From Fervidicoccaceae archaeon (GTDB lineage Archaea > Thermoproteota > Thermoprotei_A > Sulfolobales > Fervidicoccaceae), in contig JAVYOA010000009.1 in assembly GCA_038734945.1 (NCBI GenBank), positions 372,001 to 436,000 of the forward strand: DNA of 64,000 nt, written 5' to 3'. Shown in pieces: positions 1-64,000 of the stretch. How positions within the stretch are numbered: the stretch's first letter is position 1; the number at the start of each line of letters is the position of its first letter. The position numbers were made by a program, and so were the translations under genes. The notes beneath the pieces were generated by a model, which was not told the origin of the DNA, made no database searches, and saw only the letters and a program-made list of their open reading frames with translations.

Positions 1-152
1 AGCAGAGCAACAGAATAATTGAGAAAGGAGACATAGTAAGAGCTAGGGTAGTAGCGTTTGGCTACAATTTGGAGAGGAAGGAGCTCAGGCTACAATTAAC
101 AATGAGACAGCCATACCTAGGAAAAATATCCATTAGAAGAAGGAGTGATTGA
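1..152 (+). CDS. rpo7: RNA polymerase subunit Rpo7 (RpoE'), C-terminal fragment
   Basis: The window opens inside this gene; the reading frame starts at base 3 and ends with TGA at 150-152. The visible 49 residues read as the end of the S1/OB-fold of Rpo7: an I-E-K-G-D-x-V-R-A-R-V-V strand followed by the family hallmark L-T-M-R-Q-P-Y-L-G-K. Rpo7 forms the stalk of archaeal RNA polymerase with Rpo4 and contacts nascent RNA. The next gene, spt4, starts two bases after the stop or overlaps it, the usual archaeal rpo7-spt4 arrangement. The N-terminal part lies outside the window. Confidence 0.85.
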   Translation, partial: QSNRIIEKGDIVRARVVAFGYNLERKELRLQLTMRQPYLGKISIRRRSD

Positions 153-153
153 A

Positions 154-363
154 ATGCCGAACAGATCAAAGGCAGTTTATAAAGCATGCGTGAGATGCAA
201 GTTGCTTGTAGATCCGAAAGTTGAGGTATGTCCCAATTGCGGTTCTAAAGAGTTCAGTAATGACTGGGAGGGAATGATTATAGTAATAGATCCGGAAAAA
301 AGCGCCGTTGCTCATATAATTGGAACCAGAGTGCCAGGAAGATATGCCATAAAAGTAAGGTGA
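154..363 (+). CDS. spt4: Transcription elongation factor Spt4 (RpoE'')
   Basis: A 69-residue zinc protein that binds Spt5 and helps RNA polymerase processivity. Two CxxC pairs (C-V-R-C and C-P-N-C) form the single zinc site, and the end has the typical S-x-V-A-x-x-I-G-x-x-x-P-G-x-Y-A-I-K-V-R pattern. I chose ATG 154 because GGAG at 142-145 is then about 8 bases upstream; a GTG at 145 in the same frame would add three residues. The stop overlaps the next start (GTGA), so rpo7, spt4 and the kinase gene are probably co-transcribed. The identification is firm. Confidence 0.93.
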   Translation: MPNRSKAVYKACVRCKLLVDPKVEVCPNCGSKEFSNDWEGMIIVIDPEKSAVAHIIGTRVPGRYAIKVR

Positions 364-917
364 ATATAAATTTGCCTCTTATTCTCAGCAGAGGAGACTT
401 GAGGGAGATCCTATCTCACCCCGTTTCTCCTGTGTCAAGAGAGAAAGCATTCAGAGCAATAATTGAGAGCTTAGGTAGAAGGAGAGTGATTACTGTAGGT
501 GATGTAGTAACTTTTGAGTACATAAGAATCAAGAACGCACCACCCCTCATCGGATTCATTGATGGATTCACAAAGAGAGATATTGAGACAGAAACGAGCC
601 TTGAAGAGGAGTTTGAGGACCACATTGAGATATCGAACCAGAGAGGAGAGGTTGATCTGGAGTTAATTGAAGATGCGCTGAGTCAAATATCAATAAACTT
701 TCAACAGGGAGTTTCAACTTTGGTTTTTGTGAAGGGGGAAGAGGATTTGCTCTCTCTAGCAACCCCTCTTTTCTTTTCATCACCAGACTCTGTCCTCATC
801 TATGGTCAGCCGAACATGGGAGCAGTAGTCCTTCAGCTCTACTATCCAATGAGAGAATATTTGACATCTCTTCTCTCCTTTCTCTCTCCCTCGATAGGAA
901 GAGAAATCAGCGTCTGA
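360..917 (+). CDS. GTP-dependent dephospho-CoA kinase (DUF359)
   Basis: A 185-residue protein of the DUF359 family, shown in Thermococcus to be the GTP-dependent kinase for the last step of archaeal coenzyme A synthesis. Visible family features are a G-D-V-V-T strand near residue 48, an acidic stretch at about 75-90, a V-x-G-E-E-D-L-L motif near residue 127 and Y-G-Q-P-N near 151. The GTG start overlaps the spt4 stop by four bases. Co-location with spt4 is common in archaea. It ends four bases before the convergent YchF gene, leaving no room for a separate terminator. Confidence 0.85.
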   Translation: MNINLPLILSRGDLREILSHPVSPVSREKAFRAIIESLGRRRVITVGDVVTFEYIRIKNAPPLIGFIDGFTKRDIETETSLEEEFEDHIEISNQRGEVDLELIEDALSQISINFQQGVSTLVFVKGEEDLLSLATPLFFSSPDSVLIYGQPNMGAVVLQLYYPMREYLTSLLSFLSPSIGREISV

Positions 918-920
918 TTC

Positions 921-2144
921 CTAGAGGGATGATACAATTTTCAATACTGCTCCATTGTGGAGTTTTGAATCTGCTCCCAATCTCTGCTTGGTTTTCACAT
1001 CAATAGCATATATGAATCCTTTCTCCAGGTCAGAATGGATCATTCCTGCTACACTCCTTGCAGTCGAGCCGAAATCCACCAGTAATGCATCTGGAAGAAT
1101 TCTTCCCTCTTTATCAGTCAACTTATTCTGATCCTCAACTGGATAGACAACAATTTTTTTCAGCACATCAAAAACCAAAGAGTTGAGGCTCTGTTGAACT
1201 CCAGTTCCACCATAGACGTTGAAAACCCTTTCCTGTATGTATTTCAAAGCATTTTGCTGGGCCTTAGTAATTTTCGAGGCATCTATTACCTCGAACTTTG
1301 AATCTCCAGGTATGTAATCTATAATTCCAGCTTTAGCAGCCCTCCTCAAAGCGAGTTCAGCTTCACCGCTAACAGGAAATACCTTATCATTTGGGAACGC
1401 TTCTTTCAATCTTCGTATATTTTCCATCGATTGGGGTATATCGGCTTTGTTTGCCACTATAACATGGGGTTTAGCACTTTTCCTCAGCTCTCTTGCAAAT
1501 GCTACAAAGTCTTCTTGCTTCCACATAGAGGGTCTCTTGCTCTCCAAGCCACTTTTTCCAAGAGCATCAAGCACAGCAGCACGCTTCACAGATAATCCAG
1601 AAATTTTCTCATAAAGTGCCTCTTGAACATCCTTTCTTCCAGTTTCTACAGCAACTGAAAATTTTTGCCAGTCCGATGAAATTATTCTAGCTAGCCACAT
1701 GTCAATCTCGAATAATATATCCTTAACTTCTTTGACCGGATCATTGGTTCCCGGGGGGACTGGATTTCCGCTCTCATCAGTTGAGCCAGATGCATCAACT
1801 ACGAGCAAAAAAGCATCAGCCCTTCTGAGATCGTCCATGAACTTATTTCCGAGCCCCCTTCCCATATATGCGCCTGGAATGAGTCCAGCTACATCAGTTA
1901 ATTCAACGGGAACGAATCTGTTGCCCTTTGTGCAATATCCGCTTCTTGGGTTGCAGCTTGGAAGAGAAAACTCAACATGAGGACAATTAACTCTTACGTA
2001 TCCTACTCCTTTGTTCGGATCTATCGTTGTGAAGGGTCTATTGCTTATCTCCACTGTGGCCATAGTGATTGAGGAAAATATGGTGGATTTCCCGACATTA
2101 GTCTTTCCAACTATCCCTATTAATGGAGGAGCGTAATTGACCAA
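921..2144 (-). CDS. YchF/Obg-family GTPase with TGS domain
   Basis: A 407-residue P-loop NTPase of the archaeal YchF-related branch. The Walker A motif G-K-T-N-V-G-K-S is at residues 13-20, switch II D-V-A-G-L near residue 83, and the specificity motif N-K-A-D near 236. The last 90 residues look like a TGS domain, a fold linked to ribosome or RNA binding. The specificity loop is N-K-A-D, so GTP is expected, although bacterial YchF prefers ATP. It follows the radical SAM gene by 8 bases and is probably the last gene of a three-gene operon. The exact role is unknown; ribosome association is inferred from the family. Confidence 0.85.
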   Translation of the reverse strand: MVNYAPPLIGIVGKTNVGKSTIFSSITMATVEISNRPFTTIDPNKGVGYVRVNCPHVEFSLPSCNPRSGYCTKGNRFVPVELTDVAGLIPGAYMGRGLGNKFMDDLRRADAFLLVVDASGSTDESGNPVPPGTNDPVKEVKDILFEIDMWLARIISSDWQKFSVAVETGRKDVQEALYEKISGLSVKRAAVLDALGKSGLESKRPSMWKQEDFVAFARELRKSAKPHVIVANKADIPQSMENIRRLKEAFPNDKVFPVSGEAELALRRAAKAGIIDYIPGDSKFEVIDASKITKAQQNALKYIQERVFNVYGGTGVQQSLNSLVFDVLKKIVVYPVEDQNKLTDKEGRILPDALLVDFGSTARSVAGMIHSDLEKGFIYAIDVKTKQRLGADSKLHNGAVLKIVSSL

Positions 2145-2150
2145 GCAGCA

Positions 2151-3542
2151 TCAATCCTCAATATGTCTTCTGAAAGCTTCATCAACTATCAATGTGTATG
2201 CATCTTCTCCCTTAATGTTTATTTCATATTGCTTCCTGGCTTCAGAGGGATCGTATATCTCGAGGTTGACAAAACCTCTAAGCGATCCCTTCAAGTACTC
2301 TATTCTTTTCTTTAACTCCTCAAGCGGAAGCATCTGATATTTCCACATAATGGTTCCCGGCTTAGGAATGAAAGGATTTATTGAAACTTTGACTTTTCTG
2401 TTGTTTCCCATTATCTTCACTGCATTCCTTATTTGTGAAGCAATTTCTCCCAAATCGTCCTGAGACTCATTAGGAAGACCTATCATATAATAAAGTTTAA
2501 CCGAGAGACCCTGACCAGCCAAAGCATTCAATGCTCCATATATATCCTCATCCCTCATCATTTTCCCAATCTCAAACCTCAAACTTTGTCTTGCTGTTTC
2601 GGGGGCAATAGCTACAGTTCTCTGCCCAATTTTCTTAATAAGTTCAGCTCTCTCCTCACTTATCGTTTCAGCTCTTACGCTTGGAATACTTCCCTCGATT
2701 CCCATTTCAACAAGCCTCTTCAGCAGCTCATCTCCAGTCTTTGAATCGAAAAAGCTGAGCGAGAAAAATGTTACTTTCTTAACCTCATTTGCTTCTACTC
2801 CTTTTTCAATTAGCTGGTTCAGTATAGATAGGGATCTTTCTCTTCTTCCTCCAGAAACAGCTGCCTCTAAGCAGAAAAAACAGCCTCTGCTGCATCCTCT
2901 AGAGGTTTCAAGCATAAACGATCTTCCCCAAACAGGTTCAACATTCTCGTTCTGTATCTGCTGAATTGGATGAAAGGCCCTGTCCAGATCGGAAACCCTG
3001 ACAATTTCTCTCTCGCCTTTTTCAGGCAGCCAAACTCCTTTGACCTCCTGAAGAGAATCAAGAAACCTTTTCTTTTCCTTTTTATCAATATACTGCAAAG
3101 CTTCTACGAATTTTTCACCAGAAGCCTCAAATTCTCCAAGGAATGCTGCATCGGCAATTTTCACCATTGGATAGGGCCAAGCTGAAATGCTTGGACCACC
3201 AACAATCAGAAAAGGATCCTCAGCTCTTTTTTCCTTTAGTGGATTAAGCCCAGCCCGATATAGTAATTTCACGATTTCCACATAATCTAGCTCATAGTGG
3301 GCACTAGCTAGTATCAAATCAAATTTTCTCAGCGGAGTTCTCGTCTCAATGCTAATAGGAAGCTCTCCATCTGCCACAACTCTTTCAGCATAGATATCAT
3401 CAAAGCTATTGAGATAATAGTAAATTATCTGATATCCTAGGCTTGAAATGCTAGCTCTATAGGTTGATGGAAAAAGAAGAGCTATCCTATGCTGAAACCT
3501 TCTCTTGAAAATAGCATTTCTTTCTCTAAACTTTGGCTTCAA
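2151..3542 (-). CDS. Radical SAM protein with N-terminal B12-binding-like region
   Basis: A 463-residue protein. The iron-sulfur motif is C217-S-R-G-C221-F-F-C224, which is Cx3Cx2C as in classical radical SAM enzymes. The first 200 residues contain an F-L-I-V-G-G-P segment (111-117) resembling the cobalamin-binding-type domain of B12 radical SAM proteins. A T-V-A-I-A-P-E-T strand near 310 and a Y-Y-M-I-G-L-P-N-E strand near 352 fit the TIM barrel. The start is TTG at 3542, overlapping the stop of the preceding nucleotidylyltransferase gene by four bases (TTGA), so translation is probably coupled. Substrate and reaction are not known; a methyltransferase or RNA-modifying role would be a guess. 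Confidence 0.75.
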   Translation of the reverse strand: MKPKFRERNAIFKRRFQHRIALLFPSTYRASISSLGYQIIYYYLNSFDDIYAERVVADGELPISIETRTPLRKFDLILASAHYELDYVEIVKLLYRAGLNPLKEKRAEDPFLIVGGPSISAWPYPMVKIADAAFLGEFEASGEKFVEALQYIDKKEKKRFLDSLQEVKGVWLPEKGEREIVRVSDLDRAFHPIQQIQNENVEPVWGRSFMLETSRGCSRGCFFCLEAAVSGGRRERSLSILNQLIEKGVEANEVKKVTFFSLSFFDSKTGDELLKRLVEMGIEGSIPSVRAETISEERAELIKKIGQRTVAIAPETARQSLRFEIGKMMRDEDIYGALNALAGQGLSVKLYYMIGLPNESQDDLGEIASQIRNAVKIMGNNRKVKVSINPFIPKPGTIMWKYQMLPLEELKKRIEYLKGSLRGFVNLEIYDPSEARKQYEINIKGEDAYTLIVDEAFRRHIED

Positions 3543-4816
3543 CTCCCATCAGCTTGCCTCTCTATGATAGTTCTGCCCTGCTCGCATGTGAGAAGAGAAT
3601 TGTCTGGAACGTCCGTGTTCACTATGCAACCTGCATTTATCCATGCTCTAGCTCCAATCTTAACCCCCGGAAGGATGCTAGTGTTTATTCCTGTTTTTGC
3701 CCAGTCCCCTATGACCGTTCCAAACTTTCTTCTCCCTGTATCTACAATTGAACCTCTGAGCATAGATTTGACGTTCTTTCCATCATGTCTGACATTCGCT
3801 GTAATCGTTCCTGCACCAAGATTGACTCCCTCTCCAATTATCGAATCCCCGACGTAGTTTAGGTGAGGAACCTTGGCACCCCTCATTATTATTGAGTTCT
3901 TTATCTGGACCGAGAATCCAATTTTGTTCTCTCCACAAATTATGCTGTATTCTCTGATATGAGAGCAAGGACCAAGCTCTACATTTCCCCTTATAAAAAC
4001 TGGGCCTCTCAGAACCACAGGATCTTCAATTGTTATTTTCTCCTCATCAAACAATATGCATTCTTCTTCTGGAACTCTCCTCAATGTGCAAATTTCCCTC
4101 AATGAAACTTCATTTGCCTTTAGAAGATCCCATGGAGTTCCTACATCCATCCATTCACCCTCGATTTTGCTTACAATGAGCTCACTCTTTTTTGCCAACT
4201 GCTCCAAAGCCGATGTCACTTCAATTTCCCCTCTTTCGGAAATTTGCGTATTTTTAAGAATGGGGAGCAAATATTCCGATTCCAGCTTAAATATTCCAGC
4301 ATTTACAAGTCTATTTTTTGCTGGCAAGTTGCTTGGTTTTTCTATGATTCTCTGAAGCATTCCATTTTTATCCACCTCAAGTACTCCATACCTAGAGACT
4401 TCACTGACCTCAGCTGCTGCTAAGACCTGAGAAGAAGAACCTGCTATGTTCCTCACAGCTTCTTTCAACCTCGATGGAGGCAGAAAAATGTCGCCATATA
4501 TTACAAGAATTTTTCCTTCAATTTCTCCCTTTTCCAGCGCTTCAAGAACAGCATGACCTGTGCCAAGTGGCAAGCTCTGCTTTATGAAGCTGACTTCTAG
4601 GCCAATGCTTTTTGTCATTTCCAACACTCTATTTCTTATCAAATCTTCATGTGAATGAACTACTACAGCCACTTTTCCTATATTAGCTTCGGCTATGGCT
4701 TCCAAATGATATTTTATGAGCGGCTCGCACAGAATCTCAACAAGAGGCTTAGGTCTCGTGGATGTGATCGGCCACATCCTCTCTCCTTTTCCTGCTGCTA
4801 GAAGAATAGCGGTCAA
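3539..4816 (-). CDS. Bifunctional sugar-1-phosphate nucleotidylyltransferase/acetyltransferase (GlmU-like)
   Basis: A 425-residue two-domain enzyme. Residues 1-230 are a nucleotidyltransferase with the opening L-L-A-A-G-K-G-E-R-M and the R-P-K-P-L signature at 21-25. Residues from about 255 on form a left-handed beta-helix with hexapeptide repeats (for example the G-V-N-L-G-A-G-T-I-T turn), typical of acetyltransferases. The closest biochemical model is the Sulfolobus GlmU-like enzyme that makes UDP-GlcNAc and related nucleotide sugars. It leads an operon with the radical SAM and YchF genes. A GlmM homologue (34653-36017) and a GlcNAc-1-P transferase (18953-19975) in this window could act before and after it. 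The exact sugar is not fixed. Confidence 0.85.
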   Translation of the reverse strand: MTAILLAAGKGERMWPITSTRPKPLVEILCEPLIKYHLEAIAEANIGKVAVVVHSHEDLIRNRVLEMTKSIGLEVSFIKQSLPLGTGHAVLEALEKGEIEGKILVIYGDIFLPPSRLKEAVRNIAGSSSQVLAAAEVSEVSRYGVLEVDKNGMLQRIIEKPSNLPAKNRLVNAGIFKLESEYLLPILKNTQISERGEIEVTSALEQLAKKSELIVSKIEGEWMDVGTPWDLLKANEVSLREICTLRRVPEEECILFDEEKITIEDPVVLRGPVFIRGNVELGPCSHIREYSIICGENKIGFSVQIKNSIIMRGAKVPHLNYVGDSIIGEGVNLGAGTITANVRHDGKNVKSMLRGSIVDTGRRKFGTVIGDWAKTGINTSILPGVKIGARAWINAGCIVNTDVPDNSLLTCEQGRTIIERQADGS

Positions 4817-4882
4817 TTCACCCAGCTTTTTTCACCCTTCATCATAAGAAAATACTGCTGCTCAAAAATATATTATTCTGCT

Positions 4883-5830
4883 CTACTGCTGAATTTTCTC
4901 TTTGAACCTCTCTTCGTTCCAAACATTTCCCCTCTCGTGGTATCCCAAAGCTTCCCAATATCCGTCTTCATAGTCCTTTCTAAACTCTATCTCGGTTAGC
5001 CATTTGGCGCCTTTCCATCCATAGAGGTCTGGGATAAAGAGCCTTGCTGGAAATCCCTGCTCCTCTGTTAATACTTTTCCATTCATCTTTAGAACAATTA
5101 TGCTGTTTTCGGAGAGAAAATTTTCTATGGGAATTACTGTAGTATATCCATCGGCGGACTTAGCTAGCACCCACTTTGCTTCCTTCTTCACAACAGCAAT
5201 CCTTCCTAATTCACTTGCGGGGACTCCGCTCCAGTGGACTTTTTTTACAGTCCATCCAGTGACGCAGTGAAAGTCAGAAATAAAATCTTTTATTCCTAGA
5301 GACATCAAATCATCGTAGCTTAACTCAAGGGGGTTCCTTACTTCACCTGTTACTCTCAGCTTCCAGCTTCTTAAATCAATCTTTGGCTCACCGAGTATTC
5401 TGTATATGACAAAATCTTGTATTACATATTGACCAGGAGGAATATCTGTTCTATTTACCTGATTTTTTCCATCTATCATAATATTCCCCTTTTGCCTATG
5501 AGCTGCTAGATCAATTGAGCAATCTTTTGAGGTTGCAATAACAATTGAGATCAGTTTTTTGTTCTTAAGAACGGCCCTTATAGATGCGCATCTCGCATCA
5601 CCAATCATCAGGTTAAATTTATATAGCATATGATGCTCTCCGAGGCTTTCGTTCTCTGAAAAAACAATCGAAGAATTTTCTATATTCTCTTTTAGCTGAG
5701 TCTCAATGAACTTCTTCAAAGTATTGATATCTTCAAATACTATTGTTTCAGTTGGATAGCAGTTGAGCGTCTTATCTATACCTTTTGCACTTAACGAAGC
5801 GCTTTCGCTTATGAAGCATTTTAGCTGCAT
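4883..5830 (-). CDS. Molybdopterin-dependent oxidoreductase, sulfite-oxidase fold
   Basis: A 315-residue protein. Residues 125-300 match the sulfite-oxidase/YedY molybdopterin fold. The metal-ligand cysteine is C189 in the F-H-C-V-T-G-W segment, and W-S-G-V-P, F-P-A-R-L and Y-G-W-K-G-A-K-W-L follow in family order. The first 120 residues are not part of that fold and I do not recognise them. No signal peptide or Tat motif is visible, so unlike YedY/MsrP it seems cytoplasmic. No membrane partner gene is adjacent. The electron acceptor and substrate are unknown. It stands alone on the minus strand with AT-rich sequence upstream. Confidence 0.78.
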   Translation of the reverse strand: MQLKCFISESASLSAKGIDKTLNCYPTETIVFEDINTLKKFIETQLKENIENSSIVFSENESLGEHHMLYKFNLMIGDARCASIRAVLKNKKLISIVIATSKDCSIDLAAHRQKGNIMIDGKNQVNRTDIPPGQYVIQDFVIYRILGEPKIDLRSWKLRVTGEVRNPLELSYDDLMSLGIKDFISDFHCVTGWTVKKVHWSGVPASELGRIAVVKKEAKWVLAKSADGYTTVIPIENFLSENSIIVLKMNGKVLTEEQGFPARLFIPDLYGWKGAKWLTEIEFRKDYEDGYWEALGYHERGNVWNEERFKEKIQQ

Positions 5831-5952
5831 GGCTCATCCTAAAAGATGCTTTTCTTTAAAAGTTAATAATAAGGATTTTATGAAGGAAAAAGCTCTTCGG
5901 TGATCAGAGCATTTTAAAAAATTATATCGATTGAGCAAATAAAATCGATTTA

Positions 5953-5961
5953 TTTATATAT
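5953..5961 (+). promoter_or_regulatory. Candidate TATA box for the TFS-like gene
   Basis: The T/A-only run TTTATATAT lies about 70 bases upstream of the proposed ACG start at 6028. Transcription starting about 25 bases downstream would leave a leader of some 50 bases that includes the strong GGGGGAGATC ribosome-binding site at 6014-6023. Position is inferred only. Confidence 0.4.
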
Positions 5962-6027
5962 CAGTTATTCAGTTTAGAAAGAGAGTTATTATCACCTTGA
6001 GGAAAAAGAATCAGGGGGAGATCAACC

Positions 6028-6330
6028 ACGAAATTCTGCCCCAAATGTGGCGGCGTAATGGTCCCTGTTAAGAAAGGAAGCCATATTATACTTAGGTGCA
6101 CCAAGTGCGGCTATGAGACAAAAGTTGGAAAGGAGAAGAAATCGTATGTTTTGAAAGAGAAAGTAAGCGAAAAGGAAAGAACAAAGACAACATCCCTAGT
6201 CTCAGAGCCTTCAAAGTTCGGCATTTCAGATGAGGAACAGCAGCAGCGCGTTGAAGACTACTATGAGATAGCTCTCGAACTAATGCAGGAGGAAGGAGAA
6301 GAGGGAGGAGAGGAAGGAGGAGAGGAATAG
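6028..6330 (+). CDS. TFS/RpoM-like zinc-ribbon protein, single ribbon with acidic tail, probable non-standard start
   Basis: The reading frame encodes T-K-F-C-P-K-C-G-G-V-M-V-P-V-K-K, the N-terminal zinc ribbon of archaeal TFS/RNA polymerase subunit M. A second pair, C-T-K-C-G-Y, completes the zinc site. The first in-frame ATG (6058) would cut off the first cysteine pair. Between the in-frame TGA at 5998-6000 and that ATG there is no ATG, GTG or TTG. ACG at 6028 replaces the usual ATG of M-K-F-C-P-K-C and follows a strong ribosome-binding site (6014-6023), so I start there. The cleavage-active C-terminal ribbon of TFS is missing; instead there is a charged linker and a Glu/Gly-rich tail. Alternatively the TTG at 5997 is the start and one base is extra in the G5 run. 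The DHH gene follows. Confidence 0.6.
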   Translation, partial: TKFCPKCGGVMVPVKKGSHIILRCTKCGYETKVGKEKKSYVLKEKVSEKERTKTTSLVSEPSKFGISDEEQQQRVEDYYEIALELMQEEGEEGGEEGGEE

Positions 6331-6363
6331 AATTAAATAAATGATCAAGCAATTTTCTCAATA

Positions 6364-6393
6364 GAATTTCCCTATTTCATGTAAGGGAAATTC
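6364..6393. repeat. Perfect 9-bp inverted repeat between the TFS-like and DHH genes
   Basis: GAATTTCCC at 6364-6372 and GGGAAATTC at 6385-6393 are exact reverse complements separated by 12 bases. The element lies in the only sizeable spacer of this operon, just before the TTG start at 6416. It could be an operator, an RNA hairpin controlling the downstream genes, or a processing site. It is not followed by a T run, so a simple terminator is less likely. Confidence 0.6.
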
Positions 6394-6415
6394 GATTTTA
6401 CAGGGGAAAGTCCAA

Positions 6416-7591
6416 TTGAGCGATTCTAAGTATTTGGAAGCAAATCTTAAAGGGCTCTCTGAAAAAATAGTGGAATATTTGAGCAAAACTGACACAGTGA
6501 AGATTTTTGCCTACCCTGATCCTCTCTCATTTCACTCCTCAATTTTGATAGCATCCGTTGCTGCAGAAAAGAAATTCAATGTAAGGATCACTTTAACCGA
6601 GACACTTCCAAAAGAACTTAAAGAAGGAGTGATCGTTGGCTTCAATCAGAAGGGAAACGAGCAACAGACAAAGCTAATTAGCATAGGAAAGCAGATCACC
6701 ATCTCCCAGAAAAACAAAGTTGAGACCATATCACTAAATCCAGTTATTCAGGTTTTTTTGGCTCTGGAGAATATCTCTCTAATGAGCAGTAAACAATACA
6801 TTGCTTATTCCTCTATATACCAAAATCTAAACATATTGCAGGAAGAGGATCCGCTAATTCTTTTTCTTCAATTAAATACATATTTCAAAATACAGAAAAA
6901 GACAATTTCTGTGATTCAGACTTCAAAGAGATCCCTCTTGGACTCCCTTCATCACACAATTGATCCATTCTATCCATCATTTTCAGCAGCAGGACATGAC
7001 GCAATTTTGAACAAGCTGAGAGAGATGGGAATCAAAGCAGATATCCCCCTCGCTATGCTCAGTGAAGATGAAATGAAGAAGTTGGTTGAAGCACTTCTTT
7101 TAAATTTGAGCTATAGAACACAGAAACAGCCAAAGAAGGAGCTCATGAGACCCCTTCTCATATACCAGGTTGGAGAGAGAGAGTATGACCTCAAGGAAAT
7201 AGGAGAGGCATTGGATATAGCGTTAGAAGTGGCACCTGGCTCTCTTTTCTCTCTCTATTCCAACGAAATTCCACTGGATGGCCTGCTAGCTATCAGGGCA
7301 CGAGAAATAGGTTGGATTGGACAGATGATGAGGGAGATAATCAACGGTAAAATAAAACAAGATAAAGATGGTTTCTTCCTTCTAAAATGCGATCTTCCTG
7401 CCCCAGTTCACTTTATTGGAAACCTGGCTAGAAAGATGGAAGTTGCTGGTCCTGGGAGCATCTTTGCCTGTGTTCAGAATGGAAAGCGAATAACCTCTCT
7501 TTTTGAACTGTCACAGGCTTCGAAGGAAGTGAGAAGTTCAATAAAGAACTATCAAGCAACAAATATTTTCCCGTTTGTATCAATCGAATAA
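6416..7591 (+). CDS. Degenerate DHH/RecJ-Cdc45-like protein
   Basis: A 391-residue protein whose overall layout resembles archaeal DHH-family proteins. An N-terminal strand ends in A-Y-P-D-P-L-S-F-H-S-S (near residue 37), where active RecJ has D-x-D-G-x-x-S. A C-terminal part has G-W-I-G-Q-M-M-R and P-A-P-V-H-F-I-G-N-L. The aspartates needed for metal binding are mostly missing, and no D-H-H triad is visible, so nuclease activity is doubtful. A structural role similar to Cdc45 is possible but not shown. The start is TTG at 6416. It sits between the TFS-like gene and pcc1-eS1, a neighbourhood I recall as recurring in crenarchaea. Assignment to the family is tentative. Confidence 0.45.
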   Translation: MSDSKYLEANLKGLSEKIVEYLSKTDTVKIFAYPDPLSFHSSILIASVAAEKKFNVRITLTETLPKELKEGVIVGFNQKGNEQQTKLISIGKQITISQKNKVETISLNPVIQVFLALENISLMSSKQYIAYSSIYQNLNILQEEDPLILFLQLNTYFKIQKKTISVIQTSKRSLLDSLHHTIDPFYPSFSAAGHDAILNKLREMGIKADIPLAMLSEDEMKKLVEALLLNLSYRTQKQPKKELMRPLLIYQVGEREYDLKEIGEALDIALEVAPGSLFSLYSNEIPLDGLLAIRAREIGWIGQMMREIINGKIKQDKDGFFLLKCDLPAPVHFIGNLARKMEVAGPGSIFACVQNGKRITSLFELSQASKEVRSSIKNYQATNIFPFVSIE

Positions 7592-7607
7592 AAAGAGGGT
7601 AAAAACA

Positions 7608-7907
7608 TTGTCAATACAGGAAATTGGGGCCACGCTTGAGCTTGTTATAGATGATGAGGAAGTAGCAAAGGCAATAATTGACGGGATATCAGCTGATGAT
7701 GAACCAGAGGGAAAAAAGATAAAAACGAAGGCTTACAGGAAGGGAAATAAGGTAATTGTTGAAATGCAAACCAAGAATCCCGAGGTCCTAACATTAAGGA
7801 ACACTATTGAGGAATATCTTAGATCAATAGCTACGGTTATTAATGCCTTAACTGCATCAAAAAATGGGACAGAGAAAACGGAAAAAACAGAGAACGTAGG
7901 AGGATGA
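7608..7907 (+). CDS. pcc1: KEOPS complex subunit Pcc1
   Basis: About 99 residues. Pcc1 forms the dimer platform of KEOPS, which makes t6A37 on ANN-decoding tRNAs. Features are a strand-rich N-terminus (A-T-L-E-L-V-I-D-D), the conserved A-D-D-E-P and the strand T-K-A-Y-R-K-G-N-K-V-I-V, then a helix ending in T-I-E-E-Y-L-R-S. I start at TTG 7608 because GAGGG at 7595-7599 is 8 bases upstream and the gene then follows the DHH stop by 16 bases. A TTG at 7575 in the same frame would overlap the previous gene. It precedes eS1 by four bases, a conserved crenarchaeal pair. Confidence 0.85.
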   Translation: MSIQEIGATLELVIDDEEVAKAIIDGISADDEPEGKKIKTKAYRKGNKVIVEMQTKNPEVLTLRNTIEEYLRSIATVINALTASKNGTEKTEKTENVGG

Positions 7908-7911
7908 ATAT

Positions 7912-8559
7912 ATGTCAGCTGCAAAGGGAAGAAGGAAGGAGATTAAGGACTTATGGAGGCAAAAGAAGTGGTACGAGGTCCTAGCTCCTCCAGTGTTTGG
8001 GGAAGTCTCAATAGGGAGCATCCCAGCCATAGAACCCTCCAATCTTATAGGAAGAACTATAGAAGCGACCTTATACGACATAACCGGAGATTACAACCAA
8101 GTTCACATAAAGCTGAAATTCCAAATAACTAGCGTCGATGGGCATACGGCAAAAACTCGCTTTAAGGGTCATGAGCTAGCAAGAGATTACTTGAAGGTGC
8201 TTACAAGAAGAAAAAGTAGCAAGATTCAGGGAATCTTCAAAGTTCAGACAAAGGACGGATATGTCTTGAGGGTTTCCAGTGCTGCATTTACATCGTTCAA
8301 GGCGAAAAGCAGTCAGAAGAGAGCCATAAGGAAGATAATGGAAAAAATTATAGCAGAAAAGGCAAAGGAAATGACCTTTGATGAATTGATTCAGGCATTC
8401 ATGGGAGATACCATAACCTCCGAAATATTTTCGGAGGCAAAGAAGATATATCCTATTAGAAAGGTGGAAATATTCAAATCAAAATTGCTGTTGGTTCCTG
8501 GCCCTCACGGCCCTCAAAAAGCAGTAATCGTTCCAGGGAGCCAAGCACTACATCAATAA
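7912..8559 (+). CDS. rps3ae: Small-subunit ribosomal protein eS1 (S3Ae)
   Basis: A 215-residue ribosomal protein of the 30S subunit. The sequence carries the typical opening K-D-L-W-R-Q-K-K-W-Y-E-V-L-A-P, then G-R-T-I-E-A-T-L-Y-D-I-T-G-D, and the central F-K-G-H-E-L-A-R-D-Y-L. The ATG at 7912 follows AGGAGG by 5-6 bases. It is the last gene of the TFS-like/DHH/pcc1 transcription unit; PCNA is convergent 60 bases further on. Identification is firm. Confidence 0.95.
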   Translation: MSAAKGRRKEIKDLWRQKKWYEVLAPPVFGEVSIGSIPAIEPSNLIGRTIEATLYDITGDYNQVHIKLKFQITSVDGHTAKTRFKGHELARDYLKVLTRRKSSKIQGIFKVQTKDGYVLRVSSAAFTSFKAKSSQKRAIRKIMEKIIAEKAKEMTFDELIQAFMGDTITSEIFSEAKKIYPIRKVEIFKSKLLLVPGPHGPQKAVIVPGSQALHQ

Positions 8560-8620
8560 TTTTAATAATACTCTATCCAGTTTTTGACAAATAGATTTTC
8601 ATTTTATTTCACATGTAGCT

Positions 8621-9364
8621 TCAAGCAGTTGGGGCAATCCAATAAACTAAGCTTCCTAGCTTGGAGATCTCGGAACTTAGCTTTAGCGGAAGTTGTTCAC
8701 CGAATATCAGTGAAACAACTCCCTCTGAAGTAAGACCCCTAACAACAGAATAGAATAAATCAACGCTATACTTTGATTCAGCCTTTTCGACTTTAGAGCT
8801 TAACGATAAAAGGGGAGCTCCTTCCTTGAGTACAGCTATATAGCTTCTTCCAGAAGATTCGGCCAAGAACTTCAATTCGTTCTGCTCAAAAAGGATTCTA
8901 AAATCACCACCAACCCTCTTCAGGTCCTCAGCTATCTCTTTCAAGTCTTTTGTCGCTAGAGATGCTTCAACCTGCATGTCAACCTTAGGCTCTCCAATCT
9001 CTTCAGGTTCAGTCAGAGTAATTGGAATTTTGAATGATCTCTTAACCATTTGTTTCTCATTCTTGAATTCTACGTTCAATTCACTGCCTTCAATAGATAA
9101 CTCCAATGAGTCTCCCCTCACGGCCCTTTTCAAAACCTTGTTTAAATCTGCTGATCTAACTAAGAAAGCCGTTCTTTGGTCTAGCTCGATCTCATCAAAC
9201 AATTCCGCAGGAATCTTGAGAATGATCATCGTTGTTTTATCTTCACTCAAGCTTCTTATACTTATACCGCTTTCGTCAACAACAATAGGCATTTCATCCA
9301 AATTTTTCGATGCCAATGTCATGAATTCCCTGAACTCCGTGGCTTTTCCAAAAATTATCCTCAT
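8621..9364 (-). CDS. pcn: DNA polymerase sliding clamp (PCNA)
   Basis: A 247-residue clamp subunit. I start at ATG 9364, which gives the family opening M-R-I-I-F-G-K-A-T-E-F-R; 36 upstream bases in the same frame do not look like PCNA. Other landmarks are L-A-S-K-N-L-D-E, the interdomain region with D-Q-R-T-A-F and E-P-E-E-I-G-E-P-K, and the C-terminal Y-W-I-A-P. Crenarchaea often have three PCNA paralogues forming a heterotrimer; only one is here. A TATA-like CTATATTTTA lies about 50 bases upstream on the minus strand, so it may have its own promoter. The PolB at 22985-25405 carries a PIP box that could bind it. Confidence 0.92.
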   Translation of the reverse strand: MRIIFGKATEFREFMTLASKNLDEMPIVVDESGISIRSLSEDKTTMIILKIPAELFDEIELDQRTAFLVRSADLNKVLKRAVRGDSLELSIEGSELNVEFKNEKQMVKRSFKIPITLTEPEEIGEPKVDMQVEASLATKDLKEIAEDLKRVGGDFRILFEQNELKFLAESSGRSYIAVLKEGAPLLSLSSKVEKAESKYSVDLFYSVVRGLTSEGVVSLIFGEQLPLKLSSEISKLGSLVYWIAPTA

Positions 9365-9430
9365 GTCTCTTCCCTTCACTTTACGATTTGAACCTTTCAA
9401 ACCGGGAATAAAATATAGATCTTTTTAGTT

Positions 9431-9664
9431 TTATTCTTTTTTCCCTTCAAGCATATCTTCTATGCTTTTTATTTTCCTATTGAGCTCTTTCTCTGCTGTT
9501 TCTTCGCGAACCGGAACATTCCAGGCGGGCTCTCCTTTATAGCTCCATTTTTCTAGTATTATGCTGCATCTGTAGCAAACTCTCAACTTTCTTCCATTGA
9601 ATTCCACGTATGTCGTTGGAGCATTCCTTCCGCAGATATCGCACCTGTACCAGTATATGCTCAA
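9431..9664 (-). CDS. Small zinc-binding protein, unknown function
   Basis: About 77 residues with two CxxC pairs (C-D-I-C near residue 8 and C-Y-R-C near 28), forming one probable zinc site, then a charged helix. I start at TTG 9664, just after the stop of the DUF72 gene, because GGTGA lies upstream at a suitable distance; the frame stays open for 13 more codons into DUF72. It lies between DUF72 and PCNA in the same direction. I do not recognise the family; similar short zinc proteins are common in crenarchaea. No function can be given. Confidence 0.6.
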   Translation of the reverse strand: MSIYWYRCDICGRNAPTTYVEFNGRKLRVCYRCSIILEKWSYKGEPAWNVPVREETAEKELNRKIKSIEDMLEGKKE

Positions 9665-9665
9665 A

Positions 9666-10442
9666 CTATTCACCAAACAATTTTTTAAATCTAACAGCAT
9701 CATCTAACATATACACATTGTTGAACAAAACATAAACCTTTTTCCCATTTTCTAGATACTTCAATACTATCCTCTTTAGCCTCTCGAGATCTTCATTTGT
9801 ATATTTGTACGCATAATTTACTTCCTTCTCTCCCAGACCATGAAGCCTCGTATATATTACATCATTCTCAACTAGCATACCCCTCTTGAGAACATCGGAG
9901 CAAATAACTACTCCCAAATCTGAAATTTTTTCGAGAAAACGGACATCCTCTGCATATGCTCCTCTGGGCTCCCAAACTAGCAAGATCCCCTCTCTTGAGA
10001 ACATAGACAGAGCATTTCTGAAAAACTCAGTTATATTTTCGAGATGTCCTAAATTGTAGGGCATCGATGGAGGGGTTTGAAGAATAGCTGCAAATGCTCC
10101 AAGCTCTTTCGCTTGAAAAAGAGAGAGCTTCAATGCTGTGAAATTCTCCTCAGTAGGCTTCAAATATCCGTAGTTACTCCTCTCCCCATCCTCTGGTAGT
10201 TTTTTGATTTTCTTCCAAGTAGGAGATTCGGGTGGGTGAGTAACAACCTGCCAAACTTTCATTGAAATTTTTTTCTCTTCTGGTTTCGCTTTTTTTATCG
10301 ACATTATCCTTCTTTTGCTGAGAAGGTCATAGAATGTCTGCTGCAATTCTACAATATCCACTTGTAAAAAAACACTTGCCATCGCCTTAGGGAAGCCGCA
10401 GACACCTATATCTGGCCTATTGCTTTTTTGTGTTCTATCCAA
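9666..10442 (-). CDS. DUF72 (YecE-like) TIM-barrel protein
   Basis: A 258-residue protein of the DUF72 family. Typical segments are the opening G-V-C-G-F-P, an internal I-L-Q-T-P-P-S strand near 141, a W-E-P-R-G strand near 177, and the closing Y-V-L-F-N-N-V-Y segment. The fold is a TIM barrel related to endonuclease IV, but the biochemical role is not established. Its start overlaps the end of the AbrB-ACT gene by 8 bases, so the two are probably co-translated. The small zinc protein follows directly. Confidence 0.78.
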   Translation of the reverse strand: MDRTQKSNRPDIGVCGFPKAMASVFLQVDIVELQQTFYDLLSKRRIMSIKKAKPEEKKISMKVWQVVTHPPESPTWKKIKKLPEDGERSNYGYLKPTEENFTALKLSLFQAKELGAFAAILQTPPSMPYNLGHLENITEFFRNALSMFSREGILLVWEPRGAYAEDVRFLEKISDLGVVICSDVLKRGMLVENDVIYTRLHGLGEKEVNYAYKYTNEDLERLKRIVLKYLENGKKVYVLFNNVYMLDDAVRFKKLFGE

Positions 10443-10851
10443 CCTTCTCTACCGGTTTAACTGTGACCATATATACTACATCGAGACTCTTTATTTTTTC
10501 TTCTACCATTTTTATATCAATATTGGGATCCAAAGGTTCAACTACAGCAGAGCACTCTCCTATTTCACCTCTCTTCACGGTGGAGCATTTTGAGATCAAT
10601 ACATCTAGCTTCATATCGCCCAGTACCTTGCTGAACTCAGCCAGTGCTCCTGGTTTATCCTGTAGCTCCACTCTGATCTCATATATATTTTCAGCGCTTC
10701 TTGTTATGGGAGTCAGTACAATTTCCTTCTTTTCGATATCAGCTATTATTACTAGATATTTTCCTTCGTGAACGTCCATGGCTTCCCTTATATACAATGG
10801 TATAGTTACTCTTCCCTTCGGATCTATCTTTACTATGCTCGTTAGCTTCAT
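10435..10851 (-). CDS. AbrB/SpoVT-type DNA-binding domain fused to an ACT domain
   Basis: A 138-residue protein in two parts. Residues 1-45 are a swapped-hairpin AbrB domain (V-K-I-D-P-K-G-R-V-T-I-P and I-R-E-A-M-D-V-H-E-G). Residues 57-135 are an ACT domain with E-I-R-V-E-L-Q-D-K-P-G-A-L-A-E-F, which usually binds amino acids or other small ligands. A ligand-responsive regulator is inferred. It heads the DUF72/zinc-protein operon and is divergent from the M20 peptidase gene, which it might control across the 171-base spacer. Close homologues with this fusion exist in crenarchaea to my knowledge, but no target is known to me. Confidence 0.8.
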   Translation of the reverse strand: MKLTSIVKIDPKGRVTIPLYIREAMDVHEGKYLVIIADIEKKEIVLTPITRSAENIYEIRVELQDKPGALAEFSKVLGDMKLDVLISKCSTVKRGEIGECSAVVEPLDPNIDIKMVEEKIKSLDVVYMVTVKPVEKVG

Positions 10852-11022
10852 GGTATATAACCCCTCGTTTATTCAACACATTTATTCGTGTTAAAAGGTA
10901 TATAAACAATGAGGAACCTCCTTTCAAAACCTCTTTCTTATAATGAATTAATATTTACCTAGAAACTCTTCCATATTGGTAAGCATAATAGAAAACATCT
11001 TTGAAAAATCGTTAAAGCTTTA

Positions 11023-12318
11023 ATGATCGTTATTACATTATTGCAAATTGGCGAAAAATCTATGGAGCCCGCTTATGGTTCAATATTCAATAAAATTGAT
11101 GAATACAGAGAAGAAATTGTGAACTTTCTAAAAGAAATAATAAGGATCCCTGCGATTTGTCCTGATTATGGAGGAAAAGGCGAGTTAAGAAAAGCAGAGA
11201 GAGTTAAACAGCTTGTGAAGAGTTGGGGATTTGATGAAGTAATTGAGGTTAACTCAGTTGACGAGAGAGCCGAAGGAGGCATAAGACCAAACATAGCATT
11301 TCTTCACGGAAAAGGGGAGAGCAGGGTTTGGTTCATATCTCATTTAGATGTCGTACAACCAGGAGAAATTTCTAGTTGGACTATATCCAATCCATTTGAA
11401 CCGGTCCTAAGAGATAACAAGCTGTACGGCAGAGGATCGGAAGATAATGGACAGGGTATTGTATCAACTTTATTTTCTGCCAAAGCTCTAATTGAAACCG
11501 AGGCAAATCTAAAAAGACCTATTGGTGTTCTGCTAGTGAGCGATGAGGAATGCGGATCTAAATATGGCTTACAGCATGTTTTAAACAGTTCTCCCGATCT
11601 AATTAGAAAGAATGATCTCGTTGTAGTGCCTGACGCTGGAAGTCCCGATGGCTTATTCATTGAAATAGCGGAGAAATCCATTCTATGGCTTAAGTTCTCC
11701 ATTGAGGGAAAGCAGACGCACGCATCAACACCAAACAAGGGTTTCAATGCCCATAGAGTTGGGGTTCAACTCGCTTCAAATTTAGACAGAATTCTCAAAA
11801 ATAAGTACTTCTCTCAGAACTCTCTATTTGATCCTCCTGAAAGCACATTTGAGTTAACCATGGCATCTTCCAGCTCCAACTCACCAAATATAATTCCAGG
11901 CAGATACGAATTTGTGCTGGATAGCAGAGTACTTCCAGTTTATCCCTTGGATGAGGTGCTCCAGCTCATAAATAATGTAGTAAGCTACATCGAAAAAATA
12001 AATGAGGAAATTATTGACGGGGAAAGATTCCCAAAAATTAAAGTAGATATTCTTCAGAGATTTGATGCTCCCCCTCCAACTCCAGCGGATAGCGAAATTG
12101 TCAAATTGCTAAGGGAGTCAATAAAGATTGTGAAGGGCAAAGAGCCGAGGATAGGCGGTGTTGGTGGGGGGACTGTAGCTTCGTTTCTCCGAAAGAGGGG
12201 GATTCCAGCAGCAGTTTGGTCAACAATTGATGAAACAGCCCATCAGCCCAATGAATATGCTGTAATTGACAACATCCTGTCGGATGCTAAAGTCTTCTCT
12301 CTCCTACCTCTCCTATAG
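11023..12318 (+). CDS. M20-family metallopeptidase/deacylase
   Basis: A 431-residue zinc hydrolase of the ArgE/DapE/CPG2 family. Metal-site motifs are S-H-L-D-V-V (near 106), G-R-G-S-E-D-N-G-Q-G (near 136), the catalytic D-E-E-C-G-S (near 175) and the C-terminal E-T-A-H-Q-P-N-E-Y. The length is normal. It could be a peptidase or an acyl-diaminopimelate/ornithine-type desuccinylase; residues do not separate these. ATG 11023 is the first start; ATG 11062 in frame removes 13 residues that look atypical, so the true N-terminus is uncertain. It is divergent from the AbrB-ACT regulator and 57 bases upstream of the MutS-like pair. Confidence 0.8.
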   Translation: MIVITLLQIGEKSMEPAYGSIFNKIDEYREEIVNFLKEIIRIPAICPDYGGKGELRKAERVKQLVKSWGFDEVIEVNSVDERAEGGIRPNIAFLHGKGESRVWFISHLDVVQPGEISSWTISNPFEPVLRDNKLYGRGSEDNGQGIVSTLFSAKALIETEANLKRPIGVLLVSDEECGSKYGLQHVLNSSPDLIRKNDLVVVPDAGSPDGLFIEIAEKSILWLKFSIEGKQTHASTPNKGFNAHRVGVQLASNLDRILKNKYFSQNSLFDPPESTFELTMASSSSNSPNIIPGRYEFVLDSRVLPVYPLDEVLQLINNVVSYIEKINEEIIDGERFPKIKVDILQRFDAPPPTPADSEIVKLLRESIKIVKGKEPRIGGVGGGTVASFLRKRGIPAAVWSTIDETAHQPNEYAVIDNILSDAKVFSLLPLL

Positions 12319-12375
12319 TTCACTATTTTTAAAATTAAAATCACAATACATAGAAGGAATTATAAAAAAAGAAAA

Positions 12376-13980
12376 ATGTATAAACTTTTATATAAAGACC
12401 AGCTAGCGAGTGAAATTATGGAAGAGGAAACCTTTTTTTCAAACTATGAAGAAAAATCAATGGAACCATTCTCTCTCCTATTTCTAGAGGAAAATTCATT
12501 GAGAGATGTAGCGGAACCGGGATTCTTCAGAGATCTGCTTCTAGATATAGCAGTAAACGAAATAGCTAGGGATGATGAAGATCTGAGAAAGCTCTTCTAT
12601 ATCCTTTTGAAGAGGAAAGAAGAAATATTGTACAGACAGGAGATCTTTAGAGATCTAGAAAACGATGAAATTCTCTCTATAATAAAAAACTTCCAAAGCA
12701 AAATGAAAGAAATTCTCAGATTTCGCAAATACCAAGAAGAACAATATGAATATCAGAGGGAAGGCATCTTTATCGAAAACGTCGAAACATATTGCAATGC
12801 TATAACAGAACTGGCAGAGGGTCTAAGCAGGGTTTCTCTAGCTTCAGAGGGCTTGAGAAAATTTAGCAAGTTTATTCAGTTGTATGTAAACTCTCCAGGG
12901 TTCAATGAATTGAAGAAAAAAGCACAAAGCATTAGTAAAAAGCTCACATCGTTGAATTTTTCAATAACTATCAAAGGAGATAAGGTTATTGTCCGAAAAT
13001 ATGAGGGAGAGATGGAATATACTAATGAAATAAGGATAGCATTCAGAAAATTTGAAAATGAAACAGAGACTGAGGATGTCTTCAAATCCTGGAAAAAGTA
13101 TCCAGGATACTATAATCATATTGAGGCAAATATTTTGCATTTGCTAGCAATTATATATAAAGAAGAGTTCAATGAATTGAAACTCTTTTATAAAAATTAT
13201 AAAAACTTCATACATCCCATGATATTGAAGTTTTTTGCTGAAATGAACTTCTATTTATCATATCTAGATTACATCGAACCCTTGAAAAAAATTGGAATGC
13301 ACTTCTCTCTTCCAGAGCTCGTCGAATCAGCAGAAGAGGTATCAGCTGAGAACACATTTGATGTTGTTTTAGCAAAAAAACAACTGGAGCAAGGAAAAAG
13401 AACCGTAGTCAATGACTTTCATTTTGAACCAGGAAAAAGAATTATAGTGGTTACTGGACCAAATTCTGGCGGAAAAACAACTTTCGCTAGAGCGATCGGT
13501 CAGATCCATGCATTGGGGCTTTTGGGTCTTCCTGTTCCTGGAAGCAAAGTCAAAATTCTACTCGCTGATGGGATATTCACTCATTTTGAGAGAATAGAGA
13601 GAGTTGAAAATCTAAGAGGAAAGCTTGAAGATGAGCTTATGAGAATAAAAAATATACTAAACAGCATTACCGACAGGAGCGTCATAATACTTAATGAAAT
13701 GCTGAGCTCCACTACGGTCTATGATGCCACATCAATAGGGAGAGAAGTACTTAAAAAAATAATTGAGAAAGGCTCTCTCTGTGTTTTCGTCACTTTTATC
13801 GATGAACTTGCTAGAATGGATGGAGTGAAGAGCATGGTGGCGCAAGTTGATCCGAAAGATCCAAGCATAAGAACGTTCAAGATTGTTCCGCAGGAGCCTT
13901 CGAGCGCAGCATATGCGTATGCTCTTGCAAGAAAGTATGGCCTCAGCAAGGAAGTTATAAGAGCGAGGTTGAGAAAATGA
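12376..13980 (+). CDS. MutS-like ATPase A (MutS core and ATPase domains only)
   Basis: A 534-residue protein. The ATPase domain has a MutS-type Walker A G-P-N-S-G-G-K-T-T at 361-369 and a Walker B-like I-I-L-N-E at 437-441, where Asn stands where most MutS proteins have Asp. The E-L-M-R-I-K-N-I-L helix at 420-428 corresponds to the family's signature loop. Residues 1-350 are mostly helical and resemble the MutS core/lever. There is no mismatch-binding domain with an F-x-E motif, no MutL partner nearby and no Smr domain. The stop overlaps the next MutS-like gene by four bases (ATGA). The role is not known to me; DNA structure recognition is possible. Confidence 0.75.
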   Translation: MYKLLYKDQLASEIMEEETFFSNYEEKSMEPFSLLFLEENSLRDVAEPGFFRDLLLDIAVNEIARDDEDLRKLFYILLKRKEEILYRQEIFRDLENDEILSIIKNFQSKMKEILRFRKYQEEQYEYQREGIFIENVETYCNAITELAEGLSRVSLASEGLRKFSKFIQLYVNSPGFNELKKKAQSISKKLTSLNFSITIKGDKVIVRKYEGEMEYTNEIRIAFRKFENETETEDVFKSWKKYPGYYNHIEANILHLLAIIYKEEFNELKLFYKNYKNFIHPMILKFFAEMNFYLSYLDYIEPLKKIGMHFSLPELVESAEEVSAENTFDVVLAKKQLEQGKRTVVNDFHFEPGKRIIVVTGPNSGGKTTFARAIGQIHALGLLGLPVPGSKVKILLADGIFTHFERIERVENLRGKLEDELMRIKNILNSITDRSVIILNEMLSSTTVYDATSIGREVLKKIIEKGSLCVFVTFIDELARMDGVKSMVAQVDPKDPSIRTFKIVPQEPSSAAYAYALARKYGLSKEVIRARLRK

Positions 13981-15440
13981 TTCCCGGTTTGATGTATAGA
14001 GATAAGACGTTTGAAAAGAATGTGCAATTTGATTCTGAAAACCTTGTTATTGACCTAGGGCTCGACATAATCATCAAGATAATGGGGGGAGGAGATGAAT
14101 TCATAGAGTCGATCTCTAAAAAAGTTCTACTATCTGGAGGGGAAGATGAGGAAACCGTTATATATAGACAAAAAGTTCTCCAGGATGCCATATCAAACTA
14201 TGAAACTGTTCTGGAAATGTATAAAATTGTCAGTGAAACTATAGAAAAAATCAGAAGCAGGTTCTTCATAACTGCTGTTCAACGCCCATCATATGTGCTC
14301 CACGAATCGATTACAATTCTCAATTTCTTCCTAGAGGCAATTGAGCGGATGAAAAGAGCAATTTCCTTGAAGGAGGGGAACTTTAGCTCTGATGGCTTTA
14401 AATCGTTCTTTCACATACTGCTAGAAGAGTTCAATCAAGATTATATTAATGAGTTGCGCACACATCTGAGGAACTTGGAGTTCGAAGACGGTGTAAACCT
14501 TAGGGGTGAAATACTAGGAGGAAATAGGCTCGGAAACTTCGTTCTGTTAGTACCTCGAGAAAAGAGCCGCTTGTCATTTCTTCACATCTTCGAAAGAGAA
14601 TATTCGTTTACACTGGCCCCAATGGATGAAGCAGGAGGTCAAATTCTCGAGGAAATGATTGATAGTGCAGTAGCAAACGTAGCATCTATCATAAAGGATG
14701 CTGCTGATAAAGCGCTTAAGTTCTTGCACAATGCTAAAACAGAGCTTGCATTTTATATAGGTTGTGTGAACTTGTACAGAAAGCTCAAATCAATGGGAGA
14801 ACCATTGACTTTTCCAAAAATCTCCAAAACCTTCAGATTCAAAGGGCTGTATGATATTGCTCTGAGCATATCGAACAATGGAAGGACTGTGAAGAACTCT
14901 CTCTACATTGATAAGCAATTAATAATAATAACAGGACCCAACAGCGGAGGAAAATCAACATTTCTGAGGAGCCTGGGTCAAGCCCAATTAATGCTGGGAG
15001 TTGGGATGTTCGTTCCAGCAGAGGAATATGAAGGTCCTCTATTCAGAGAAATCCACACTCATTTTAGAAGAGAGGAAAGCACGAAAATGGATGTGGGGAA
15101 GCTAGAAAATGAACTTGTCAATATAAAGAACATTGTGGAGAAAATGAACCCAAATAGCTTCTTTCTATTCAATGAACCTTTTTCCTCAACAAATGAAGTT
15201 GAGGGGAGTGAGCTGGCAAAGCAACTCATAGATTCTCTATTAGAAGGAGGAGTCGTTGTAGGAATTGTAACTCATTTTTACATGCTAGCGGAAAAATATA
15301 TGAGAGAACCAGAACTAGCAGCATTCTTGATAGCAGAGAGGAAGGAAGATGGAACAAGAACTTTCAGAATAATTCCAGGAAAACCCTCATACACCAGCTT
15401 CGCTAGAGAGCTCTTTGAGAGGATCTTCATGCATAATTGA
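13977..15440 (+). CDS. MutS-like ATPase B (second gene of tandem pair)
   Basis: A 487-residue paralogue-like partner of the upstream gene. Walker A is G-P-N-S-G-G-K-S-T at 320-328, with F-L-F-N-E at 396-400 as Walker B; again Asn precedes the catalytic Glu. The segment from H-T-H-F at 360 to E-N-E-L-V-N-I-K-N-I aligns in layout with the same region of gene A. The N-terminal 300 residues are helical and differ in sequence from gene A. The four-base overlap suggests equal expression and a heterodimer, analogous to eukaryotic MutS heterodimers (inference). No mismatch-binding domain is visible. Confidence 0.75.
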   Translation: MIPGLMYRDKTFEKNVQFDSENLVIDLGLDIIIKIMGGGDEFIESISKKVLLSGGEDEETVIYRQKVLQDAISNYETVLEMYKIVSETIEKIRSRFFITAVQRPSYVLHESITILNFFLEAIERMKRAISLKEGNFSSDGFKSFFHILLEEFNQDYINELRTHLRNLEFEDGVNLRGEILGGNRLGNFVLLVPREKSRLSFLHIFEREYSFTLAPMDEAGGQILEEMIDSAVANVASIIKDAADKALKFLHNAKTELAFYIGCVNLYRKLKSMGEPLTFPKISKTFRFKGLYDIALSISNNGRTVKNSLYIDKQLIIITGPNSGGKSTFLRSLGQAQLMLGVGMFVPAEEYEGPLFREIHTHFRREESTKMDVGKLENELVNIKNIVEKMNPNSFFLFNEPFSSTNEVEGSELAKQLIDSLLEGGVVVGIVTHFYMLAEKYMREPELAAFLIAERKEDGTRTFRIIPGKPSYTSFARELFERIFMHN

Positions 15441-15525
15441 TTTTTGCATTATGCAGCGATAATCTAAGCTATATGCGAATTTCATAACCACATCAAAGTT
15501 TCAGAATAAAAAGATTCATGCTCAG

Positions 15526-15600
15526 TGGGCCCGCGGGGATTCGAACCCCGGACCTCCGCCGTGTGAGGGCGGCGTCCTAACCAAACTAGACGACGGGCCC
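15526..15600 (-). tRNA. tRNA-Val (anticodon CAC)
   Basis: On the minus strand the sequence folds as a full cloverleaf. The acceptor GGGCCCG pairs with CGGGCCC, the anticodon stem is CCGCC/GGCGG around loop CTCACAC, and the T loop is TTCGAAT. The anticodon CAC reads GTG (Val). No intron is present. CCA is not encoded: the discriminator A at 15526 is followed by CTG on the minus strand. An A/T-rich AATACTTATT about 30 bases upstream of the 5' end can serve as TATA box. Confidence 0.95.
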
Positions 15601-15719
15601 TCCGATCAACAATCACTGCTAGTAAGGTCTAATAAGTATTTTCAGTCTTTATGCTTTTCTAGTTTGATCATCCCTTCAAGAAAAGGAATGCTTTTTTTAA
15701 AAAATATAAGCAATAAGAG

Positions 15720-16313
15720 CTACTCAAGCTGGTTCCAAAGATTCTCGTTTAGCCCCTTTATTTCTATTTTTCCAGAAAGCTTTTCCCTTATTGGTTCAGC
15801 ATCTCTCCATTCTTCCTCACTCAGTGGATCGCGACCTACCTTCGTTTTCAGCTCTTTTAGAAAATGCACTGCCTTTCTTCCCCCCTCTTCTGACTTTGGT
15901 ATGAACAACCATATGTGATAGATGATAGCCGGTCTAAAAGCCCTGGGAATTTCGGCGAAGAAGTCGAGGACAACGAAGTCATTCAATTCAACTCCATCTC
16001 TATATAGAACCTTTTTCATCATGGCCACAAGCACTCCTGTAGGTAGGAAAAAAGCGAGAGCAAGATTCTTAATGAGCGAGGAGATTGAAGCACTCATGCC
16101 TTTTGCTTCAGCAATTTTCATAAGCGATCTTTGTGCTTCATCTCTGCTAAGTTCTACGAAATTCAAATTCATTTTTCTGCATATATCTACCAGCGGTTTT
16201 CTTTTAACGAGACCCAGAGAAAATGTTTTTGAGGCCTCATCTATGAAGCCCTTGCTGAGAAATAGCATAAAAGGCTCTTCAGGATTTATACTCAATAAGA
16301 ATCCCTCAATCAT
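15720..16313 (-). CDS. Hypothetical protein, 197 aa
   Basis: I do not recognise this protein. It starts M-I-E-G-F-L-L-S-I and has mixed alpha/beta character with one fairly hydrophobic helix (A-L-A-F-F-L-P-T-G-V-L-V-A near 85-97), too short and isolated to call a membrane protein. The C-terminal third is charged, with conserved-looking W-L-F-I-P-K-S-E-E-G-G. The gene is complete, codon use looks like its neighbours, and it is preceded by AT-rich sequence on the minus strand. It sits alone between tRNA-Val and the Tm-1-like pair, so context gives no function. Confidence 0.6.
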   Translation of the reverse strand: MIEGFLLSINPEEPFMLFLSKGFIDEASKTFSLGLVKRKPLVDICRKMNLNFVELSRDEAQRSLMKIAEAKGMSASISSLIKNLALAFFLPTGVLVAMMKKVLYRDGVELNDFVVLDFFAEIPRAFRPAIIYHIWLFIPKSEEGGRKAVHFLKELKTKVGRDPLSEEEWRDAEPIREKLSGKIEIKGLNENLWNQLE

Positions 16314-16427
16314 TTAACAGCATCAATAGTTTAAATATTTTTTGAAAAATAAAATGCATTAATATGTTAAAGCTGAAATTCTGGCTCCTCCTTTACTTCA
16401 TCCAATGCTTTTTAAAAGGATTGAAAA

Positions 16428-17858
16428 TCATATCAATTTCCAAGGATCTTTGATTATTTTTTCCTTATCCAGTCCCTCAACTTCTGGTATGTTGCCTTTT
16501 TTCCAGCTACCTTTTATCATATCATCCAGCATCCTAGCACTAAGCAGAGCGACTTCGGGGTCATTTATATTATAATCTACTACAATGAGATCTAAATTTT
16601 CATTTGACAGATCTAATTGCTCCAATAGTGCCTTGAGAAGCCTTCTGTCAGCTTGGGGATCAAACCAAGGAGTATCAGTCCTCTCAAACCTGATTTTCCC
16701 ATCTTCCTCATAGATCATTCTCTGACAATAAGCTCCAGGTGGAGCGTACTTTGGATTAGCCTGCGGATCATTGTCTATGATGCTAAATCCTCTGAGCGGG
16801 AATATCACAGCTGTTGGCCCCCTGCTCTGATTTAGCCTTTTTGCCATGATGCTTCCAACATAATAGAGCTCTTCCCCAGTAGCTCTGATCAAAGTCACAA
16901 GCCCTCTGCTGTGCTCATAGACGCATCTGCTTCTGAATTTTTCTGGAACTGTTTCTGGACCCCAGAAATTAATCATATCTACAGCACCAGGGAGAACTAC
17001 TTGAGGTATGCCTCTCTTCCCCCCTGCAGTGAGTCGAAGCTTGTTCTCTTCACTAGCATTGAGCACACCTCCTGCTACTTCATCAACTAGCTCATGGGTT
17101 GTAACGTCCAGAACTCCAATACCAAGACCGGACTCAATCAGCCTCTCCATGACATATCCACCTGTCTTCCCCAGAGCATGAAAAGGTATAACGTCATAGC
17201 CCATTTTCTGCAAATAATCCTTGGCCACAATAATGTGAGGCGTTGTATTTCCAAACTGCGTGGCAAATATTGTGGGCATTTGTCTGAATTCATATGGAAT
17301 TGGACGAGATGCTCCGATCACTGCTGCTGCTACTCTATTGAGAACTTCTGCTTCTATAGCATTTACCCTTTCTCCTCCTGCTAGGTCAGAGATGGACCAT
17401 ACGGGGACTATGTCTGAACCAGCTATGAGTGATCCTGCCTCAGTTATGACCGTGGTGACAATATACTTGGGTATAAACATAGGCAGCTCTCTCATGATAG
17501 AAGCAATTAATGACAATCCCGTGGAACCACCCAGCCCTACTATACCATCCAACTCTTTTCTAGCAAGCAATTCTCTAAGGATTTTCCTAGCTCCTTTTAT
17601 CATTATTTCCTGTGCTTTCGATCTATCAAGAGAGCTTACTTCCTCCATTGAAGAGCCTCCTGCATGGGCAACCTCTTCGTTGCTAACATCCGGCCTTCCA
17701 AGCTTCGGAACATACTTTCTCATAGATAGATCTATGAGAAATGCTCTGCCTCCATTTGACTCAACTCTTTCCTTCAAGTAATATCCTTCACACTCCTTAG
17801 TATCCAAGGTTACCAGTATTGCGATGTTCGGTCTCGCTCTTTCATTGCTCAACTTCAC
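16428..17858 (-). CDS. Tm-1-like ATP-binding domain protein (UPF0261)
   Basis: A 476-residue protein of the UPF0261 family, related to the N-terminal half of the tomato antiviral protein Tm-1. Typical motifs are L-D-T-K-E-C-E near residue 18, G-G-S-T-G-L-S near 117, Q-F-G-N-T-T-P near 201 and the G-A-V-D-M-I-N-F-W-G region near 290. Its start overlaps the stop of the next gene upstream (TIM-barrel half) by four bases, so the two halves that are fused in plants and fungi are made here as separate, coupled polypeptides. The enzymatic reaction in prokaryotes is not established to my knowledge. Confidence 0.8.
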   Translation of the reverse strand: MKLSNERARPNIAILVTLDTKECEGYYLKERVESNGGRAFLIDLSMRKYVPKLGRPDVSNEEVAHAGGSSMEEVSSLDRSKAQEIMIKGARKILRELLARKELDGIVGLGGSTGLSLIASIMRELPMFIPKYIVTTVITEAGSLIAGSDIVPVWSISDLAGGERVNAIEAEVLNRVAAAVIGASRPIPYEFRQMPTIFATQFGNTTPHIIVAKDYLQKMGYDVIPFHALGKTGGYVMERLIESGLGIGVLDVTTHELVDEVAGGVLNASEENKLRLTAGGKRGIPQVVLPGAVDMINFWGPETVPEKFRSRCVYEHSRGLVTLIRATGEELYYVGSIMAKRLNQSRGPTAVIFPLRGFSIIDNDPQANPKYAPPGAYCQRMIYEEDGKIRFERTDTPWFDPQADRRLLKALLEQLDLSNENLDLIVVDYNINDPEVALLSARMLDDMIKGSWKKGNIPEVEGLDKEKIIKDPWKLI

Positions 17859-18712
17859 TGCACCTTTATCTTCACATTTTTGAATGCTCTGATTTGTTCA
17901 GATACTGCCCTTTCCGTTGGCAGTCTCTCAAATGTTGTTGCTCCAAAGAATCCGTGAATTCCCTTAACTCTTTCAGCTATGTATTTCCAGTCATCTATAT
18001 CTGATACAGGTCCTCCATGCACAAGGATAATAGCATCAGGTTTCTGACTTCTAGCTATTTCTGCCCACTCGCTCGCTCTCTTTGCTGCTTCTTCCAAAGT
18101 TATCGTAGTTCTAGCACCAATTGTACCCTTGGAGGTCAGCCCAAAGTGAAGAACCAATATGTCGGCACCCGCTTTCAACATAGCAGAGATATCATTTTCA
18201 TCAAATACATAGGGAGCAGTGAGCATATCAAGTTCATGAGCTATTCTTATGGCCTCAATTTCTTTATCATACCCCATGCCAGTTTCCTCAAGATTTGTTC
18301 TGAACAGAGACCCCTTATCAATAAGCCCTACAGTTGGAAAGTTTTGAACACCGGAAAAGCCCAATTCCTTCAAATATTGAATGAACTTCATCATTCGAGT
18401 TCCCTGATAGAAAGGATGGGTTCCAGTCACACCAGCCAATACGGGAGTTGCTCTAACAACGCTCAGCACCTCCGGAGCAAGATCAAGGAGCACCTCATGG
18501 GCATCCCCATATGGCATCAATCCAGCAAGCGAACCAAAGCCTGCCATTCTGTATCTGCCAGAATTATATATGATTATCAGATCAGCACCCGCGATCTCTG
18601 CCACTTTAGCTATTATACCTACACCTGCCCCGACCCCCAATATGGGTTCTCCTTTAGAAATCTTTTCATGCATTTTTTCCAAGATTATTTTTTTAGGTAT
18701 ATAATCTGCCAT
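17855..18712 (-). CDS. Phosphoenolpyruvate hydrolase-like TIM-barrel protein (Tm-1 C-terminal-half homologue)
   Basis: A 285-residue TIM-barrel protein annotated in relatives as phosphoenolpyruvate hydrolase family. It shows G-V-G-A-G-V-G-I-I-A-K near 27-36, A-G-V-T-G-T-H-P-F near 94, G-V-Q-N-F-P-T-V-G-L near 122 and H-F-G-L-T-S-K-G near 193. It lies immediately upstream of the UPF0261 gene, with ATGA overlap. A complex of the two proteins is likely. The spacer upstream (18713-18952) is AT-rich and contains no visible gene. Confidence 0.78.
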   Translation of the reverse strand: MADYIPKKIILEKMHEKISKGEPILGVGAGVGIIAKVAEIAGADLIIIYNSGRYRMAGFGSLAGLMPYGDAHEVLLDLAPEVLSVVRATPVLAGVTGTHPFYQGTRMMKFIQYLKELGFSGVQNFPTVGLIDKGSLFRTNLEETGMGYDKEIEAIRIAHELDMLTAPYVFDENDISAMLKAGADILVLHFGLTSKGTIGARTTITLEEAAKRASEWAEIARSQKPDAIILVHGGPVSDIDDWKYIAERVKGIHGFFGATTFERLPTERAVSEQIRAFKNVKIKVQ

Positions 18713-18952
18713 GATTATTACCGATTATAATTGCATATGAACTTATAAAAAAATTAAAGCCCCTTGTCTCTCTCCTTTTTCTGAACAGGATAGAATATTC
18801 TAACATTATAAAAAAACATTTAGAAGATCAAGGATAGCAAACAATCCTACTTAATATAATAATCAAATAGCTTCGTTCTTTCCTTTCCTGATTTCCTATT
18901 CCTATCTAAAAAGAGAAAGCTTTCAGCATTGTAAAAATTGTAAAATAGGAGG

Positions 18953-19975
18953 TCAGAGAAAAGCTGCTATTAACAATGAAGCGAAGCTCGTCATTGCAAC
19001 CAGGATATAAACAACAATTACTATTTCCTTTTCGCACAGTTCATCTGTAATAGTCAATATGTGAACGAGTGTTATTGGTGCCTCTTTGTTCAAATTAGCT
19101 CTAATAGTATTTCTCTCTCTATTTGGAACGGTTGGTCTTTCCTTCAGATTATGATGCTCAATTATTCCTTTTATACTGCTCAAAATTGTGAATCCATTGG
19201 CAACAATGGGCATTGCCGAAAGGGCCAAAAAGATCTCAACCTTTCCCCAAATTGCCACAAGGGCTAACAGTGTCCCCCAAGACAGAGATCCAGTGTCTCC
19301 GTTGAATGTTTTTCCCGGATGAAAGTTTCTCGGAATATAGCCTATTAGAGAGAGCAAAGCAATCGTAATAAGAACTATTGAGGAATCAAATCCACCATCC
19401 CAACTCAGGCCCCTTCCTTCAAGAAGAAAAATTGTTGCCATCATTGAACTTAACAGAATCATCGTTATTCCAGGAGCTATCCCTGTAAAGGTATCAGCCA
19501 TGTTTATAGCATTTGAGGCTACAGCAAAAATTACTGGAAGGAGCAAAGGATAAACAATTGTCATTCTAACATTCCCAATTACCGGAATGTAAACCCATGG
19601 AGCGTAGAGACCCAATGCAGCAACAATTATTCCAGGCACTGCAGTTAGTAGAACCTTCTCTTTTCCACCAAGCCTCTTCACATCATCATACAGCCCTATT
19701 AACCCTGCGATCCAAACCAGCACTGTTCCGACAACTAAATACCTCATTGAAATGGGCGTCCCCTCAATTTTTGCTCCTGCCATGTATAAAATTAGGGAAG
19801 CTGTCCATCCTAAGAGAAACCCCAATCCACCAGACTTGGGAAGATATCTTCCCTCCTCTTTGTGAGCATCCTCCCCTACAAGACCAACTCTAACTTCAAA
19901 GCGCTCAACTGCTCTAGTGAATATATTTGTCAAAAAGGGGGCAGCCAAAAGAGATAGGAAAAGAGAAATATACAA
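18953..19975 (-). CDS. GlcNAc-1-phosphate transferase, MraY/Alg7-like (GT4 membrane family)
   Basis: A 340-residue polytopic membrane protein with about ten hydrophobic segments. Catalytic motifs of the polyprenyl-phosphate sugar-1-P transferases are visible: G-L-Y-D-D-V-K-R, N-A-I-N-M-A-D-T-F-T-G and F-N-G-D-T-G-S-L. In archaea such enzymes (AglH type) transfer a HexNAc-1-P to dolichyl phosphate at the start of N-glycan synthesis; the products would decorate the many N-x-S/T sites of secreted proteins such as those at 25488-28072. It follows the RimK-like gene by 7 bases and is probably in one operon with it. Confidence 0.85.
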   Translation of the reverse strand: MYISLFLSLLAAPFLTNIFTRAVERFEVRVGLVGEDAHKEEGRYLPKSGGLGFLLGWTASLILYMAGAKIEGTPISMRYLVVGTVLVWIAGLIGLYDDVKRLGGKEKVLLTAVPGIIVAALGLYAPWVYIPVIGNVRMTIVYPLLLPVIFAVASNAINMADTFTGIAPGITMILLSSMMATIFLLEGRGLSWDGGFDSSIVLITIALLSLIGYIPRNFHPGKTFNGDTGSLSWGTLLALVAIWGKVEIFLALSAMPIVANGFTILSSIKGIIEHHNLKERPTVPNRERNTIRANLNKEAPITLVHILTITDELCEKEIVIVVYILVAMTSFASLLIAAFL

Positions 19976-19982
19976 AGCAATT

Positions 19983-20870
19983 TCACTTCCTTGCTAATTT
20001 AATGGCCTCTTCCACAAGCTTTCTTGCTGGATTCAATCCAAGATATAGTGCTCCTTTCCAATTAGGAGAAGCATTGGCCTCGAGCACAAATCTTTCTCCC
20101 TCAACGGATTCAGCAATGTCTATGCCTCCATAGAACAGCTTCAGAACATCTGCTGTAGACAGTGCTATCTCAGAAATTTCACTATCAATTTCTGCCTTTT
20201 CAGGTACACCACCTTGAGCCAGATTTGTTTTGAAGTGCCCCGGCTGCGCTTTTCTATAATAAGCAGCATAGATTTCTCCATTGATCACCAGAACTCTAAT
20301 ATCTCTTCCCTCCTTTTTTTCAATGTATTCTTGAAGGAGCAATGGCTGTCCCCACGCTAAGAGCTGTTTCAGCACAGTATATGCAATGTCCTCATTGTCA
20401 AGAAGCATTATTCCCCTTCCCAGGCTGCCTATTATTGGCTTTACAACCGTTTTTCCAAGCTTTCCAACCACATTTAGAGCAACCTGGAGGTCGTTTGTGA
20501 CATAAGTTCTAGGGAAGTTAATTCCTCTTTTTTGCAGTATCGATGGCAGCATTGACTTGTCTCTAGCAAGTATGATTGAATCATAGCTATTTATCGTCAT
20601 GCTTCCCTTTGATTCTATTATCCTAACGATATTTGTCATCCAGGTGAACTGCTCTATTGAGGAAGGAGAGCTTGTCCCCCTCACAAACACAATATCTGCA
20701 TTCAGCTCCCTACCTTTTTTGAAAATATCAAGCGAGCCGTTGCTATATGCTACTGTAATATCCTGTGGTCTAAAGTATGTTCCCCCAACACCCAGTTTCT
20801 TTGCCTCAAACAATATCTCTCTGCATGAAGGAGGTGGCGTAGCGCTTGGATGCATCACCGCTATTCTCAT
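19983..20870 (-). CDS. RimK-family ATP-grasp ligase
   Basis: A 295-residue ATP-grasp protein. Visible landmarks are the R-D-K-S-M-L-P motif near 103, K-P-I-I-G-S-L-G-R-G near 140 (ATP loop), L-L-L-Q-E-Y-I near 177, D-I-R-V-L-V-I-N-G near 189 and E-A-N-A-S-P-N-W near 263, which carries metal-binding residues. Relatives add amino acids to a carboxylate (glutamate to S6, to LysW or to cofactors). The substrate is not fixed by sequence. It is directly upstream of the glycan-transferase gene, so a modification linked to the cell envelope is one possibility (inference). ATG 20870 gives the expected M-R-I-A-V start. Confidence 0.8.
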   Translation of the reverse strand: MRIAVMHPSATPPPSCREILFEAKKLGVGGTYFRPQDITVAYSNGSLDIFKKGRELNADIVFVRGTSSPSSIEQFTWMTNIVRIIESKGSMTINSYDSIILARDKSMLPSILQKRGINFPRTYVTNDLQVALNVVGKLGKTVVKPIIGSLGRGIMLLDNEDIAYTVLKQLLAWGQPLLLQEYIEKKEGRDIRVLVINGEIYAAYYRKAQPGHFKTNLAQGGVPEKAEIDSEISEIALSTADVLKLFYGGIDIAESVEGERFVLEANASPNWKGALYLGLNPARKLVEEAIKLARK

Positions 20871-21014
20871 GTTTTTGTCACTTCACATAATCCATTGAAT
20901 GATACTTTATTTCAGCATTTATAAGCTAACCTATTTCTCTAATAAAAAATTTCCTCATTTTATCAGGAAGAGTTTGAATAAATTAAAGTTCAACATATTC
21001 CTTTCTTGGAAAAT

Positions 21015-22205
21015 TCACTCTACCCTCATGAGAAAACCCTTCAAGTAAAGAAGCCCGCTGTCTTCGCTTCTTACATATGGAATAGCATTATACTCTGAAG
21101 CATGAAAAATGACCCTCAGGGTGAAGCCGTTGCTTCTGGCAGCTTCTCTCAGCAATTTCAAGAGCTCTTCTTCCCTTAAACTATGGCTGCAGCTGGAGGC
21201 ATATAGTAGACCGCCTGGTTGTATTATTTTCATTGAATTTCTAAACAGATTAGCATAGGCCCTCATCCCTCTTTCCTTGTGCGATAGAGTTGGTATGAAA
21301 GCAGGGGGATCTGCTATTATCAGGTCGAATCTCCTTCTCTTCGCTACTAAGTTTTCCAGAATCTTTTCAACTCTTCCTCTTATAATCTCAAACCTTTCCT
21401 GAAAACCATTTTCAATCATGTTCCTTCTAGCAATCTCCAGAGCAATTTCATCTTCATCTACAAGGATGCTACTTGAAGCACCAGCTGTAAGGGCCGCCAG
21501 GGAAAAGGATCCCGTATATGAGAAGAGATCAAGAACTTTGAAGTCCTTCAAGTTCATCTCACTTATCTTTCTTCTAGCTTCTCTCTGATCTATATAGAAG
21601 CCAGTTTTTTGCCCCTCCCCATAATTTACGATTACTCTGTATCCATTCTCCTCGATCACTACTTCAGGCGGGGGTGCTCCGATTAAGAACTCCCTGAAAA
21701 CAGGAAGACCAAACGCCTTTCTGCCTCGCTGATCATTCTTCAAGTATACTCTTTGGCTTATTCCAAGCTCTACAATTTTTCTCGCTAAAACAGACGAGCT
21801 GCTATCCCATCCAAAGCTTGAGCTCTGTAGGACTGCAGTGTCTCCAAAAACATCAGCAATCAAACCTGGAGTCCCATCGCTATCAGCATAAAGAAGCCTG
21901 TATCCTTTTTCTGGCCTTTCTCCCCCCATCATTCTCAGCTTATATGCCTTTTCCAATCTCCATTCAATTATATCCTCGAGGCTTCTGGAGTCATTCTCTG
22001 AGACATATGCCAAAATTCTTCCTCCAATGGGGCCAATTCTCTCGTAAAAACCCCTTGCCACGATTTCATCTCTTAGTACAAATTCAACAAAGCTTCCCTG
22101 AGGAACTGCTGGGTCTTCCTTAATCCATTTCGAATATATTGTATAAGCTCTTCTAGAAAGGAACTTTTCAGCCTTTTCCTTGAGAACAACTTTATCCATT
22201 TTCAT
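21015..22205 (-). CDS. RlmI-like class I rRNA (cytosine-C5) methyltransferase
   Basis: A 396-residue protein with an N-terminal PUA-like domain (1-80), a middle RlmI domain and a Rossmann methyltransferase. The SAM motif is L-D-L-F-S-Y-T-G-S-F near 223, the acidic strand L-V-D-E-D near 246 and motif IV D-P-P-A-F near 297. A catalytic Cys appears in A-S-S-C-S-H near 341. In bacteria RlmI makes m5C1962 in 23S rRNA; the archaeal target is inferred to be rRNA. It follows the phosphorylase by four bases in the PolB operon. Confidence 0.85.
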   Translation of the reverse strand: MKMDKVVLKEKAEKFLSRRAYTIYSKWIKEDPAVPQGSFVEFVLRDEIVARGFYERIGPIGGRILAYVSENDSRSLEDIIEWRLEKAYKLRMMGGERPEKGYRLLYADSDGTPGLIADVFGDTAVLQSSSFGWDSSSSVLARKIVELGISQRVYLKNDQRGRKAFGLPVFREFLIGAPPPEVVIEENGYRVIVNYGEGQKTGFYIDQREARRKISEMNLKDFKVLDLFSYTGSFSLAALTAGASSSILVDEDEIALEIARRNMIENGFQERFEIIRGRVEKILENLVAKRRRFDLIIADPPAFIPTLSHKERGMRAYANLFRNSMKIIQPGGLLYASSCSHSLREEELLKLLREAARSNGFTLRVIFHASEYNAIPYVRSEDSGLLYLKGFLMRVE

Positions 22206-22209
22206 TTCC

Positions 22210-22947
22210 TCAATATGTGGAAAGGACCTTCGCCACAGATTCCCCTATCTTTACCATATCTCTATTGACTTTCTCACTTCCCAAGAGCCCCTTCGCTCCA
22301 TTGACTAGACTATCTGTCACGTACAAAACACAAGCTGTCCTGAAACCTCTCATCCATCCGAGAGCCGTCAATCCAGCGCATTCCATTTCTATTGAAATAA
22401 ATCCCAGCCTACCCAGTTCTTCTGCTTGTTCTTCGCTTTCAGCATAGAATGCGTCACTGCTAATTATTGGTCCCACATGGACGGAAAATCCGCTTCTCTC
22501 CAGCTCTTCCCTAAGAGGAGCTGTTAGCTCATGAGATGTTGAGTTCGGTGGAATTACGTCTCTTGGATAATATTGTTTCAGAGCACTTGAATTGAAGTGT
22601 CCTGCCGCTGTTGCCACTACCACATCTCCAATTTTTACTTCTTTTCTCAAGGATCCGGTTGTGCCAACTCTAACTATTGTTCTTGCTCCCAGCATATTCA
22701 GCTCCTCGAATACAATAATAGCACTTGGCATCCCCATTCCATGAGTAACTATGCTCAGAGGAATTCCTCCATATTTTCCCGTGAATGAAAGTAAGCCTCT
22801 GTTTGTATTGACTACTCTTGCCTCCGAGAGAAAGGCTTCTGAGAAAATCTGGGCTCTGTTTGGGTCTCCAACGGCTATCACTTTTTCTGCCAATAGCCCC
22901 TTCTGAATCTTAAGATGAACAGGTTCCCTTATCTCCAAATCTAACAT
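22210..22947 (-). CDS. Nucleoside phosphorylase (PNP/UDP family)
   Basis: About 245 residues of the hexameric purine/uridine phosphorylase family. The phosphate-binding G-D-P-N-R near 25, V-T-H-G-M-G-M-P-S near 63, V-R-V-G-T-T-G-S-L near 85 and the purine/sugar-site I-E-M-E-C-A-G near 188 are all present. I prefer ATG 22947 (M-L-D-L-E-I-R); a GTG at 22974 would add a hydrophobic stretch not seen in the family. Whether it prefers purine, uridine or methylthioadenosine is not certain. It lies between polB and the rRNA methyltransferase, all in the same direction and nearly touching. Confidence 0.85.
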   Translation of the reverse strand: MLDLEIREPVHLKIQKGLLAEKVIAVGDPNRAQIFSEAFLSEARVVNTNRGLLSFTGKYGGIPLSIVTHGMGMPSAIIVFEELNMLGARTIVRVGTTGSLRKEVKIGDVVVATAAGHFNSSALKQYYPRDVIPPNSTSHELTAPLREELERSGFSVHVGPIISSDAFYAESEEQAEELGRLGFISIEMECAGLTALGWMRGFRTACVLYVTDSLVNGAKGLLGSEKVNRDMVKIGESVAKVLSTY

Positions 22948-22984
22948 CACCAAAGAAAAGAAAAGGAAAAGCACTTTTTAAATG

Positions 22985-25405
22985 TCAAGACTTCTTACCG
23001 AGGAAATCCATCAGAGATTTTTGCGCATCCTTTCCAGATCCCTTCAACTCCGCTTCTTTAACCCCAAAGTATTCTAAGATTCTCATTGCTGCTGGCACTA
23101 TTTGGTGATCCGAGTAATATTCAGTATCTACTTCATCTATTGATGCTGCAAAATAGGGCTTAACTCTTTCACTAATTTTTCCTGAACCCTTTGTTACAAC
23201 ATAACCAACTTTGTCTCCCGGAGAAATTTTAAGCCCATAGCTCTCATAAAGTCTTGCTGCTGTGACATGAGGAGCATCTACTTCATATTCATCAATCTTC
23301 TTTGTGATAGTCTTCCAAATTATCAATTTATCCATAGGAATCTTTCTATCTTTAAGTTTTGCTATTACATCCTTCACGTAGGCTATCGCCTTCTTGGTGC
23401 TCATTTCTTCCAGAATGACTCGCGATACTTCCACCTGTATGTCCTTGGCAATCTCTGACCAATCCCCTCTTATAGCCTCAAACCCAACAATATCAATTGT
23501 TCCATCTACAGTGAGTCCCACATACCTTTTTTTAGCTTCAGTGAAGAAGAGCCTCTTGTAAATCTTGTCTACCTTTATTTCAAGTCCTAGCTCTTTATCT
23601 ATCCAGCCAATTAGCTTCTCAACAAGCTCTGGCTTGTTTTCCACGAAGAGGCTATCTGTATCACCATAGATCACATTAAGTCCAATTTTCTTGGCCTCAT
23701 TAATTGCAGAGGTAATGTTTGCCCTCCCCCACGCTGTGATCGCCTCTGCACATTCTCTGCAGTACCATCTAGCTGCCTGCCATCCCATGTATCCATATGT
23801 AGCATTAGCAAGCACCTTCACAGCCTTCTGCCTTTCATCTAAGATAGAATATTCGGGAGAACCTATTTGGAGCTTCTTCATCTCATCTCTCATTTTTTTC
23901 CTTGCTTGAAGCAGTTCTGTGAGAACACTCTTGAAGAATCCCTGCGGCTCTTTCCTGAATTTGTGCCCAACATCAGGGGCTATGAAGCATTTTTCTGGGG
24001 AGCAATCCTCATCTTTTACTAGCGTGTCTGGACCAACATTGTACTTTATCATTATGTTGGGATACATGCTAGCAAAGTCCAGAACTGCCACATTTTCATG
24101 AACTCCAGGCTTTGGCGAAAGCACTATAGCTCCTTTGTAGCTCTCTCTTCCTCTCTCCTCTCTGTTTGGAACAAGCTCTCCATACCTGAAAGCCTTTCTC
24201 ATTAGATAGTATTCCAGACGAAATCCAACGCTGGCAGCCATTATTTGATCCAATGGAATTCCTGTCAGTCCAGACAGCTGTATTCCAAATGGAATGAACT
24301 TCTCAGCCAATCTATACGTTGAAACAACATCATCTCTATTATATGCTAGAACCTTGTTTGCTTCCCTATCCCCGGAATCCCAGAGCTTTGGTATTTCATA
24401 CCACTCCAGCAAAACTCTATCGCTCTTTTTCATAACTCCCATATATTCTGCTATTTCGTCCAGCGTCTTTCTCTTCGTGCCAGTCATTTCCTCAACGAAA
24501 TTGAAGATATCAACATTCAATCTTCCCTGTATGCTTATATGCCCCATCACGCTCATTGAAGGGGGTGAGTTCTTCTTCCTTCCTAAATCAAGGTCAATTT
24601 TCAAGTTCTTTGCTCGCTCCATCAAATATTGCCAGTCGAATGAATTAGTGTTATATCCTACAATTAGATCGGGATCGATCTCTCTAATATACGAGGCAAA
24701 TTTCTCAATAATCTCTCTATCAACCTTCTCTCTCGAGTAAAACTGAGCTACTCCTCCATCCATCGTTCCTATAATTATAATAGGATCTGAAGAAGGCCTC
24801 GGAGTGCCTGCTGGAGAATATACCTCAATATCAAATGCCAGCATTTTCAGCTTAGGAGGAGTTGCCTCAGCCTGAAGCTCTCTGGGGCCATCAAGCATTT
24901 CGAAAACTTTTTCGACTCTATAATCATTGTTTTCAATTTCCCTCACCTTTGCGGCGTACCATCTGAATGGCTTCATATCGTGATCTATCATGTATCTCAA
25001 TGAGAATCTAACATCTGCTTCTAGCACATCATATATGTTAGGTATGCTCCTTATGCTGTCTCTCAATAACCTAACTTGTTCTGGAATTTCAACTTCTACT
25101 TTCAACACATCCATTTCTTTTCCAAAGTACTTTCTTTTCTCGATAGAAATCTTGGAGGAAATTCTCTTCGAATTGCAAATTCTCTCTATATCTTTTTTGA
25201 CTTTCTCTATGATTTCACTTTTCTGCACCGGAAGCGCATAGAAATATGGACGAAATCTCCAATCTTCTATAACCGCATTTTTTCCATCTCTGAGCTTTGA
25301 CCATATAACTATCTTTGGCTTTTTTCCCTCAATTTCATAGCTCACATCGAGCGGTTGAAACTCAATTTCACTTTCCTGGGACAATTCGAATCCCTTCCCT
25401 AGCAC
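22985..25405 (-). CDS. Family-B DNA polymerase with C-terminal PIP box
   Basis: An 806-residue replicative-type polymerase. The 3'-5' exonuclease motifs are F-D-I-E-V-Y, G-Y-N-T-N-S-F-D and Y-N-R-D-D-V. The polymerase motifs are D-F-A-S-M-Y-P-N-I (A), K-V-L-A-N-A-T-Y-G (B) and Y-G-D-T-D-S-L (C), all with their catalytic carboxylates. The last residues Q795-K-S-L-M-D-F-L fit a PCNA-interacting peptide. All of this points to an active proofreading enzyme. Crenarchaea have several PolB types; I cannot assign B1 or B3 with certainty. The start is GTG at 25405, close behind a TATA-like sequence on the minus strand (about 25419-25427). Confidence 0.93.
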   Translation of the reverse strand: MLGKGFELSQESEIEFQPLDVSYEIEGKKPKIVIWSKLRDGKNAVIEDWRFRPYFYALPVQKSEIIEKVKKDIERICNSKRISSKISIEKRKYFGKEMDVLKVEVEIPEQVRLLRDSIRSIPNIYDVLEADVRFSLRYMIDHDMKPFRWYAAKVREIENNDYRVEKVFEMLDGPRELQAEATPPKLKMLAFDIEVYSPAGTPRPSSDPIIIIGTMDGGVAQFYSREKVDREIIEKFASYIREIDPDLIVGYNTNSFDWQYLMERAKNLKIDLDLGRKKNSPPSMSVMGHISIQGRLNVDIFNFVEEMTGTKRKTLDEIAEYMGVMKKSDRVLLEWYEIPKLWDSGDREANKVLAYNRDDVVSTYRLAEKFIPFGIQLSGLTGIPLDQIMAASVGFRLEYYLMRKAFRYGELVPNREERGRESYKGAIVLSPKPGVHENVAVLDFASMYPNIMIKYNVGPDTLVKDEDCSPEKCFIAPDVGHKFRKEPQGFFKSVLTELLQARKKMRDEMKKLQIGSPEYSILDERQKAVKVLANATYGYMGWQAARWYCRECAEAITAWGRANITSAINEAKKIGLNVIYGDTDSLFVENKPELVEKLIGWIDKELGLEIKVDKIYKRLFFTEAKKRYVGLTVDGTIDIVGFEAIRGDWSEIAKDIQVEVSRVILEEMSTKKAIAYVKDVIAKLKDRKIPMDKLIIWKTITKKIDEYEVDAPHVTAARLYESYGLKISPGDKVGYVVTKGSGKISERVKPYFAASIDEVDTEYYSDHQIVPAAMRILEYFGVKEAELKGSGKDAQKSLMDFLGKKS

Positions 25406-25458
25406 TCAGAAAAAGAATCTATAAATACCTTGTCAAAATAACTTTTTTAAAGTAAAGC

Positions 25459-25468
25459 TATATAAAAG
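25459..25468 (+). promoter_or_regulatory. TATA box for the membrane sensor gene
   Basis: TATATAAAAG is a textbook archaeal TATA box. With transcription about 25 bases downstream, the transcript would begin at or near the TTG/ATG at 25485-25488, so the gene is probably leaderless. Confidence 0.65.
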
Positions 25469-25487
25469 CTTAATCAGCGAAGGGTTG

Positions 25488-26177
25488 ATGAATTTGAGTA
25501 AAAGAAATTTACGAATGATTTTTATAGCATCAATACTTATATTTACACTGTTCTATTTCCTCAGTGCTTCGAATGTGAACGCTCAGTCCTCTGCAAATTC
25601 ATCTCAATATATACTCATAGATTTCAATGGGTTTGGTATAGCATCTGTAAAGCAAACGATAAATGTAAATGATATTGAAATTGTTGAAGCTCTAGGAAAG
25701 CTTCTCTACATTAATGCAGTCTCTCCTTCAAATCTAACTTATTATGTTGAAAATAACACCATAGTTCTTGTTCCCCCTTCTGGATTCACTGGGACAGCTG
25801 AGATCGACTATGTCTCACAGCTTGCCTTTCCTTCTGGCAATGCATGGATATCCAACTTCACAGCCCTCACGAACTGCACGGTACTTCTTCCCATAGGAGC
25901 CATCCCACTCGATGTAAACCCCATCCCCAGCAACTTCTCAATAACAAACAACAACAGGTTAGCTTTAATGTTCCCTCCAGGCAATATCTCAATTAGTTAC
26001 ACTCTTGCCGCAGGTCAGACAACAACTAGTCCCCCAACTCAAACAACAACTCAAGCACAGACAAGCGGCGTCGGAATCTTCTCCCAATTCATCTATGCTC
26101 TTCTTTTCATAATAATTGCTCTTATCATAGCTATTGTGCTTTTGCTTAGGGGGCGATTTTTTCGCAGCAAAGGATAA
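25488..26177 (+). CDS. Secreted/membrane sensor domain protein with C-terminal membrane helix
   Basis: About 229 residues: a signal peptide (hydrophobic 8-28, then Ala-rich cleavage region), an extracellular beta-rich domain with at least six N-x-S/T sequons, a Thr/Gln/Pro linker near 180-195, a membrane helix at about 203-222 and a short basic R-G-R-F-F-R cytoplasmic end. In many archaea this arrangement continues into a cytoplasmic helix-turn-helix. Here such a domain exists but lies in the +1 frame, overlapping the end of this gene (26134-26409), so this frame may be the first part of one interrupted protein. The ligand is unknown. Confidence 0.65.
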   Translation: MNLSKRNLRMIFIASILIFTLFYFLSASNVNAQSSANSSQYILIDFNGFGIASVKQTINVNDIEIVEALGKLLYINAVSPSNLTYYVENNTIVLVPPSGFTGTAEIDYVSQLAFPSGNAWISNFTALTNCTVLLPIGAIPLDVNPIPSNFSITNNNRLALMFPPGNISISYTLAAGQTTTSPPTQTTTQAQTSGVGIFSQFIYALLFIIIALIIAIVLLLRGRFFRSKG

Positions 26178-26409
26178 GGAGGATACAGAGGAAAAAGAAG
26201 TAATAAAAGAGGAGTTCCTCGACGAGAGAGATAGAGCCATAATATCTCTATTGAGAGAGAGGGGGCTAATGACCCCAGGAGATCTGATAAAGGCAACTGG
26301 GATACCTAGATCGGCATTTTACAGAAGGATAAACAGGCTGAAGAAAGAGGGAATAATAGAGCAGATATCAATAGCTGGCAAGATATATTATCGTCTGAAG
26401 GAGAAATAG
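26134..26409 (+). CDS. Winged helix-turn-helix module in the +1 frame of the sensor gene
   Basis: The frame encodes a charged linker and a MarR/TrmB-like winged helix: E-R-D-R-A-I-I-S-L-L-R-E-R-G, then P-G-D-L-I-K-A-T-G-I-P-R-S-A-F-Y-R-R-I-N-R-L and a wing ending in Y-Y-R-L-K. The residues before the linker (M-C-F-C-L-G-G-D-F-F) are only the shifted reading of the sensor's membrane end. No credible start codon precedes the first helix of the domain, so independent translation looks unlikely. A one-base change in the T6 run at about 26157-26162 would join both frames into one membrane-anchored regulator. Natural frameshift, transcript slippage, a broken gene or a sequencing error are all possible. 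Confidence 0.6.
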   Translation: MCFCLGGDFFAAKDKEDTEEKEVIKEEFLDERDRAIISLLRERGLMTPGDLIKATGIPRSAFYRRINRLKKEGIIEQISIAGKIYYRLKEK

Positions 26410-26420
26410 CGTCCCGCCCT

Positions 26421-26439
26421 TGTTCCGAATATGTTCCGG
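26421..26439 (+). promoter_or_regulatory. Direct repeat TGTTCCGR, possible operator
   Basis: TGTTCCGA at 26421-26428 and TGTTCCGG at 26432-26439 repeat with an 11-base period, one helical turn, directly upstream of a TATA-like TTTATTAAAA at 26446-26455. This is the right place for an activator or repressor of the secreted-protein gene. The helix-turn-helix module encoded just upstream is the obvious candidate binder (inference). Confidence 0.4.
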
Positions 26440-26445
26440 AGTAGT

Positions 26446-26455
26446 TTATTAAAAA
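26446..26455 (+). promoter_or_regulatory. Candidate TATA box for the 527-aa secreted protein gene
   Basis: TTTATTAAAA is located 34-43 bases before the ATG at 26489, so the transcript would have only a short leader. Confidence 0.45.
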
Positions 26456-26488
26456 CAGTCTTATTTCAAGAATATTTGGTCGACGAAA

Positions 26489-28072
26489 ATGGTGGTCGAT
26501 AAAAGGTTCATGGTGAACCTGATGAATCCAGGAAAAATCATATACCCAGCAGGACTGCTATCTCTATTACTAGTAATATTAGTATCTCCTCTTTCCGGAA
26601 TTGCCTATGCTGCTTCAACTGCTACTTCAACAACAAGCCCAATAACAACTACTCAGAGCAGCTCTCAGGACACTGTTCAGCTCTCCATAGAAAGTATAAA
26701 CAATACATTTTCAATAATAATTTCCAAACTCAAGGAGCAGGGTTATAACACAACACAGCTGGAGCAGACAGTTTCACAGATGATTCAAGCAATACAGAGT
26801 GGAAACTATGCTCTAGGAAGATCATTGTTCATAAAGGCTGTTGACTATGTTTACAAGCTAGAGGCAGGGACCCTCATATATAATCAGACTGAGCTTATGC
26901 TCAGAGTTCAGCAGCAAATACAGAACAGAATTGCTGAACTGAATCAGAGCATTTCAAATATGACATTCCTATCATCCGAAGTTAGAACAAACCTAACTCA
27001 AATGTTGCAGCAAGCTTCACAACTTTTGCAAAGTGGAAACTATTCAGGAGCAGCCATGCTCATGGAGAGAGTAATGGTTCAGTTGAGGGAGATGAGCAAT
27101 GCTCTAAATAGAGAGAGAGTCATGACAATGCTGACAACCATGGCTATAGAGAGGGCGAATGAAATAAACAATTTGAGCGGAAGGCAGATCATTGATGAGA
27201 GAAAGCTCGAGCTGAACGAGAGTGAAATAACAAAGTTGGCATTAAAAGTCAGAGGGCTAGGGATGATCGAGAGAGAGGTAAAGGAATCATTTGCTAATAT
27301 GAACATATCCTGGGTGCTCAACACATCAGATGAGGATGTTTTCAAGCACCAGATGGGAGACGTGATGATAGGAAAGGCCAAGGAGCTACCAGAAATGTTC
27401 TTTGTGACATCTTCAGTTCTTCTCAGAACAGCTGAGGCGAGCCTCGAAAGGACAGGAAAAATGAACAAGGATATGCAGTCATATATACAAAGCCTGCAGG
27501 ACATGATTCAACAGGAGAAAGCAATTATTAATCAATCAATAAGCGCCGCAACTGGATTGATGGAAGGAAATGCCTCATCAATATCCATCATAAACCAGAG
27601 TATAACCCAGGCCCAGCAGCTCCTTAGCCAAGTCAATAACATGAAGGTTCCTCAGCAGCTTCAGAACGTGAAGGCTCTGATTGTAAATTCACTGCAGCAG
27701 CTCATTAGGGAGTTGACCTCACTGCAGAGAATATCAACTTCGCTGGAAATGCTTAGCAAGAATGTTCTGCTGAAGGGAATAGTACTGGAAATAAACGGCA
27801 ATAACCTAACAGTATTAGGGGTCATTTCTCCAGGCTCTCTAGTAATGGGAGGATATATGAACGGAATATACAATAAGCAAAGTATAGTAATGCTTCCTAC
27901 TAACTGGACGATAGTAGTGACAAATACAACAAAGATAAGTGGGGAGCTATCCACATATGCTCCAATAAAAGTGCAGGGAGTAATAGTTGACTCAGTAAAC
28001 CATGTAATCTATGCCAGCAAGATATTTACAATAAATAATACCCTAGCAGAAGAATCAGTCAATGAGGACTAA
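26489..28072 (+). CDS. Large secreted, helix-rich, sequon-rich protein of unknown function
   Basis: A 527-residue protein with a signal peptide (hydrophobic residues 17-40 ending A-Y-A-A-S), a Ser/Thr-rich stretch, then long amphipathic helices with Gln-rich coiled-coil character (about 60-210 and 335-430). A small beta-rich domain (about 432-520, G-I-V-L-E-I-N-G-N-N-L-T-V) follows and looks OB-like. Well over a dozen N-x-S/T sequons suggest heavy N-glycosylation. There is no C-terminal membrane helix. I recognise no family with certainty; it may form a surface or pseudoperiplasmic structure. It follows the membrane sensor and HTH module and may be their target. Confidence 0.6.
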   Translation: MVVDKRFMVNLMNPGKIIYPAGLLSLLLVILVSPLSGIAYAASTATSTTSPITTTQSSSQDTVQLSIESINNTFSIIISKLKEQGYNTTQLEQTVSQMIQAIQSGNYALGRSLFIKAVDYVYKLEAGTLIYNQTELMLRVQQQIQNRIAELNQSISNMTFLSSEVRTNLTQMLQQASQLLQSGNYSGAAMLMERVMVQLREMSNALNRERVMTMLTTMAIERANEINNLSGRQIIDERKLELNESEITKLALKVRGLGMIEREVKESFANMNISWVLNTSDEDVFKHQMGDVMIGKAKELPEMFFVTSSVLLRTAEASLERTGKMNKDMQSYIQSLQDMIQQEKAIINQSISAATGLMEGNASSISIINQSITQAQQLLSQVNNMKVPQQLQNVKALIVNSLQQLIRELTSLQRISTSLEMLSKNVLLKGIVLEINGNNLTVLGVISPGSLVMGGYMNGIYNKQSIVMLPTNWTIVVTNTTKISGELSTYAPIKVQGVIVDSVNHVIYASKIFTINNTLAEESVNED

Positions 28073-28137
28073 ACCAAGAACTCTATTTTTCTATTATAAT
28101 TTTAAAAATCTTTTTTACTTCTCTAATCAACTAGCAA

Positions 28138-28147
28138 TTTATATATG
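28138..28147 (+). promoter_or_regulatory. TATA box for pgk
   Basis: TTTATATATG lies about 40 bases upstream of the TTG start at 28186. GGTG at 28174-28177 is a Shine-Dalgarno match 8 bases before that start, so a short leader is expected. Confidence 0.5.
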
Positions 28148-28185
28148 AACATTCATTTCCAATACTTTTTACTGGTGTTATCCTA

Positions 28186-29430
28186 TTGCGCAGGCGAATC
28201 GCAATAGCAAAAGATCAGGATGTTTCTGGAAAGAAAGTTCTTCTCAGAGTCGATATAAATTGTCCAATATCAAGAGATGGAAAAATCCTCGACGACTATC
28301 GAATAAGAATACATTCGAGTACTGTTAGGAGGCTCATTGAGGAAAATGCAGCTGTCGTAATCCTTGCGCATCAAGGCAGACCAGGAATGGATGACTTCAT
28401 AGACCTTTCTCAGCATTCCACCATCATGAGCAGGATTGTTGGCACAGATATACAGTTTGTGGATGACATTATAGGTCCTGAAAGCATTTCCAGGATAAAA
28501 AAGCTCGAGCCAGGAGAAGCACTTATGCTGGATAACGTTAGATTTCTAGCTGAAGAAAGCATAGAGGCCTCAGGTGAATTTCACGCAAAGTCGTACTTAG
28601 TTAGAAAGCTTGCACCCCACTTCAACTTCTTCATCAACGATGCATTTGCTACAGCCCACAGAAAGCATGCCAGTATGGTCGGCTTTCCGTTTGTCCTTCC
28701 CTCGTTTGCTGGAGACATAATGGAAAAAGAGGTTCTGGCACTGAGCAGTATAAAAGATCCCTCGATTTCACCAAAAGTCTTTGTTCTAGGCGGAGCTAAA
28801 TTGTCTGATAGTATAAGAATACTCAAGAATATCCTAAGTAACAGCAAGGAGTCAATAGTTTTACTAACAGGTCTTATCTCTGAGCTTTTCTATCTATCCG
28901 CTGGAAAATATCTCGGCAAATCAAGCAAGGAAAAGCTCGAAAAAGCAGGTGCGCTTGCATTGATTGGCAATGTCAGGGAACTTTATCTAAAATACAGAGA
29001 CAGAATTTATCTTCCTGTTGACTATGTTCTGGAAGATGGAAGTATGATAAGCGTTGGCAGCAATAGGGCTGATGAAAAGCAGATCAAGGATATAGGGCCA
29101 GAAACTGTTAATTTCTATGAAGATATCATGCGGGAAGGAAAAATAATTGTCATAAGGGGTCCGGCAGGTGTCATAGAGGAAAAAGAATTTAGAAATGGAA
29201 CAATCAGTTTAATGAGAGCAGCTCTCAGAGGAAATGCGAAAGTAATAATAGGAGGAGGACATCTTAGCTCATTGCTGGATGATCTCCCAGAAGAGGAAAG
29301 AAGAAAAGCTCACAACAGCACCGGAGGAGGGGCTCTCCTTCTCTTTTTGGGAGGGGAAGACCTTCCAGCAATTGATGCCCTCTCCTATTCAGCTGAAAGA
29401 TTTAATTTGAGTGGAATTGAACTTCCCTAG
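28186..29430 (+). CDS. pgk: Phosphoglycerate kinase
   Basis: A 414-residue glycolytic/gluconeogenic enzyme that interconverts 1,3-bisphosphoglycerate and 3-phosphoglycerate with ADP/ATP. Family motifs are L-L-R-V-D-I-N-C-P near 21, L-A-H-Q-G-R-P-G near 60, the L-D-N-V-R-F-L segment near 114, I-N-D-A-F-A-T-A-H-R near 147 and the nucleotide-loop G-G-A-K near 202. A late G-G-G-H-L segment stands where G-G-G-x-S/T is usual. The start is TTG (M-R-R-R-I). No GAPDH gene is adjacent, although the two are often paired in crenarchaea; the universal stress protein gene follows by 16 bases. Confidence 0.93.
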   Translation: MRRRIAIAKDQDVSGKKVLLRVDINCPISRDGKILDDYRIRIHSSTVRRLIEENAAVVILAHQGRPGMDDFIDLSQHSTIMSRIVGTDIQFVDDIIGPESISRIKKLEPGEALMLDNVRFLAEESIEASGEFHAKSYLVRKLAPHFNFFINDAFATAHRKHASMVGFPFVLPSFAGDIMEKEVLALSSIKDPSISPKVFVLGGAKLSDSIRILKNILSNSKESIVLLTGLISELFYLSAGKYLGKSSKEKLEKAGALALIGNVRELYLKYRDRIYLPVDYVLEDGSMISVGSNRADEKQIKDIGPETVNFYEDIMREGKIIVIRGPAGVIEEKEFRNGTISLMRAALRGNAKVIIGGGHLSSLLDDLPEEERRKAHNSTGGGALLLFLGGEDLPAIDALSYSAERFNLSGIELP

Positions 29431-29446
29431 AGGAGGTAGAACAAAA

Positions 29447-29881
29447 ATGGGAAACATAGCAGAAAAATTCCAAGACAGAGCATTCCTGTTAAGCTACATG
29501 TTCAGAAAAATACTTGTTCCCTATGATGGTTCGGCAAATAGCGAAAAAGGACTGAGAGTGGCTTTGGAGCTTTCCCTCATTTTAGGCTCGAAAATAACCT
29601 TAGCTTATGCTTGCGAAGTAGGAAGATGTGACGAACAGCTATTAAAAAGAGCAATGCAGATAGCAGAAAGCAGGGGGGTTAAAATTGAAACAAAAATAAT
29701 AGAATATAATCCAGAGGAAAGCAGTGAAGCTTCGGAAATAGTTAAGGAAGTGAACAACAATTCATATGACCTTGTTGTTGTAGGTGTAAGAGGGAAAACA
29801 GAATATGAAGGAGTTGAAAAGGGATCTGTAGCAGCCAGCCTCTTCGTCAACACTAATATAAGCTATCTGTTCGTGAAGTAG
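29447..29881 (+). CDS. Universal stress protein (UspA family)
   Basis: About 144 residues. Starting at ATG 29447 places an AGAGGAGG ribosome-binding site about 10 bases upstream and leaves a 17-residue N-terminal extension before the family core M-F-R-K-I-L-V-P-Y-D-G-S. The ATP-binding G-x-x-G-x-x-x-x-G pattern is reduced (V-V-G-V-R-G-K then K-G-S-V-A), so nucleotide binding is uncertain. It is probably co-transcribed with pgk. Its TAG abuts the convergent stop of the next gene, forming the palindrome TAGCTA. Confidence 0.82.
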   Translation: MGNIAEKFQDRAFLLSYMFRKILVPYDGSANSEKGLRVALELSLILGSKITLAYACEVGRCDEQLLKRAMQIAESRGVKIETKIIEYNPEESSEASEIVKEVNNNSYDLVVVGVRGKTEYEGVEKGSVAASLFVNTNISYLFVK

Positions 29882-30355
29882 CTACTTCTTTCTCTGCATG
29901 CCTCCTAGCTCCGATTCTGCCTCGATCATTACAAGCTCTCCCTTGAGCTCGTCCAAAGCCTTTCTGATTTCCTCTATCTCGGCCTCATGAAATTGTGTCA
30001 TTGAAATTGCCTCTTTACCCATGCTTGTTGGCTTCAGTTTCTTAGATCTCCCCACTGTCTCTAGAAACTCAACATATAGCAGAGATATAACATCATCTTT
30101 TAAATTCTTGCTCACAACGGAGTTCCCAACTGCAAAGAACTTATAGCCAAAAGAAATTCCTTTTTCATTCAATTTATACATCAGAAAGTTCAATCCTTTT
30201 TCCGAAATTTCGCCAACCATATCGATTATCTTAAGTAGCTTCATCAATCTTTGGTTCTGCATTACCTGTTCTCTTGTTATTACCTGCTTCGTTTCAAATT
30301 TTACTTCCTTGCTCTTCTTTTCCTGTGTGCCGGACGCAGACATTTCTTTCCCCAA
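29882..30355 (-). CDS. Hypothetical protein, 157 aa, helix-rich
   Basis: Not recognised. The sequence begins with a charged, probably disordered 25 residues (lysine/glutamate rich), then T-R-E-Q-V-M-Q-N-Q-R-L-M-K-L-L-K-I-I and a region that could be a winged-helix fold (D-D-V-I-S-L-L-Y-V-E-F-L-E-T-V-G-R-S-K-K-L-K-P-T), ending in a coiled coil with E-I-E-E-I-R-K-A-L-D-E-L. A DNA- or RNA-associated role is possible but unsupported. The gene is complete and convergent with usp. Confidence 0.55.
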   Translation of the reverse strand: MGKEMSASGTQEKKSKEVKFETKQVITREQVMQNQRLMKLLKIIDMVGEISEKGLNFLMYKLNEKGISFGYKFFAVGNSVVSKNLKDDVISLLYVEFLETVGRSKKLKPTSMGKEAISMTQFHEAEIEEIRKALDELKGELVMIEAESELGGMQRKK

Positions 30356-30401
30356 TTAAACTTAAAACAACCCAATTATATAGCTTATCAATTGAAAAAA
30401 A

Positions 30402-31658
30402 TTAAGAGTTGAGAGTTACAGTTCCAGTGATTGGGTCAAAGGTTCCAACAACATTCCAAGTTACCTTCCCGCTATTATCTTTCTGGAGCTCAACGTAAGA
30501 GTATGCTCCATACTGCCTATCTCCGTTCTGATCAAATTTCAGCCATCCGCTCAATCCGAAATAGTGCTGGGCAAATAGAGGAAATGCCTTAGTCAGCACG
30601 CTTCCGCTTGTGGTTCCTGTTTGCACAACTGTGAGTGCTATGGCCCAAATTCCATCGTATAGAGCAAATGTCGCTCCACTTGGTCTGTTCCCGGTCAAAT
30701 TCTCATATCTGGCAATGAAGCTATCTTGAAGCTCGTTGTAAGGGACAGTATATGCTACATTTATATATCCAACTCCACTGTTTACGATATCTTGGCCAAT
30801 TACATCTCTAACCTGTACATCATTAACAGTTCCATCTGAACCATACCATCTGACGCTCATGAGGACTGGATAGTTCTTGGCTGCATTAAATATGGCAATG
30901 AAGTCTCCAGGAAAGCTCAGCGCTAGAACGGCAGTTGAAGTCCTATTTTGAGAGGAAGATATGAGATTTGCTAGATTTTGAACTTCAGCAGAATAATCTT
31001 TAGCATTGGGATCGTACCTAATTGAACCAATAATAGTTCCTCCAAGAGCAACGAAGTTCTGTCTTGTAGCATTGAATAGTCCATCTCCCCAATCATCTCC
31101 TCTATATATAATAGCAACATTTCTTATTCCCTGTAGCCACATAAGGCTGGCTATAGCTCTCGCTTGTCCTGTATCTGGTGTTTCCAATCTGAAAACATTG
31201 TCTGGAATTGCTAGCTGAGGAGCTGTGGAAGCATATGATATCACAATCATATCGTTTTGCCTTGAGAACTGCATTACAGCTGAAGTAGCAGAGCTTGTGT
31301 ATGTGAAGAGAATTTTTATTCCCCTAGCTGCCAGTGTCTGAGCAGCAGCCAGAGCCCCATCAGGCGTTGATTTATCATCCTCGAAGTACAGTTTTACCCT
31401 GTATTTGCTCCCTATCTGTGAAAGATAGGAATTTACATCGCTCTCTGCGAGCTGAGCAGCAGTTCTGTAGAGGGGACCATATCCCTGCAATGAGCCCGAG
31501 AGAGAGACTTCAACACCAATCGGTATTTCTATTGTAGTATTTGATGTTGTTGTACTTGTCGGCGAAGCAGTTTGATGTGAAAAAGCTGCATAACCTACTC
31601 CCAATCCAGCTACCAGACCTACTACGAGGAGTACTATTCCAAGTGTTATTCCCTTCAT
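30402..31658 (-). CDS. ABC transporter substrate-binding protein, branched-chain amino acid type (LivJ-like)
   Basis: About 418 residues: an N-terminal hydrophobic anchor/signal (residues 4-25), a Thr/Ser-rich linker (32-44), then a periplasmic-binding fold with I-G-V-E-V-S-L-S-G-S-L-Q-G-Y-G, T-L-A-A-R-G-I-K-I-L and the A-I-I-Y-R-G-D-D-W-G hinge. The linker and anchor are typical of archaeal lipid- or helix-anchored receptors. ATG 31658 is preferred over TTG 31664. It is divergent from the two permease genes across a 148-base spacer. The ligand may be an amino acid or amide; the sequence does not decide. Confidence 0.85.
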   Translation of the reverse strand: MKGITLGIVLLVVGLVAGLGVGYAAFSHQTASPTSTTTSNTTIEIPIGVEVSLSGSLQGYGPLYRTAAQLAESDVNSYLSQIGSKYRVKLYFEDDKSTPDGALAAAQTLAARGIKILFTYTSSATSAVMQFSRQNDMIVISYASTAPQLAIPDNVFRLETPDTGQARAIASLMWLQGIRNVAIIYRGDDWGDGLFNATRQNFVALGGTIIGSIRYDPNAKDYSAEVQNLANLISSSQNRTSTAVLALSFPGDFIAIFNAAKNYPVLMSVRWYGSDGTVNDVQVRDVIGQDIVNSGVGYINVAYTVPYNELQDSFIARYENLTGNRPSGATFALYDGIWAIALTVVQTGTTSGSVLTKAFPLFAQHYFGLSGWLKFDQNGDRQYGAYSYVELQKDNSGKVTWNVVGTFDPITGTVTLNS

Positions 31659-31806
31659 GATCAATCATTCCCCCACAGGATGAACAGTAGACAATATTGT
31701 TAACTTAACGGTTTAAAAATTTATCTAATTGGTTAAATTTATAAAACCCACAAGCTGATCCAGTGATTATGTCGTTACCTATCAAGGAAAAAAAGGGTAG
31801 TAGGGC

Positions 31807-32727
31807 ATGATACCAATCGATCTTCTTACAAATGCTCTGACATATAGCAACATGCTTGTCCTGATGTCTCTCGGTCTAACTTTCTCGTACATTACGCTTA
31901 AAGTTCCCAACTTTGCCCAGGGTGATTTCATAGCCATTGGAGCATACGTAGCATATACTTCATATATTTTTTGGAATGTAAATCCCTATTTGACAATTCC
32001 TTTGGCATTTCTCCTTTCAGGGGTCATTTCCCTTCTCCTCTTTTTATTTATATTCAGTCCGCTATCGAAAAGAGACTTCAAATTAACAGATCTAATAATA
32101 GCTTACTTCGCTGCTGAAATGATAATAAGAAGCGGTCTGCTCATCTATACAGATTACATGCAATCGACTACTGCCAAGTATTTTTCAAATGTACTCGTAC
32201 CAATGCAGCAAATAATGATAGGTTCGATTAGCGTTTCCTATCCACTGCTCATGTCCATTATTCTCACATTGACTATATTGATTACTTTCTCCTTAATTCT
32301 CAAGTTCACTAAATTGGGAGTATCACTCAGAGCTGTGATATCGAATCCCGAGCTGGCAAGAGCTTATGGAATAAATGTTGAAAAAGCATACGCTATTTCC
32401 TGGTTCCTCGCTGGAGGAATTACAGGAATGACTGGGCCAGTTATAATCACTTTCTTTCCAACAGATCCCAACATTGGCTGGACGTTTCTTATTAGGATAT
32501 TTGCAGCGAGCATAGTTGGAGGAATCGATAGTCTTCTTGGTGCTGTTATAGGAGGTTACTTCGTTGGCATGAGTGAGGTGCTAGGCATATATATATTGAG
32601 TCAGCCTCCTATTGGAATACAATCAGTTTACAGAGTTCTCATCCCTTTCACCATGATGATAATAACTCTCCTACTGATGCCAAGAGGAATCGTTTCAAAG
32701 CTTAGAATTCCCAAATTTTTGAGGTGA
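31807..32727 (+). CDS. Branched-chain amino acid-type ABC permease (LivH-like)
   Basis: A 306-residue inner-membrane permease with about eight hydrophobic helices. The family region G-D-F-I-A-I-G-A-Y near residue 39 and the cytoplasmic coupling loop S-N-P-E-L-A-R-A-Y-G-I-N near 181 are clear. It pairs with LivM (four-base overlap, GTGA-type) and the divergent receptor. No LivG/LivF ATPases are encoded in the window. Confidence 0.87.
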   Translation: MIPIDLLTNALTYSNMLVLMSLGLTFSYITLKVPNFAQGDFIAIGAYVAYTSYIFWNVNPYLTIPLAFLLSGVISLLLFLFIFSPLSKRDFKLTDLIIAYFAAEMIIRSGLLIYTDYMQSTTAKYFSNVLVPMQQIMIGSISVSYPLLMSIILTLTILITFSLILKFTKLGVSLRAVISNPELARAYGINVEKAYAISWFLAGGITGMTGPVIITFFPTDPNIGWTFLIRIFAASIVGGIDSLLGAVIGGYFVGMSEVLGIYILSQPPIGIQSVYRVLIPFTMMIITLLLMPRGIVSKLRIPKFLR

Positions 32728-33785
32728 GTACAATGGCATTTCTTGGCATTTCAGATCCTTTCAGGTTTCTGATCGATATAGGAAGCTTCTTTCTAATTTA
32801 TTCTATACTTAGCATAAGCATGAACCTGGACTATGGATTCGCTGGAATTCCGAATTTGGGGAAGGTCATGTTCTTCGCTATGGGGGCGATTGTAACAGGT
32901 TCGATCTCTCTTAGGCTTATATCGGCGATTTCCAACCTTCCCCTGACAGATTTTGTCACTCAGAACATCGAATATGCAATTCAAGCATCTGAGTGGCTCG
33001 GCGAGAGGCCCATAGAGTCAATACTGATATGTCTACTGCTCATCGGACTGTCAGCATTAGCTTCAGGGATTCTTGGCATTCTGGCTTCTCTTCCGGCAAT
33101 CAGATTGAAGGAGACATATCTTGCTATTACTCTTCTAGTGACAGGTGAGATTCTAAGGGTTATTGCCAGCTACTATCCACCGCTAATTGGAGGCACTGTG
33201 GGGACACATGTTCCAGACTTCTTCTCATGGTTAGGGGTAGGAAGGGCCCATGATATAGCAATTTTCATGTTCATGGGAGCATTCACGGTTCTAGCCTATC
33301 TAGTTAGCAGATTTTTTGCTATATCTCCCTTTGGCAGAATAATGAGAGCTCACAGGGAAAATGAGAGTGCCCTAAGTTCTCTTGGCAAGGATCCTTCCTA
33401 TGTTAGAAGGAGCACACTTTTCCTATCTTCAGCACTCGCCGGTATTGCTGGAAGTCTATATGCAATATATTCAGGAAATGTAAATGCAGGAGACTTCATT
33501 CCTGACAAAACGTTCATGCTGTCCCTAATTATAGTCATAGGTGGAATGGCCAACATAAATGGCCCTCTCGTTGGTAGCATCATATATGTGTTCATAGACA
33601 GATTAATAAGACAGGCAAAGTTTTTCATAAGCGTTCCATTCGATGTAAACTATCTATCTATAGGCCTTATGGGAGCAATCCTACTTATTTTCTTCTTTCT
33701 GAGGCCTAAGGGAATACTACCAGAGAAGCCAATTGTTTTCGAAAAAATGCCTGAGGGGCTGCGGAATAGAAGGAAAGAAAACTGA
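32724..33785 (+). CDS. Branched-chain amino acid-type ABC permease (LivM-like)
   Basis: A 353-residue permease with eight to nine membrane helices. L-D-Y-G-F-A-G-I-P-N-L-G-K near 34 and the coupling-loop region H-R-E-N-E-S-A-L-S-S-L-G near 211 match LivM. The start overlaps the LivH stop. The gene ends the operon; the following 100 bases hold no gene and are convergent with HPS, so the two ATPases must be encoded elsewhere or be shared. Confidence 0.87.
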   Translation: MSTMAFLGISDPFRFLIDIGSFFLIYSILSISMNLDYGFAGIPNLGKVMFFAMGAIVTGSISLRLISAISNLPLTDFVTQNIEYAIQASEWLGERPIESILICLLLIGLSALASGILGILASLPAIRLKETYLAITLLVTGEILRVIASYYPPLIGGTVGTHVPDFFSWLGVGRAHDIAIFMFMGAFTVLAYLVSRFFAISPFGRIMRAHRENESALSSLGKDPSYVRRSTLFLSSALAGIAGSLYAIYSGNVNAGDFIPDKTFMLSLIIVIGGMANINGPLVGSIIYVFIDRLIRQAKFFISVPFDVNYLSIGLMGAILLIFFFLRPKGILPEKPIVFEKMPEGLRNRRKEN

Positions 33786-33889
33786 ATATCCAATCTTATA
33801 AATAGCGTTTCTTCACTGCATAGCAGGAAGGTTACTTATAAAAAATCTCAAGCATAAAAGCTAATTTATTTGGTTTTCATATTAGGAAA

Positions 33890-34555
33890 TCAAATCCCCA
33901 TTTCTTTCAGGAATTTTCTTGCCTCCTCTTTTGGATCGCTGCTCTTTACAATGGAGGATCCAGCAACAATGATGTCAGCACCTGCCGAAACAAGCTTCTG
34001 AGCTTCCTCAGGCCTTATCCCGCCTGCTACTGAAATTATTATGTCGCTCATACTCTCCTTCAGCTCTTTAATTATATGAAGGAAATCTATTCCTCTCATC
34101 TTTTTCCCAAGCTGTTGATCTATTCCTGCATGAAGTCCGATGATTCTAATACCTATTCTATTGACTCCTCGTGCTCTCTCCAATATATTGGGAACAGATA
34201 TCAAATCAACTTGAACATCCCCACCCAGCTCTCTTGCTCTTGTGAGAGCCTCAAAAATTGTATTATCATCCGCTGCTCCAAGGACTGACATGATTTTTGC
34301 TCCGGAACCTATTGCGATTTCCGCTTCCAGTGCCCCAGCATCCATAGTCTTCATATCTGCAAAAACTATGTTGTTTTCGAAGATTTGAGAGAGCACTCTC
34401 ACCGATGTAATTCCACTGGATTTTATGAGGGGAGTTCCTACCTCAATTATTACCCTCTCATTCACAGCTACAGCATTAGCAATTCTAACTGCCCTGCTGA
34501 GATCAATAACATCAATAGCAACTTGGAGATAAGGAGGATTTTTCAGCAGATTCAA
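33890..34555 (-). CDS. 3-Hexulose-6-phosphate synthase (HPS family)
   Basis: A 221-residue (beta/alpha)8 enzyme of the orotidine decarboxylase superfamily. The signature A-D-M-K-T-M-D-A-G-A-L-E-A-E at 65-78 is specific for hexulose-phosphate synthase rather than OMP decarboxylase. E-V-G-T-P-L-I-K at 38-45 and the C-terminal V-A-G-G-I-R and V-A-G-S-S-I phosphate loops agree. In archaea lacking the oxidative pentose phosphate pathway it runs backwards to supply ribulose 5-phosphate and formaldehyde; that role is inferred here. A TTG start follows GGTGAAG by 6 bases. The isomerase partner (PHI) is neither fused nor adjacent. Confidence 0.87.
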   Translation of the reverse strand: MNLLKNPPYLQVAIDVIDLSRAVRIANAVAVNERVIIEVGTPLIKSSGITSVRVLSQIFENNIVFADMKTMDAGALEAEIAIGSGAKIMSVLGAADDNTIFEALTRARELGGDVQVDLISVPNILERARGVNRIGIRIIGLHAGIDQQLGKKMRGIDFLHIIKELKESMSDIIISVAGGIRPEEAQKLVSAGADIIVAGSSIVKSSDPKEEARKFLKEMGI

Positions 34556-34652
34556 GGCTCTTCACCAAGGTTAACTACGTTCTAGCAACATTAAAAAATT
34601 GGCGATTCTGAATATTATTGGCAGGAAAATGAGCATAGGAAGGATGAAAATT

Positions 34653-36017
34653 ATGGGAAGGCTGTTTGGCACTGATGGAGTGAGAATTGATCTGAGAGAT
34701 GGAATAGATCCATCGTTCTTCTCATCTTTAGCTCAGTCAATCTGCGAGGCATTTGGAAAGGGGTCCATCTTTCTTATTGGAAGAGATGTTAGATATGCTG
34801 GTGATATAATATTTCACAGCATGCTTTCTGGTTTATTTTTAAGTGGATGTAGAGCATTTAATGCTGGTCTTGTTACAACTCCCTCGCTTCAATATGTGAT
34901 AAAAGAAGAGGGGTACTTTGATGGAGGAATAATGATAACTGCCTCCCACAATCCTCCAAACTACAATGGAGTAAAGGTCATAGACTCAGATGGCATTGAG
35001 GTTCCAAGAAAGAAAGAAAATGAGATCGAGGAGATTTTTGCATCAATGTTGCAGAGAACCAGAAAGACTCCCATCCATGAGTACCATTTAGCTGATTATC
35101 CTGGGACAATTGAAAAATATGTCAATGGAGTTGTTTCACATGTTGATGATGAGCTTATAAGGTCGAGAGAGCTGAGAGTCGTTATAGATGCGGCTAACAG
35201 CGTTGGCTCCTTGGCACTTCCCAAGATCGTTGGACGCCTCGGTGGAAAAGTGATCAGCCTAAATGCTCATTTGGATCCCTCCTTCCCAGGAAGAGAACCT
35301 GAACCAACGCCAAGCACGCTCGCTGTTTCCTCTACTCTTACTAAGGAAGTAGGAGCAGATATGGGAGTAGCTGTTGACGGGGATGCTGATAGATCGATTT
35401 TCATTGATGAAAAGGGTTATGTGTACTGGGGAGATCGGACGGCGGCAATTTTTTCCCTATACTTGAAGGAAAAGCATCCAGACTTGCCAGCAAGAGTTTA
35501 CACGGGAGTGAGCAGCAGCTCCTTCATCGAGAAGGTATTGAAAAGTGCTGGCATAGAAGTGGTTTGGATGAAGGTAGGAAGCGTGGACATTTCCAGAAGA
35601 CTGAAGCACGAGGGAGGTTTGCTTGGTTTCGAGGAAAATGGTGGTATAATGTATCCGCAGCATCAATTTGTCAGAGACGCTGGGATGGCTACAGCATTGA
35701 TGATGGAAATTCTGGCAAGAGAAAAGAGAAAGCTCTCAGAGCTTTACTCGATTTTTCCCAGAACATATTCAATAAAAACTAAATATCCTATTCATAGCAA
35801 GGAGCAGGGAGCTCTCATCTATGAGAGAATAAAAGAGAAGTACTCAAACGAGAAAATAATAGACATAGATGGCATAAAGGTAATAGGAGAAGATTACTGG
35901 TTCCTAGTAAGACTAAGCGGAACTGAACCAGTGATAAGAGTTATGATAGAGAGTGAAAGAGAAGGAGCGGAAAAAAATATTTTGAGAGAAATTGAAGAAC
36001 TGCTTCAGGCTGATTAG
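34653..36017 (+). CDS. Phosphoglucosamine mutase/phosphomannomutase (GlmM-like)
   Basis: About 454 residues from ATG 34653, giving the family start M-G-R-L-F-G-T-D-G-V-R. The catalytic phosphoserine loop is T-A-S-H-N-P, the metal loop D-G-D-A-D-R, the sugar-binding loop G-F-E-E-N-G-G and the phosphate loop R-L-S-G-T-E-P. In-frame starts at 34599, 34629 and 34644 exist but extend beyond the family N-terminus; AGGAAGG lies upstream of the chosen ATG. It probably makes GlcN-1-P for the GlmU-like enzyme of this window. Trm112 follows two bases after the stop. Confidence 0.88.
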   Translation: MGRLFGTDGVRIDLRDGIDPSFFSSLAQSICEAFGKGSIFLIGRDVRYAGDIIFHSMLSGLFLSGCRAFNAGLVTTPSLQYVIKEEGYFDGGIMITASHNPPNYNGVKVIDSDGIEVPRKKENEIEEIFASMLQRTRKTPIHEYHLADYPGTIEKYVNGVVSHVDDELIRSRELRVVIDAANSVGSLALPKIVGRLGGKVISLNAHLDPSFPGREPEPTPSTLAVSSTLTKEVGADMGVAVDGDADRSIFIDEKGYVYWGDRTAAIFSLYLKEKHPDLPARVYTGVSSSSFIEKVLKSAGIEVVWMKVGSVDISRRLKHEGGLLGFEENGGIMYPQHQFVRDAGMATALMMEILAREKRKLSELYSIFPRTYSIKTKYPIHSKEQGALIYERIKEKYSNEKIIDIDGIKVIGEDYWFLVRLSGTEPVIRVMIESEREGAEKNILREIEELLQAD

Positions 36018-36019
36018 AA

Positions 36020-36415
36020 ATGAAATACAGATTGCTCGATATACTGGCTTGCCCCATGTGCAAGGGATTTCCTCTGGAGCTAATTGAAATTGAGAAAGAG
36101 AAAAGAGAAAGGAACCTGCCATCTAAGCCTCCGCTCTGCGAACTGTATTGCTCCTATTTACAGAAAGATATCAGAGAAATGAAGGAGGAACCCCCATGCG
36201 GGGAGTGCTTTAACTATGAAATAAAAACAGCTGTTTTGTACTGTAGGAAGTGTGGAAGGTGGTATCCTGTCATAAATGGGATTCCCCACATGCTCCCGGA
36301 CTATATAAGAAAGGATGAAAAAAAGAGAGAGCTGGAGTTTCTCAGAAAATATGAAGCATTTCTTCCAGAAAAGATAACTAAAAAGGCCATTCCCCATAAC
36401 TTATCTCAAGAGTAA
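36020..36415 (+). CDS. Trm112-family zinc protein
   Basis: A 131-residue protein with the Trm112/UPF0434 opening M-K-Y-R-L-L-D-I-L-A-C-P-M-C-K and a C-terminal zinc pair in Y-C-R-K-C-G-R-W-Y-P-V-I-N-G-I-P-H-M-L-P. Trm112 activates several methyltransferases acting on tRNA, rRNA and release factor. Between the two halves is an insert with additional cysteines (C-E-L-Y-C and C-G-E-C), longer than in the bacterial version. It is translationally close to glmM, a functional link that is not obvious. Confidence 0.82.
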   Translation: MKYRLLDILACPMCKGFPLELIEIEKEKRERNLPSKPPLCELYCSYLQKDIREMKEEPPCGECFNYEIKTAVLYCRKCGRWYPVINGIPHMLPDYIRKDEKKRELEFLRKYEAFLPEKITKKAIPHNLSQE

Positions 36416-36432
36416 ATTAAGATGCAGAATGC

Positions 36433-36457
36433 TGTGAGAGGTAGCTATCCTCTCACA
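36433..36457. terminator. Perfect 9-bp hairpin at a convergent gene end
   Basis: TGTGAGAGG (36433-36441) and CCTCTCACA (36449-36457) are exact inverted repeats around a 7-base loop. The hairpin lies 18 bases after the Trm112 stop and includes the stop codon of the convergent DRG-like gene. It could act as a two-way terminator or protect both mRNA 3' ends. Confidence 0.45.
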
Positions 36458-37614
36458 TATATTTCTACAATGTCCCCATCTTCAACTCTGTGATCCAACC
36501 CAACTCTCTCTCCATGAAATTTTACACTTTTTCCATAAATCTTAGCAAATCTAAAACCTCTCAAAATTTTTGAGTGAATAGCTTCAGCTACATCTCTCAC
36601 GGTTGCTCCTCTCTTCAAGATCAGAGGTCTCTTTGCTACCTCACCATTCGGCTGCTTTGTGTAAACTCTGATGATGTCCAGCAATTCAAACATTTTCCTT
36701 CCTAAGCGATCTAGCTCTATCCCTGTGCTTGCTGAAATATAAAGCACTGGAAACTCATTCTCTACTTCAGCCATCCTCTCTCTAATGTTATTGTAATCCA
36801 CCAAATCTATCTTGTTTACCAAAATTATTCCAGGCTTGTGCATTTTGTTCTCCAGTATTTGAGCCTCAATATCATCCAATGAAACTTCTCCCCACACTTT
36901 CACAATAGCATGATCTATTTTATACTCAGAGAGCATTCTTTTGACATCATCAAAACTACCATCCAATATCTTGCCATTAACTATGAGATTTATACCTCCC
37001 TTGCTAACTCTCTGAATCTCCACTTTCCCTTTTGGCTTCTTTAGAATTATGCCGTTTTCTTCAAGTTCTTCTATGGCGCTTTTTGCAACCTTTTCAGGAT
37101 AATTTGCTGCATCGAGAACTAGTAGAATCATGTCTGCATTTCTAGCCAGTCCTATTGTTCTGTTATACCAGGAAATTCTCTCATTGCTCCCAAATGGAAT
37201 GCTTGGAGTATCTATCAATTGGAAGTATATGTCCTCGAACTTCATCATGCCAGGCTTTGGCAGCCTGGTTGAATACGGAATACCAATACCTTCATAGCTC
37301 ACGCCAGTCAGCTTGGAAAACAATAGCGATTTTCCAGATAGAGGAGGACCTAGCATGACGATCTGAGCTGCTCCCGATTTTTCTATGTAGAACTTTGGGC
37401 CTGAACCTCCACTTTTCTTCTTCCTCTGTTCTTCCAATTCCTCCTTTAGCTGACTCAGTCTTCTAGTGGCCCAATACATGAGATTTTCTGTACCCTTATG
37501 CTTGGGAACAGCCGAAATGAATGCTTCCAATGCAGCGATTTTTTCTTCTACAGTTCTCGCTTCCATGAACTTTATCCACTTTGCTCTCGCTTCAGGAGGA
37601 AGGTTCGTTGGCAT
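36445..37614 (-). CDS. DRG/Obg-type GTP-binding protein with TGS domain
   Basis: About 389 residues from ATG 37614. An N-terminal helical region (1-75) resembles the DRG helical domain. The P-loop G-P-P-L-S-G-K-S is at 89-96, D-T-P at the switch region, N-K-I-D as guanine specificity motif and a TGS domain at the end (about 315-389). The P-loop has Pro-Pro where DRG proteins usually have G-F-P. DRGs work with translating ribosomes; the exact role here is inferred. It follows rnhB with the same orientation, and a longer GTG/ATG-type reading upstream overlapping rnhB is less likely. Confidence 0.83.
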   Translation of the reverse strand: MPTNLPPEARAKWIKFMEARTVEEKIAALEAFISAVPKHKGTENLMYWATRRLSQLKEELEEQRKKKSGGSGPKFYIEKSGAAQIVMLGPPLSGKSLLFSKLTGVSYEGIGIPYSTRLPKPGMMKFEDIYFQLIDTPSIPFGSNERISWYNRTIGLARNADMILLVLDAANYPEKVAKSAIEELEENGIILKKPKGKVEIQRVSKGGINLIVNGKILDGSFDDVKRMLSEYKIDHAIVKVWGEVSLDDIEAQILENKMHKPGIILVNKIDLVDYNNIRERMAEVENEFPVLYISASTGIELDRLGRKMFELLDIIRVYTKQPNGEVAKRPLILKRGATVRDVAEAIHSKILRGFRFAKIYGKSVKFHGERVGLDHRVEDGDIVEIYVRG

Positions 37615-37622
37615 CTGCCCAG

Positions 37623-38240
37623 CTACCCCTCCCCTCTCAGAAAAGGACTTGCCTTGGACTTCCACTTGTGTCTTATCAGAAATGAGGGAAGAGTCCTCGG
37701 GTTATCCTTCAGCCACCTCACGGTTAACTTATCTCCTGGATAGCCAGATCCCTCCAAGCCGTATTGCTTTCTTATTTCATCTATTTTTCTATCTCTTATT
37801 ACTTTGGCAACAATACTTGCTGCTCCCACAGCAGTGAAAGTTGAATCACCCCTCTTAACCATTCTAATCTGCACATTTTCGCATGCTTCAATTGTGCTTT
37901 CTTTGCTACCAACAACATCCGCAATAATCTCGCTCGGTCTCACTCCAGCTGATATTGCTTGGCATGCTAGAGAAATAAAGGCCCTTTTTGTCAAGTTATT
38001 CAAGTTCTCTCTATCTATTTCCTCAGGATTCACAATTATAACATCGTGCCAGAGAGACAAAGTAAGTATTAAGTCGAAAAGCTCCTCTCTTTTCTTTTTT
38101 CTAAGTTTTTTGCTATCCGTGACTCCCATTTTTGCCAAGTGCGTTTCAGCTGAACCAGTAAGAGCAACTGCTGCCACTACCATTGGCCCTATGAGGCTAC
38201 CTCTGCCTGCTTCATCCATCCCAACCACAATTCTTTCCAA
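37623..38240 (-). CDS. rnhB: Ribonuclease HII
   Basis: A 205-residue enzyme that nicks RNA in RNA-DNA hybrids, including single ribonucleotides. The G-M-D-E-A-G-R-G-S motif (7-15) contributes D9 and E10 to the metal site; later acidic residues in I-I-A-D-V-V-G and the C-terminal G-S-G-Y-P-G-D segment agree. G-R-G-S replaces the more common G-R-G-P/C. The length is normal for archaeal type 2 RNases H. It is upstream of the DRG-like gene in the same operon. Confidence 0.9.
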   Translation of the reverse strand: MERIVVGMDEAGRGSLIGPMVVAAVALTGSAETHLAKMGVTDSKKLRKKKREELFDLILTLSLWHDVIIVNPEEIDRENLNNLTKRAFISLACQAISAGVRPSEIIADVVGSKESTIEACENVQIRMVKRGDSTFTAVGAASIVAKVIRDRKIDEIRKQYGLEGSGYPGDKLTVRWLKDNPRTLPSFLIRHKWKSKASPFLRGEG

Positions 38241-38395
38241 TTAAGGCACCTCCTCCTATGAACTCGTTGCCGCAAAGCCCTTTCATTCGATATATAAATC
38301 TGAGGGAAAGGATTTTTATGCAATGATGCATTTTTCCTTGATATTTTATTCAAATTGTTTTTAAATCCCCTTTCGCTTTTTGCTTTCCGCTTTTT

Positions 38396-39241
38396 CTAGA
38401 AAGCTGAAATTCTAGCTTCTTTCAACAGGCTCAATTCTCTAATAACGGTTTCAATATCGGCATCTACGAGCCTTTCATCTTTGAAGAAAACTTCGAGCGT
38501 CACAAAGGGATCTCTCCCTAACTTTTCCAAGATATTCAAGGACTTAGCGAAATACTTTTCATAACCAGAAATCCTCATATGCTCGACGACATTTCCATTG
38601 ATCTTTGCCACACCATGTACATGAACAACACTTGTCTTTTCGGCTATCGAACTTACCCAATCGTTAATCATGCTCTCCACCATTGATAGCTGATTTTCCC
38701 CATTGCTGATGAGCCTTGCCACTACGTGTCCCAGATCGAGGCAGGCATTTCCATCTAGCTCTCTCAATAACTGCACGAAGCTTTCCTTCACTGCAAGAGG
38801 ACCGTATGGAGCGTTCTCAACAGCAAAAATTATACCAGCATCTTTAAACTTCTCTGCTGCATCTTTCATTTCTAGTATTATTGGAGATAGATAATCTCTA
38901 TTGCCGAACCTCACTTTCTCCCTCGTCGAAAAATGAGCAACTGCGTATTTGAAATCCCATTTTGTCATTACTTCGAGCAACCTCATTATATAAGCAATAG
39001 CCCCCCTTCTCACTTCCTCATATGGGGAAGCAATGACCAAGTCTCTCCACGGAAGATGTGCACCTAAGCTGAATCCCTGATCCCTTAAGAGCTTCATTAT
39101 TTCATTGAAAGAATTAGAATCCCAGAAGGGCCAAGGATACTCCAAGCTAACCTCAATATTCTCAAATCCCATACTCGAAGCATAGCTAAGATCTCTCTCA
39201 TTTATTCTTGATTTTGGCCATATGCTGAATGAATACTTCAT
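38396..39241 (-). CDS. Xylose isomerase-like/AP endonuclease 2-fold TIM-barrel protein
   Basis: A 281-residue barrel protein. Metal-site-like residues are G-A-H-L-P-W near 60, V-A-H-F-S near 100, F-A-V-E-N-A-P near 138, L-D-L-G-H near 168 and V-H-V-H-G near 200, the usual order for this superfamily, and T-L-E-V-F near 252. So it is probably an active metal enzyme, either sugar-phosphate isomerase/epimerase or a hydrolase. Its start overlaps the stop of the DUF354 gene by four bases, which suggests a sugar-related role shared by both. Confidence 0.72.
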   Translation of the reverse strand: MKYSFSIWPKSRINERDLSYASSMGFENIEVSLEYPWPFWDSNSFNEIMKLLRDQGFSLGAHLPWRDLVIASPYEEVRRGAIAYIMRLLEVMTKWDFKYAVAHFSTREKVRFGNRDYLSPIILEMKDAAEKFKDAGIIFAVENAPYGPLAVKESFVQLLRELDGNACLDLGHVVARLISNGENQLSMVESMINDWVSSIAEKTSVVHVHGVAKINGNVVEHMRISGYEKYFAKSLNILEKLGRDPFVTLEVFFKDERLVDADIETVIRELSLLKEARISAF

Positions 39242-40269
39242 ATTGCTTCATCACCAAGCAATACTTTCTTCAGTGGGATGACTGGGTGCTCCAATATCTT
39301 ACTGGCTTCTATTTTTTTCCTTTTTATATTTCCTTCCATAACATCATATATGAATCTTAGGGCATCCTTTGAGGATAGCGCCCTGTACAGGGGAAATCCG
39401 AGCTCGCGAAGTCCAGAATCAACATCCAGCTTGAGGGGAAAAAGAGAGATGGAGGGCACCCCTAAAAGAGAAGCCTCTCTGGACATAGTTCCTCCACCGC
39501 TAATTGTAGCGATGCTGTAGTACTCGAGATCCAGGCCAAGCATTGGTTCCCCTATCACTTCAATATTGGTTCCCTTATATCTCTCTGAATCATCTTCATA
39601 TCTAGGAACAAGAACAACCCTCACCTTTTTTGCCAGTTCCTTTACAAGCTCCTTAAAATCTTCGAATCCCCAGCTATAATATGACGCGAATATCTCTGGA
39701 GGTCTAACCAATACGTAACTATATGGTTCGAGGCCAAGTCTCTTCACGCTGCTTTCCGATGGAGAATATCCGTTTACCCAAGCAAGCTCTTCTACTCCCT
39801 TGTACCTCAAGAGAAAAGTTCTACTTCCCCTTGGAACATATGGAAGAAATTTCCCCTTTTCGATGAAGGATGAAAAAATTAGATAGTTGGATAGAGGAAC
39901 TGTCAGAAGATGGACGTGAGCAGCATGTGGGGTATCACTATACAATACAATTTTTGAACTTAGTCCAAAAGCTATCCTGACGGAAGAAGGGCTCGGATAT
40001 GAAACCAAGTAATCAGGGGAAAAATCCCTAATTAGACCAACTAAATCCTTCATCCTCTCTATATCTCTCAAGAGCTTGTCGAACTTAGTCCTACCATGCG
40101 TTCCTACAAGTATAGCCTTGTTTCCAAGGAGAGAATTAATTCTAAAAATTTCCTCAGTTTTCCTTGCCGTTATCATTACTTCTGCTCCCATATCCGATTC
40201 GAGGATAGAGGCAAGCTTGGAAAAGAGAAGAAGCTGCTTTGGCGTCAAGGCATCCATCCATATACGCAT
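39238..40269 (-). CDS. DUF354 protein (GT-B-like)
   Basis: About 343 residues from ATG 40269, matching the family start M-R-I-W-M-D-A-L-T-P-K-Q. Two Rossmann-like halves are suggested by early strands (V-M-I-T-A-R-K-T-E-E) and late T-I-S-G-G-G-T-M-S-R-E-A-S-L-L-G-V-P-S-I, the latter typical of DUF354 and of UDP-GlcNAc 2-epimerase-like proteins. The activity of DUF354 is unproven; glycosyltransferase or epimerase-like chemistry is likely. The downstream TIM-barrel gene overlaps it. Confidence 0.78.
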   Translation of the reverse strand: MRIWMDALTPKQLLLFSKLASILESDMGAEVMITARKTEEIFRINSLLGNKAILVGTHGRTKFDKLLRDIERMKDLVGLIRDFSPDYLVSYPSPSSVRIAFGLSSKIVLYSDTPHAAHVHLLTVPLSNYLIFSSFIEKGKFLPYVPRGSRTFLLRYKGVEELAWVNGYSPSESSVKRLGLEPYSYVLVRPPEIFASYYSWGFEDFKELVKELAKKVRVVLVPRYEDDSERYKGTNIEVIGEPMLGLDLEYYSIATISGGGTMSREASLLGVPSISLFPLKLDVDSGLRELGFPLYRALSSKDALRFIYDVMEGNIKRKKIEASKILEHPVIPLKKVLLGDEAI

Positions 40270-40355
40270 TTTCCATCCCAAGGCAATATGCTCTGCTACT
40301 CTCCTTTTGTAAAGAAGATAAAATCGTTAACTAGTTCATAAATCAAAAGCATGTG

Positions 40356-40808
40356 CTATTTTTTCTCAAATAGTTCAACAATGTAATCATCTCCACTTTT
40401 TCTCCTGCGCATGAGCATCTTGGATAATGCCATGAAAGCAATAGTAAAAATGAGGGAAAAAAGAGATGAGAATTTAAAAGCAGCTGTGAAATCGCTCCAT
40501 CCAGCTATCCCCAGCATCGATGCCATGATCCACAGTATTACAGAGATAGCAGTGAAAAAAACTAGCACAATTTTCCCATTTTCTTCCACTTTTTTGCCAA
40601 TAACTTTCAGAATTTTTACATAAGCTAATAACATGATGAAGAAATAGAATAGGTATGGCACTACAGGGAACCATTCATGGAGCCATTCAGACAAGAGCCA
40701 TAGACAAAAAAGAGCAATTGTTGCCACAAATATCACAGCATATAGAAGGGCACTTGTAATCAAATACCATTTTATCTTTTCTCTTTTCCCGCTCATAGCT
40801 TCACACAA
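40356..40808 (-). CDS. Small membrane protein, four helices, unknown function
   Basis: A 150-residue protein with four hydrophobic segments at about 12-35, 47-65, 75-97 and 103-128, a basic N-terminus (S-G-K-R-E-K-I-K-W) and a charged tail (R-R-R-K-S-G-D-D). No family motif is recognised. It lies between the DUF354 pair and hsp20 with the same orientation, but spacing of 22 bases or more gives no strong functional link. Confidence 0.6.
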   Translation of the reverse strand: MCEAMSGKREKIKWYLITSALLYAVIFVATIALFCLWLLSEWLHEWFPVVPYLFYFFIMLLAYVKILKVIGKKVEENGKIVLVFFTAISVILWIMASMLGIAGWSDFTAAFKFSSLFSLIFTIAFMALSKMLMRRRKSGDDYIVELFEKK

Positions 40809-40830
40809 TTAACCCCAACTTCAGCAATCA

Positions 40831-41256
40831 TTATGACCTGGGCATCCTCACAATTATTCTGCCTTTTTTAAAAGAATATGACATTCTCGATACATCGCAT
40901 TCGGTTGGAATCGAAATCTCCTTGTAGTAGCTGGAAATCTCCTTCCTAATTGTGCTATATCCAAGCTCCTCGGTTCTCACAGTCTTTCTCATTTTACCCT
41001 CAATTCTCATTCTTCCCTTCTCTGCCTCCACACTTATGCTTGAATTGTCCAGCAATGGAGCATCTATAATGACAACGCACTCATTTTCTAGTAGATATAC
41101 TTGGTGAAGAGGCTCATCGAACTTTATTTGTGGGAAAAATTCCCCGAATAGTGGAGCGCTTGTTAAAGAGAAAGCGCTTTCCAGCTCCTTTTCAAGCTCT
41201 TTCATCCTTCTCCTTACATAGGATCTTAGGATTTCAAATTCATCATCCCATGACAT
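40831..41256 (-). CDS. Small heat-shock protein-like (Hsp20/alpha-crystallin)
   Basis: About 141 residues from ATG 41256, preceded by GAGGGAGGG. The C-terminal 85 residues form an alpha-crystallin-like domain: a hydrophobic strand V-V-I-I-D-A-P-L-L-D, then S-I-S-V-E-A-E-K-G-R-M-R-I-E-G, the Y-Y-K-E-I-S-I-P strand and the ending S-Y-S-F-K-K-G-R-I-I-V-R-M-P. The usual G-V-L motif is replaced by G-R-I, and no I-x-I tail follows, so oligomerisation may differ. It follows the PAC2 gene by 11 bases. Confidence 0.75.
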   Translation of the reverse strand: MSWDDEFEILRSYVRRRMKELEKELESAFSLTSAPLFGEFFPQIKFDEPLHQVYLLENECVVIIDAPLLDNSSISVEAEKGRMRIEGKMRKTVRTEELGYSTIRKEISSYYKEISIPTECDVSRMSYSFKKGRIIVRMPRS

Positions 41257-41267
41257 GAGACCCTCCC

Positions 41268-42047
41268 TCACGTATATAGCATGCTCGGTTGAGCTTCAAC
41301 GCTCTTTCCAGTTTGACTCATCATTCTCGCAGTCTGCTTCATCAGCTCCTTGTTTCTAAGCCTTATGAATTCTGCTTCTTCCAGCAACTTTTCTATGTTT
41401 ATTTTTGTTCCTATTAGCTTTGATAGCGCTTCAACAGCAACTGATGCTGCTTCAGGGTCCGGAAGCTCTGGAAAGGTTTCAGCCAGGAGAACAACGCTAT
41501 TGAGCCTAAACCTTCTGGATTCCTTCAGGAATATAGCGAATGGGCCAAGTATAGCTCCCTCAGTAAATAACTGAATGTTTTTATCGCCTATCATTTTTTT
41601 CATTTTGTCCCCTGAAAAAGCGGCATACACTTGGGGTTTCTCCTTGTTAATTCTATCTGGCGTTCCAAGACCAGTAATCCCCACAATAAAATCTATCCTC
41701 CTCCTCATAGCGTATTCCAATAGAGCGTAGCTGAACATCTGTATAGCTGCAGGAACTATTGGAATTTCAGATGCCACTATTAGCACCCCATCTTTCCTGA
41801 AAATTTTTATTGGAGGCTTTGCTTCGCCATCTCTGACAAAAACTACAGGAGGATTCAACCTAGGAATATCTATTCCGCCAACTTCGGTCGGATTCAGCTC
41901 TCTAATTAGATGGCTTATTGATATCCCACCTACAAGCCCAGCATCTGGGAAGCCCACGATGAGATATGAAGGAGACGGCAGCTCTATATCTTCATATTCT
42001 TGAAAAATCACACCCTCAATTTCCTCCTCGTTCTTTATTTGAGGCAT
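41268..42047 (-). CDS. PAC2-family proteasome assembly chaperone homologue
   Basis: A 259-residue protein with the PAC2 pattern L-I-V-G-F-P-D-A-G-L-V-G near 29, V-V-F-V-R-D-G near 68, G-I-T-G-L-G-T-P near 124 and P-E-L-P-D-P-E-A-A near 192. Archaeal PbaA/PbaB belong here and may help assemble proteasome-like complexes. It lies between hsp20 and gcvH, all on the minus strand within 20 bases of each other. Chaperone function is inferred from the family. Confidence 0.85.
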   Translation of the reverse strand: MPQIKNEEEIEGVIFQEYEDIELPSPSYLIVGFPDAGLVGGISISHLIRELNPTEVGGIDIPRLNPPVVFVRDGEAKPPIKIFRKDGVLIVASEIPIVPAAIQMFSYALLEYAMRRRIDFIVGITGLGTPDRINKEKPQVYAAFSGDKMKKMIGDKNIQLFTEGAILGPFAIFLKESRRFRLNSVVLLAETFPELPDPEAASVAVEALSKLIGTKINIEKLLEEAEFIRLRNKELMKQTARMMSQTGKSVEAQPSMLYT

Positions 42048-42066
42048 AAATTATTCCCCTACTATG

Positions 42067-42504
42067 TTATTTTTTTGCTATTCTCTCCTTTATTAGTTCT
42101 GCATACTTAGTTGGTGAAAGCAGCTCGGCAATTTCTTCCTTGTTTTGAATTTTTATCTTAACTATCCATCCGCTCTCATAGGGATCATTGTTTATCAGCT
42201 GTGGTGCTTCTAGCAGCGTTTCATTTACATCCACGATTTCACCCGTTAGAGGGGAATATACATCTGAGACAGCTTTAACCGAGTCCAAAGTAGCAATAGC
42301 ATCCCCTCTCTCCACTCTTTTCCCTTTTTGGGGAAGATCGACTCCAACTATATCTCTCAGCTGTTTCTGAGCGAAGTCTGTTATCCCCAAAATAGCTATT
42401 TCTCCATCGAGCTTGACCCACTCATCCGTTTTTGTGTAAAGCAAGTCATCCCTAAGTATATAGTTCTTTATCTGTAAAATACCCAATTTTATCACCACTT
42501 TCAT
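42067..42504 (-). CDS. gcvH: Glycine cleavage system H protein
   Basis: About 145 residues. The lipoyl-lysine is in A-T-L-D-S-V-K-A-V-S (K77 from the preferred ATG 42504; ATG/GTG 42513 adds three residues). The family core Y-T-K-T-D-E-W-V, G-I-T-D-F-A-Q-K-Q-L and L-I-N-N-D-P-Y-E-S-G-W are all present. It shuttles the aminomethyl group between P and T proteins. gcvT starts about 110 bases away on the other strand, so both may be controlled from this spacer. The first 14 residues before I-K-N-Y are an extra hydrophobic stretch. Confidence 0.92.
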   Translation of the reverse strand: MKVVIKLGILQIKNYILRDDLLYTKTDEWVKLDGEIAILGITDFAQKQLRDIVGVDLPQKGKRVERGDAIATLDSVKAVSDVYSPLTGEIVDVNETLLEAPQLINNDPYESGWIVKIKIQNKEEIAELLSPTKYAELIKERIAKK

Positions 42505-42616
42505 AAGTGCCATTTACATGGCCTTATTATTTTCCAGTATAGAGTACTATCGGATTTTTCTCTGAGTAAGCAAATTTATAGTTTGTCTTCAATACCAAAG
42601 ATCGGTGAGTGAAAAA

Positions 42617-43732
42617 ATGAAGGAAATTCCCTTGAAGAAGCTTCACGAACAATTGGGAGCAAATTTTGGAGAGTTTGCTGGCTGGCTGGTCCCAATGGAC
42701 TATGGCTCAGTAATTCAAGAACATCAGTCTGTAAGAAAATCAGTTGGCATATTTGACATCAGCCATATGGGTAGAATAGCAATCAGAGGAGAGGATTCAA
42801 TTTATTTGCTGGAAAAAACATTCACGAAAAAAATCCAGAAAACCAAAGAGGGATTCATGAGTGGTCCCACGCTGGCTCTCAATTATTTTGCCAGAGTTAT
42901 AGATGACGAAATGCTCTATAGGGTTAGCAATACGGAATTTCTGAGTGTTCCCAATGCTGCATATAAAGACAGAATGATTGGGCATTTGAATGAAATCGCG
43001 AAAAATGAGAAGCTGAGAGTAACAATAGACGATCTCACAGACAAATATGTAATGTTTGCTGTTCAGGGCCCCAAAAGCCCCGAAGCAATGGAAAAGATAG
43101 GGTTGAAGGACGCTCTAGAACTTAAACCCCTTCAGTTCATGATACAGAATGCTGACATGCAAAACGGGGTTTACTTGATAAGCAGAAGTGGTTGGACTGG
43201 TGAGGACGGATTCGAGCTGTGGATCAGGGTAGAAAAAGGAGAGGAATTCTATAGAAAATTACTAGAAGCAGGTGCTGTCCCAGTAGGAATTGCTGCTAGG
43301 GATTCTCTGAGGATGGAAATGGGATTTGTACTTGGTGGAAATGAATATGGGGAAGATCCTAGGCACTATCCGTGTGCTACATCTCTGAGATATGGAATGG
43401 GAGCCATTGATTGGGATAAAGTCGGATTCATTGGGGAAGAAACCCTTAGAGCCTGCAGAAGAGAGGGAGCTAGGTGGCTGAGATTTGGCTTCATCATGAG
43501 AAAAGAGCATAGTAGGTACATTCCAAGAAAAGGGAGCAAAATACTTGTGGAAGACATTGAAATAGGATGGATTACAAGCGGAAGTTTCAGCCCTGTTTTG
43601 GAAAGGGGAATTGCTCAGGGATACATTGACAGCAGATATGCGATTGTGGGAGAGCATGTTGAAATAGTGGATGAGAGAGGAAGGAAAGGAACAGCGAAAA
43701 TAGAGGACTTCCCGCTGATAAATAGAAAATAG
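42617..43732 (+). CDS. gcvT: Glycine cleavage system T protein (aminomethyltransferase)
   Basis: About 371 residues from ATG 42617; GGTGA at 42604-42608 is the matching ribosome-binding site, so the GTG at 42605 is less likely. Features are P-M-D-Y-G-S-V-I-Q-E-H near 30, F-D-I-S-H-M-G near 47, Q-G-P-K-S-P near 151, the S-G-W-T-G-E-D-G-F-E motif and R-D-S-L-R-M-E-M-G. It transfers the C1 unit from H protein to a reduced pterin (tetrahydrofolate or a modified archaeal pterin). The pterin-synthesis genes at 48078-50071 fit this need. Confidence 0.93.
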   Translation: MKEIPLKKLHEQLGANFGEFAGWLVPMDYGSVIQEHQSVRKSVGIFDISHMGRIAIRGEDSIYLLEKTFTKKIQKTKEGFMSGPTLALNYFARVIDDEMLYRVSNTEFLSVPNAAYKDRMIGHLNEIAKNEKLRVTIDDLTDKYVMFAVQGPKSPEAMEKIGLKDALELKPLQFMIQNADMQNGVYLISRSGWTGEDGFELWIRVEKGEEFYRKLLEAGAVPVGIAARDSLRMEMGFVLGGNEYGEDPRHYPCATSLRYGMGAIDWDKVGFIGEETLRACRREGARWLRFGFIMRKEHSRYIPRKGSKILVEDIEIGWITSGSFSPVLERGIAQGYIDSRYAIVGEHVEIVDERGRKGTAKIEDFPLINRK

Positions 43733-43770
43733 ACTTTTTCAAGCTTTTTTGGGAAACCATGTCCCGTCCC

Positions 43771-43778
43771 TTTTAAAC
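43771..43778 (+). promoter_or_regulatory. TATA box for the cdv operon
   Basis: TTTTAAAC lies about 50 bases before the cdvA start. GGTG at 43813-43816 then serves as ribosome-binding site for ATG 43826. Confidence 0.5.
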
Positions 43779-43825
43779 TTTTCCTACAATGAATTTATAA
43801 TAGAGAACAATCGGTGTGAGTGGCA

Positions 43826-44560
43826 ATGGTCACAAATTACACAGTTGATAACCTTGACAAATATGTAGGTCAAAAGGTAAAAGATCCCTACCAGAGGGTA
43901 ATTGGATCACTGGCAAGCCTATACAGCGACATAGACGGGAATGTAAAGGCTGTGGAAGTTCTATTTGGCGACTCTTACTTCAAGACAGTCCAAGCTGATA
44001 GAATCCTAATTCAGAAAGACGAAATAGTGCTTCTTCCAGATTGGAAGTACTCAGCACTTAGAGTCATTGAAAGACTAGAAAGAGCAAGAAGAAGAGCCAA
44101 GGCCCTTGATGATCTCTATGCTAAAGGAGAGATAGCAAGAAGCGCTTATGAGGAATTCAAAGGGCAGGTCTCAAGAGATCTAGATTCGTTGAAGAAGGAG
44201 GCAAATGAAGCGAAGGAAATGATAAAGAAGAGGATTGGTGAGCTCGAGGACCAAATAGTGGAGATAGAGAAGGCCATAACAGCTCTGAAAATGAGCTACA
44301 TTGCAGGAGAAATAGGAGAGAGAGGATACAAGCCAGCTGCTGATATATTGAGGCAGAACAAGGATAGAAACCTTGAAGAGAAAAACGAGGCAAAGAGAAT
44401 ACTCGATTTAATAGCAAAACTGGAAACACAGAACCTTGATATTGATGCGGTTCTGAAGGAAATATCTCCCTCAACCACCGAAGGAGTTCAAAAAGGAGCA
44501 GAGCAGCCAATAGTGGTGGAGCTTCACGAACAGCCTACTGCTCAGAGTGGAACAGCATAA
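43826..44560 (+). CDS. cdvA: Cell division protein CdvA
   Basis: About 244 residues. Residues 8-65 form the PRC-barrel-like domain (V-G-Q-K-V-K-D-P-Y-Q-R-V-I-G-S), followed by a long coiled coil (70-205) and a tail with E-Q-P-I-V-V-E-L-H that should contact the CdvB winged helix. CdvA marks the mid-cell and recruits CdvB to the membrane in crenarchaea. ATG 43826 is chosen; GTG 43820 would add two residues. cdvB follows after 73 bases that contain a small hairpin. Confidence 0.92.
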   Translation: MVTNYTVDNLDKYVGQKVKDPYQRVIGSLASLYSDIDGNVKAVEVLFGDSYFKTVQADRILIQKDEIVLLPDWKYSALRVIERLERARRRAKALDDLYAKGEIARSAYEEFKGQVSRDLDSLKKEANEAKEMIKKRIGELEDQIVEIEKAITALKMSYIAGEIGERGYKPAADILRQNKDRNLEEKNEAKRILDLIAKLETQNLDIDAVLKEISPSTTEGVQKGAEQPIVVELHEQPTAQSGTA

Positions 44561-44597
44561 CATGAGGAGAAAACACAAAATCACCGTAGCAACAGCT

Positions 44598-44615
44598 CTC
44601 CCAAAAAGTGGGGAG
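44598..44615 (+). other. Small hairpin between cdvA and cdvB
   Basis: CTCCC (44598-44602) pairs with GGGAG (44611-44615) around an A-rich 8-base loop. It lies between the cdvA stop and the GGTG before the cdvB start. It may tune the ratio of CdvA to CdvB by partial termination, RNA processing or stability, which is inference; the stem is short. Confidence 0.3.
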
Positions 44616-44633
44616 GGGTCTAGGTGTTAGAAT

Positions 44634-45545
44634 ATGTCTTCAGTCATTGATAGAGGAGGGAAAAAGGGAATACTGTCCTGGTTCAGAGGACTGCTAGGTG
44701 CGGAGTCAGATAGGAGAGCTGACTGGGAGGAAATGCTTCAGGACATAATGGTTAGGTTGAAGAACGAGCAGGACAAGTTTGAAGAACTGGAATATAGAAC
44801 AAAGAAGAGGATAGATGAGCTCTTTGCTAGGGCTGTTGATAATTTCAAGCTGATGAACTCTGCTACAAAGGAAGATGAGAGAGGCACCTATCAGAACCTA
44901 GGCAAGGTCTATGCGGAGGAAGTATATGAGCTGAGAAGCTTTCTGAAGGCAATCCGCTTCACAAAGATAAGCTTGGAAAGAGTAATTCAGAGGCTTCAAA
45001 CTGTAAAAGACATTCACGACTTTCACGCAGTCCTGGGTCCTGTAGCAAACATGCTAAATGGAGTGAAAACAGAAATATCTTCAATATTCCCGAAAGCAGG
45101 TGAAACCCTAGATGAGATAAATAGGCTAATAACCGACATAATTGTAACAACAACTTCGGGAAACCAGTACAATGCAAGCCACAACTTCCTTCAGAATGAA
45201 GATGTTGAGAGCGTGATAAAAGAAGCCTGGAAGCAGGCTGAGAACAGCGTTGAGGCCGAACTTCCTGAGCCAGAGAAGCTCAGACCTCAAAATGCTTCCC
45301 AGCGGGCTCAGCAGAAACAAGTAGAGAAAAAAGCTGTACAAGTTCCAATACAGACAGTTCCATCAAATTCCAATGAAGAACTTGAGCAGTTGGTGCTTGA
45401 GGAAATAAAGAGAAGCGGGGGAAAAATTTTCGTCACAGAAATATCAGCGAAGCTTGGGATTGATAAGGAGAAAGTCTATGAAGTTCTTTACAATCTGAGT
45501 AAGAAGGGCAAAATCAAGATAGCCTCTCCGGGAAGAACACAATAA
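44634..45545 (+). CDS. cdvB: Cell division protein CdvB (ESCRT-III homologue)
   Basis: A 303-residue polymer-forming protein. Residues 25-190 form the basic ESCRT-III helical core. A proline/glutamine-rich linker with V-P-I-Q-T-V-P resembles the MIM2-type site for the CdvC MIT domain. The last 55 residues are a winged-helix domain (L-E-Q-L-V-L-E-E-I-K-R-S-G-G, then T-E-I-S-A-K-L-G-I-D) that binds CdvA. ATG follows GGTG by about 8 bases. CdvB drives the constriction of the division neck. Confidence 0.92.
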   Translation: MSSVIDRGGKKGILSWFRGLLGAESDRRADWEEMLQDIMVRLKNEQDKFEELEYRTKKRIDELFARAVDNFKLMNSATKEDERGTYQNLGKVYAEEVYELRSFLKAIRFTKISLERVIQRLQTVKDIHDFHAVLGPVANMLNGVKTEISSIFPKAGETLDEINRLITDIIVTTTSGNQYNASHNFLQNEDVESVIKEAWKQAENSVEAELPEPEKLRPQNASQRAQQKQVEKKAVQVPIQTVPSNSNEELEQLVLEEIKRSGGKIFVTEISAKLGIDKEKVYEVLYNLSKKGKIKIASPGRTQ

Positions 45546-45566
45546 TAATTTTTCGAGGTGATTTTT

Positions 45567-46694
45567 TTGGCTTTCCCATATTTACAGGAAATGGCAACTA
45601 GGTATGCCAGAGCAGCAGTAGCAGCTGATAAGGATGGAGACTATGATGCTGCCATTCAGAATTACAGGAAAGCCATAGAAATACTTACAAAAATAGTGAG
45701 AATGTATCCAGACAGTCCTCTCGTTTCCACTTATCTTGAAATGATAAAAAGCTATGAGAAAAGAATACAGCAGCTGCAGAATGATGCTGAAGCAGTTGGA
45801 GAATCCAGAACAAAGGGATCGGAAAAGAAGGATCTCTTAGAGGATATAGTTCTAGCGCAAAAACCAAACGTGAAGTTTGATGACATAGCAGATCTCAGGG
45901 ATGCCAAGCAAGCCATAACAGAGGCAATTATATATCCAATAAAGAGGCCAGACCTCTTCCCACTTGGATGGCCAAGGGGGATCCTCCTCTTTGGACCTCC
46001 AGGATGCGGAAAAACCATGCTAGCGGCAGCAGTTGCCAATGAAGTAAATGGCTATTTTCTCTATGTAGATGCTGCCAACATAATGTCCAAGTGGCTTGGA
46101 GAAGCTGAGAAAAACGTCAGCAAGATTTTCAAGTTTGCAAGAGAAAAAAACGAGGAAGGATCTCCGGTAATAATATTCATCGATGAGATTGACGCATTGC
46201 TGGGAACATTCTCTGGAGAAATAGGCGGCGAAGTTAGAGTGAGAAATCAATTCTTGAAGGAAATGGATGGAATTCAAGATAAAGATAAGAAATTCCATAT
46301 CTATGTAATAGGAGCGACGAATAAGCCATGGCAACTTGATGAAGCCTTCATAAGGAGATTCAACAAGAGAATATTCATACCACTTCCAGACAAGGAAGCT
46401 AGAATGCAGCTATTCAAGCTCTATACAAAGAATCTTCCTATTTCAAACGATATTGACTTCGACAAGCTGGTTGAGCAGACAGAAGGGTATACTGCAAGCG
46501 ATATTAGAGATGTAATCCAAGCAGCTCATATGAGAGTAATAAGAGAGTTCTTCGAGAAGAATCTAGGAAACGGAGAACCGAGAGCTATAAACATGGAGGA
46601 CTTCTTGGAAATATTGCGCATAAGGAAGCCCAGCGTTGATCCCCTCTATGTTAAGAGGTATGAAGCTTGGTTTGAGAAATTCAAGGCATTATAA
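45567..46694 (+). CDS. cdvC: Cell division protein CdvC (Vps4-type AAA+ ATPase)
   Basis: About 375 residues from TTG 45567, placed 5 bases after GAGGTGA. An N-terminal MIT domain (about 1-72, three helices with D-Y-D-A-A-I-Q-N-Y) precedes an AAA+ module with Walker A G-P-P-G-C-G-K-T (143-150), Walker B I-I-F-I-D-E-I-D (202-209), an R-R-F arginine finger and a Vps4-type C-terminal helix. It remodels and recycles CdvB filaments. The gene is the last of the cdv operon. Confidence 0.95.
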   Translation: MAFPYLQEMATRYARAAVAADKDGDYDAAIQNYRKAIEILTKIVRMYPDSPLVSTYLEMIKSYEKRIQQLQNDAEAVGESRTKGSEKKDLLEDIVLAQKPNVKFDDIADLRDAKQAITEAIIYPIKRPDLFPLGWPRGILLFGPPGCGKTMLAAAVANEVNGYFLYVDAANIMSKWLGEAEKNVSKIFKFAREKNEEGSPVIIFIDEIDALLGTFSGEIGGEVRVRNQFLKEMDGIQDKDKKFHIYVIGATNKPWQLDEAFIRRFNKRIFIPLPDKEARMQLFKLYTKNLPISNDIDFDKLVEQTEGYTASDIRDVIQAAHMRVIREFFEKNLGNGEPRAINMEDFLEILRIRKPSVDPLYVKRYEAWFEKFKAL

Positions 46695-46912
46695 CACGGA
46701 GGAGATCCCCCCAAATATTTCAGCAAATCCCGTTGAAAAAATTTCCATGCGGATTTTTCAACTATTATACCTATTTCCTTTTATTGGAGCTAAGTGCTAA
46801 GCTGGGCTCTCTTTTGTTCTACTTGTCTCTGCTTATCCCAAGTCCTTACCCTATAAGCAGAAGGAAATTGTGCTCAGTTATGGTTCAAAAGGACTTAGGC
46901 ATTGTTCATAGC

Positions 46913-46975
46913 AATACTCAGATACCCCAGAGAGGCTCATCGCCGAACTCACTCGGCATGACTCTCATCATCGTT
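46913..46975 (-). ncRNA. Candidate box C/D guide RNA overlapping the DUF1464 3' end
   Basis: On the minus strand an ATGATGA box C (46971-46965) is followed by a 12-base spacer, GTGA as degenerate D', CGATGAG as C', a further 14-base segment and CTGA box D (46921-46918). The layout and roughly 60-base size fit archaeal C/D sRNAs, which often overlap gene ends. D' and C' are imperfect and the terminal stem is weak, so this is only a candidate. No target was identified. Confidence 0.28.
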
Positions 46976-48121
46976 TCTGAATATCATTTCAAACTTTTCC
47001 TTCTTTAAGCTTTTCCTATATGCCTCAAAGTGCCTTTCAGCAACCTTTCTAAGATCTGGTATATATATGAAATCCATTACTGTTCCACCTGCTCTATCGA
47101 GCTTCATTTGTCTGAAGATAGATGTAAACCTTCCTCCGAGCAGTGCATCCCCCATCATTGCCATACCTTGTGCTGCCTCCTTCGAAGCAAAGCTTCCCTC
47201 CAGTCTAGGCCTGGTGAAAACTATATTCAAACCAAGCTCTTTCTTCAGAAAAAGTGAGAGCTCTGGGTTGCTCCACCTTCCGCTTAAAACTACAGGCTCT
47301 GTTCCACTCCCTCCCAAATAGTGAATTCCAGCCTTAATTGTTTGAAGCATATTTTTTGCATATGCTCTGCAGATCTCTCCTCTAGACTGAAAAACCTCAT
47401 ACATTGGAATATTACCACACGTCTCAAAAAGTCCCCCCTTCCACACAGAATTCCTTTTCCATCTCTTCCCAGCCACCACAATCTCTAGGTCTAGGGGACC
47501 AGCTGTCAGGAATCCAGGACCCAAGGATGTTCCGCCAAGACCTCCATATATATATCCGTTCTTCACTCTGATTAGAGCATTGTAACCAAACCCGAGCTCG
47601 AGGAGGAAGAAATCATTAATGCCATTCTCCCCAAGGACCCCCCTTAAGTAATGGGAAGCGATAAATGTCGAAGCTAATTTATCAGCTGTTCCCAAATCTA
47701 TTTTATTCACCTTGAAGGAAATTTCCACGGTGGAAAGCTGTTTAACTGAAGGGATATAGCAAGCTGGGGCTCCCTTTCTCCACAACTGAGTACCCAACTT
47801 ATACAGAGCTCTGTAGACATTAAAGCCAAGATCATTCTGCTTCTTCATCAAGAGGTATAGCGGAGTGAGGAGAAGAATTTCAGAGAAGAATATCTTTGGA
47901 TCCACAATATCATCGTTGCATACATAGGGGACTCCGTAGCCAGAAGGGCCAATAATTATATCAGCTTCCCCCTCCTCTCTCTTCAGCTCCTGAAGGAGAA
48001 TTTCAGGATTTGAAGCTATTTGCTCCGTTTCCATGCTTTTTTCCCAAACAACCCTTCCATCACTGAGGAGAACTATGTCAAAGCTCTTTGTACCAGGATC
48101 TATTCCTAAGCTCTTCACCAT
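46949..48121 (-). CDS. DUF1464 protein, ASKHA kinase-like
   Basis: A 390-residue protein of DUF1464, whose relatives are annotated as predicted butyrate kinases. It opens with the acetate-kinase/hexokinase-type loop L-G-I-D-P-G-T-K-S near 5-13. A G-G-L-G-G-T-S-L-G-P-G loop near 192 and V-L-S-G-R-W-S near 270 are the other nucleotide-fold landmarks. The start overlaps the MptA gene by 44 bases, and the first phosphate loop needs this start, so the overlap is real. As last gene of the glycine-cleavage/pterin operon it is a candidate for an unassigned kinase step in pterin or lipoate chemistry, but this is inference. Confidence 0.75.
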   Translation of the reverse strand: MVKSLGIDPGTKSFDIVLLSDGRVVWEKSMETEQIASNPEILLQELKREEGEADIIIGPSGYGVPYVCNDDIVDPKIFFSEILLLTPLYLLMKKQNDLGFNVYRALYKLGTQLWRKGAPACYIPSVKQLSTVEISFKVNKIDLGTADKLASTFIASHYLRGVLGENGINDFFLLELGFGYNALIRVKNGYIYGGLGGTSLGPGFLTAGPLDLEIVVAGKRWKRNSVWKGGLFETCGNIPMYEVFQSRGEICRAYAKNMLQTIKAGIHYLGGSGTEPVVLSGRWSNPELSLFLKKELGLNIVFTRPRLEGSFASKEAAQGMAMMGDALLGGRFTSIFRQMKLDRAGGTVMDFIYIPDLRKVAERHFEAYRKSLKKEKFEMIFRNDDESHAE

Positions 48122-48932
48122 CTATCATTACCTCCCCATATACATTGAATGGATGAATTGACTCGAAGCTCGTTACTCTAACAGATATCCAGTCAGCCTT
48201 CAAAGATATTGAACTTTTAGCAAGCTGCCATCCAATTTTCCTGGCAAGGTCCTCGGCGAAGAGAGGAGTATTTATTATCTTTTTTATAAGCCTTTCCTCC
48301 TCATCTCGGGATAGATATACTTGCAGCTTTCCTGAAAAAGACTGGCTAATCAGGTCAATTAGCTCCATAGCATTTTCTAGAGACATGCTGTTTTTGTGAC
48401 TCTCTACTTTAACCTCTGCAAGTGCCCTCTGCATATGAGTAGGCGTTACATTCCAGTCAGTTTTTTCATAGAATTTGAATACCTCCTTTGCACATGGACA
48501 TGATATGGTTCCCTTCATAGAAACAGCGAGATGCCACCTCTCTTCCCCTGTCCTCTTTCTAGTTACTCCCAAACGTATGGGGATCTCCTGTCCATCTTTT
48601 GGAACTGAAAAAATTATTTTGATCTCAGCTGAGTTTGAATCAGGATGAGACGATAGAGCTCTCGCAGCAATGCGGGAAAGGGCATTTTCTATCCTCATGC
48701 ATTTTTCATCGAATGTCTCCAGCACATTAGAAACAAGCCTTGCAATGTGAACGCCCTTTTTGCTACCAGGGAGGGAGATCAGGACCGAGAGTCTTCCAGA
48801 TACATCCAAGCACGAGCTATCCCATTCCAAGCTAATTGGTATATACAAACTCCTAATTCCAGCTCTGTTAATATCCAAAGGATAAGCAGGAGGGTCTTCA
48901 TGAATATCTGGCGATGCCTGTTTAAAGCTCAT
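48078..48932 (-). CDS. mptA: GTP cyclohydrolase MptA/FolE2 type
   Basis: A 284-residue enzyme of COG1469. Motifs are S-C-P-C-A-K-E (C145, C147), T-H-M-Q-R-A (H166), and the closing S-I-H-P-F-N-V-Y-G-E-V. The MptA branch opens GTP to 7,8-dihydroneopterin 2',3'-cyclic phosphate, while FolE2 makes the triphosphate; the sequence does not separate them with certainty. The last 14 or so residues are encoded in the overlap with DUF1464. Its start overlaps the PTPS gene by 11 bases. Confidence 0.88.
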   Translation of the reverse strand: MSFKQASPDIHEDPPAYPLDINRAGIRSLYIPISLEWDSSCLDVSGRLSVLISLPGSKKGVHIARLVSNVLETFDEKCMRIENALSRIAARALSSHPDSNSAEIKIIFSVPKDGQEIPIRLGVTRKRTGEERWHLAVSMKGTISCPCAKEVFKFYEKTDWNVTPTHMQRALAEVKVESHKNSMSLENAMELIDLISQSFSGKLQVYLSRDEEERLIKKIINTPLFAEDLARKIGWQLAKSSISLKADWISVRVTSFESIHPFNVYGEVMIDGEELRNRSWYKEL

Positions 48933-49335
48933 CGCTCTTCACTTCCACAAAATTGTTCTTTCCCTCATATAGCCTAACCGTAATTTTTCCATCGATTTTC
49001 TTCCGCAAATCCTTCAATATAGAAAGGGCAATGTATTCTGTAGTAGCATGTGGATAGTCAATTAGCTTAATATCTGTCCTAAATAGGCCACTAAGTTGAG
49101 TTTTTGAGATGTGGGAAGCAGGAAGGATCAATTTGTGGTCATATTCGGAAAGAACTTCTCTAGCTGCCTTTTTCAGAGTGCTGAAATCCATAATCATTCC
49201 AGTTTCAGCATTAATTTCTCCCTCAACTTCCAGCTCCAGTTCGAATGTGTGACCATGGAGAGACTCGCACTTTCCATTCTCTGACAATGTATAGTGAGAT
49301 GAATCAAAGGTAAGTCCCTTAATGCCTACTTTCAT
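48922..49335 (-). CDS. 6-Pyruvoyl-tetrahydropterin synthase/QueD-like (PTPS) protein
   Basis: About 137 residues from ATG 49335 (M-K-V-G-I-K-G). Zinc histidines are H14 in S-S-H-Y and H27/H29 in H-G-H. The active-site motif is C23-E24-S-L-H-G-H: both the QueD-type cysteine and an adjacent glutamate, a pattern described for bifunctional PTPS-I/III proteins. The F-S-T-L-K-K and D-H-K-L segments and the late L-Y-E-G agree. It lies between mptE and mptA with overlapping ends, so production of 6-hydroxymethyl-dihydropterin is a good possibility, with QueD function in archaeosine synthesis as alternative or second role. Confidence 0.83.
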   Translation of the reverse strand: MKVGIKGLTFDSSHYTLSENGKCESLHGHTFELELEVEGEINAETGMIMDFSTLKKAAREVLSEYDHKLILPASHISKTQLSGLFRTDIKLIDYPHATTEYIALSILKDLRKKIDGKITVRLYEGKNNFVEVKSDEL

Positions 49336-50071
49336 GCATCTCAGCCTCCCATGGAAATGGAGAACATTCAATTAAACCGGAGAGAGGTATTTCCACATTT
49401 TCTCCCTTGCATTTCAACCATTCAACTAGAAGCTTCCCTATCCAGAACTTCCTCATCCTAGTGCTTTTCGGAAAGCTATTCCTTGAGGGTAAAACAGTTT
49501 CTCCAATGGAATAAACGCGTACATTTCTGGCTCCAAAGAAGAGAGCAGCGAACACGGATCTATCACCATCTGTGAATCCACCAAAATTAAAAAAAGGAGG
49601 TTGGGGATCCCTCTGAGTTGTAAAGAGAACTTTGCCCTTCAGCCCTCTGAGCTTCTCAATGAAATTGGATGCAGCTTGAAAATTGTCTCCATGAATGTGT
49701 CCAACAATCAATGAAATTTTACTCATTAATCCTTCATCAATTCCTGAAATTCCATCGAAGTCTGTAACTAGCATATCTGGGGTTCTCCTAAGTTTTTTCA
49801 CTGCTTTCCATAAAGCTGAATCTGCTACTACTAAGACCTCCCCCTCAATTCTCTCAATTATCTCCAGCTCAGGACCATTGCCAACTATCGCTACTTCCTT
49901 TCCCTCTATTAATTGAAAGCCGCGATTCAGTGCATCTAGATCATACTCTATCTTATTAGCAAGCATTTTTGCGGCAATGCTATCTTCTGAAAAATTGAGA
50001 GGGAGCTGATTAACAATCCAATTAAAAATTTTGCCATATTCCGAGCTTTCAAACAGATCTCTGCTTAGCAT
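49319..50071 (-). CDS. mptE: 6-Hydroxymethyl-dihydropterin pyrophosphokinase, MptE type (DUF115)
   Basis: A 250-residue protein of DUF115. Characteristic segments are V-A-I-V-G-N-G-P-E-L near 60, V-A-D-S-A-L-W near 83, V-T-D-F-D-G near 101, G-H-I-H-G-D-N near 124 and T-D-G-D-R-S-V-F near 167. Archaeal MptE activates 6-hydroxymethyl-7,8-dihydropterin for condensation with the aromatic arm of methanopterin or folate-like cofactors. The start overlaps the gcvPB stop by 23 bases and its end overlaps PTPS by 17. Confidence 0.85.
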   Translation of the reverse strand: MLSRDLFESSEYGKIFNWIVNQLPLNFSEDSIAAKMLANKIEYDLDALNRGFQLIEGKEVAIVGNGPELEIIERIEGEVLVVADSALWKAVKKLRRTPDMLVTDFDGISGIDEGLMSKISLIVGHIHGDNFQAASNFIEKLRGLKGKVLFTTQRDPQPPFFNFGGFTDGDRSVFAALFFGARNVRVYSIGETVLPSRNSFPKSTRMRKFWIGKLLVEWLKCKGENVEIPLSGLIECSPFPWEAEMHESRH

Positions 50072-51527
50072 TATCTACACCGTAGACTATAGAGGGCTTC
50101 AGTGTTTGGGGATGATTTGCTCTAACAAGATCTAGCTTCCTCGAAGAAGTATTGAGTGGAAGCTCCTTGATTTTTTCCCTATTTCTTTGGGCAATTGTAA
50201 CGAAATCCCTAAGTGCTTCCACATACATTTTAACGGTTTCAGCAGATTCTGTTTCTGTGAACTCGAACATCATCGCTTCATCCACAATTAATGGAAAGTA
50301 TATAGTTGGGGCATGAAGTCCCCTGTCAAGAAGGAACTTTGCAGCATCATCTGCTGTCGCTCCTATCTCCTCTGCCAGGCGCTTCAAGGATATAACTGCT
50401 TCATGCTTCCTAAATCTATTGGGATCATAGGGTAGCTCAATGATGTTCAGTTCTTTGAGGAGAGAGAGGAAATAATTAGTGTTCAATGAAGAATGCACAG
50501 CAACTTTCCATATATCCTCTCCATAAGCTAGAATGAAAGCATATGCATAGATCATGCCCGGTATATTTCCCAAGGTGCTCAATACATTCCCAATGCTTTT
50601 CTCTGGAGTCCTCCACACAAATTCTCCATTCTCCTCTTCAATTAAATAGCCTGGAAGATATTTTGCCAGCTCACCTTTAGCACAAACAGCCCCAGCTCCA
50701 GGTCCACCGCCACCATGGGGTGAACCAAAAGTCTTATGAAGATTCAAATGGACAATGTCAAAACCCATATCTCCTGGTCTAGCTATTCCAATTATCCCAT
50801 TCAAGTTAGCACCATCGTAATAAAGAAGACCTCCTGAGCTGTGAACTATGCTTGATATTTCCTTTATTTCCTCCTCAAACAAGCCAAGGGTGTTGGGATT
50901 AGTCAGCATGAGACCAGCAGTTTTCCTTCCTGCTGCATTCCTAAGAGCATTGACATCCACATTTCCCCTCTCATTTGTCTGTATTCTCACAACTTTGAAC
51001 CCACCCATTGCCGAGCTGGCAGGATTGCTTCCATGCGCACTATCAGGCACTATCATCTCATCTCTAAGCTCATCTTTTCTATCTCGATGATATGCTTTTA
51101 TCATGAGAACTCCGCTGAGCTCTCCAGAAGCTCCAGCAGGTGGCTGAAGGCTGCATGCATCCATTCCTGTTATTTCCTTGAACCACTCCTGAAGCTCATA
51201 GATAATCCTCAGCAAACCTCTCGCTCCCCCCGCTAAGAGAAGAGAGGGATGCATGTTTCTCAGCTTGCTGGACTGAAGGATCCTGGCAGCTATTTTTGGA
51301 TTATATTTCATTGTACATGAACCTAGAGGAACCGGTCCAACATCAATTCCGTAGGATATCTGACTCAGCCTAGTAAAGTGCCTGACAACCTCCAACTCGC
51401 TCAAGTTGGGAAGCGCTAGCTCTTTTCTCCTAAGAGATTCAGGTAATAGCTCTATTTCTTCCTTCTCTCTCTCAATTCTATATTCAAATAAGAGCTTTTC
51501 ATCCCATTTAGCCTGCCTAAATACCAT
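50049..51527 (-). CDS. gcvPB: Glycine dehydrogenase (decarboxylating) subunit 2
   Basis: A 492-residue PLP enzyme. The cofactor lysine is K265 in L-N-L-H-K-T-F-G, followed by S-P-H-G-G-G-G-P-G. The opening has I-D-V-G-P-V-P-L-G-S-C-T-M-K-Y, typical of P-protein beta half. It forms the alpha2beta2 decarboxylase with GcvPA and passes the aminomethyl group to GcvH. Length and motifs are complete. The start overlaps gcvPA by 11 bases. Confidence 0.94.
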   Translation of the reverse strand: MVFRQAKWDEKLLFEYRIEREKEEIELLPESLRRKELALPNLSELEVVRHFTRLSQISYGIDVGPVPLGSCTMKYNPKIAARILQSSKLRNMHPSLLLAGGARGLLRIIYELQEWFKEITGMDACSLQPPAGASGELSGVLMIKAYHRDRKDELRDEMIVPDSAHGSNPASSAMGGFKVVRIQTNERGNVDVNALRNAAGRKTAGLMLTNPNTLGLFEEEIKEISSIVHSSGGLLYYDGANLNGIIGIARPGDMGFDIVHLNLHKTFGSPHGGGGPGAGAVCAKGELAKYLPGYLIEEENGEFVWRTPEKSIGNVLSTLGNIPGMIYAYAFILAYGEDIWKVAVHSSLNTNYFLSLLKELNIIELPYDPNRFRKHEAVISLKRLAEEIGATADDAAKFLLDRGLHAPTIYFPLIVDEAMMFEFTETESAETVKMYVEALRDFVTIAQRNREKIKELPLNTSSRKLDLVRANHPQTLKPSIVYGVDNAKQRSV

Positions 51528-52893
51528 TTGATAGCACCTCCCTCAGAGATGCTCCAAAAATTTCTATATCCTCTCTCTCATGAACTTCTGTAGCACATGA
51601 TATTCCTCCTTGAACAGTCATTGAGAAGGGAATTATTGATCTTTCTTTTACCATTCTCATGAAGATTTTCTTGCTATCTTTTCCAGAAGGAAAACGAAAT
51701 GCTATATTTTTGTAGTGCAGTGCCCTCGGATGAATGATTTCTAAACCGTTCTCGCTCAGCTTTTTCTTCAGTTCTTCTGTTAATTCCAGTATCTTTGAGC
51801 CCTCCTTTCTCAATCCCCTTGATCCTTTTAGAGCAAGGCTTACCAGTGCAGCTATTGCATTCAATGAAGCACCAGTTGTTATATTCGAAGTTGCCTTCTC
51901 TCTTCTTATATGTTGCTCCCTGCTCTGGAGAATCATAGCATAGCCTATATTTCCATCAGCATCAACGGTCTCGCCAATCAGTCTTCCTGGTAGATTTCTC
52001 AGCAGCTCTCTATCGTTCCTAATTCCCAATATTCCAAGTAGCATGCCTCCCCCATACAATGGAAGGCCCAGCGATTGCCCCTCTCCAACAACAATGTCTA
52101 CTCCAAGGTCTCCTGGAGGAGCGAGGATGCCTAGGGATGAAGGGTCTGAGAATGCAATTGCAATTGAGTTGGCATTATGCGCTTCCTGAATTATCTCAGC
52201 AGTTGTTTTTCTCACTTCTCCAGTATTTGAGGGATAATCAACAATTACTCCTGCACCTTTTTCATTCCTTATTTTCGATAATTCCTCAGAGTTTATCTCT
52301 CCTGTCTCTTCATCAAACGAGTATTCTACATAGGAAATTTCGTGACCTTGAAAATATGTTTTCAGGACGCTCTTGTATTCTTCAAAAAGGGTGCTGGGAA
52401 CCAAGATTTTTTTGTTCTTCTTCACCCTGACAGACATTAGCGATGCCTCTGCCAAAGCTGTGGCCCCGTCATACATGCCCGCATTTACTATCTCGACACC
52501 ATAAAGTACTGCCATAGCGCTTTGATATTCAAAAAGCATCTTGAGAAGCCCTTGAGAAACCTCTGGCTGATATGGAGTATAAGCCGTTAGAATCTCTCCT
52601 CTTGATATTATGGCATCAACTACTGGATGAGTGTAGTGAGGAGCAACAGGTCCCCCAGCAAAAATCCTGTATAGTGGGATATCCTCAACATCCATTAGAG
52701 AAGAAGCCATTTCCCTCTCAATGCTAATTGAAGATAGAGGGATCCCCCTCCCTACTTTGAGCTTTCTGTTGAGGAGAAATTCCCTTGGAATATCGGAAAA
52801 CAACTCCATTGGATCATTTATTCCTATTGTTTTGAGCATTTCTTCAATAATCTTTTCATCGTCATTGGGTATCCATGGATGAGCGGATCTCAA
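51517..52893 (-). CDS. gcvPA: Glycine dehydrogenase (decarboxylating) subunit 1
   Basis: About 458 residues from TTG 52893, giving M-R-S-A-H-P-W-I-P-N-D-D-E-K, the family N-terminus; GGGGGGA sits five bases upstream. Longer in-frame starts to 53004 would add a hydrophobic stretch overlapping the promoter of the divergent signal peptidase, so I reject them. Y-D-G-A-T-A-L-A-E-A near 152 and G-G-G-M-L-L-G-I-L-G near 280 are typical. It is the first gene of the six-gene glycine-cleavage/pterin operon. Confidence 0.92.
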   Translation of the reverse strand: MRSAHPWIPNDDEKIIEEMLKTIGINDPMELFSDIPREFLLNRKLKVGRGIPLSSISIEREMASSLMDVEDIPLYRIFAGGPVAPHYTHPVVDAIISRGEILTAYTPYQPEVSQGLLKMLFEYQSAMAVLYGVEIVNAGMYDGATALAEASLMSVRVKKNKKILVPSTLFEEYKSVLKTYFQGHEISYVEYSFDEETGEINSEELSKIRNEKGAGVIVDYPSNTGEVRKTTAEIIQEAHNANSIAIAFSDPSSLGILAPPGDLGVDIVVGEGQSLGLPLYGGGMLLGILGIRNDRELLRNLPGRLIGETVDADGNIGYAMILQSREQHIRREKATSNITTGASLNAIAALVSLALKGSRGLRKEGSKILELTEELKKKLSENGLEIIHPRALHYKNIAFRFPSGKDSKKIFMRMVKERSIIPFSMTVQGGISCATEVHEREDIEIFGASLREVLSNGI

Positions 52894-52988
52894 ATTTTTC
52901 CCCCCATTCGGAGCAAATATCACATGATAAAAAATCAAGGACAAGCCATAATAAATAAACCATAGAAACAATTTTTGATATTCGAGAG

Positions 52989-53444
52989 ATGGTGAGGATG
53001 TCAAGAATTAGCTGGAAGGACGTATTAGCAATATTACTCATAGTATCGATAGCTCTATTGCTCAAGCCAGCCCTCTCAGCTGTTTCAGGAACAACTACAC
53101 CTATAGCTGTAGTAAAGGGAAACAGCATGCTGCCTCTCTTGCGGGAAGGAGACATCGTATTTCTGCATCACGTTCCGCCGCAAGATATAGCAGTCGGCGA
53201 AGTAGTTGTCTATCAAAGTATTTATGGAGGATACATCATACACAGGGTCGTCAGCATCATTCAGACTCCAACTGGCATATTTTATGTCACAAAGGGAGAT
53301 AACAACCCCTCCGATGACAGCTTACTGGGGCAGTTCGTGGATGGTCCGGGAATACCTTATGATAGAATAGTGGGGGTAGTCTGGTCTCCATTCAACAAAA
53401 CATTTGTCATCCCTCTGATAGGGATAATTTCCATTGTTATATGA
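52989..53444 (+). CDS. Signal peptidase I (Sec11-like, S26B)
   Basis: A 151-residue membrane protease with an N-terminal membrane helix (about 10-30). The catalytic serine is S46 in G-N-S-M-L-P-L-L; H85 in I-I-H-R-V-V replaces the bacterial lysine, as in ER and archaeal enzymes; D-N-N-P-S-D-D at 104-110 supplies the aspartate. A second hydrophobic stretch ends the protein. It would process the secreted proteins of this window. It is divergent from gcvPA across 95 bases containing an A/T-rich box (ATAATAAATA near 52949). Confidence 0.88.
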   Translation: MVRMSRISWKDVLAILLIVSIALLLKPALSAVSGTTTPIAVVKGNSMLPLLREGDIVFLHHVPPQDIAVGEVVVYQSIYGGYIIHRVVSIIQTPTGIFYVTKGDNNPSDDSLLGQFVDGPGIPYDRIVGVVWSPFNKTFVIPLIGIISIVI

Positions 53445-53478
53445 ATTATTGAAACAAGCTAGGAACATGTAATCACTG

Positions 53479-55127
<1,649 letters not shown>

Positions 55128-55253
55128 AAATATATCCTACTCCTCTCTTTGTTTCATCTAAACATGTATCCTATCAATTTCCATTAATTTATAAACCGCA
55201 TCATTTAAAGGGTGTTCTAGCATAGAGATTAATGAAATGACAGGTGTGATGGG

Positions 55254-55856
55254 ATGCCTTCTAGAGGAAAAAACAATTCTCCTACATATAAAATCGAGAA
55301 CATTGTAGCCACTGTAAGCATAGATCAAAAACTTGATCTTCACGAAATTGAGCGTAGAGTGCCTCGCGTAGAGTACAATCCAGACCAATTTCCTGGTTTA
55401 GTATTCAGACTAGAGAGGCCAAAGATAACAGCACTGATATTCAAGTCTGGAAAAATGGTTGTGACAGGCTCCAAGAGCACAGCAGAGCTTATAAATTCAG
55501 TGAAGAGAATCATAAAGACCTTTGCTAACCATGGAATAAACATCTCCCATCAAGCACAAGTTCAAATACAGAATATTGTAGCCTCAGGTAATCTTGGGGT
55601 TGGAGTTAACCTGGAAGAAGCAGCCTACAAGCTCGAAAACATAATGTATGAACCAGAGCAGTTTCCTGGGCTCATCTATAGAATGACCAATCCATACGTC
55701 GTTCTCCTGATCTTCAGCAGTGGAAAAATGGTTATAACTGGAGCCAAAAGGGAAGAAGAAGTTGAGATGGCTGTTAGGAACATCTATAAAACGCTCTCCG
55801 ATTTGGATTGTTTAGTTGAAGATATAGAAGGGGAAAAAACAGAGGAGTTCTTTTAA
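55254..55856 (+). CDS. tbp: TATA-box-binding protein
   Basis: A 200-residue saddle-shaped transcription factor with two direct repeats, each bearing P-x-Q-F-P-G-L and I-F-x-S-G-K-M-V-x-T-G. The first copy is at about 44-70 and the second at about 135-162. The acidic C-terminal tail ([10 protein letters not shown]) is usual for archaea. A TATA-like AATTTATAAA (near 55185) and TTTAAAG (near 55203) lie upstream, so tbp probably has its own promoter and may be self-regulated. A ribosome-binding AGGTG precedes the ATG by about 8 bases. Confidence 0.95.
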
Positions 55857-55875
55857 AGATCTGAATCGCAAATTA

Positions 55876-55884
55876 TTTTAACTT
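55876..55884 (+). promoter_or_regulatory. TATA box for tRNA-Lys
   Basis: TTTTAACTT is about 28 bases upstream of the tRNA 5' end at 55908, at the expected distance for a tRNA promoter. Confidence 0.5.
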
Positions 55885-55907
55885 AAATCCTTTAGAAAGA
55901 GCTTAGA

Positions 55908-56140
55908 GGGCCCGTGGCTCAGCCTGGTAGAGCGGCGGAGGCCGGAGCCCGATACCCCTTTCCCCTTTTTCACAATGGCCACCTTGGGAACTAAAAAATT
56001 GCTTAATCCCTTCAATGGCTAAGTCATGAGCGAAAATTATATAATCTGGGTAGCTTATCCAGATCCATCGGGGTATCGGGCGAAGTCCGCCGAGGCTCTT
56101 AACCCGTAGGTCCCGGGTTCAAATCCCGGCGGGCCCGCCA
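55908..56140 (+). tRNA. tRNA-Lys (anticodon CTT) with 156-nt intron at position 30/31
   Basis: Exon 1 is 55908-55938 and exon 2 is 56095-56140, which includes an encoded CCA. The acceptor GGGCCCG pairs with CGGGCCC. Removing 55939-56094 gives anticodon stem GCGGG/CCCGT and loop CTCTTAA, anticodon CTT. The splice sites form a clear bulge-helix-bulge: CGGC pairs with GCCG between the three-base bulges GG^A and AG^G, with outer pairs GAG/CTC. Inside the intron a 12-bp helix (GCCCGATACCCC with GGGGTATCGGGC) closes a long loop. The intron is much longer than most archaeal tRNA introns, and is too short for a homing endonuclease. Confidence 0.92.
55939..56094 (+). other. tRNA-Lys intron, 156 nt
   Basis: The boundaries follow from the bulge-helix-bulge motif and from the need for G31 to pair with C39. 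The base of the intron is the 12-bp helix described above. The roughly 110-base loop has no clear box C/D pair and no protein-coding potential that I can support. After splicing it could persist as a circular RNA. Confidence 0.8.
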
Positions 56141-56187
56141 CAGAAATTGAGAGAAGGGCTCTTGGGGGATCATCCCCCAATCTGTTT

Positions 56188-56937
56188 TCAGCTTACCAAT
56201 GAGTAAATGAGATCTTCAAGAGCCTCAAAATCTTGAGACCTCCTGTTTCTAGGCCTAGGCAGATCCACCTTGATCTCCTTTGAGATTCTGCTCGGCCTTG
56301 GAGTTAGTATAACTATTCTATCTGCTAGAAATATGGCCTCGTCTACAGAGTGAGTTACCATTACTATCGCTTTTAGAGGTGTAATTCCGGACAACCAAAT
56401 GTCCAATATTTCAGCCCTCAGCGTCTCAGCAGTTAAGGGATCTAGGTTTGAAAAGGGCTCATCCATTAGGAGAATTTCTGGCTGGATGGCAAGTGCTCTA
56501 GCAAAGTTTACTCTCTGTCTCATCCCCCCACTTAGCTCGTGGGGATAAAGATATTCAGAACCAGATAGTCCAACTAGAGAAATATACCTGCGGGCCGTTT
56601 CAGTAGCTCTTTCTCTATCCAGCCCCAAGTTCTTGAGAGGAAGTGCGACATTTTCTAGAACATTCATCCAAGGAAGAAGAGAGGGGAACTGAAAGACGAA
56701 ACCCATTTTTGGCATTCTCCCCTCATTATATATTATCTCTCCACCACTGTAATTCTCCACTCCTGCTATGATTCTGAGCAATGTTGACTTTCCACAACCG
56801 GAAGGACCAAGAATTACAAGAAATTCTTTCTTGATATCCATCGTGATATCATCGATTACCTTTACTTTACCGTTCTCCGAAACGTACTCTTTTGAAATTT
56901 TTCTCAGAGATATCAATATTTGTTCCATGTTTATCAT
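56188..56937 (-). CDS. ABC transporter ATPase, NitT/TauT (SsuB) type
   Basis: A 249-residue ATPase. Walker A G-P-S-G-C-G-K-S is at 44-51, the Q-loop Gln at 83, signature L-S-G-G-M-R-Q-R at 135-142, Walker B I-L-L-M-D-E-P at 155-161 and V-T-H-S-V-D-E-A near 193. All catalytic residues are present. ATG 56937 or ATG 56928 may be the start. It follows the double permease gene by three bases. The C-terminal AAA-associated domain that many archaeal members carry is absent here, but a separate gene for such a domain lies at 58564. Confidence 0.9.
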   Translation of the reverse strand: MINMEQILISLRKISKEYVSENGKVKVIDDITMDIKKEFLVILGPSGCGKSTLLRIIAGVENYSGGEIIYNEGRMPKMGFVFQFPSLLPWMNVLENVALPLKNLGLDRERATETARRYISLVGLSGSEYLYPHELSGGMRQRVNFARALAIQPEILLMDEPFSNLDPLTAETLRAEILDIWLSGITPLKAIVMVTHSVDEAIFLADRIVILTPRPSRISKEIKVDLPRPRNRRSQDFEALEDLIYSLVS

Positions 56938-56940
56938 ACC

Positions 56941-58488
56941 TCAGTCAACAACATGGTACTTCTTTCTTCCATATGAATACAGCCATGCCCAAAATGTCCT
57001 GTTGAAAACAACTATAAAAAACGTCAATGTCAGTACATAGATCGCTAGAGACGTCGTATCTCCGGATACGGTAGATGAAGAAATTAGGTAGCCTATTCCA
57101 AAGAAAGAGATGACTTGTGTTCCCAAATAAGCGTATTCGGCAACGATAGTCGCATTCCATGCACCCCCCCAGGCAGAAGACATTCCAGACAGAACGTAGG
57201 GAGTTAGCATAGGAACAAAGATTCTAAAGAACTTATAGCGCCCTTTTATTCTATAAATTTTGGCCATTTCCATAATATTTTTTTCCATCGGCCCTATCCC
57301 AGTAAGTGCTATATTGAAGAAAATGTACCAAATTGCTCCCTGAAATATTATGAACAGAGAAACAAGCACTGGAGGAAAACCTCTTAGGATGAGAGCTACA
57401 AAAATAGGCCACCAGAGAGAAGCAGGAACTGATGAGAGGAATTCACCTGAGAGAATGAAGAGCTTTCGAAACAGCTTTTTTCTCTCATAAAGAAGATATG
57501 AGAGAAACATCACAGATATAGTTCCGATGCCAAGAACAATAGCCACCCTTAATAGTGAGATGGAAACCCCTTCAAGCGCGCTGATCAAAACCAAGCTAAT
57601 TTTCTCAGAGCTCATCGAAAATGTAATTTTGCCGGATATTCTCTGCATGAAGAAAACTGCGGCAATAAGAAGGATAGAGATGAGAGATATTTTCAACCAG
57701 TTTCTGACTTTTCTTGATAATGCATATTCTTTTCTTGAGATCGCAGCCAATCTTATTATCAAAGCATCGCTTACTGAGCTCCAGAATTTCGTAGAGCTCC
57801 TCCAAAAAATTCTGAATGGAGCTCCTATCATAGGCATTACATTTTCTTCTGAAGAAGTTTGAGTTACTATTGAATAAAAAGGATTCCATATAAATACATA
57901 TACTCCTATTGAGAGAATCACTATTGAGAGAATGCCAAGGGCTATTTGCTCAGCATTACCTGCCTCCAACCCAAGCTGGATATATGTGCCAATTCCCTCA
58001 AGCATATAGTTAGTTGAACCCATAGTTATTATTTCAGAGGATACAAGGAAGAAAAGTCCCCCAGCCCACGAGATTATTGAATTCTTCGCTATCGCAGGGA
58101 CTGATGCGGGAATATATATCTTCAGCAGTCTGGCGAGAAAGCTTAATTTGTAGATTTTTGCTACCTCAAGCACATATGATGGTATGAATTTTACGTTTGC
58201 ATAGACCCCAAGTATCAGGTTCCAGGCTTGACTAGTAAATATCAGAAATATAGAGGCCAGTTGTATCCCATACTGCTCTGGTAGCGCTCTCACCATAATG
58301 TCTATAACTATCGGAAAGAAGCCAAGAATAGGAACCGATTGCAAAACATCTATCACTGGATATAAAATTTTTTCTACCTTTTCATTTCTTCCCATAGCTA
58401 TTCCAGCAGCTAATGCAACTAGAACAGATAGAAGATAAGCAAGAAACATCCTCAGCATGCTAGCAGCCAGAGCAGCAACAAGTTCCAA
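56941..58488 (-). CDS. ABC permease, two fused BPD-type membrane domains (NitT/TauT type)
   Basis: A 515-residue protein containing two copies of the binding-protein-dependent permease domain, about 1-200 and 280-510. In each a coupling-loop region is seen: E-V-A-K-I-Y-K-L-S near 109 and E-M-A-K-I-Y-R-I-K-G near 412, followed by P-A-S-V-P and P-M-L-T-P-Y. So one polypeptide supplies both membrane halves. The substrate is unknown (anion, sulfonate, nitrate or thiamine precursor are possible). No solute receptor is encoded nearby. Confidence 0.85.
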   Translation of the reverse strand: MELVAALAASMLRMFLAYLLSVLVALAAGIAMGRNEKVEKILYPVIDVLQSVPILGFFPIVIDIMVRALPEQYGIQLASIFLIFTSQAWNLILGVYANVKFIPSYVLEVAKIYKLSFLARLLKIYIPASVPAIAKNSIISWAGGLFFLVSSEIITMGSTNYMLEGIGTYIQLGLEAGNAEQIALGILSIVILSIGVYVFIWNPFYSIVTQTSSEENVMPMIGAPFRIFWRSSTKFWSSVSDALIIRLAAISRKEYALSRKVRNWLKISLISILLIAAVFFMQRISGKITFSMSSEKISLVLISALEGVSISLLRVAIVLGIGTISVMFLSYLLYERKKLFRKLFILSGEFLSSVPASLWWPIFVALILRGFPPVLVSLFIIFQGAIWYIFFNIALTGIGPMEKNIMEMAKIYRIKGRYKFFRIFVPMLTPYVLSGMSSAWGGAWNATIVAEYAYLGTQVISFFGIGYLISSSTVSGDTTSLAIYVLTLTFFIVVFNRTFWAWLYSYGRKKYHVVD

Positions 58489-58563
58489 ATTATCACCACT
58501 TTGTTTAGAAAAACTTAATAGAGATGATTATATTTTTTATTCAAGGGAGGATGAAAATATAAA

Positions 58564-59061
58564 TTGAGCGAGCACAGGGAATATGTTCTCCCAGTATCAC
58601 CGAAATGCATCAGCCTTGACCATGTAGTAGGTCTTATAGAAACCATATATAGCCTTGGAGGAAAGGCTGATGCTTCCTTCATAAATGATGTAACTGATGC
58701 TGATATAGACGTTCTAACCCACGCTATAGATCTCTCAGAAATATTTGGCTTAATAAAATACAAAGATGGAGATATTGTACTAACCGATCTAGGTTTGAAA
58801 GCCTCAAGAACTCACCTGAGAGAGCTGAAGAAAATATTGAGAGAGAAGTCTGTCGGAATTCATCCCATCGTAGATATAATGCAGAAGGCGAGAGAAAGTG
58901 AAGATAGGTCAATAAATGAGGAAGAGATATATGCGATACTAGAAAAATATTACAGTGAGAACGAGCTGTCCAAGGCAATAAGATGTGTTCTACAATGGAT
59001 CTACTATCTCGAGCTTGGTACATGGGATTATGAGGAGGGAAGCCTGATATTAAAAGAATAA
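58564..59061 (+). CDS. Free-standing AAA-associated domain protein (ABC ATPase C-terminal regulator)
   Basis: A 165-residue soluble protein. P-V-S-P-K-C-I-S-L-D-H-V-V-G-L-I-E near 11-27, F-I-N-D-V-T-D-A-D-I-D near 39 and the winged-helix-like L-G-L-I/I-V-L-T-D-L-G segment near 62-79 match the domain usually fused to the C-terminus of nitrate/sulfonate-type ABC ATPases in archaea. It starts with TTG. It is divergent from the permease/ATPase operon, so it probably regulates that ATPase in trans (inference). Confidence 0.72.
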   Translation: MSEHREYVLPVSPKCISLDHVVGLIETIYSLGGKADASFINDVTDADIDVLTHAIDLSEIFGLIKYKDGDIVLTDLGLKASRTHLRELKKILREKSVGIHPIVDIMQKARESEDRSINEEEIYAILEKYYSENELSKAIRCVLQWIYYLELGTWDYEEGSLILKE

Positions 59062-59088
59062 TCTCCTCAAAAAACAGTAGAGTTTCCT

Positions 59089-59436
59089 TTACAGATAAAT
59101 TACTATCTTCTTTATGTTGCTCACCGTTATCTTCTTTACTCCTCTTTGCCCCGGCTTGTAAGCTGTTTTGAGTAGACCAGCCTCTTCCAGCTTCTTTATC
59201 TGGGCACTTGCATTAGCTTTGCTTTGCTTAATGAGCTCGGCAATCTCTCCCACATCAGACTCATGTTCCTTTATGTACTTCAATATATACAGTCTTGTAG
59301 AATTTGCCAGTGCAGAAGCAACTCTAACAATATATTCATCTCCGTTGACATATAGAGTGCCATCCATTTCAATTATACCAGTCTTTCCAACAATCTCCTC
59401 TTCTTCTTTAGTTTTTTTAACTTCCACATTAATCAC
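59089..59436 (-). CDS. ArsR-family winged-helix regulator
   Basis: A 115-residue protein whose C-terminal 80 residues are a winged helix: R-V-A-S-A-L-A-N-S-T-R-L-Y-I-L-K-Y-I, S-D-V-G-E-I-A-E-L-I, the recognition helix K-A-N-A-S-A-Q-I-K-K-L, and a basic wing. No metal-binding cysteines are present, so it is probably not a metal sensor. It is convergent with the AAA-associated gene and near the ABC system, which it may regulate. It starts at the edge of the AT-rich spacer. Confidence 0.8.
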   Translation of the reverse strand: MINVEVKKTKEEEEIVGKTGIIEMDGTLYVNGDEYIVRVASALANSTRLYILKYIKEHESDVGEIAELIKQSKANASAQIKKLEEAGLLKTAYKPGQRGVKKITVSNIKKIVIYL

Positions 59437-59816
59437 CTTATTTAAATTAATATTCTAAAATGTTGTTTATTAATCTTATCTTTTTATTTGTAAATATATT
59501 GGATAATACTCAATATCATGGGATTATTCGCTTATAGTATGAAAGTAAAATGCCATTGAGAAACTTTAAAAATATAATATAATTATAAATAAATATAATA
59601 AGTATCGTAAGTTGTGAAGCAGAATAAATCAATTGAGCAATGCACTTTCATTTCTGAAAACAATATTCTTTGCAGAAAAGAAAATTACCACGAATTATTT
59701 CAAATATATTTCAAATATCAACTTACTTACTACAAGTTATTTTTAATATGTTATTCTCACCAAATCATTGAGGGAACAAACGACTCAATCTTGTGGAGAA
59801 GGGAGTGGTGCTGCAT
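59437..59816. other. 380-bp AT-rich intergenic region
   Basis: This is the longest gene-free stretch in the window. It must hold the divergent promoters of arsR and rio2. It contains several TATA-like runs (for example TATAATATAATTATAAATAAATA near 59570-59595, shown in part) and a tandem repeat at 59697-59718. A 68-codon open frame at 59614-59820 has AT-driven composition and runs into rio2, so I do not call it a gene. No tRNA, CRISPR or clear hairpin was seen. Confidence 0.6.
59697..59718 (+). repeat. Tandem 11-bp direct repeat
   Basis: ATTTCAAATAT occurs twice without a gap (59697-59707 and 59708-59718). The period of one helical turn suggests a protein-binding site, perhaps for the ArsR regulator. 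Low-complexity composition weakens the claim. Confidence 0.35.
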
Positions 59817-60728
59817 TTGAAACTTGGCGAGATCTACAGAAAGGTTCCGCAGAGGGCATTTGGTATACTCTCTCTGGTTGAATCTCTTCTTCCAAAATAT
59901 GAATATGTTCCACAGGAATTGATCTCGTCTAGGATTAGGCTTAATCCAAGTGAGCTCGAGAGACTGCTCGAACTTCTTGTCTCCCTCTCCCTACTCCAGA
60001 GAAGGATTGGTAAAAGCGTTGGATATAGACTCACATATCTTGGACTTAATATCCTCTCTTTAAGGGGGCTAGTGAATAGAGGGATAATTGGAGCAATTGG
60101 TGACAAGATAGGAGTTGGAAAAGAGAGCGAAATATATGAGGCTCTTTCTCCTGCTCAGACAAGGCTTTCCATAAAATTTCATATGGTTGGAAGGGATAGC
60201 TTCAAGCAATTTGTGAGGGTCAGAGGATTTGCTGCTGGAACAGGGTTTTCCAACTGGCTCCTAAAATCGAAACTCAATGCTATGAGGGAATATAGAGCGA
60301 TTACGAGACTCTCGCAGTATACTGATGGAGTTTTGCGACCTTTTGGGTTTAATAAGAATGCAGTTGTAACAGAATTTGTTGAAGGAATAGAGCTCTATAA
60401 AGCCCCGTCATTATCAGATCCTCGAAGAGCATTTGAGGAGATAATTAGAATCATAGAGTTATCTTACTCTTGTGCAGGAATAGTTCATGGTGATCTGAGC
60501 GAATATAATGTTCTCGTCAGGATGCCTGATGAGAAACCTATCATAATTGATTGGCCTCAATATATTGAGAAAAACCATCATAGTGCCTCTGAATTGCTCA
60601 GGAGGGATGTGTGCTACATATCTAGATATTTTAAGAAGAAATTTGGACTAACAGAAGATTGTAGCATGCTATATGAAAGAATTTTAAACGCAAGTTCAGA
60701 AAATATTTGCAGAGAGATCTCTCACTAA
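59817..60728 (+). CDS. rio2: RIO2-type serine/threonine kinase/ATPase
   Basis: About 303 residues from TTG 59817 (M-K-L-G-E-I-Y-R-K), with GGAGTGGTG upstream; GTG 59793 is a longer alternative. An N-terminal winged helix (1-85) identifies Rio2. The nucleotide loop is G-V-G-K-E-S-E-I-Y, the catalytic loop V-H-G-D-L-S-E-Y-N and the metal loop I-I-D-W-P-Q. Rio2 acts in late maturation of the small ribosomal subunit. DUF460 follows after 11 bases. Confidence 0.92.
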   Translation: MKLGEIYRKVPQRAFGILSLVESLLPKYEYVPQELISSRIRLNPSELERLLELLVSLSLLQRRIGKSVGYRLTYLGLNILSLRGLVNRGIIGAIGDKIGVGKESEIYEALSPAQTRLSIKFHMVGRDSFKQFVRVRGFAAGTGFSNWLLKSKLNAMREYRAITRLSQYTDGVLRPFGFNKNAVVTEFVEGIELYKAPSLSDPRRAFEEIIRIIELSYSCAGIVHGDLSEYNVLVRMPDEKPIIIDWPQYIEKNHHSASELLRRDVCYISRYFKKKFGLTEDCSMLYERILNASSENICREISH

Positions 60729-60739
60729 AATAAAGGGAA

Positions 60740-62779
60740 ATGGAAATCATGAAACTTCTAGAAAACGAGAAAGAGTCCCCCAAGCTATCCGAAGAAAACG
60801 TCAACAAGTGCTATTTAGGATTAGATTTGTTCAAATATGAGGAAGGAAGAAGGACCTTCTCGATTGTATTGCTTTGCAATGGGAAAGTAGTTGCAAAGTA
60901 CGATGATGTAGGACTGGAAAAGGTTGTGAGACTAAGCTGGGAATGGAACGTTTCAAAAATTGCGATAGATAGTATTACAGAATTAGGCGAAGGAAAGACA
61001 GAAATTGGAAGGTTTGTTTCTCTTCTTCCTGAAAAGACAGAGATCTTTCAGATAAATTTATCAGACAATCAGGAAAGGGATCTAAGGGAAATGCTCCGCA
61101 GCCAAGGGTTCTCTACTGGACAGCTCACCCCATCGAAAACAGCATATTATCTAGCCCTTCTGGCTTCATATGGATTTGGGAAGGAGGCTGTAAAGAAGGA
61201 AGTCACGACAAAAATAATTGTCAGAAAGAACAGAAACCTTGGTCCAGGTGGAATGAGTAGCAACAGATACAGAAGAAAAGTCAGAACAGCAATACTTCAA
61301 ATAGTCAATTCAATAAAAGATCTGCTAGATAGTGGAGGCTTCGATTACGATCTGCTTTATAGAAAGTCTGGCGGCGGATTGGATGGAGCAACTTTTACAG
61401 TTTTTGCCTCAAGAGAGTCCCTCGAGAGTCTAATCAAGCCTAAAACAGGAACAAGCGTTAGCATAGAGATAAGGCCAGAGTACAAGATCAAGCTCTCTTT
61501 TGAAGAAAGCCCGATGGAAAGCAAGCCTTTAATTGTTGGAATAGATCCTGGAATGACATATGGCATCGCAATTCTTGACATTGATGGAAAGATAATCTAT
61601 GCAGGATCATGGCACAAAATGAGCAGACTTGACGCAGTAGAATTCATAGAGAAATATGGAAAACCAATAGTTGTTGCAACCGATGTATTTCCTGTTCCCA
61701 ACAGTGTTAAGAAGATAGCATCACAGTTTGGATCAGAAATATTTGTTCCAGAAAAAATTCTCAGCGTAGAAGAAAAAAGAACCATGGTGGAAGAAGCTAG
61801 AAAAATTGGAGAAATAGAGAACGTCGATGCACACACAAGGGATGCTCTGGCCGCAGCTTATGCTGCCTATAAGGCTCTATCGAGAAAACTAGCTGAAGTA
61901 AATACATATCTTCAAAAAACAGGGTTGAACCTACCCGCTGATAGAATAAAGAGAAGAATTATTGAGGGTGCTTCTTTAGCAGATGCTGTCGAGGCGGAAC
62001 TAAGAACGTATTTGAGCTCAGTAAACAAGACCATAAGATTGATTTCGTATCCAGAAACTAAAAGAGGAGAACAAAAGGAGAGAAAGGAAATTGAATCAAT
62101 GGAAGTCATACGAAAGGAAAACTTTCTCCTGAGAAAAAAGATCGAGGAGTTGGAGAATGAGCTTGAAAGAAGAGAAAAAGAGCTGTCTCTATACAAAAAA
62201 GGCGTCCTTCAGCTGAGCAAGGAGGATTACTATGCTAGAGAGATACATAGGCTCAGAGAATCCATAGCAGAGATGGAAAAGGCTCTGAAAAAAAGAGAAT
62301 CTGAACTGGAATCAAAGCTTGAAGAGATTAATAGGATAAGCTCCATGCTGAATAGAGTAATAAATGGAGAGATGGTCATCGTTCCAACAATTTCCAGTCT
62401 AACCAAAGCTAATTTAGGAGCTCTGAAAAGCATAAGGAAAAAAATAATCTACGTAGAAAATCCGGATTCCTATCAGAGAGATGCAATAATTGACCTCGTT
62501 AAGGAAGATCCTCTAGCTGTGGCAATACCCGGACCACTATCTGATAGAGGATTGATATCTATTCTCGAGAGCTTCGGGATTCCCGTTCTAAGTTTGTCCG
62601 ATTTCGAATCTTCAAGATTCAATAACATCATCTTCATGAGCTCAGAGGCAGAGAAAGAGGCTATAAAAAGGAAGGAAGAGCTGAGAAAAGCTATCAGGAG
62701 TGAAGAAAAAGAGAAAATAATATCGCTTATTGAGAAGTACAAAGAAGAGAGAGCTAAAACCTCTTCCCTCAAAAAATAA
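60740..62779 (+). CDS. DUF460 protein, RNase H-fold domains with coiled coil
   Basis: A 679-residue protein of DUF460. Near 267 the strand V-G-I-D-P-G-M-T-Y-G-I-A-I and a later N-V-D-A-H-T-R-D-A-L-A-A-A-Y segment look like an RNase H/RuvC-type nuclease core (acidic residues in strand 1 and the final helix). A degenerate similar domain (L-G-L-D-L-F) is at the N-terminus. Residues about 455-545 are a coiled coil and the C-terminal 120 residues a small alpha/beta domain. Function is not established. A link to ribosome biogenesis or tRNA/rRNA processing is inferred from rio2 next to it. ATG 60749 is an alternative start. Confidence 0.78.
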   Translation: MEIMKLLENEKESPKLSEENVNKCYLGLDLFKYEEGRRTFSIVLLCNGKVVAKYDDVGLEKVVRLSWEWNVSKIAIDSITELGEGKTEIGRFVSLLPEKTEIFQINLSDNQERDLREMLRSQGFSTGQLTPSKTAYYLALLASYGFGKEAVKKEVTTKIIVRKNRNLGPGGMSSNRYRRKVRTAILQIVNSIKDLLDSGGFDYDLLYRKSGGGLDGATFTVFASRESLESLIKPKTGTSVSIEIRPEYKIKLSFEESPMESKPLIVGIDPGMTYGIAILDIDGKIIYAGSWHKMSRLDAVEFIEKYGKPIVVATDVFPVPNSVKKIASQFGSEIFVPEKILSVEEKRTMVEEARKIGEIENVDAHTRDALAAAYAAYKALSRKLAEVNTYLQKTGLNLPADRIKRRIIEGASLADAVEAELRTYLSSVNKTIRLISYPETKRGEQKERKEIESMEVIRKENFLLRKKIEELENELERREKELSLYKKGVLQLSKEDYYAREIHRLRESIAEMEKALKKRESELESKLEEINRISSMLNRVINGEMVIVPTISSLTKANLGALKSIRKKIIYVENPDSYQRDAIIDLVKEDPLAVAIPGPLSDRGLISILESFGIPVLSLSDFESSRFNNIIFMSSEAEKEAIKRKEELRKAIRSEEKEKIISLIEKYKEERAKTSSLKK

Positions 62780-62781
62780 CC

Positions 62782-63996
62782 TTAGAAGAGGGTAATTTTT
62801 CTATTGAGGATCAATTCCGTGTATCTCCTGATGTTCGAGAGCTCTTCATCGACAATAGATTTAGCTGTTTCCCTCATATCACTTGTTATGTTGCCCCTTA
62901 TAGGGGTGAGTTTTATTGATGCTGCCAGCGGTTCATCGATGGGCCTTCCTATCTGAGATAATATTTGTATGCTCACATGAATTTCCGATTCTAGTTCTTC
63001 ATAGATTCTCCTGCTTGCCACAAATGCGAGCACATTATAAATCTTTCCAACATGGTTGATCGGGTTCTTCCCTGCCGTTGCTTCAAGGCTCATGGGCCTC
63101 ATTGGTGTTATGAGGCCATTGGCCCTGTTTCCCCTTCCAGTGGCGCCATCATCTCCGTGCTCCGCGCTGGTACCTGTAACAGTCAGATAAAACTTTCCCT
63201 TCTCTGGAAGATCCCCTGTATTGAAGTGTATTCTCACATTGAATGCTGGTGCCAATTCAGAGGAGAGAGCCTCTACTTCCTCTTTAACTTTCCTCTTAAC
63301 TTCTAGGTATTCATCTGGAGACTTAACCAGACTGCTTATAATAGCTCCAGCAATCGTTAAATCTATCTCGTTCTTTCTTCTGAGACCCATTACTTTTATA
63401 TCTTCACCAAGTTCAGGGATTTTTCTCTTTGCTTCTTTACTGTTCAGATACCTTTCAGTATTTAGAACCAAATTTTCCAATGTAGTGAGAGGATAGAATC
63501 CAACGCCGAAGCTAGTATCATTGGACAGTATTTTTTCCTCATAATCAAAAATTCCCCTTAAATCTTCTGAGCCCTTCCCTATCTTGTAGTCGACTATAAC
63601 ATGCTCCTCAGGATTCAGGTATCTCATGTTCTTGGCTATCCAGTTCTTCACAGCCTTCACAATGATTGTTCCTACAGGTATTTCTTCTACCGCTCCCCCC
63701 ACATTTACATAAGTTGTAGCTCTTCCAGAAACAATTATGTATATCGGCTGATTGACTTTTCCTCCTCCAAATTTTGGTGAAGCTTGTCCGCCAACCAACA
63801 GAACTTTGTCAAGATTATGATGTAGGACTCTCCCATAATTTTTTATATAATATTCCGAGAGAGCAAGGCTCGCTTCTTCCGAAGCTGAATCTGCAATGTA
63901 ATCAGGATGTCCAACACCTTTTCTCTCCACAAGCTCTATCTCCATGCTTTCAGGAATTTGCCAGTTTACTTCCTCAACGAATATGTTTCTCATCAT
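62782..63996 (-). CDS. S-adenosylmethionine synthetase, archaeal type
   Basis: A 404-residue archaeal-type methionine adenosyltransferase, which makes SAM from methionine and ATP. Motifs are [13 protein letters not shown] near 25, H-N-L-D-K near 60, the [10 protein letters not shown] loop and the [16 protein letters not shown] segment near 275-290. It starts at ATG 63996 or ATG 63993, just inside the window edge, and is complete. It is convergent with DUF460. SAM would serve the radical SAM and methyltransferase genes of this window. Confidence 0.94.
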
Positions 63997-64000
63997 GATG

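Follow-up and report, generated by a model that had tools for sequence, protein, structure and literature searches.

A DUF1464 protein encoded in an operon with glycine decarboxylase and pterin genes in Fervidicoccaceae belongs, in all likelihood, to methanopterin-type cofactor synthesis

Methanopterin-like carriers are used by many archaea beyond the classical methanogens, and for the late stages of methanopterin synthesis some of the enzymes have long been missing. In methanofuran synthesis, the ASKHA-like protein MfnF performs a condensation with a furan diphosphate. Among the enzymes of reduced-pterin synthesis, CExxHGH is the motif of the PTPS-I/III hybrid, which in archaea may act on a monophosphate (PMC5041015). 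The SHMT of Sulfolobus, a related C1 enzyme, was reported to be selective for the modified folate of that organism, sulfopterin (PMC3697235). DUF1464 (COG2441) found no mention in the literature searched, with most subscription journals outside the scope of that search, and an earlier prediction is possible.

Analysis of the window (the whole stretch of 64,000 nucleotides from a Fervidicoccaceae archaeon) revealed six genes on the minus strand in the order gcvPA-gcvPB-mptE-PTPS-mptA-DUF1464 (Table 1). The ORF coordinates agree exactly with the six co-directional genes and the junction overlaps of 11, 23, 17, 11 and 44 bases (from gcvPA to DUF1464) described in a first-pass annotation made from the sequence alone. 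The gcvPA start is the TTG at 52893, and a longer in-frame alternative start occurs at 53004. The gcvH and gcvT genes placed by that annotation at 42067-43732 are present, as judged from Pfam matches; they are divergent from each other, lie about 3 to 4 kb from the operon and form no part of it. Adjoining gcvT, the region 43820-46694 of the window contains cdvA (NCBIfam match), followed by two putative genes, ORFs resembling cdvB and the Vps4-type CdvC ATPase. The genome of the window comprises 1.34 Mb in 9 contigs.

Table 1. Coordinates of the operon genes, of the gcv genes outside the operon and of further pathway genes in the genome of the window (G000, given with contig).
Feature	Coordinates	Strand	Evidence
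gcvPA, glycine dehydrogenase subunit 1	51517..52893	-	NF001696 435.4 bits, cut-off 364
gcvPB, glycine dehydrogenase subunit 2, 492 aa	50049..51527	-	NF003346 607.7 bits, cut-off 441
mptE, 6-hydroxymethyl-7,8-dihydropterin diphosphokinase family, 250 aa	49319..50071	-	PF01973 27.2 bits, under cut-off
PTPS (COG0720)	48922..49335	-	PF01242 91.3 bits; start ATG of MKVGIKG
mptA / folE2-type GTP cyclohydrolase (GCHY-1), 284 aa	48078..48932	-	PF02649 142.5 bits
DUF1464 (PF07318, COG2441 type), type 1, 390 aa	46949..48121	-	Pfam 221.6 bits; ASKHA fold (predicted)
gcvH, outside operon	42067..42513	-	PF01597 150 bits
gcvT, outside operon	42605..43732	+	PF01571 220.6 bits; NF001567 above cut-off
MptG (beta-RFAP synthase)	G000:C1:67210-68121		
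DHPS-like protein	G000:C9:98189-99727		TIGR00284
NTase-DUF447-CitG cluster	~G000:C9:218.9-221.2 kb		

The family assignments of the six genes held in Pfam, NCBIfam and profile searches, with mptE and mptA each falling under one cut-off. In addition to its PF01973 match, mptE scored 251 bits against profile A3, which was built from the MptE genes at related loci and includes the window sequence among its rows, and mptA matched TIGR00294 with 118.9 bits, under the NCBIfam equivalog cut-off of 220. The DUF1464 match lies far above the PF07318 gathering cut-off of 23.5 bits and covers model positions 1-325 of 327.

Analysis of the operon PTPS revealed the motif CESLHGH, which conforms to CExxHGH and so combines ExxHGH with CxxxHGH, as in PTPS-III / PTPS-I/III; the PTPS proteins of three sister genomes carry CEN or CES at the same motif. 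No MptD (PF04038) was detected in the genome of the window, and the motif makes the operon PTPS a candidate replacement for MptD, a step earlier described as absent from the operon. Two PTPS genes elsewhere (L043:11566-11979 and L089:8883-9365) have CMNxHGH in place of CExxHGH; the genome of the first (G043) also has no MptD, so that the PTPS motif leaves the MptD step there unexplained. A PF00809 (DHPS) search of the window's genome gave no match. The proposal that DUF1464 replaces a missing DHPS in this genome was dropped since TIGR00284 detects a DHPS-like protein there; a weaker form of it is taken up below.

Besides the window, an identical six-gene order was found in L063 (from G050, a genome of the same family), in L087 (Fervidicoccus sp. 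ARK-14) and in L088; it is thus present in 4/4 Fervidicoccaceae-type genomes seen and in no other DUF1464 locus among those surveyed. Recurrence in three other genomes of the group shows that the arrangement exceeds chance. Junctions in the sister operons are mostly tight or overlapping; the gcvPA/gcvPB gap in L063 is 138 bases, and three further junctions have gaps of 6 to 34 bases. The closest DUF1464 relative, among the best 80 of 323 GTDB relatives, is from Fervidicoccus sp. (60% identity). Outside Fervidicoccaceae-type genomes, gcv genes sharing a DUF1464 operon were found in none of the 126 loci surveyed, the nearest being about 7 kb away (L054). At the genome level, gcvPA occurs in 27/44 genomes with DUF1464 against 13/36 without it (Fisher p 0.04, although genome-level p values overstate independence because the sampled genomes share ancestry). 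The union of gcv and pterin genes is thus a local arrangement, as the shared operon is confined to one group and the genome-wide association is weak. These results count against a general link of DUF1464 to gcv and, as regards gcv, are the outcome that the first-pass annotation had itself named as a refutation. A role of DUF1464 in gcv or lipoate metabolism was rejected, the association being weak outside Fervidicoccaceae-type genomes, and no support turned up for a suggested part in the maturation of GcvH or lipoate.

The local arrangement itself makes sense because the T protein requires a tetrahydropterin acceptor. The suggestion that the operon couples glycine oxidation to the making of its own C1 carrier therefore stands for the side-by-side genes seen here but not as a general gcv link. 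In this organism, glycine decarboxylase would be coupled through the operon to synthesis of a carrier that is probably a tetrahydromethanopterin-type pterin, MPT-like as is Sulfolobus sulfopterin, and not folate.

Whole genomes and a GTDB scan (best 80 of 323 relatives) gave 126 unique DUF1464 loci. Analysis of their neighbourhoods revealed MptG within eight genes of DUF1464 in 53/126 loci and within two genes in 41/126. Also recurring in these neighbourhoods were DUF447 (35 loci), DHPS-like TIGR00284 (30), mptA (29), MptD (22), mptE (20) and CitG (17); Dmr-like genes were counted in 33/126 loci, a number that takes in weak matches to other flavoproteins. The identity of MptG was confirmed by NCBIfam TIGR00144 above cut-off in 3/3 tested examples, and the DHPS-like and reductase-like genes were likewise assigned by NCBIfam. 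Overall, at least one core pathway gene lies near DUF1464 in 73/126 loci, spread over Thermoproteota, Bathyarchaeota, Asgard, Archaeoglobi and Methanosarcinales; the remaining 53/126, including every Methanoperedens locus in the set, have none. Full clusters of MptG, DHPS-like, MptA and DUF1464 genes occur in Asgard (L131, L140, L146), Bathyarchaeota (L113, L137) and Thermoproteota (L043, L089, L107). The neighbourhood survey, suggested in the first-pass annotation, therefore associates DUF1464 with the methanopterin genes MptG, mptA and mptE and not with gcvPA/gcvPB. A search of viral contigs gave no match.

A Sulfolobales-type operon, DUF1464-NTase-CitG-metallophosphoesterase, was observed at ten loci, and CitG with NTase is present at L032, L033, L038, L042, L046, L047, L056, L067, L068 and L070. 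Proteins of the CitG type (ATP:dephospho-CoA triphosphoribosyltransferase family) and nucleotidyltransferase-like proteins recur beside DUF1464, DUF447 or MptG, as at L172:4853-7170. Tandem nucleotidyltransferase-like proteins are found in Asgard methanopterin clusters (L146:15389-16423, L131, L140, L143, L159, L161). In the citrate lyase system, CitG works together with CitX/MdcG. By analogy, CitG and NTase could conceivably attach the ribosyl phosphate of methanopterin-type tails and make their phosphodiester. This idea remains a guess because a model of the Asgard NTase-like protein (pLDDT 92.5) matched no PDB entry over its full length; the matches were partial, to OB-fold and nucleotidyltransferase structures, none with E <0.001. 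One contig labelled Deltaproteobacteria (L135) carries DUF1464 with MptG, mptA, PTPS, DHPS-like, CitG and DUF447 genes, reflecting either transfer into a bacterium or a binning error.

Comparison of 80 genomes revealed MptG (TIGR00144, at least 80 bits) in 44/44 genomes with DUF1464 and in 3/36 without it; counted by family, the figures are 14/14 and 1/12 (p 1.6e-6). DUF1464 is present in 44/45 genomes with MptE and MptG and in 0/12 genomes that combine MptE with folate-type FolP (DHPS) and have no MptG. Within one genus, G043 has both MptG and DUF1464 and G142 has neither. Not all MPT users have the DUF1464 step, since MptG occurs without DUF1464 in G136, G026 and G042 and in the controls Methanocaldococcus jannaschii and Methanosarcina acetivorans. 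In the control searches Sulfolobus acidocaldarius gave matches for DUF1464, MptG, CitG, DUF447 and the DHPS-like protein. The neighbourhoods and the co-occurrence with MptG bear out the earlier suggestion of a link to reduced-pterin cofactor synthesis, and we place DUF1464 in the methanopterin-type cofactor pathway with high confidence. Because DUF1464 follows MptG and not MptE alone, its place is on the RFAP arm or at the joined product and outside the pterin half.

Overall, our analysis favours, with a probability of roughly 0.6, an ATP-dependent phosphotransferase acting on the RFAP-derived arm or the joined molecule of methanopterin-type synthesis. The products of mptA, PTPS-I/III and mptE would supply 6-hydroxymethyl-dihydropterin diphosphate, and beta-RFAP synthase (MptG), the DHPS-like protein and the NTase-DUF447-CitG proteins would be supplied from elsewhere in the genome. 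DUF1464 would be a dedicated enzyme next to MptG, serving the RFAP-derived (aryl-ribose/ribitol) arm or the joined molecule. The same co-occurrence pattern also fits a different enzyme, one that is not a kinase and, in the manner of MfnF, condenses 6-hydroxymethyldihydropterin diphosphate with RFAP and releases PPi, since DUF1464 is absent where just one half of the pathway exists. Nine genomes of f14, f18 and f29 have MptE, MptG and DUF1464 with neither TIGR00284 nor a strong PF00809 match, which is what such an enzyme would predict, and there is a possible precedent in that NCBIfam assigns TIGR03123, with an N-terminus resembling an ASKHA phosphate loop, to MfnF. The nine DHPS-less genomes are G008, G024, G097, G016, G047, G127, G073, G103 and G157. 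If so, an ASKHA fold would take the place of the TIM-barrel DHPS, and the TIGR00284 protein would have another job. However, the DHPS-like TIGR00284 is also present in 33/44 genomes with DUF1464, including that of the window, profile comparison yields no alignment between DUF1464 and the MfnF-type protein, and the MptG2-DUF1464-2 pairs described below need no separate condensation; a condensing role is thus considered rather unlikely.

Phylogenetic analysis of MptG and DUF1464, by quick tree searches with no bootstraps, revealed a second MptG clade (MptG2, 10 rows, SH-aLRT 83) and a DUF1464-2 clade (10 rows, SH-aLRT 100) containing the same taxa. MptG2 and DUF1464-2 are near neighbours in 8/10 cases, with MptG2 usually directly upstream, and both MptG-DUF1464 pairs are present in G148. 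In the Methanosarcinales contigs L101, L103 and L106, a tandem pair of DUF1464 genes comes after MptG; L101 has the order MptG2-DUF1464-2-DUF1464-1, one DUF1464 of each type. MptG and DUF1464 were therefore duplicated together, and inheritance as a pair indicates consecutive steps or a complex. This co-duplication and close adjacency, with the weak similarity of DUF1464 to models for HSP70 and for the activase of acyl-CoA dehydratase, would also suit an ATP-driven, activase- or chaperone-like ASKHA partner that activates or regulates MptG and is no metabolic kinase. Such a partner is quite unlikely, as MptG of M. jannaschii was characterised as a purified enzyme without DUF1464 (work cited in PMC6787355) and the cleft motifs of DUF1464 look like an active site.

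The acetate-kinase-like fold ascribed to DUF1464 by the first-pass annotation agrees with its AlphaFold (AF2) model (pLDDT 93.1, pTM 0.93), an ASKHA fold for which Foldseek placed butyrate kinase 2 first (E ~1e-11), followed by acetate and ROK kinases. As in members of ASKHA, the predicted structure has a pair of ATPase domains of the actin-like type, together with the phosphate-1 (DxG[TS]) and phosphate-2 loops. A sequence profile of DUF1464 also matched butyrate kinase 2 (E 3e-7), with the C-terminal half and the first 28 residues aligned; weak matches include ROK, HSP70, BadF and acyl-CoA dehydratase activase models. Among 50 diverse DUF1464 sequences, D8, G10, K137, D142, G144, T145, D147 and K148 were kept in all or all but one, E175, G177, D211, E213 and K314 were likewise invariant or nearly so, and the segments GIDPGTKS and ExGxG were conserved. 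IDxGTxDK is an invariant motif, retained as IDxGTADK in the short Sulfolobales form; degenerate short DUF1464 proteins were found in two f6 genomes (L065, L066). By our own reading, made without a computed superposition, IDxGTxDK may lie at the position of the catalytic Asp of ROK kinases and the catalytic His of acetate kinase, which would make a hydroxyl group a better candidate for the acceptor than a small carboxylate. The base acting on the hydroxyl would most likely be one of two invariant Asp residues of this motif, D142 or D147.

DUF1464 would be a catalyst in its own right. Kinase chemistry as such is rated at even odds, and an acceptor derived from RFAP is proposed tentatively, as possible and somewhat doubtful. 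Two points count against the phosphotransferase reading: to our knowledge, common depictions of the methanopterin pathway show no evident kinase step beyond MptG, and the nearest fold relatives phosphorylate carboxylates. The name of COG2441 implies a butyrate-type kinase that acts on short-chain carboxylates in energy metabolism; this would accord with butyrate kinase 2 being the closest solved fold and sequence, but the neighbours and co-occurrence of DUF1464 are those of the methanopterin pathway, the match spans the ATPase half, and the region of the acetate kinase catalytic His appears, on our reading, to correspond to IDxGTxDK, making this very unlikely. A missing phosphorylation between MptA and MptE, proposed earlier from the position of DUF1464 at the end of the mptE-PTPS-mptA operon, is hardly credible: the phylogenetic profile goes most of the way to refuting it (of the folate-type genomes that have MptE and FolP but no MptG, 12/12 are also without DUF1464), and it is superfluous where MptA, PTPS-I/III and MptE already cover the pterin half.

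If the phosphotransferase reading is true, a widespread archaeal family without known function becomes a specific C1-cofactor enzyme, DUF1464 marks archaea that use methanopterin-type carriers as against folate, and the misleading butyrate kinase annotation, an informal label, is corrected. The survey also shows two co-duplicated MptG-DUF1464 pairs as the forms in which MptG occurs.

Among known systems, MfnF (TIGR03123), the methanofuran coupling protein, has an N-terminus like the ASKHA phosphate loop and serves a sister C1 cofactor. It differs from DUF1464 in profile (hhalign probability 0.1%) and in occurrence (TIGR03123 in 16/80 genomes), and the MfnF models TIGR03123 and NF040623 showed neither an NCBIfam match nor profile similarity to DUF1464. 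TIGR03123 was rejected as a complementary analogue, its occurrence not being complementary and its profile not matching. The butyrate and acetate kinases, the acetokinase branch of ASKHA, are the best Foldseek and profile matches and have the phosphate-1 loop in common with DUF1464; they differ in identity (about 15%), in TM score (about 0.55), in the acceptor-site motif (IDxGTxDK in DUF1464) and in genome context. The operon PTPS resembles the PTPS-I/III hybrid (COG0720) in its CExxHGH motif, in a genome without MptD, and may act likewise. The archaeal tetrahydromethanopterin pathway differs in that DUF1464 is no assigned member of it in the literature searched and that the classical methanogens are without DUF1464. 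The genome of the window nevertheless encodes MptA, PTPS, MptE, MptG and the DHPS-like protein of this pathway, and DUF1464 shares both operons and phylogenetic profile with its genes (MptA, MptD/PTPS-III, MptE, MptG, DHPS-like and Dmr).
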